Part shown: positions 1 to 21,219 of the stretch, piece after piece
Position numbering within the stretch: position 1 is the first letter of the stretch
How the letters are laid out: each line of letters opens with the position of its first letter
DNA from: a virus
DNA length: 21,219 nt
Direction: 5' to 3' (one strand)
IMG/VR virus record: IMGVR_UViG_3300037493_003238
Coordinates: 1-21,219 of that record
Position numbers and translations under genes: made by a program
The notes under the pieces: model-generated
Told to the model about the DNA's origin: nothing
What the model saw: the letters and a program-made list of their open reading frames with translations, nothing else
Database searches by the model: none

Positions 1-1120
1 CTACAAAAGAATCTCCAACATTTAATGCTACTGAAGTAGCAATTATTTCTTTAAGTTGACCACAACAAGATTGCACAAACCAAAAATCAGGACATGGATG
101 ATCTTCTTTACATACTCCACAGTCTCCTATAATCTCTGTAACTACAGTAATTGATTCTTCAGATATAGGTGCTCCAGTTTCCTCAGCCACAGACCAACAT
201 AATTCATTATTATCTACAAATGTATCTCCTACATTTAATCCAGGTAATGAGCCTGTTACATACTCTTGACCAGGAACACAGCATGATGATATAGTAAGAT
301 TCAGTGGGCAAGGATTAACAGATTGACAAGCCGCGCAAGATGTATAGATATCTATAAAGTTTCTAGTAAAGTTTGTTACATCAGTTGATGATGATATTAC
401 TTCCCAGCAGTTACCCTCATCATCTACATGGAAACTACCTACTGTTAATCCAGCTATGTTGACCAATTCTGTAATGAGTGGCTCACAGCAGTTTCTAATA
501 ATAAAGTTAGATTCTGATGTAATTACTGCACATGGTCTGTCTATATCCATAGTGTGAGATACAGTAACAAAAGGTTCTGATGTTGCTGGTGTAGCGCACT
601 CTTCTGGACATTCAACATAAACATTATAGACCATGACAAGTTTTGTGTCATGTCTATCAAAATTAGAAGTTAATGTTGTATCAATTGAAAAACATGCTAC
701 TCCCTTACTATTAAACTCAAAAGTTGTTATTGGAACAAAGGTGAAACTTTGAAGGTTGTCATTACCAATTTCATTACAATTAAGGTAAAATACTCCAACT
801 ACAAGATTAACAATCCACCCCTGTTGTTGCCAAGCTTTTGCATTATTAAATGCTGCTGTTCCAGTTATAGTAATGACATCATCACTTACCAAATTAATTG
901 GAATAGGTATAAAAGCACCTTGATCTAAAAGTTGAGGCTCATTCTCATTTAATTTATATTCATGAGCTGACCATAACTGACCGCCTACACCTGTAGGTGT
1001 TCCTCCATAATAGAAAACGTCTGACATTAGTACATCAGGTGAAAAACCAAAAGAATGTGCTACTATCTTAGTATATTCTGGTTTACACTGGTTAGGGTTT
1101 ATGTATATCTGTGTGCTCAT
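1..1120 (-). CDS. Cysteine-repeat virion/tail protein, C-terminus beyond window
   Basis: The frame is open from an ATG at 1118-1120 down to base 1 (373 codons), so the 3' end lies outside the window. The first ~190 residues look beta-rich and non-repetitive. From about residue 197 a cysteine-rich module of ~70 residues repeats: a C..C or PC pair, then an adjacent CC pair (residues 211-212, 280-281, 352-353), then a GDTFVD-like strand and a CW dipeptide (C238-W239, C308-W309). The third copy is cut by the edge. The ATG overlaps the stop of the upstream gene by one base (TAATG), suggesting coupled translation. Position at the end of the fibre genes suggests a tail or adhesin component. I do not recognise the family. 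The paired cysteines could be disulfides or metal ligands. Confidence 0.85.
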   Translation of the reverse strand, partial: MSTQIYINPNQCKPEYTKIVAHSFGFSPDVLMSDVFYYGGTPTGVGGQLWSAHEYKLNENEPQLLDQGAFIPIPINLVSDDVITITGTAAFNNAKAWQQQGWIVNLVVGVFYLNCNEIGNDNLQSFTFVPITTFEFNSKGVACFSIDTTLTSNFDRHDTKLVMVYNVYVECPEECATPATSEPFVTVSHTMDIDRPCAVITSESNFIIRNCCEPLITELVNIAGLTVGSFHVDDEGNCWEVISSSTDVTNFTRNFIDIYTSCAACQSVNPCPLNLTISSCCVPGQEYVTGSLPGLNVGDTFVDNNELCWSVAEETGAPISEESITVVTEIIGDCGVCKEDHPCPDFWFVQSCCGQLKEIIATSVALNVGDSFV

Positions 1121-1683
1121 TAATAAGTCTTGCTTAATGTGAATATTTCTGAATAAATAGAATTCCCTGCATTATTAGTATTCCATTCAGCAGTTATAAC
1201 AAGTGTGTTTGACACAGTAGTATCAAAAGTTGTGTTGTTAACTATACTAAAATTTACTCCCTCAAAGTTAAGACCTGAATTCTTAGTATATGCAAACAAT
1301 CCTCCTGATGCTATAGAAGCTACAGTAGCTGCACCTATTTGTCTTACAGTAAAATCAACATCAAGTTTCCAATGCTTAGCAGTAGTAGCATTCATTGCCA
1401 TTATTCCTGTGTCAGCTAATAATATTCCTGAAGCCGTTTTAATTCTGATATGCAAAGTAGCTGTACCTACACAAGATAAATGGCCTATTAGTACTCCTTT
1501 AAGACTATCACCTACTTGAAATCCATTTGCAGGAATAGTAAGAGTTCCTAACCCACCATCTAATAAACTACCTTCAGCAGCCGTAGCTGTCACAGGAGTA
1601 CTTGAGTTAGTCTGCGTATACAGTCTGCTTAGATACCCATTAGGATTTAAAGAGTATCTATCAATATGGATGCTAGTACTCAT
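1120..1683 (-). CDS. Small fibre-type structural protein, jelly-roll-like
   Basis: This 187-residue protein is rich in Thr, Ser, Ala, Val and Gly with alternating hydrophobic strands, no signal peptide and no membrane helix. The central part (DSLKGVLIGHL, then a TATLHIRIKTASG strand) resembles the beta-sandwich or jelly-roll tip domains common in phage fibres and capsid decorations. It lies between two other small structural genes and shares one base with each neighbour (TAATG junctions at 1683 and 1120), so the three are probably translated from one mRNA. The exact role (receptor-binding tip, fibre subunit or decoration) is inferred from fold style and context only. Confidence 0.75.
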   Translation of the reverse strand: MSTSIHIDRYSLNPNGYLSRLYTQTNSSTPVTATAAEGSLLDGGLGTLTIPANGFQVGDSLKGVLIGHLSCVGTATLHIRIKTASGILLADTGIMAMNATTAKHWKLDVDFTVRQIGAATVASIASGGLFAYTKNSGLNFEGVNFSIVNNTTFDTTVSNTLVITAEWNTNNAGNSIYSEIFTLSKTY

Positions 1684-2066
1684 TAATAAAGATATGAAAT
1701 AAGGAACGTAGTACCTGTAGCATTATATGTTACAGACTGAACCAAATTATTAAATGTACCGCCATCAAAGTTAAGAGTTGTTCCTGCAGGAATTGATTTT
1801 CCATCAACTAATCCTGCTGCACTGCCTACATTAGCAATAGATACACTATATGCATAAGGAGTACTACCGCTATTTGTAACGGATAATACTGCGGGTATTC
1901 TTACTGCAGGTTGCATAAGCGCAAGAACAGCTGCAAGAGTTGTTTCAGTTGCCGCATTAACACTAGCCGCTGTAGAATTTACTTTAACTAATAGTTCCTG
2001 TTGACCAGTTACCATTGCCTCTGTATTACTAGGGCCGCCTGTTATGGCTACGTTTCTATTTGACAT
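1683..2066 (-). CDS. Small phage structural protein
   Basis: 127 residues. The N-terminal ~55 residues are polar and Ala/Thr-rich with a helical stretch (ASVNAATETTLAAVLALM). The C-terminal half is a Ser/Gly/Val-rich beta domain ending in FLISYLY. This helix-then-beta layout is typical of short trimeric fibre or tail accessory proteins, but I recognise no specific family. The stop overlaps the start of the next gene by one base. A 37-bp AT-rich gap separates it from the collagen-like fibre gene upstream, and the start codon has an A/T-rich leader without a Shine-Dalgarno sequence. Confidence 0.7.
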   Translation of the reverse strand: MSNRNVAITGGPSNTEAMVTGQQELLVKVNSTAASVNAATETTLAAVLALMQPAVRIPAVLSVTNSGSTPYAYSVSIANVGSAAGLVDGKSIPAGTTLNFDGGTFNNLVQSVTYNATGTTFLISYLY

Positions 2067-2103
2067 AATTTTTTATTTTATATTATTAATAAGCTGCAGA
2101 TTT

Positions 2104-3675
2104 TTAAACGGTTCCAGGGTACTCTGAAAGACGTACTCTATTGATATATCCTTCATCTGTATCATCAGCTAATTCAAGTGTAAATATGATCCAATAATCT
2201 GTATTATTTACAAGAGGAAAAGTTGTAAAATCTGCAGTGACTACTGCATCAGTTGCCGAAGCAGTAGATGGACTAAAAATTGTACCGCTTTCACTAACCC
2301 TAGTAAAATCTCTAAAATTTCTTGAATATAAATTATTTACTGCTGGTAAAGTTTCTCCTGTTGCAATTAAAGTTGCACCTAGTAAATCAGCATCAGTATT
2401 TATATATACTCTAGGTGTAATAATACCTCCTGCATATCTTCTTTTTACTCCCCAAGATAATTCAAAAGTCGAATCAGGACCAACTGATGGAAAAAAGAGA
2501 CCAAAAGTTATTGCTATAGTTTCGTCTGTAGTACCTGTAATTGGATCAGTATCTCCAGGTGCTGATATAATTACTTGAACTCCATCATTAGGAGGACCTG
2601 GAATTCCCTGTGGACCCTGTGGTCCCGTAGCTCCTTGTGCAGCAAGTAATGCCCAGTTTGCTGTATCTACTGAAGGGTCTGTAGGATCAGGTCCTACACC
2701 AGCTGGATTATAACAGAAATATGATGCGCCACTAAAAGACACAACATCATTTTCATTATAAACACTTGTATCCGACCAAATACTCTGCCAGCTTAATCCT
2801 GCTGGACCAACTGGTCCTGGAACACCTTGTGGTCCTGTCGAGCCTGTTGCGCCTGTAGCTCCTGTAGCACCTGTTGCTCCGTTAATACCTGGGACACCTT
2901 GAGATGCTAACAATGCCCAATTAAATGTGTCTACAGATGGGTCAGTTGTACCTGAAGTTGCGTTTACACAAAACCAAGAAGCTCCTCCAAAACTTACTGC
3001 GTCATCTAAATTATACGAATCTCCAGATACCCATACACCTTGCCAGTTTAACCCAGCAGGGCCTACAGGGCCAGATACTCCTTGAGGTCCAGTTGCTCCT
3101 GTTGGTCCTGTTGGTCCAAGTGGACCTTCTACTCCTGTAGGTCCTGTTAAACCAATTGGTCCAGCAATACCTGCAGGTCCTGGGTCACCTTGAATACCTT
3201 GTATACCTTGAATACCTTGAGGACCTACAGCTCCTTCAGAAGCTAATAGTGCCCAATTTGCAGTATCGGCAGCAGGATCAGTTGTACCTGATGTAGCATT
3301 AATACAAAAATATGAAGCACCGCTATAACCTACAGCATCGTCAGCTACATAAGAGGTTCCTGAAACCCAAGCTCCTTGCCACTCTAATCCTGCGGGACCT
3401 ACTGCACCTGCTGCTCCTTGTATTCCTTCAACTCCTGGCACTCCTGGCGAACCTGCTGTTCCTGTAGGACCTTGGTTACCTTGAGGACCTGCTATACCTT
3501 GAGCTCCTTGTGGGCCTTGAGGACCTGTAGGACCAGTAGGTCCCATATTAATATTATCTCCTTCTATGGACTTTATAATTCCTAAATCATTCTTATAAGA
3601 TAATTTTAAGGAATCTCTATCCCAAAAGATCTCTTGATTATTAGCTACTCTAGGATTTTTTATTTCGTAATTCAT
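2104..3675 (-). CDS. Collagen-like fibre with three carbohydrate-binding-like modules
   Basis: 523 residues in an alternating layout: N-terminal anchor (1-44); Gly-X-Y repeats at 45-96, 148-208, 260-293 and 348-362; three similar 51-54 residue modules at 97-147, 209-259 and 294-347; and a unique C-terminal domain (363-523). Each module has two N-terminal Trp, a Y....DDAV or Y....NDVV segment, GASYFC or GASWFC, a TDP turn and a final NWALLA. This spacing resembles the CBM5/12 chitin-binding family. Collagen-like repeats form trimeric rods in phage fibres, so the protein is probably a trimeric fibre carrying stacked sugar-binding modules for host attachment. The C-terminal domain would be the tip. 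Sugar binding is inferred from motif spacing. Confidence 0.85.
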   Translation of the reverse strand: MNYEIKNPRVANNQEIFWDRDSLKLSYKNDLGIIKSIEGDNINMGPTGPTGPQGPQGAQGIAGPQGNQGPTGTAGSPGVPGVEGIQGAAGAVGPAGLEWQGAWVSGTSYVADDAVGYSGASYFCINATSGTTDPAADTANWALLASEGAVGPQGIQGIQGIQGDPGPAGIAGPIGLTGPTGVEGPLGPTGPTGATGPQGVSGPVGPAGLNWQGVWVSGDSYNLDDAVSFGGASWFCVNATSGTTDPSVDTFNWALLASQGVPGINGATGATGATGATGSTGPQGVPGPVGPAGLSWQSIWSDTSVYNENDVVSFSGASYFCYNPAGVGPDPTDPSVDTANWALLAAQGATGPQGPQGIPGPPNDGVQVIISAPGDTDPITGTTDETIAITFGLFFPSVGPDSTFELSWGVKRRYAGGIITPRVYINTDADLLGATLIATGETLPAVNNLYSRNFRDFTRVSESGTIFSPSTASATDAVVTADFTTFPLVNNTDYWIIFTLELADDTDEGYINRVRLSEYPGTV

Positions 3676-3677
3676 GA

Positions 3678-4619
3678 TTAAGAATTTAGTAATTTTTTGA
3701 TTTGACTGTATGTAAGATTATTATAATCTGTAGTATTGTAAGCAATGTCTCTAGTATCGTAGCAGTTTAAAATCTCTAAAGCTCTGCGTTGGTTTTTAAG
3801 ATTATCTAAATCGTCACAGCATGTAAAATCGCCGTATTGTATTTTATTTAAATAACTTAAGACTTGCTTTGAAAACTCACATTGCTTTTCCCAAACTAGT
3901 TTATCAAAGCATGCTTGATTATCTTCATTAGTAGTAGTATAGTTTTCGGGTTGAAAACAAATATGTCCGCCGTTATCAAGACTTGGCCATATTAATAAAC
4001 CTTCGCTATCTTGAAGCATAATTCCTAAAGGCTCTGCTCCTGGAGTATATGTTGAAAATATTTGATTATTGAATATATATAAAATAGAAGCAATAAAATA
4101 TTGCCCTGTTCCTGATACAGTAAGTCCCGAATTATTTTGAAAATAACTGACAGGTTGTCCTACATAAAGATTTGTTAAATCCATATCTAGATATAACAAA
4201 TAATAAGTATATGGAGTTAAATAAAGAGGAGGCGGACTAGTAACAGATTCCCAAGTTGTACACACGGGCGCTGGCGTACATGCGTAAGTAGTCATGAAAG
4301 AAAGTATGCCGTCTTCTAAAACAGATACAACTACCCATTCTGTTCCGCCATATTCTTCTGAATTTCCTGGGCAATCTAAATCTTCAGAGTTAGGTAAATA
4401 TGCTATAACAACGTCATCTTCATCTACAATTACCCATTGAGAGTCTTGGTATTGCCAAGTAAATACGCCGTAATATGCATCAGTATATGTATAAGAACTA
4501 TGGCCATTAATATCAGGTCCTTGAGTAGGAACTGCAGGACCTACACGAATTATAGTACCGCCAGTAGCTTCTGTAGCAGCTAATGTGTAAATAAATGATA
4601 TGTCGCAGTTACATGCCAT
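3678..4619 (-). CDS. Tail/fibre-region protein with Cys-rich start and helical C-terminus
   Basis: 313 residues opening with MACNCD. The first ~220 residues are rich in Tyr, Trp, Thr and Gly and look like beta-sheet adhesin sequence. The last ~90 residues are helical with spaced cysteines (CFDKLVW, CEFSKQVLSYL, FTCCDDLDNL, EILNCYDT). That tail resembles the C-terminus of the 277-residue protein at 5240-6073, which suggests a shared attachment or assembly domain. It starts at the last base of the preceding gene's stop (TAATG) and lies 2 bp before the collagen-like fibre gene. The likely role is a tail or baseplate adhesin component. I recognise no specific family. Confidence 0.75.
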   Translation of the reverse strand: MACNCDISFIYTLAATEATGGTIIRVGPAVPTQGPDINGHSSYTYTDAYYGVFTWQYQDSQWVIVDEDDVVIAYLPNSEDLDCPGNSEEYGGTEWVVVSVLEDGILSFMTTYACTPAPVCTTWESVTSPPPLYLTPYTYYLLYLDMDLTNLYVGQPVSYFQNNSGLTVSGTGQYFIASILYIFNNQIFSTYTPGAEPLGIMLQDSEGLLIWPSLDNGGHICFQPENYTTTNEDNQACFDKLVWEKQCEFSKQVLSYLNKIQYGDFTCCDDLDNLKNQRRALEILNCYDTRDIAYNTTDYNNLTYSQIKKLLNS

Positions 4620-5233
4620 TATCCTAGTTTAACAACTTTAAAAATACCGCCTTGTAAATAAGCATCTGATGGTTTTGTAGAAGTACTGTAAATATCTATG
4701 ATATCTCCTGCGTCTAAACTTACATGTACCATAGTAGTTAAATTAAATGCTAATGGTAAAAACTCAACAGTTGCTGCAGTAACTCCTTTAATACAATTAC
4801 TATCTATTTGAATGCCGTTTAAATAAATATCTGCAAAAACACTATGATAATTAACTTCGTCAAATGTCATGACAATACTAGACATAAAAGTAATTTCATA
4901 ATCAGCAGTGGGTGTTAATGCGGGCACTGTGTAACTAAAAGGACTTAAGCCCGTATATACAGGACTTTCTCCTGATGTATTAGCTCCGATTTCATCAGTA
5001 ATATATTCTACTACTCCCCAATCACCGTTTACTCCATTTGTTCCATTAGTTCCATTAGTTCCTGCAGGTCCAGTAGGTCCTGGAGGGCCTGTAAGATTAG
5101 GGCTTACGTAAATGGTTCCATCAGTAAATAAATAAGTAAAAGTTCCATTACCATTAGAAGTAATTGAAACAATACCACGGCCATCAGTGCCACTTAAAAG
5201 AGTTATCTCTTTGCAATCTTTACATCCACACAT
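4619..5233 (-). CDS. Short collagen-like fibre protein with C-terminal beta domain
   Basis: 204 residues. The N-terminus has a Cys-x-Cys-x-x-Cys cluster (MCGCKDCKEITLL) followed by a small beta segment with GTFTYLFTDGT. A short collagen-like stretch (about residues 48-70: GPPGPTGPAG, then GTNGTNG repeats) leads to a ~130-residue beta-rich C-terminal domain, which may be a trimeric TNF/C1q-type jelly roll. This layout (capsid or tail anchor, triple-helix rod, globular head) is typical of phage fibres. The stop overlaps the next start (TAATG). The cysteine cluster at the N-terminus is shared in style with neighbouring genes and may form the docking site. Confidence 0.75.
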   Translation of the reverse strand: MCGCKDCKEITLLSGTDGRGIVSITSNGNGTFTYLFTDGTIYVSPNLTGPPGPTGPAGTNGTNGTNGVNGDWGVVEYITDEIGANTSGESPVYTGLSPFSYTVPALTPTADYEITFMSSIVMTFDEVNYHSVFADIYLNGIQIDSNCIKGVTAATVEFLPLAFNLTTMVHVSLDAGDIIDIYSTSTKPSDAYLQGGIFKVVKLG

Positions 5234-5239
5234 TTTCTT

Positions 5240-6073
5240 TTATTTACAGTTACCTCCGCAGCCGCAACCACAGTTAGATAAAGTTTGACAATATTTAGTA
5301 GCAGCAGTTAAAATATTATCTGCTGTATCAAAATCTCCACATGCAAATGCAGACTGAATTCCGTAGATAAACATTTCCATTTGATCTACTTGTTCTTTAA
5401 GTTCTTGGACTTTAATTCTGTCACAAGCGTCAATTAGTCTTGTAACTAAAACATCTTTACAATTGCAAAGGTTACATAAGAATAATTGATGAATTTCTTC
5501 GTTCATATAGATATCGCTGTTGCCATATACTTTATAAACTATTTGGTAAATACCGTCAGGATTATTCCAAGTTTCTTCTAATAATGCTGTGAATGTTAAA
5601 GGAGTTGGATATCCAGGTTTACCTAAATAAACATTAGTAGTAGAGTTTTTTAAAATAAACTGAGCTGCTAAACTAACGCCTGTAAAAGTACGGGAGCTTA
5701 ATGCTTGAGATACACTTACTGTGTAAGTGCCGCCGTTGTTACTTCCTGTTCCTGTAAGAAATGCTGTGATGACAGTATTTGGCGCAATGCCTAATCCTGT
5801 TAAAATTTGTCCTATGACAAATACGCCTGAAAGGTGTGTTACGTCTGTAAAAACTGTTCCTACTATAGTGCCAATGCCAGAAGCATTAGTAGCTGTATTA
5901 TAACCAAAAGGAAAAGCTTCTACTGAAGCATATGTTATTGCACTTGCACTTAAGTTAGGACTTCCCCATCCCCCAGGATTAGCAAACAAATCATATGGAT
6001 TAGTTTCTTCTATGAGAGTAACTTTGTTACACTTATTATTTAAGGTCAAAGATATTTTAGGGACTAATGCCAT
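5240..6073 (-). CDS. Tail-region structural protein with cysteine-rich C-terminus
   Basis: 277 residues. The first ~200 are Thr/Gly/Val-rich beta sequence including a GTGSNNGGTYTVS segment typical of phage structural beta domains. The last ~75 begin at CNLCNC, continue with amphipathic helices (LKEQVDQMEMFIYGIQSAF) and end in NCGCGCGGNCK. The helical cysteine-bearing tail resembles the end of the 313-residue protein two genes downstream. The ATG at 6071-6073 is the first gene after a strong terminator, so it may have its own promoter in the 6074-6097 gap, though I see no convincing promoter boxes there. Function is inferred from neighbourhood only. Confidence 0.7.
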   Translation of the reverse strand: MALVPKISLTLNNKCNKVTLIEETNPYDLFANPGGWGSPNLSASAITYASVEAFPFGYNTATNASGIGTIVGTVFTDVTHLSGVFVIGQILTGLGIAPNTVITAFLTGTGSNNGGTYTVSVSQALSSRTFTGVSLAAQFILKNSTTNVYLGKPGYPTPLTFTALLEETWNNPDGIYQIVYKVYGNSDIYMNEEIHQLFLCNLCNCKDVLVTRLIDACDRIKVQELKEQVDQMEMFIYGIQSAFACGDFDTADNILTAATKYCQTLSNCGCGCGGNCK

Positions 6074-6097
6074 TTGAGGAGAGTTTTAACAAAAGTA

Positions 6098-6149
6098 ATA
6101 AAAAAATATAGTAGCCTACCGCTAGACAGCAAATTTCGCGGCAGGCTAC
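6098..6149 (-). terminator. Rho-independent terminator after the beta-rich structural gene
   Basis: The arms 6111-6122 and 6138-6149 pair (GTAGCCT with AGGCTAC, and CCGC with GCGG, with one A-C mismatch) around a 15-nt loop. On the minus strand the stem is followed by TATATTTTTTT. It lies directly after the stop of the gene at 6164-7462 and separates it from the fibre genes. Confidence 0.85.
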
Positions 6150-6163
6150 TGAGGGTTGGAGAA

Positions 6164-7462
6164 TTACACCATATTAAAGTCTGCAGCAATCAATCCTAAT
6201 GCTTGAACAAATGTTTCACCATTGTTAGCAGTAGCAGTGTCTAGCAAACCAAGTGGGCTTGTACTATCTAGGTTTAAGTAAACAATAACGTTTCCTTTTC
6301 CACCATCCATAGATACAAGACCTGAGATACTTTCTTCCCAATAAATATTCAATGCAGAGTAACGAGAACTTAATTCTGTGTTAGAACCAATACCAGGAAT
6401 TTTAACAAACTGGTCACGAGCAACAGAAGGAGTAGCCAATTGTTGGTTTTCACCTTCAAAGCCGTAAGACATGTACTCATCCATTGCAACTTGTTGCCAC
6501 ATTCCGTTACCGTTGTAAGCTCCTACAAGGTGCGTTACAAGTGTACCAGTATTAGAGAAAGTTGCAGTAAAACGGTTTGCATAATAATCACGGAATTGAT
6601 TTACATCAAATGGAGCAGCAATACCTGTAACTGTGATACCGAAATCAGCAGTAGAAGCTATTAATGCAGTAACACGACGTGTTGCAGCTACAAGGTAAGT
6701 CGCAGTTGCTCCTGTAAATGGAGAATCTAAAACTACAGAAAGACCTGTTAAACTTGTTACTTTGTAAACAGCGCTAGTAACACCTGTACCCTCAAGGCGA
6801 ATATAATCACCTACTGCTACGTTACCTGGCAATGCATCTACAGTTACTGTACGAGAACCATTTACTGCTGCAAAAGTAGTAGTAATTGTAGGTTGTACAC
6901 CTGCAGAATTAACTAATGCTTCAAATTTCAAGTAGTAATTAGCTGGCTCATCTTTGAAGTTTTGCCATCCGTTTCTAACTAACATAGAAGCTAATTCTGC
7001 TTGAGTACCTGTTGCATCAGTGCGAACTGGTCCAGCAAATAAACTCATTGGTTGAGAACGGTTAGCTGCATCATTATCACGCTTGCGAATTTTAATGAAG
7101 AAGTTTGTGTTGTTTGCTACAGGAAGAGCTCCTGTTGTTCCGTTAAAACCAATTGCAGTTACTTGTTGTACTTCATCTTTGTGACGAGCACTAGTAAACT
7201 TAACTTTACCTTTAGTCAATCGTGGAGATTTCATTAAAGATTTAGTAGTTCCGCGTCCTTGTGCTACAAAGAAGCCTTCACCGTCAGCAAGTGCGTTATA
7301 TTCAGTAACACTCATACGACGCATTCCTGCATCTACAAGAACAATTGCTCCAGTAGGTAAATTAGTAGGAGTAATTACAGTACCAACTGCTGGTAAAGTA
7401 GAACTTGCTACTGTTTCGTCATTCAGTAAAACGCTGAATACGTTGTTTGCTTTTCTTAACAT
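6164..7462 (-). CDS. Beta-rich virion structural protein (tail or head surface)
   Basis: 432 residues with little helix. Strands alternate with Gly/Asn/Thr-rich turns, including a SFTGATATYLV-type segment and a middle part (GSRTVTVDALPG, VGDYIRLEGTG) that reads like an immunoglobulin-type or other beta-sandwich insertion. It follows the head-tail adaptor gene by 31 bp and ends at a strong terminator, so it is probably a high-copy protein. Candidates are a tail-tube or tail-sheath-like subunit, or a head surface protein. No catalytic motif is visible. The ATG at 7460-7462 is preceded by A-rich sequence (ACAAACAGAA) without a Shine-Dalgarno. Confidence 0.7.
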   Translation of the reverse strand: MLRKANNVFSVLLNDETVASSTLPAVGTVITPTNLPTGAIVLVDAGMRRMSVTEYNALADGEGFFVAQGRGTTKSLMKSPRLTKGKVKFTSARHKDEVQQVTAIGFNGTTGALPVANNTNFFIKIRKRDNDAANRSQPMSLFAGPVRTDATGTQAELASMLVRNGWQNFKDEPANYYLKFEALVNSAGVQPTITTTFAAVNGSRTVTVDALPGNVAVGDYIRLEGTGVTSAVYKVTSLTGLSVVLDSPFTGATATYLVAATRRVTALIASTADFGITVTGIAAPFDVNQFRDYYANRFTATFSNTGTLVTHLVGAYNGNGMWQQVAMDEYMSYGFEGENQQLATPSVARDQFVKIPGIGSNTELSSRYSALNIYWEESISGLVSMDGGKGNVIVYLNLDSTSPLGLLDTATANNGETFVQALGLIAADFNMV

Positions 7463-7493
7463 TTCTGTTTGTTTTTATAATTAATAATTTATT

Positions 7494-8264
7494 TTATTCG
7501 AGGTCCTTAAAGCCCTCTATTATTTGCATTTTTTGGTCTTTAGTTCGTTGCATCATTAAATCTGTTGCAATGTCTATTATTACTCTGTGTGTAGATTCTT
7601 GTAATTCACAATTGCTTTGGTTAGCAGGAGTGTTTCTATCTACTACGATGTCTATTGGATTTTTTACATATCGTATATGATAAGTAAGAATGCCAAAGGT
7701 GCCATCGGTGAATAATTCATGACGTTTAGCTGTTGCAGGAAGAGACGGGTTAATACCTGTCGTAGTCCTAGAAAAGTTAGAGCGCCATATTCTACAAGTA
7801 CCATAAGACTTATAGAAAGGTCTTTTGTATTTACTCCAATTAAATCTTTGCATCTCGTTATGAGCTACAGTGATTATATAAGCGTAAATTGGCTCTTCGC
7901 CATTTGTGCCACATACTGTTTTATCTATGACACATTCTTCATAGATAGTGTACATGTGGTCACTCGGTAAATCAAAGAACTTCCCAGTTACATTGGAGTT
8001 AACTATAACTCCAGCTTGTGAAGCTGAGGGAGTTAAGGATGGAGCATCTTCAACTAATGCTCCAAATCCTTGGTCCCTAATTTCTGTTTCTTCGAATCCT
8101 TTCCCCTCACGGTTGTTATTCTCATCGAAGAATTTTTTGACATAAAACATTTGAGCTTCTGATAGAGCTGAGGACAATTCAAAGTCTTCATACCCAGGCG
8201 AACCATAACTAGCCGATCTGTCTAGTTTTAATTCGAGTTCATTAGCCATTTCGTTTGCAGTCAT
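7494..8264 (-). CDS. Head-tail adaptor (connector) protein
   Basis: 256 residues. Near the C-terminus a strand motif (YHIRYVKNPIDIV) is followed by CELQESTHRVIIDIATDLM, the ending I associate with adaptor proteins of Bacteroidota phages that dock under the portal. The N-terminal half contains a predicted helix (EFELKLDRS-type region) and a FFDLPSDHMYTIYEECV segment. In the virion such proteins form the ring between the portal and the tail. Its place after the capsid genes and before a tail-type gene fits. It starts 6 bp after the preceding stop. Family recognition is by motif memory and not by search. Confidence 0.65.
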   Translation of the reverse strand: MTANEMANELELKLDRSASYGSPGYEDFELSSALSEAQMFYVKKFFDENNNREGKGFEETEIRDQGFGALVEDAPSLTPSASQAGVIVNSNVTGKFFDLPSDHMYTIYEECVIDKTVCGTNGEEPIYAYIITVAHNEMQRFNWSKYKRPFYKSYGTCRIWRSNFSRTTTGINPSLPATAKRHELFTDGTFGILTYHIRYVKNPIDIVVDRNTPANQSNCELQESTHRVIIDIATDLMMQRTKDQKMQIIEGFKDLE

Positions 8265-8270
8265 CTTTTA

Positions 8271-9218
8271 TTATTTTTTTGCTAGTTCAATCTTAGCTTT
8301 TATTCTCATTTTTACTTCTTGGTTATCTGGGTTCATTAAGTAACCGATAACATCAGTTAAATCACCTAACTCAGAACCATTGTCAAGAGTATATCGTTTC
8401 TCTCCTTTACGAATAATCGCTCCTGCTTCTGTAGCTTCTTGTACAAAGATACGCTCTTGATATTGTGGATGATTAACAATCTCTAAGAAATAATTAGGAT
8501 TACTATCCACAATGTTTAGTACTTCGTTTTTTAACCATTCGTCAGAGGCAGTTGCAGGAATTGTACGTCCTAAAGACTTAATAAAACCTATCGTAGCTTT
8601 GCGACTATTGGTTACTTCTGCAAACTTAATATAAGCATCTGCTCTTACGTTTGCTTCTTCAAGTTTCTTAGAAGTTACTTTGCTTTCATCTACAATCATA
8701 AACTCATAAGTTGCTTTAAGTACTCGCTCATCGTAAGACGGTGATACTAGCATCTTGTTAGAAAGTAGAATATGATACTTTAACATATCTAAAGAAAGAT
8801 TAAGATTTAAGGTCGTTCCTTCTTTCGTAAGAATCACGCGCCCGCGTCTGTCTGTTCTCCAGAAATTAGTATCCTGTGGCAAAGTAGGATTTAAATTAAT
8901 TCCTAACTCTTTTTCAAAGAACTCTTTTTGAGTCATCCCGTTTGGATGGCTCTCTTCATACTTTTGAATTAATACTCGACGTTGATCGTCTAATATTACT
9001 TTCACTCCTCCGCCACGCATCTCACTGTTAAGTGGAACTTGATAGCTTCGTTTTACTCTGTTTAGCAAGAACGGGTCTTTCGATTTGTCCTGTCCTTGTA
9101 CTAATAAGTTACTCCATTTCCCTGATGATTCTACAGGCTTTACGCTAACAATTCTATCTTGTAAGAATGTACCGTAAACTTTTTTTGTTGCTGTTGCTGT
9201 CTCCATTTTTGCTGTCAT
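8271..9218 (-). CDS. Conserved virion protein downstream of the capsid gene
   Basis: 315 residues, mixed alpha/beta, with an N-terminal basic segment and a helical C-terminal half (EATEAGAIIRKGEKRYTLDN near the end, finishing MRIKAKIELAKK). No enzymatic motif is visible. It sits between the major capsid gene and the adaptor gene, where crAss-like phages carry a conserved structural protein. The start at 9216-9218 follows AAAATAAATAA, and another in-frame ATG lies four codons on (MTAKMETATATKK). It may be an auxiliary capsid or cargo protein; the position is the main argument. Confidence 0.65.
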   Translation of the reverse strand: MTAKMETATATKKVYGTFLQDRIVSVKPVESSGKWSNLLVQGQDKSKDPFLLNRVKRSYQVPLNSEMRGGGVKVILDDQRRVLIQKYEESHPNGMTQKEFFEKELGINLNPTLPQDTNFWRTDRRGRVILTKEGTTLNLNLSLDMLKYHILLSNKMLVSPSYDERVLKATYEFMIVDESKVTSKKLEEANVRADAYIKFAEVTNSRKATIGFIKSLGRTIPATASDEWLKNEVLNIVDSNPNYFLEIVNHPQYQERIFVQEATEAGAIIRKGEKRYTLDNGSELGDLTDVIGYLMNPDNQEVKMRIKAKIELAKK

Positions 9219-9229
9219 TTATTTATTTT

Positions 9230-9264
9230 AAAAATGCCCCCCTAGAGTGATTAGCTCCAGGGGG
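9230..9264 (-). terminator. Rho-independent terminator after the major capsid gene
   Basis: CCCCC-T at 9238-9243 pairs with A-GGGGG at 9259-9264, and GAG at 9245-9247 with CTC at 9255-9257, around one mismatch and a 7-nt loop. On the minus strand the GC-rich stem is followed within 3 nt by TTTTT. It lies 17 bp after the capsid stop, as expected for a very highly expressed gene. Confidence 0.85.
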
Positions 9265-9281
9265 ATACATTTCTATAGTGA

Positions 9282-10793
9282 TTATCTTTCTACTGAAAGA
9301 CGTAGGTCAACTACTTTTGTTGGATCTTCGATCATCAATCCACCCCACTTCTGGAAGTGCACTTCATAACCGTCAACTCTTGAAGCAACCATTTTAGGCG
9401 AACCTTTTCCTGCAGGAGAGAACGGATCACGCATACCAGGGATATACGCCCAGTTGTAATCAGGAACTCCTTTAGGTTTAACACGGTAGATACCTGCATT
9501 ATCTCCATAATCCAAAGCAAGGATACGGTGAGATTCTACGATACCTTTTCCATCAGGGTGACGTTGTGGGAAGTATACATCATCATCGAAGAAATCAAGG
9601 ATCTCAACCATAATAACAACTCCGTTGTACCACTCGTACACATTCCATTGTGGCTCCATTAAACTCTTAGTGTTTTTACCACCTAAGTTTCCTGGATCTG
9701 TGCTGCCCATCAAGAACTTATCAGAGATAACGGTAAATTTACCTGTTCCTGATTTAGCTTGGATTTGCTTAGAGATTTCGATGGCACCAAATTCACCTGT
9801 TAACAAGTGGATAACTCGTTTTCCACGCTCAATCTTACCAACACCCATGTCTAACAATAATTCTAAATGCCAATCAAGGTCATAAGAGTTATAGTAGTGA
9901 ACATTTGATGGAGCGATTTGCTCGAAGAAACCTGATCCTGATTCAACAGCATACTTGGTCTTGTCATCTTTATTTAAATATTTGTGGTCTGCAGTCCAGT
10001 TTTTCTTACCGTACATCAACATACGAGCAAACATTTCCTCACATTGGTGGTGTGCTACCAAATCCTGGTAGTTAATCCAAATAGACTCTTGTTGTCCTTT
10101 GTAAGCAAAACCGAATTCTAATGGTTCGTTTTTACCTTTGTTGATTGTGTTACCTGCTACTTCATATTCCATACGCAATGTAGACGGACGGTTTTCCATT
10201 CTCCAAGGAGATGAGAAGTAAGGCTTAGCACCTTGGTAAGAAAGTGTAGATGGCGATAAAGAGTAGAATTTAGACCAACGGCTACCAATAGTAAGTTCTT
10301 CTGAAGGAACTGTTTTGTTAGAGTTGTCAGTTACTAATTCAACCTCAACCTTGTAACGAGAACCTGCGTCCATAGATTTCTTAACCAATAAATGGTAATC
10401 ATCTACTTCACCACGAAGTACGTTAGTTTCTTCGAACAATGGTTCGTCGAAGATTAAATAGAAACGCTCACCGTTTGCTCCTACGTTTGCTGGGAAAGTC
10501 CCTGCAGAGATAGTGCGTCCGTCAATTGTCTCAGCGTCAACTAGAGGCAAGTTTTTGTCATGTTGACCTTGCAACATCCAGTTATAGAAACCGTTTTCTT
10601 GTTCCACCTCTTTAACAGGGAAACGATCAACGAATTCACGTAATTTACCTTGAAGGTTAGTTTTGTAAATTTGTTTAATTACATTACTAATCAACTGTGG
10701 CTTTTGTTGGTACAAAGCATGGAAGTGGTTATCAGTAACCAAACCATTGTAATCTTTTGCCTCGTACCGTTGTAATGGGAGTAATTGAGCCAT
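9282..10793 (-). CDS. Major capsid protein
   Basis: 503 residues, close to the size I associate with crAss-like major capsid proteins. It opens with MAQLLPLQRYEAKDYNGLV and has a long mixed alpha/beta body without signal peptide or membrane segments. A conserved-looking C-terminal part includes YNWAYIPGMRDPFSP and HFQKWGGLMIEDPTKVVDLR. It should assemble as HK97-fold hexamers and pentamers of the icosahedral head. Context supports this: terminase, portal and a scaffold-like gene precede it, and a strong terminator follows. Its G+C and codon choice (many GGT, AAC and CGT codons) are higher than its neighbours, consistent with high expression. The A-rich leader AACAAAAACAAAAA precedes the ATG. 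Confidence 0.85.
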   Translation of the reverse strand: MAQLLPLQRYEAKDYNGLVTDNHFHALYQQKPQLISNVIKQIYKTNLQGKLREFVDRFPVKEVEQENGFYNWMLQGQHDKNLPLVDAETIDGRTISAGTFPANVGANGERFYLIFDEPLFEETNVLRGEVDDYHLLVKKSMDAGSRYKVEVELVTDNSNKTVPSEELTIGSRWSKFYSLSPSTLSYQGAKPYFSSPWRMENRPSTLRMEYEVAGNTINKGKNEPLEFGFAYKGQQESIWINYQDLVAHHQCEEMFARMLMYGKKNWTADHKYLNKDDKTKYAVESGSGFFEQIAPSNVHYYNSYDLDWHLELLLDMGVGKIERGKRVIHLLTGEFGAIEISKQIQAKSGTGKFTVISDKFLMGSTDPGNLGGKNTKSLMEPQWNVYEWYNGVVIMVEILDFFDDDVYFPQRHPDGKGIVESHRILALDYGDNAGIYRVKPKGVPDYNWAYIPGMRDPFSPAGKGSPKMVASRVDGYEVHFQKWGGLMIEDPTKVVDLRLSVER

Positions 10794-10824
10794 TTTTTGT
10801 TTTTGTTATTTGTTAGACGAATAT

Positions 10825-11985
10825 TTATTTTTTAGTCGCTCTTTCAAGCAAACTTAGGATTCCTTCTGTTTTTTGAGAGGTTTCAACTGATGTGTTTCTA
10901 CCTACTCCTCTTTGTTCTTCTGCTGCGATAACTTTATCTAGTTCGTTAATTGCTGCAGTCTTTGCAACACTTTTAATCTTACTAATGTCTGGTCTAAACT
11001 TACCTTCTTTATCTAAGTTAAATAAGCCTAAAGTATCGTAGTAATTAATAAGCATTTCAAACTCTACTGGGTTTCGTTGCTGCTTATACATTAAAGAATT
11101 AAATTCTTTTCCTGATTTAGGATCTTTATAAACAGGTGTAACTATGTTGCTTTTAAGTTTATCTTTTGATATTTTATTAAGATTCAACCCATCAATAAAA
11201 TGATCTCTTGTGTCGATGTTATTTAATAGATTTTCAAAAGCTTTTGTTTGTTGGTCTATTTGAGCTTTAGTCTGTTGTTCTTTTTGATAGCGTGATTGGT
11301 CAACAATTTGTTGCGATTGTGATTTAAGTTCTGGAACTGCTTTTAATGCTTTTTCCTGAAGCTTACCAATTGCTAATGCATCATCAATTGCTTCTATTGC
11401 TTCTTGATCAGAAAAGTTTTTAGCTTTTAACTGTTCAAAGTAAATTTGCTTTTGCAAACTTTCATCAGAAACTATAGTCTGTTTATCTAGATTATCAAAG
11501 AACTCTAATCGTTGTGCCATTACAATAGCATAATCAGTTTCATCGAAGGCATCTTCGATTTCTAAAAATCTTTTCTTTTCAGGGGAAAGATTTCTTTTCC
11601 AATTATCTTCTGCGGCTCTAAAATTTGTCTGAACAGTTTTACTTACTAACTGTTTGATAGAATCAAGTGTTCCAGGCATTTCGTCGAGTTTCTCCATTTC
11701 CTCAACTGTTAATACTCCTGTGTTCACTAGCTCCTTCATCAAAGCTTTATAAACTGCTTCATTACGAGGCTCGTTAGCTCCGCTTGTTTGTGGTTTAGTA
11801 ACCACTTTATTTTCTCTTGTAGTATCATCGTCTCCACTTTCCGATACTACAGGTTTAAACTCAAATTCATCTGACCCTTTGGTCACAATTGTCTCGGGCG
11901 AATCTTCAGCAGCAACTGCTGTATTTAATTCTTCTGGAGACATTATTTGAAGCCCTTCAAATAACTCTTCATTTTCTGTACTCAT
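10825..11985 (-). CDS. Probable scaffolding protein
   Basis: 386 residues, highly charged and mostly helical. The N-terminal ~65 residues are acidic and disordered-looking. A central Gln/Lys-rich coiled-coil stretch (QSQQIVDQSRYQKEQQTKAQ) is followed by more helix and a basic tail (LLERATKK). Acidic, coiled-coil proteins encoded between portal and capsid genes are usually scaffolds that guide procapsid assembly. No serine-protease catalytic triad is evident, so a maturation protease is less likely. The assignment is from composition and position, not from homology I can name. Confidence 0.6.
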   Translation of the reverse strand: MSTENEELFEGLQIMSPEELNTAVAAEDSPETIVTKGSDEFEFKPVVSESGDDDTTRENKVVTKPQTSGANEPRNEAVYKALMKELVNTGVLTVEEMEKLDEMPGTLDSIKQLVSKTVQTNFRAAEDNWKRNLSPEKKRFLEIEDAFDETDYAIVMAQRLEFFDNLDKQTIVSDESLQKQIYFEQLKAKNFSDQEAIEAIDDALAIGKLQEKALKAVPELKSQSQQIVDQSRYQKEQQTKAQIDQQTKAFENLLNNIDTRDHFIDGLNLNKISKDKLKSNIVTPVYKDPKSGKEFNSLMYKQQRNPVEFEMLINYYDTLGLFNLDKEGKFRPDISKIKSVAKTAAINELDKVIAAEEQRGVGRNTSVETSQKTEGILSLLERATKK

Positions 11986-12023
11986 TTTGCTGTCGTTATT
12001 AGTTTACAATATTAAAATTATTT

Positions 12024-12051
12024 TTATAAATAGGTCTAATTTTATTTATAA
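12024..12051. repeat. AT-only inverted repeat between portal and scaffold genes
   Basis: TTATAAATA (12024-12032) and TATTTATAA (12043-12051) form a perfect 9-bp inverted repeat around a 10-nt spacer, inside the 88-bp gap after the portal stop. It could be a weak attenuator, an mRNA end-processing site or part of a promoter for the scaffold-capsid genes. Confidence 0.5.
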
Positions 12052-12073
12052 GTATTACTATAATGCTATAGCT

Positions 12074-14545
12074 TTATCTATTAGCTTTATTTTTATTAAC
12101 CTGAATTGTTTCTTTTGCTAGTTCTTCTTTGACTTTATTAGCTCGTTGAGTTTCTACTAGTTTAGCATCTGCAATTCTAATTTGCTCTTGCTTATAGTTT
12201 TCATCAACTTCTGTGCGACGTACATCTAAATAATCATCAATGCCATTTTTATCAGAGTCTATGCGTGCTTTTTGTAAGCCTTCCATATTAACTCTGTCAT
12301 TGTCTAGTAAGAATCTATTAGTAGTGCCATCTTCTTTGAGACCTGCAATAGCCATGTTAGCTTGAATCTGCTCTCGCTTAACAGCTATCTCATCATCATG
12401 TTTCTTAACAGCAAACTCTCTAGCAGCTTGTGTTTCCTGTTGAACCATCTGAGCTTGTTGCTGTTGTTGTTCCATTTGCTTTTGTTGCATCTGCTCATTC
12501 TCTTCTTTAATTCTACGAGCAGAATCTTCTAGACGTCTAGCAATTTCTTGTACTGATTCAGATTGAGTAATGGCTATTAAGTCACTGATAGTAGCTTGGC
12601 CATTTTGAATAGCGGCTTGAGAAAGAGATCTCAAATCGTTATACAACTGCGTATCATTAGTAGAGTTAGAAACGTGTAGGTCATACTCTGAAGAAACAAA
12701 CTCGTCGAATTTAGAAACAATTTGTTGCCCCATATCGTCCAACAAAAACTGTCCTTTCTTTGGGTTTTTCTTATATGAATACTTACAACATTCTAAGAAC
12801 TTAGTAAGTACTCGTTTTCTAAAGTTAGCGTCAATAGCAAACCATTTTTCCGTAATATGTGATGTCTGAGATAGTTCTCGTTCTACATTGTTTACTGCAT
12901 CTCTCTGTTCAATCTGTCCCTCGCGCGCGCCTGAGACACCTGCTAGTTTACCTAGAGTATTTTCAATGTCTACCATTAGATTAGTATACATGCCTATCTC
13001 GTTAGGGTCACCTATATTTACTTGTTGAGCAGTAAGCGTATTGAAAGAGCCTGCTGATTTTCCTTGTGCAGGTCCTTTTAAGATCTCGTTAGTTGGGTCT
13101 AACCATGCAAACTTATTTACTGTAACGTATCGCATCCATTCTTTAGGGTCCCAACCTGAAGGCACCAGTGCGGAGTTCAATGCTGTAAAAGATCCTTTAT
13201 AAGTTGCGATAGCCAACTCACGTTTGTAATAAGCAATGTCATAAGAATATGTCATTGGCTTCATAATGTCCATTAAACTCTGTACTTTATAATCGTTGGT
13301 AGAATTAACTGAACCAACATATGGCGGAGTTCCTTTAGATTTATTAACTAGTGATTTGCTAGCATATGGTACAGGGCGCATAACTGTGTAAATATGGTCG
13401 GCAATTTTAGTCCCTTCCATCCATTCGTTTACCCAAATCCATTTGACTGTTTCTCCAAGATCTTTATTGATTTTGTAATCTTCAGGTACCCAATCTTTTT
13501 GTTCTTGTCCGTCTTCATCAAAATAAGTTAGTTCACCTATCTTACGACGAGAGCGCCAACATACTTTAAGTACTCGCACGTTACCATATGTATCAAATGC
13601 TCCTGAGAATGTTCTAGTACCCATCTCATTTGGATGGAAAATACTTAGAGCTCCTTGTTCTCCATAATAATCATATACTGATATATCACGGTTAAGTCCA
13701 ATACCTCCGCCTCCTGAAGAAGCATCTGTTTTACCTCGCTCTAAGAAATCTATATCGTCTTCAGAAAGTTCTTCCCAATAGTCATCTACAACTTGTCCTA
13801 CAGACTTATACCCATATTCTACTATAATGTCTGCGTCCTCAATATACATAGAGTTACCTCCCATTGTATATAAATTCATTGGATTAACTCTGCGCATAAC
13901 AGGGTTCCCGCCAAGTACTCCACAGTACATAATTTCTTCACCGCCAACTAGTAAATCTTCAAATGTTCTTAAGAAAACAAAATCAAAGTCTCCTTCTTTG
14001 TATTCTTTCTTTAAGATTTTATTTGCTGTAATTTCTGCGACATCCTGGTATTGATATGTTTGGTAGTCCTGAAGCTGCTTTAAACGTTTTACTATTTCTT
14101 CTTCAGAGATACTATCTTTTTTAATAATATCGGTAAGCTCTTCTTTGATTTGATCCATAAGGGCTTCTTCTTTTCGAGAAACACCGTCAGTATCATTAGC
14201 TGATATATATGCTTTGAATTCTTTTTTTCTTTTAGAGTACTCTCCTAAGAGTAAATTAATCTTAGAGTTTTCTATTCCAATGTGCTGGAAGCTTGCTGGA
14301 AGAGATTCCAGGTCTAAGTTATCAGGGTTGATATATTTTTCGAAATCTTTTACGTTAATTATATTAGCGCGCAGATTGTAGTTAGATTTCTTATTCTTAA
14401 AGTTAGACCGTAGGTTTACATCAGAGGTAAGTAAATGCTCTGCAAAGTCTATATTCTTCTTGAACCAATTGTCATCTTTTTTACTATCAGGTAATTTTTG
14501 TCGAGGGAAACTGATATACCCTTGCATCTTTACGGGAGAGCTCAT
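12074..14545 (-). CDS. Portal protein
   Basis: 823 residues, within the range of the large portals of crAss-like phages. The dodecameric portal forms the DNA channel at one capsid vertex and binds the terminase during packaging. The N-terminal ~600 residues are alpha/beta with many aromatic residues. From about 680 a long Gln/Glu-rich coiled region follows (EENEQMQQKQMEQQQQQ), then a D.D.NG..D..D calcium-binding-like loop at 763-774, and a lysine-rich helical tail. It lies 26 bp after the large terminase. A YITVNKFAWLDPTNEI-type segment and a GQIEQRDAVNNVERELSQTS stretch at mid-length are in keeping with portal stem/wing helices. Identity rests on size, order and general resemblance. Confidence 0.85.
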   Translation of the reverse strand: MSSPVKMQGYISFPRQKLPDSKKDDNWFKKNIDFAEHLLTSDVNLRSNFKNKKSNYNLRANIINVKDFEKYINPDNLDLESLPASFQHIGIENSKINLLLGEYSKRKKEFKAYISANDTDGVSRKEEALMDQIKEELTDIIKKDSISEEEIVKRLKQLQDYQTYQYQDVAEITANKILKKEYKEGDFDFVFLRTFEDLLVGGEEIMYCGVLGGNPVMRRVNPMNLYTMGGNSMYIEDADIIVEYGYKSVGQVVDDYWEELSEDDIDFLERGKTDASSGGGGIGLNRDISVYDYYGEQGALSIFHPNEMGTRTFSGAFDTYGNVRVLKVCWRSRRKIGELTYFDEDGQEQKDWVPEDYKINKDLGETVKWIWVNEWMEGTKIADHIYTVMRPVPYASKSLVNKSKGTPPYVGSVNSTNDYKVQSLMDIMKPMTYSYDIAYYKRELAIATYKGSFTALNSALVPSGWDPKEWMRYVTVNKFAWLDPTNEILKGPAQGKSAGSFNTLTAQQVNIGDPNEIGMYTNLMVDIENTLGKLAGVSGAREGQIEQRDAVNNVERELSQTSHITEKWFAIDANFRKRVLTKFLECCKYSYKKNPKKGQFLLDDMGQQIVSKFDEFVSSEYDLHVSNSTNDTQLYNDLRSLSQAAIQNGQATISDLIAITQSESVQEIARRLEDSARRIKEENEQMQQKQMEQQQQQAQMVQQETQAAREFAVKKHDDEIAVKREQIQANMAIAGLKEDGTTNRFLLDNDRVNMEGLQKARIDSDKNGIDDYLDVRRTEVDENYKQEQIRIADAKLVETQRANKVKEELAKETIQVNKNKANR

Positions 14546-14571
14546 AGTAATAATTTATTTAAAACACAAAT

Positions 14572-16749
14572 CTATGAATAAAAATTTGAATCTATAGTTC
14601 CTACAGGTTTCTTTTTTAATACACCCATGTTAGACCAATAGTCATGGTCCATAAAACCTTTTATCTGATTTATCTCTTTTACATTTTCTTTAAACATTGT
14701 AGAGTCTAACCACATTAACATACCTAACGCAGAGACCCTGTCAAAGTTGCCGTCAGGATTCCACATAACTAATTCTGTTATCATTGCAGGAGAATACAAA
14801 GTTTCATACACTCTTGTTTCAGATGCAATACTAATTTTTTCTTGTAGCCAAGACTTGATCATATTTCTTGCTTCAGCGTTAACAGACCCTGATGCGTTAA
14901 TACCTTTAGAAGTATTAGTTCCTGTTTTATAAGTATCTGTAGAACGTAATTGATAAGGTGTATCTGCTAATAGATAAGTGCATTTATGTTGATCAAAATA
15001 ATTGTAAAGTCCAATAAGGTTTTTCTCGTACATTCCAATAGCATTGTAGTATAATAGTAGTTTGCGGCAAATCTCATAGAAGTCCTTTGCTTCTCCCCCT
15101 CTTCCCGTGTATTCTGCGACTATTTGTCGAGTGTATCTATTCATTACAACTATACATGGAAGAGAATCAGTAGTAGACTTATCTTTATCTACGACGTCAA
15201 TTCCTGCTATGTAGGTTCCGCGTTGAATAACTCCTTCTGGGTTTTTCTGTGGCTTGACCCATAGTTCTATACAGCCTTGTTTATTATCGTTGCGGTTAAG
15301 TGGAAACTTTCTAATAGGTTCTATATCCTGTTGAGTGTAGAACTCAGGTTCATTTTTTTCATCAAAACTAATGTGACCTTTAAAGCTAGCCTCGAGATAC
15401 TTTCTAAACTTTCCTCCCTCGACTTCTGCAAGTTGTTCCTTAAGTTGTAGTGTAGGAAAGAATGCACCTTCTAAGACTAAGAATGCTTCAGACGGTACCA
15501 TCGGTCCGTTAATAATCTCAGTTTGGTAAACTGTATGGTCAGGAGATTTCTTTGCTATTTGTCTCTTGTTCTCAATAAACATATTAGCCAATTCTAAGTC
15601 AGTGTCCTTGTTAGGACCTTTCTTAAATTCGTTCATTGTTAAAGAGTACGGCACAAAGTATCCTATCTTCCCACGGTGCTCAAATACATCTTCGAATTCT
15701 ACACAGTTATAATCTTGTGGGTTTCTAAAGATACTCTCGGCGTATAATGCCGCTCGACCTGATACGAGACCCCCTGTACCTAGCGCCCATATGACAAGGT
15801 TCTTCTTTGCTTTAGATGCTTGAATCGCTTCAATGGCTCCCCAAGATTCCTTTATATTATACATGAAACCTATCTCATCTAATGCTACTAAGTTAGCACG
15901 TGTACCGTTGGCTGCTAGTGGGTTGTCCTTGAAGGTTCTGTGGTATAGTTTAGATTTAGATAAGTTTGATATGATGTGTTTGTTAGGCTGCATAGACCCC
16001 GAGAAGTTCACTGCTAATGGTGCAGGGTATTCTTCATCTCCCATTGTGAATGCTCCAGGTAGTAGCTCAAATGCACCTTTAACTTTGTCTATTAAGGGTA
16101 TCGTATACTTAGTATCAATCGCTCCAACTATACTCTCAGATGAGGTATACTGTTTAAGCTTGCGTCTTTCTAAGTAATCATCGTAGTCTGTGGCGCCGTC
16201 AAATAAAAAGTTATGGGCAACTATCGCAGATGTAGAGTAACTCTTACCTGACCCTCGGGCCTGAATTGACATAAAGTGTTTGGAAGAGTTTTTATACATC
16301 GGCTTGCCGAGATCTTTGCCGTGATTCTTTCGTAGATATTCTCTTGCAGAAACATATTGCATAGACTCAGCTTCTGCTTGTGTTATTCTTTTAAGTTTGA
16401 TACTTAATTCTTTTTCGGGTCCATACTTTCTATCGCAAGTTGTTTTCTTGTCATTAGTAAATCCCGAAAATCCACGACACTCTTCATAGATTAAAAACAA
16501 CTCCCAATCAATATCTCGCAAGAACGGCAATCCAAAAGCTTGTGCTACTGATGTGTCATCTTCAAACTGAATGTTATGAAAGTTGATATAGTAATAAAGC
16601 GGGCCTGGCATCCACTTACCAGATGACCAGTAACCCTCAATGCACTTACGTTTCTCTTCTTTCCAAAAAGACACACGCTCGTAGTACTCTAATTCAGGAT
16701 GGTAATTAGGTATTTCTTGTAATCTAAAATTAGAGTTATTTACTATCAT
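14572..16749 (-). CDS. terL: Terminase large subunit (packaging ATPase/nuclease)
   Basis: 725 residues. The ATPase domain shows a Walker A loop ARGSGKS at 164-170 and a Walker B strand NLVALDE at 286-292 with the catalytic Glu at 292, followed by a WALGTGG coupling segment near 321-327. The RNase H-like nuclease domain shows GIDVVDKD at 516-523 (Asp518), a MYEKN strand with Glu575, and NPDGNFDRVSALGM with Asp670, matching the three acidic nuclease motifs of the family. The protein pumps DNA through the portal and cuts genome ends. Its ATG overlaps the zinc-ribbon gene's TGA (ATGA), and the portal follows. All key residues appear intact. Confidence 0.95.
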   Translation of the reverse strand: MIVNNSNFRLQEIPNYHPELEYYERVSFWKEEKRKCIEGYWSSGKWMPGPLYYYINFHNIQFEDDTSVAQAFGLPFLRDIDWELFLIYEECRGFSGFTNDKKTTCDRKYGPEKELSIKLKRITQAEAESMQYVSAREYLRKNHGKDLGKPMYKNSSKHFMSIQARGSGKSYSTSAIVAHNFLFDGATDYDDYLERRKLKQYTSSESIVGAIDTKYTIPLIDKVKGAFELLPGAFTMGDEEYPAPLAVNFSGSMQPNKHIISNLSKSKLYHRTFKDNPLAANGTRANLVALDEIGFMYNIKESWGAIEAIQASKAKKNLVIWALGTGGLVSGRAALYAESIFRNPQDYNCVEFEDVFEHRGKIGYFVPYSLTMNEFKKGPNKDTDLELANMFIENKRQIAKKSPDHTVYQTEIINGPMVPSEAFLVLEGAFFPTLQLKEQLAEVEGGKFRKYLEASFKGHISFDEKNEPEFYTQQDIEPIRKFPLNRNDNKQGCIELWVKPQKNPEGVIQRGTYIAGIDVVDKDKSTTDSLPCIVVMNRYTRQIVAEYTGRGGEAKDFYEICRKLLLYYNAIGMYEKNLIGLYNYFDQHKCTYLLADTPYQLRSTDTYKTGTNTSKGINASGSVNAEARNMIKSWLQEKISIASETRVYETLYSPAMITELVMWNPDGNFDRVSALGMLMWLDSTMFKENVKEINQIKGFMDHDYWSNMGVLKKKPVGTIDSNFYS

Positions 16750-17009
16750 TTGTTTACTTTAACTGCTACCCATTTATTTTTAGGACAAGAAGCTGCCATA
16801 GCTCTAGTTTTTAATTCTATCTTACATCCACAAGCTCCGCAACAATTCCCACCTACAGTAATGCAGTCTTTGTTTAAGAAAGGACACACTGCACAAACAG
16901 CTTTTCTTTCTATAGCTATTTCTTCAATAACTTTATTTTTAATTAAAGTATTTCCTACTCCTTCTAGGATTAACTTTCTATTTTCCCATATGTTTTTTAA
17001 GTTGCTCAT
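16746..17009 (-). CDS. Cysteine-rich zinc-ribbon-like protein next to terminase
   Basis: 87 residues. Eight cysteines at 39, 42, 49, 56, 57, 60, 62 and 75 make a CxxC...C...CCxxCxC...CP pattern, which fits a small zinc-ribbon fold of the type often encoded beside phage terminase genes. The N-terminal 35 residues are helical. It is translationally coupled on both sides by ATGA overlaps (with the small-terminase candidate at 17006-17009 and with terL at 16746-16749), so it is very probably made together with the packaging proteins. Role unknown; it may assist packaging or bind nucleic acid. Confidence 0.8.
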   Translation of the reverse strand: MSNLKNIWENRKLILEGVGNTLIKNKVIEEIAIERKAVCAVCPFLNKDCITVGGNCCGACGCKIELKTRAMAASCPKNKWVAVKVNK

Positions 17010-17527
17010 ATTTCTCCTGAATCTGATAATGAAGAAATACTCTTGCCTTTTTTGGTAGTGCGTTCTTCCTCGTAGTCTTTCTTAATCTTTTTATAGTCTT
17101 CAAACATTTTAGGTGTGTTAGCTAACATCTTATCGATTTTTACTAACTCATCAGTGTCTGAGTTTAATATAGCCTGTCGGTATAAATCTTTAATAGAGTT
17201 ATCTCTCATAACCATAATCTCATTCCAGTTGATAAGAGCTCTCTCTGCATCTGAAAGTACTAAATTTTTAAATGCATCGATGATATCTCTAATACTTTCC
17301 CATTTAAATTTAGGGTTCTTTATAAAGTCTTTGGCAAGTACTTCGAGTTTGTTTGGGTAATTAAAGAACTTAGAGTCGGGACTATATGCATAAAAAACAG
17401 CCCAAAGAATCTTTGAGCTATCTTGTTTGTCTTTTGATTTATCATCTGAGTAATATTTACTAAACTGTTCTAGTATTAGTAATTCCTTATTTACATCCCA
17501 AAAGTTATTATCGTGCAGCGACTTCAT
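17006..17527 (-). CDS. Small terminase candidate
   Basis: 173 residues, predominantly helical and charged, with DNA-binding-sized N-terminal helices (FWDVNKELLILEQFSKYY) and a lysine-rich, probably disordered tail (YEEERTTKKGKS). It is immediately upstream of the zinc-ribbon and terL genes with overlapping stop and start codons, the usual place for a small terminase subunit that recognises the packaging site. I see no clear helix-turn-helix and the sequence alone does not prove the role. A crAss-like conserved protein of other function remains possible. Confidence 0.5.
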   Translation of the reverse strand: MKSLHDNNFWDVNKELLILEQFSKYYSDDKSKDKQDSSKILWAVFYAYSPDSKFFNYPNKLEVLAKDFIKNPKFKWESIRDIIDAFKNLVLSDAERALINWNEIMVMRDNSIKDLYRQAILNSDTDELVKIDKMLANTPKMFEDYKKIKKDYEEERTTKKGKSISSLSDSGEI

Positions 17528-17693
17528 CTCTTATCCTTTTAATTTTTTCCCATAGTTCTTCAAAAGAAATATGAGCAATAAACTTATGTCCTTCTGAATA
17601 TACAAACGTTCTATTATTTTCAGGTGTTCGTTGTATTGCTGTGATAGCATAGAAGGTTGTTTGGCCTTCGTCAGTTGTCAGTGTTATGTTCAT
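17508..17693 (-). CDS. Small conserved-looking hypothetical protein
   Basis: 61 residues: beta strands (NITLTTDEGQTTFYAITAIQ), a turn and a C-terminal amphipathic helix (FEELWEKIKRIRDEVAAR). It overlaps the genes on both sides (20 nt with the small-terminase candidate, 23 nt with the IHF-like gene) in different frames, which supports it being real and co-translated. No motif is recognised. It could be a small DNA- or protein-binding accessory factor. Confidence 0.6.
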   Translation of the reverse strand: MNITLTTDEGQTTFYAITAIQRTPENNRTFVYSEGHKFIAHISFEELWEKIKRIRDEVAAR

Positions 17694-17940
17694 CTTTTTT
17701 ATTTTTTAAACAGTAATTAGCATGTCGTATTTTTCTCTGGTTTGGTATAAACTTTCCTAAGTGATCAATGTGTATAACAAGAAACTTTTCAGGGTCATAA
17801 AAATTGTTAATCTTTTTATCTTGATTAGAAATTACTTCAGCAATCTTAGAACCTAATAGGTGAAATATTTCTTCTGCTTGTGAAATAGTTATACCGTGGC
17901 GCTTAGCAGTCTGCTCTAGAATTTCTCTCTGCTTATTCAT
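17671..17940 (-). CDS. IHF/HU-like DNA-bending protein
   Basis: 89 residues from the ATG at 17938-17940; a start 8 codons further upstream is possible, but this one overlaps the preceding stop by 8 nt in the manner of its neighbours. Two N-terminal helices (KQREILEQTAKRHG, SQAEEIFHLLGSKIAEVI) are followed by strands FLVIHIDHLGKFIP and basic RKIRHANY, which resembles the helix-helix-beta order of HU/IHF-type proteins. crAss-like phages carry IHF-type genes near the head module. It would bend or compact DNA, possibly at packaging or replication sites. The usual extended arm motif is not clearly visible, so the assignment is moderate. Confidence 0.55.
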   Translation of the reverse strand: MNKQREILEQTAKRHGITISQAEEIFHLLGSKIAEVISNQDKKINNFYDPEKFLVIHIDHLGKFIPNQRKIRHANYCLKNKKDEHNTDN

Positions 17941-18538
17941 TAGGCATATCAATCGAAATATCAAAGTCTTCTTCTTCCATTACAGCTACTTTAGATGCGT
18001 CAATGTCTTTGCTAGCATTAACTGCAGCTTTGGCATGTTCCATAATTATATCATGGGCCTTGTTTAGCTCTTCAGTAATAACTTTTGTGTCTTCTACGTG
18101 TTTTTCTATTATCTGCTCATCTAACTCTTCGGTAAAAGTCTTAGGCTTAGGAGGAGTAATAGTATTGACAAAGTTAACTTCTATCCTGAATCCTTCTTCG
18201 TCAGGATTAAATAATAACTCTTGGTGAATAGCATTGTTTTCACTTAGCAAAGGTTTAGAGAAAAGTAACTTCTTCTTAAGTCTAGAAATAATAACGTTAA
18301 ACTGTTTTTCTTCTATAGCTAACTCCTCTCTGATTTCTTTACGCATATCAGTAGATAGAATAAACTTGCCTCTCTTATCCTGTGGCAGTGCTGCGTACTC
18401 ATTATCTAATCGGATTAACTCTGCCAATACATCTCTCTCTTGTGGAGTAATGTTTAACATGAAGTTCATAAAAGCCAGAATCTGCCGATAGATTTTTGTT
18501 TTGTTAGTAGGCAGACTAATGATCTTTTTTTGTTTCAT
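17933..18538 (-). CDS. Hypothetical protein with possible winged-helix N-terminal half
   Basis: 201 residues. After a basic start, TPQERDVLAELIRL, MRKEIREELAIEEKQF and NVIISRLKKKLLF read like the three helices of a helix-turn-helix or winged-helix domain (about residues 30-95). The remainder is acidic and helical (EELDEQIIEKHVEDTK) and ends DISIDMPNE. The ATG overlaps the preceding gene by 23 nt and its stop overlaps the IHF-like gene by 8 nt. It may be a DNA-binding regulator or packaging accessory protein. No family is recognised with certainty. Confidence 0.65.
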   Translation of the reverse strand: MKQKKIISLPTNKTKIYRQILAFMNFMLNITPQERDVLAELIRLDNEYAALPQDKRGKFILSTDMRKEIREELAIEEKQFNVIISRLKKKLLFSKPLLSENNAIHQELLFNPDEEGFRIEVNFVNTITPPKPKTFTEELDEQIIEKHVEDTKVITEELNKAHDIIMEHAKAAVNASKDIDASKVAVMEEEDFDISIDMPNE

Positions 18539-18890
18539 CGATAATTGTTTTTTGTAATAGTTTATCTGAAGCTAACATCTTACCTACTTCATACCAAGTT
18601 GTAAGCGCTCCTTGCGTTAGTGCGCCAATTACATCTACGATAACAAGATACTCCATGTTCTTAGCGTCTACGTTAGACGGTCTTTCATATTTAAATTGCT
18701 GTAAAGTTTTCTCACCGTACCCTGCTTCTTTGACTATAATGTCTACTACCCATCCCTTAAAATCTTCTTCTTCTATAGGATAAGAGCTATACTTAAATTG
18801 CAACCCATGGGCCATGCTCTTGTCAGTTGCATTAATAAAACTTGCTGCTAAGATTTCTTTAGCAATCTTTAATTTCTCCGTTGTCCCCAT
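18516..18890 (-). CDS. Hypothetical protein
   Basis: 124 residues, alpha/beta, soluble. It opens with a helix (TEKLKIAKEILAASF), then has strands KGWVVDIIVKEA and MEYLVIVDVIGAL. It overlaps the neighbour on each side (32 nt with the gene before, 23 nt with the gene after), placing it in the same polycistronic run. I recognise no family and see no catalytic signature. Confidence 0.65.
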   Translation of the reverse strand: MGTTEKLKIAKEILAASFINATDKSMAHGLQFKYSSYPIEEEDFKGWVVDIIVKEAGYGEKTLQQFKYERPSNVDAKNMEYLVIVDVIGALTQGALTTWYEVGKMLASDKLLQKTIIDETKKDH

Positions 18891-19062
18891 TTTTGTTTAT
18901 AATATTAATTTCTAAAATAAAGAGATCTGTGGCTGCTAGAAAATAATTAGTTTCTAGAATCTTATTGTGCTGTCGGCAATAAGTTTCATACTGTTCTAGC
19001 AGCCGTTGCTCCCTGTTAAATAATTTCTCTAACCTGTCTGAAAAAAACTCTCCAATTTTCAC
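18859..19062 (-). CDS. Small helical hypothetical protein, GTG start
   Basis: 67 residues starting at a GTG (bases 19060-19062); no internal ATG could replace it. A charged helix (FFSDRLEKLFNREQRLLEQYETY) is followed by a hydrophobic segment (YFLAATDLFILEINII) too polar at its ends to be a sure membrane span. It starts 9 bp after the winged-helix gene and overlaps the next gene by 32 nt. Function unknown. The start codon is unusual for this window. Confidence 0.5.
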   Translation of the reverse strand: MKIGEFFSDRLEKLFNREQRLLEQYETYCRQHNKILETNYFLAATDLFILEINIINKNGDNGEIKDC

Positions 19063-19071
19063 CTCAGTAGC

Positions 19072-19377
19072 CTATAAAGAAAAAATCTCCATGTTGAGTC
19101 TGTATCTTCCTCTTGTTTCGGCAGTGCGTATTAAGTCTCTTTCTTTAAGAGAAGCAATATGCTTGTCAAGTGTAGGAGGCGATATGCCCATCTTATTCAT
19201 TATTGTAATTTTATTTTGCTTATCTGCGTACCATAGGTTCCGTTCAAAGTCTAGTTGTCTTAAAATATAAAACAACACATGAAACGTCCTATCGTTAGAC
19301 TTTAGTAATACGCTTTCGTTAGTGTCTAAATACACTGCTACCATCTTTCTGTTCTTATTGTGAGTTGCTCTATACAT
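19072..19377 (-). CDS. RepL-like winged-helix DNA-binding protein
   Basis: 101 residues from the ATG at 19375-19377. The frame stays open to a TTG at 19431, but that extension lies inside the GATAGT operator repeats; an ATG at 19387-19389 is the main alternative. The layout is strand (MVAVYLDTNESVLL), helix (RTFHVLFYILRQL), helix-turn-helix (KITIMNKMG, SPPTLDKHIASLKERDLI) and wing (RTAETRGRYRLNMEIF). The GRYRLN..IF ending is like the RepL family of plasmid replication initiators, also carried by crAss-like phages. It is first in the leftward transcript, directly beside the operator cluster, so it may control that promoter itself or initiate replication nearby. Confidence 0.7.
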   Translation of the reverse strand: MYRATHNKNRKMVAVYLDTNESVLLKSNDRTFHVLFYILRQLDFERNLWYADKQNKITIMNKMGISPPTLDKHIASLKERDLIRTAETRGRYRLNMEIFSL

Positions 19378-19390
19378 GCAAATATACATA

Positions 19391-19587
19391 TTTGATAGTA
19401 CAAATATCATAATAATAATGATACTATCCAAATTTGATAGTCGAAATATAAAAGTTTGATAGAAGAAGAAATAGTAGGTGTATCTACTAGGAAATGTGAA
19501 TAATAATAGTTATGAGACGTACTATCACTTCCATGGTAGTCGTACTATCATTGCGTGTTATGTTATTACTATCACTCTAATGATAGT
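19391..19587. promoter_or_regulatory. ACTATC/GATAGT operator cluster in the divergent region
   Basis: The exact hexamer occurs seven times, as GATAGT at 19394, 19436 and 19582 and as ACTATC at 19423, 19521, 19544 and 19568, with a near copy GATAGA at 19458. They form inverted repeats: 19393-19409 (TGATA, 7 nt, TATCA), 19423-19441 (ACTATC, 7 nt, GATAGT) and 19568-19587 (ACTATC, 8 nt, GATAGT). CGTACTATCA is directly repeated at 19518 and 19541, 23 bp apart, about two helical turns. Spacing suggests a dimeric regulator. The adjacent winged-helix protein is the natural candidate. Confidence 0.75.
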
Positions 19588-19858
19588 AATAGCCATACGG
19601 GAGTGGTAGTAAAATCTTGTAACTTGCTTATATAAAGCACATTAACTTTTTTAAATTACTACATAGATAACCTATGAAATAGGTATATGCGTATCTAACC
19701 CTTGGTATCATTGGTTTGTAGGAATTTTTTTATATATTTTTTTTCAGAATTCTTTCAGATGTGACTGTCGTGGTTACCACCTAAAACAATCACCCCTACT
19801 AAAGTTGGGCGCGGGGAAAATCCCCCCGTCATTACACATTCCCTAATACCTAGAACCC
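19588..19858. other. AT-rich intergenic segment, then GC-rich leader of the 101-codon ORF
   Basis: No gene is seen. 19626-19638 (GCTT...AAGC) and 19670-19684 (ACCTAT-GAA-ATAGGT) are small hairpins. Long T runs fill about 19725-19745. From about 19760 composition shifts to GC-rich: GTGGTTACCAC (19770-19780) is a perfect palindrome, and CGGGG/CCCCG at 19812-19828 is a strong hairpin 31 nt before the ATG. No confident promoter boxes are visible; TATCATTGG near 19706 is only a weak match to the Bacteroidota -7 box. Confidence 0.5.
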
Positions 19859-20164
19859 ATGGCTCTTAACCGTTCCCTCATTTCAGACCAGATTAAAATC
19901 TACGGTCAGAAACTCTACGTCGAAATCGCTAACCTCGGCACGCTTGCGCCAGACGAGTACACGCTGATGCCTGACGCTCGTTCAATCGACTGCGGCGACG
20001 GGCTCTTTGCCTCTATCCGTCAAGCGACTATCGACGCAGGCTTCGACGCTGACTACGTATTCACCGTTGGCGAATTCGAAGCACAGCGCGATGCCGACGG
20101 TACACGCGAAGACGGTACGACATGGACCGTTGCCAAAGGCAAGCGCGTCCTTATGGCGTACTAA
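19859..20164 (+). CDS. GC-rich 101-codon ORF of unknown function
   Basis: 101 residues beginning MALNRSLISDQIKIYGQ and ending AKGKRVLMAY; acidic, no membrane segment, probably alpha/beta. I count roughly 56% G+C against about one-third in neighbouring genes, with C- and G-ending codons (CTC, GTC, GAC, GGC, ACG) that the other genes avoid. It is the first rightward ORF after the operator cluster, with a hairpin 6 nt past its stop, so it looks like a self-contained expressed cassette. I recognise no family. The composition points to recent acquisition from a GC-richer source, or a joined foreign segment in the assembly. A clean frame with sensible codons argues against chance. Confidence 0.65.
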   Translation: MALNRSLISDQIKIYGQKLYVEIANLGTLAPDEYTLMPDARSIDCGDGLFASIRQATIDAGFDADYVFTVGEFEAQRDADGTREDGTTWTVAKGKRVLMAY

Positions 20165-20170
20165 CCCATT

Positions 20171-20197
20171 GGAGCACCACGCAAGTGGTGTTCCTTT
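20171..20197 (+). terminator. Terminator-like GNRA hairpin after the GC-rich ORF
   Basis: GGAGCACCAC (20171-20180) pairs with GTGGTGTTCC (20185-20194) over 10 bp, including one G-U pair, around a GCAA tetraloop of the GNRA class, and is followed by TTT. It begins 6 nt after the stop codon. The short T tract makes termination leaky at best; it may instead be the first helix of the structured RNA that follows. Confidence 0.6.
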
Positions 20198-20377
20198 GAC
20201 GCAGTAACCCTGAATAGCGTTCTAATCCTTGCATAAAGAAGGCGTGACCACGGCGAGAGTGTGGTATTCTTTACCCTTAACACCCTAATACTGAGTACTA
20301 TGGAAACATATGTGATTCTTTCTGGTGTGGTTACTAATCTCAATTGGTTAGTTAACCCTAATGCCTAAGGCATTGAT

Positions 20378-20411
20378 AAGTCATACTCTTTTATATTAAA
20401 GGGTATGGCTT
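20378..20411 (+). other. 14-bp hairpin of the structured RNA
   Basis: 20378-20391 pairs with 20398-20411 over 14 contiguous base pairs with two U-G pairs, closing a 6-nt loop (TATATT). It immediately precedes the first copy of the duplicated RNA unit. Confidence 0.75.
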
Positions 20412-20417
20412 AATTTA

Positions 20418-20592
20418 ATTAATGTATTCAACTCGGTGGCCGATTTATCTCTCGGAGTTGATACATTAATAATACTCTCATCCAATTGCAGGATAAGATT
20501 GCCATATAAACCCTTCATTAAGTAAGGTAACTTCATCGCCTTCGGGATTGGGAGTAAGCAATATAGTTAAGGGTTGCAACCTTATGAGAGTA
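20418..20592 (+). repeat. Duplicated RNA unit, copy 1
   Basis: Helix ATTAATGTAT/ATACATTAAT (20418-20427/20461-20470), extended by CAACTC/GAGTTG, is followed directly by CTCTCATCCAATTGCAGG and closes with AAGGGTTGCAACCTTATGAG (from 20569). Inside lie a UUCG-capped stem (about 20530-20555) and AACCCTT/AAGGGTT (20509-20515/20569-20575). Copy 2 is at 20647-20849. Confidence 0.75.
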
Positions 20593-20646
20593 CGAAAGGA
20601 CGTGATATTCGTCGTATACCTGAGCATGTAGATAAACTGCTCATTC

Positions 20647-20849
20647 ATTAATGTTGTAATAGCAAACTTAAATAACTTGCGAAAACTATTGTATGCTCAT
20701 ATCGTGAGACCCGAAGGGCACAAAACATATGCTGACACTTAGAGTACAATAGAATTACAACATTATTAATTCTCTCATCCAAGCAGGTCTATAGTGTCTA
20801 ACCATTTGGAAACACATTATATTGCAAGGATTGCAACCTTGTGAGAGAG
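20647..20849 (+). repeat. Duplicated RNA unit, copy 2
   Basis: Helix 20649-20660/20754-20765 shares ATTAATGT and ACATTA with copy 1. It is followed by CTCTCATCCAAGCAGG (from 20772) and closes with AAGGATTGCAACCTTGTGAG (from 20826). The interior differs: it holds GCAA/TTGC (20662-20665/20677-20680), CTATTGTA/TACAATAG (20686-20693/20745-20752), CATAT/ATATG and a GTG-AGA-CCC-GAA-GGG-CAC stem at 20704-20721. Confidence 0.75.
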
Positions 20850-20857
20850 CCATTTAT

Positions 20858-20957
20858 AAGATAAGTTGGGAAGGGTACTTAGTGACCCATAAGAGCCAGG
20901 CTGACCGAAGGGAGAGCTACAATGATAAACAACGGCTGTATGATCCCAACTTATCTT
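20858..20957 (+). other. 14-bp closed multibranch domain of the structured RNA
   Basis: AAGATAAGTTGGGA (20858-20871) pairs perfectly with TCCCAACTTATCTT (20944-20957). Inside are GGGTAC/GTGACCC (20873-20888) and a nested AGCC/GGCT (20894-20897/20934-20937) arm carrying a CC-GAA-GGG loop, giving a three-way junction. Confidence 0.75.
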
Positions 20958-20964
20958 TTGCTAA

Positions 20965-21063
20965 TGCACCATTTCTACTTCCCAAGGGTAGACAGTTATA
21001 ATTCTTGAATGACAAGGAATTACGATATAGTTATCGTATGGACAAAGCCTATAACTGAGTGCA
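20965..21063 (+). other. 3'-terminal junction domain of the structured RNA
   Basis: TGCAC (20965-20969) pairs with GTGCA (21059-21063). Within it are hairpin CTAC..GTAG (20975-20991), helix CAGTTATA/TATAACTG (20993-21000/21050-21057), and two hairpins inside that: ATTCTTG/CAAGGAAT (21001-21020) and TACGATA/TATCGTA (21021-21038) with a UAGU loop. A T-rich run (TTTTATTATTT) follows and could end the RNA, though no canonical terminator is present. Confidence 0.7.
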
Positions 21064-21097
21064 GAGGGATTTTATTATTTACCTAAAACTTAAAGCC

Positions 21098-21219
21098 ATG
21101 AACCAAGAAAAACTATCAAACATTGTTGTAGACACAAGAGATTTAAAATCGTTTTGCCATAAACTATCTAGACTTGCTGAGAATGATACAGCAACTGATA
21201 GTTTTAAATTCACACAGAA
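21098..21219 (+). CDS. Start of a rightward gene, cut by the window edge
   Basis: An ATG at 21098 opens a frame that stays open for 40 codons to the last base (MNQEKLSNIVVDTRDLKSFC at the start). The leader CTAAAACTTAAAGCC is A-rich and lacks a Shine-Dalgarno, like the other genes here, and base composition is phage-like. It begins about 33 nt after the structured RNA ends, so it may be transcribed together with it. Too little is visible to name a function. It is probably the first gene of the rightward (early or replication) arm. Confidence 0.65.
   Translation, partial: MNQEKLSNIVVDTRDLKSFCHKLSRLAENDTATDSFKFTQ

Follow-up and report, generated by a model that had tools for sequence, protein, structure and literature searches.

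A structured plus-strand RNA of exchangeable modules in the rightward operon of a crAss-like phage

Introduction

GOLLD and ROOL are large structured phage RNAs that have long been a puzzle, and GOLLD assembles into a 14-mer RNA nanocage. GOLLD is found in phages and prophages, is often above 800 nt in length, lies near tRNA genes and consists of a conserved and a less conserved half, while ROOL, a large phage RNA of unknown function, contains pseudoknots, kissing loops and a variable linker (PMC12286853). Theta (HDV-like) ribozymes, which occur in gut phages next to tRNAs, are RNA processing elements (PMC10879173).

The window analysed in this study is a stretch of 21,219 nt (IMG/VR record IMGVR_UViG_3300037493_003238), and near its right end lies a non-coding region built from several structured modules, among them two recurrent three-way junctions that we call joints A and B. 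The RNA resembles GOLLD in being a giant structured phage RNA, but it has no Rfam match, its modules stand in a row with joints repeated within a locus and arms exchanged from genome to genome, and tRNAs are only sometimes near. From ROOL it differs in the same lack of an Rfam match and in being a mosaic of modules rather than a single conserved fold, and the theta ribozymes, although likewise phage RNAs, have a structure and a neighbourhood different from those of joints A and B. Being large, structured and phage-borne, the RNA can be grouped with GOLLD and ROOL in a loose sense, but its shared, exchangeable modules set it apart. We found no description of these RNAs in a literature search whose coverage mostly excluded subscription papers and preprints, and they apparently represent a sizeable set of RNA families from crAss-like phages that is new to description.

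Results

Source phage and genomic setting

The window comes from a Crassvirales phage, as shown by matches of its TerL, portal and major head proteins to crAss-type PHROGs; among annotated TerL proteins the nearest, at 32%, belongs to Cellulophaga phage phi14:2 (Steigviridae by taxonomy). Structural genes point leftward, and beyond the hub begins a rightward operon in which the RNA stretch lies behind the 101-aa gene, in agreement with the first-pass annotation of this DNA, which had recognized the divergent hub of a Bacteroidota phage. The stretch is framed by the following features.

19859 to 20164, plus strand: first gene of the rightward operon, 101 aa (ORF list; one relative by scan, and the same gene family in relatives)
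20175 to 20190, plus strand: terminator-like hairpin CACCAC-GCAA-GUGGUG followed by UUCCUUU, 3' of the 101-aa gene (sequence reading)
21098 to 21219, plus strand: next operon gene, cut by the window end (ORF list; leader read from the sequence)

The 101-aa gene is kept in many relatives and lies outside the RNA, and relatives also have hairpins at the position of the terminator-like one, which in the window has a GCAA loop and a U-rich stretch directly 3'. Left of the 101-aa gene, two more stretches of the hub are conserved in many relatives, at about 19770-19830 and 19485-19690; they comprise GTGACTGTCGTGGTTACC...TTGGGCGCGGGGAAAATCCCC and the hairpin-rich TACTATCA region and are candidates for promoter or regulatory elements. 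Among the late genes of the window, 2104-3675 and 4619-5233 (both minus strand) encode proteins with collagen-like GPTGPTGPQ repeats.

Folding, strand and limits of the RNA

On the plus strand, 20180-21085 folds with -264 kcal/mol (z -6.56; 0 of 20 dinucleotide shuffles were as stable), against a weaker z of -3.78 for the minus strand. Imperfect pairs of the G-U rather than the A-C kind had been read earlier, from the window, as a mark of the plus strand, and the comparative alignments bear this out across relatives: the anchored stems of joints A and B hold 20 G-U cells and a single A-C cell, which supports the plus strand. Since the domains moreover recur in other phages with compensatory changes, the earlier call of a large structured plus-strand RNA is upheld. 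As judged from covariation in the joints and arm types, this RNA is base-paired, and 20369-21074 is almost certainly a structured plus-strand RNA.

Its limits and architecture differ from those first proposed. Whereas the RNA had been placed at 20230-21065, the fold of 20187-20293 is no better than chance (z 0.13), and the structured part covers about 20369-21074, or ~700 nt, with a 3' limit just before the next ATG (21098). The abundance of helices, of which at least twelve had been cited as a sign of structure, proved uninformative, because the minimum free energy (MFE) fold has 18 helices of at least 6 bp and shuffled sequences have 20.2 +/- 2.6; helix counting was therefore dropped as evidence. 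Nor did we accept the global MFE as the true structure, as it joins the repeated palindromic 3' joints of the two A copies with each other (20570-20583 with 20826-20840). In place of the single ornate fold with nested multibranch junctions that had been envisaged, the comparative data describe a mosaic string of separate, exchangeable domains, at least eight of them in a row on the plus strand.

Micropeptide ORF and its hairpins

At the 5' side of the array lie a small ORF and two hairpins.

20300 to 20368, plus strand: conserved micropeptide ORF, METYVILSGVVTNLNWLVNPNA, 22 aa (family of 26 distinct peptides)
20359 to 20375, plus strand: hairpin over the micropeptide stop codon, UAAUGCC-UAA-GGCAUUG (6-7 bp stem kept in relatives)
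20377 to 20412, plus strand: 15-bp hairpin AAGUCAUACUC..GGGUAUGGCUU behind the micropeptide (fold z -6.2 for 20369-20418)

The first-pass annotation had seen no credible ORF in the region. The 22-codon ORF nevertheless belongs to a family of peptides with the pattern GV[VI]T...W..N.N[AS]-stop and invariant G, T, W, N and N (a regex match in L091, taken as chance, is left out of the count), in which Gly, Thr, Asn and Ala are each encoded by several synonymous codons and codon differences fall mostly on the third position (2205, versus 1443 on the first and 957 on the second). The stop-codon hairpin is kept in 21 of 25 sequences with clear compensatory changes, its variants, formed by the last codons and the bases after the stop, including AAUGCU-UAA-AGCAUU, AACUCU-UAA-AGAGUU and ACGCAU..AUGCGU; the 15-bp hairpin co-occurs with the micropeptide in about 17-19 loci. 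Together, the three elements look like a leader peptide with an attenuator-like structure, which we take as a lead only. Leader peptides of the tnaC/erm type, which work with attenuation, are alike in having a short ORF with a conserved C-terminus and a stop-codon hairpin upstream of an RNA, but differ in that no regulated gene is known for the window micropeptide.

Joint A

Joint A, for which we built the covariance model R2, is a three-way junction closed by a stem of 8 bp; it holds a tiny CC/GG hairpin with AAGCA as its loop, an arm that can be exchanged, and a further hairpin of the form CAAGG-RUUGCAA-CCUUG. Its overall pattern is ACUCUCAUCC-AAGCA-GG ... arm ... CAAGG-RUUGCAA-CCUUG-UGAGAGU. 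The window has two copies.

20469 to 20596, plus strand: joint A copy 1 with its arm, ACUCUCAUCC-AAUUGCA-GG ... UAAGGGUUGCAACCUUAUGAGAGU (R2 E 1.1e-12, outside the training set)
20766 to 20853, plus strand: joint A copy 2 with its arm (R2 E 4.1e-15, within the training set)

The fold is fitted by 97 unique modules. In an alignment of 34 sequences, 5 of 15 pairs are changed on both sides, a value reached in 0 of 500 shuffles, and the closing pairs CA/UG are replaced by UG/CA in three relatives (L075, L112 and L131). L138 and L151 match the region of copy 2 (20762-20847) with 95% identity. By inference, the invariant loop RUUGCAA, which is palindromic, could form a kissing contact either with GCA in the AAGCA loop or with another molecule.

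Joint B

Joint B, present as a single copy and represented by the model R1, is likewise a three-way junction; the P2 loop UUCCC pairs with the 3' tail GGGA/G to form a pseudoknot, and a second exchangeable arm is held out. Its pattern is UAAUGCACC-AUU/ACAA-P2-UUCCCAAGG-P2'-CAGUUGUAAU ... arm ... AUUACAACUG-A-GUGCA-GA-GGG.

20958 to 21074, plus strand: joint B with its arm (45-sequence alignment with covariation; R1 E 7e-24, within the training set; fold z -2.8 for 20960-21074)
20965-20969/21059-21063, plus strand: P1
20974-20978/20988-20992, plus strand: P2, loop UUCCCAAGG
20993-21003/21047-21057, plus strand: P3
20980-20983/21066-21069, plus strand: pseudoknot (double changes)

About 30 core positions are conserved. 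In the alignment, 95.6% of the cells are paired and 14 of 25 pairs are changed on both sides, again with 0 of 500 shuffles as high. Covariation thus stands above both the shuffled and the slid controls: 114 cells are two-sided, whereas shuffling leaves 27 and sliding the partners never more than 29. All five pairs of P2 covary around an invariant loop, and the pseudoknot is CCC:GGG in 131 of 139 unique modules, with double changes to CAC:GTG in L266 and L280.

Further modules, arms and mosaic exchange

Between and beside the joints, the array contains four more structured modules.

20420 to 20468, plus strand: long hairpin arm of 17 bp (fold z -3.4 for 20419-20469; a different arm at a similar position in L010)
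20590 to 20643, plus strand: two short hairpins, GUACGAAAGG..CGUCGUAU and UGAGCAUG..CUGCUCA (further recurrent module)
20649 to 20765, plus strand: arm module with a 12-bp outer stem (fold z -3.05 for 20645-20768)
20858 to 20957, plus strand: arm module with a 14-bp outer stem GAUAAGUUGGGA..UCCCAACUUAUC (fold z -3.9 for 20852-20958)

Different parts of the array match different phages. The two-hairpin module (20594-20643) has matches at about 26 other loci and forms a 20-locus recurrent motif, the first arm module (20649-20765) is 78-83% identical in L160, L019, L090 and L256, and the second (20858-20957) has no relative among the fetched loci. Arms are diverse, with 32 types among 68 sequences of joint A and 113 among 134 of joint B. 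When joint A modules have similar arms, both flanks are dissimilar in 103 of 105 module pairs; conversely, 74 pairs have a common flank and a different arm. Within one arm type of eight sequences, 6 of 15 pairs show two-sided changes, from which it follows that the arms are structured too. In L036, which belongs to the lineage of the window (TerL 78%), the arm recurs in L144, whose portal is of a 917-919-aa type that is about 22% identical to the window portal (two members compared). All in all, the RNA is very probably a mosaic of modules exchanged between genomes.

The repertoire of modules exceeds A and B: on the reverse strand of L082, a repeated module GTCCGTT..CGGGGCTGA..AGCCAA occurs twice in one array (about 8085-8145 and 8700-8755), and other motifs recurrent in the loci of relatives are GGGAGCATGTGACCATGAAA and CAAGGTAACTTACACCTTG.

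Modules lie in non-coding spans with a median length of 684 nt (quartiles 431 and 948). Where A and B share one span, the order is AB in 34 cases, with one BA and one ABA. Joint B mostly comes last among the modules, and in many cases an ORF begins 30-50 nt 3' of it. The genes downstream of modules fall into 73 clusters among 156, which argues against a gene-linked cis element, and the riboswitch-like form of such an element, with a fixed downstream gene, was rejected on this ground.

Distribution among relatives

Related phages were searched for the RNA through a TerL scan, which gave 68 loci whose hub position was compared by nhmmer and blastn, and through pattern scans of IMG/VR. At the corresponding place in the hub, about 30 of the 68 loci resemble the RNA in patches, and the pattern scans located joint A in at least 119 contigs and joint B in at least 120; a control pattern of joint B whose spacer was lengthened by one base (6 N in place of 5) gave 6 matches in viral contigs and, with genome contigs included, still only a few. 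All 36 records examined whole carry a crAss portal. R1 matches 27 of them and R2 23, the strong matches falling at a single locus and on the other strand from the portal; R1 is absent in 9 of the 36 records, some of which are partial, and A and B are thus not in every relative. Portals of six module-bearing phages are 22-41% identical to that of the window.

Five annotated relatives (four Crassvirales and one Flavobacterium phage) gave no confident R1 or R2 match, so that no laboratory phage is at hand; R2 matches in the Bacteroides phages frurule and cr112_1 (E 0.03-0.6) were taken as chance. By blastn against 50,697 phage records, the RNA region had no match, and the joint B core had chance-level matches only in phage records. 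ARAGORN called a tRNA-Pyl (CUA anticodon) in L182 and L237, and TAG occurs inside the portal matches of G014 and G034, which suggests stop-codon reassignment in some of these phages.

Known RNA families and ribozymes

A scan of the window with Rfam 15, including the intron, RNase P and ribozyme models, returned no family at the gathering score, and ARAGORN found no tRNA or tmRNA gene, consistent with the absence of such elements noted at first pass. With lax filters up to E=10, Rfam gave only weak noise in the hub (19430-21219), neither GOLLD nor ROOL among it, and the GOLLD and ROOL models had no match in 47 module-bearing loci of relatives. Membership in GOLLD or ROOL was rejected on these results. 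Of the two options left by the first-pass annotation, a divergent member of the GOLLD/ROOL class or a new family, it is the new family that stands after the covariance-model search. tRNA genes occur in 55 of 201 loci, a few within 1 kb and most several kb off, with none in the window; the association is present without being systematic.

Self-cleaving ribozymes were found in relatives only, no hatchet, pistol, twister or other Rfam ribozyme being detected in the window.

L161:1792-1928 (-), L171:4453-4619 (-), L150:10327-10463 (+), L169:1122-1190 (+) and L251:855-923 (+): ribozymes in relatives (hatchet, pistol, weak twister-P1)

Hatchet scored above the cut-off in 7 of 77 records and pistol was found in 4 of 77, two of these above the cut-off; the weak twister-P1 is in L251. 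Hatchet-like sequence detected by blastn in 13 loci shares the strand of the modules in every case and precedes the first A or B by 0.5-1.4 kb, mostly with small ORFs in the gap. In two loci a twister-P1-like element is found 131 nt 5' of B, and in one a pistol 226 nt 5' of A. Such placement, upstream and on the module strand, suggests cleavage of the transcript ahead of the array in some genomes. In some relatives, hatchet, pistol and twister-P1 thus share the operon and strand of the array, but they stand next to the modules and not inside them, and none of their models matches joint A or B.

Discussion

The explanation that we favour, to which as a whole we give about an even chance, is that this phage, one of the aquatic-type Crassvirales, carries a mosaic plus-strand RNA array that works in trans as a scaffold or binding RNA of several domains. 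To judge by comparative sequence data, the plus strand is paired, joint B comes last near the next gene, arms and modules are exchanged, and module order is conserved. The array, a row of independent stem domains of ~700 nt starting right after the leader micropeptide, would be transcribed and made early in infection, and upstream self-cleaving ribozymes may trim the transcript in some genomes. The joints would then serve as a rigid frame from which the variable arms contact a varying partner, be it a host RNA, a host protein or a defence factor, and the conserved joint sequences could provide the homology by which arms are swapped between co-infecting phages. We hold the trans-acting role itself only tentatively. 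Arm exchange could also be near-neutral recombination, which counts against the favoured explanation.

The main rival is that the stem domains are intercistronic elements of a polycistronic early mRNA, where they space, protect or process the parts between tiny ORFs and have no function in trans. The frequent ORF start within 30-50 nt of a usually terminal joint B, the interleaving of modules with small ORFs, as in L010 and L012, and the upstream self-cleaving ribozymes, which point to mRNA processing, are all in its favour, and the small ORFs between which modules lie may belong to a single long mRNA, as a role at the mRNA level alone would have it. Pseudoknotted junctions, invariant loops and structured arms, however, go beyond what a spacer or stabilizer needs, the non-coding span is long although phage genomes are compact, and there is one locus per genome instead of one element per gene, so that we regard this reading as rather unlikely, if a serious one. 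The ribozymes in the neighbourhood could also be taken to mean that joint B (or A) is itself a new class of self-cleaving ribozyme cutting the early transcript, and a compact pseudoknotted three-way junction with a conserved core and a free arm would suit such a role. This seems improbable to us: the Rfam ribozyme models had no match, the topology of the joints is presumably unlike that of HDV, twister, pistol and hatchet, no catalytic pocket is apparent in joint A, and the known ribozymes occur in a minority of loci at a distance of 0.1-1.4 kb.

Similarly doubtful is a cis-regulatory element at the operon start, such as a riboswitch, a leader-peptide attenuator or a processive antiterminator. 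The early place in the rightward operon and the succession of leader micropeptide, stop-codon hairpin and 15-bp hairpin would fit, but the downstream genes are unrelated between genomes, and a riboswitch or put-type element would not normally have two A joints in one locus, variable arms and a length of ~700 nt; attenuation could apply to the micropeptide part only. Conserved ends around exchanged inserts resemble cassette borders, and one could imagine hairpin cassettes that act as recombination or insertion sites at the DNA level, with no role as RNA. The excess of G-U over A-C cells is not expected from a DNA hairpin, the strand is fixed relative to the operon and compensatory changes are found within the arms themselves, all of which make such an element very unlikely. 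Least credible of all is a divergent GOLLD or ROOL RNA. Size, phage origin and tRNA genes near some arrays are similar, but outside weak noise Rfam matched nothing in the RNA part of the hub up to E=10, the GOLLD and ROOL models matched nothing in the relatives' loci searched, and beads in a row of exchangeable modules are another architecture.

The covariance models of joints A and B are ready and permit a direct search for expression and for a cultivable phage. The shuffling of arms round fixed joints amounts to a natural experiment, in which the invariant joints speak for a shared core function and the arms for a factor that varies with the host. Joint motifs of 22 bases are found in more than 100 contigs, while portal proteins among such phages may diverge at over 70% of their positions. 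Phages at family-level distance might draw on a common pool of RNA parts, forming a combinatorial system, proposed here with reserve, in which pseudoknotted joints are both frame and recombination handles and arms are swapped for changing host targets. If true, this would be an RNA counterpart of the polymorphic protein systems that exchange cassettes, and its products would possibly be anti-defence or host-takeover RNAs.
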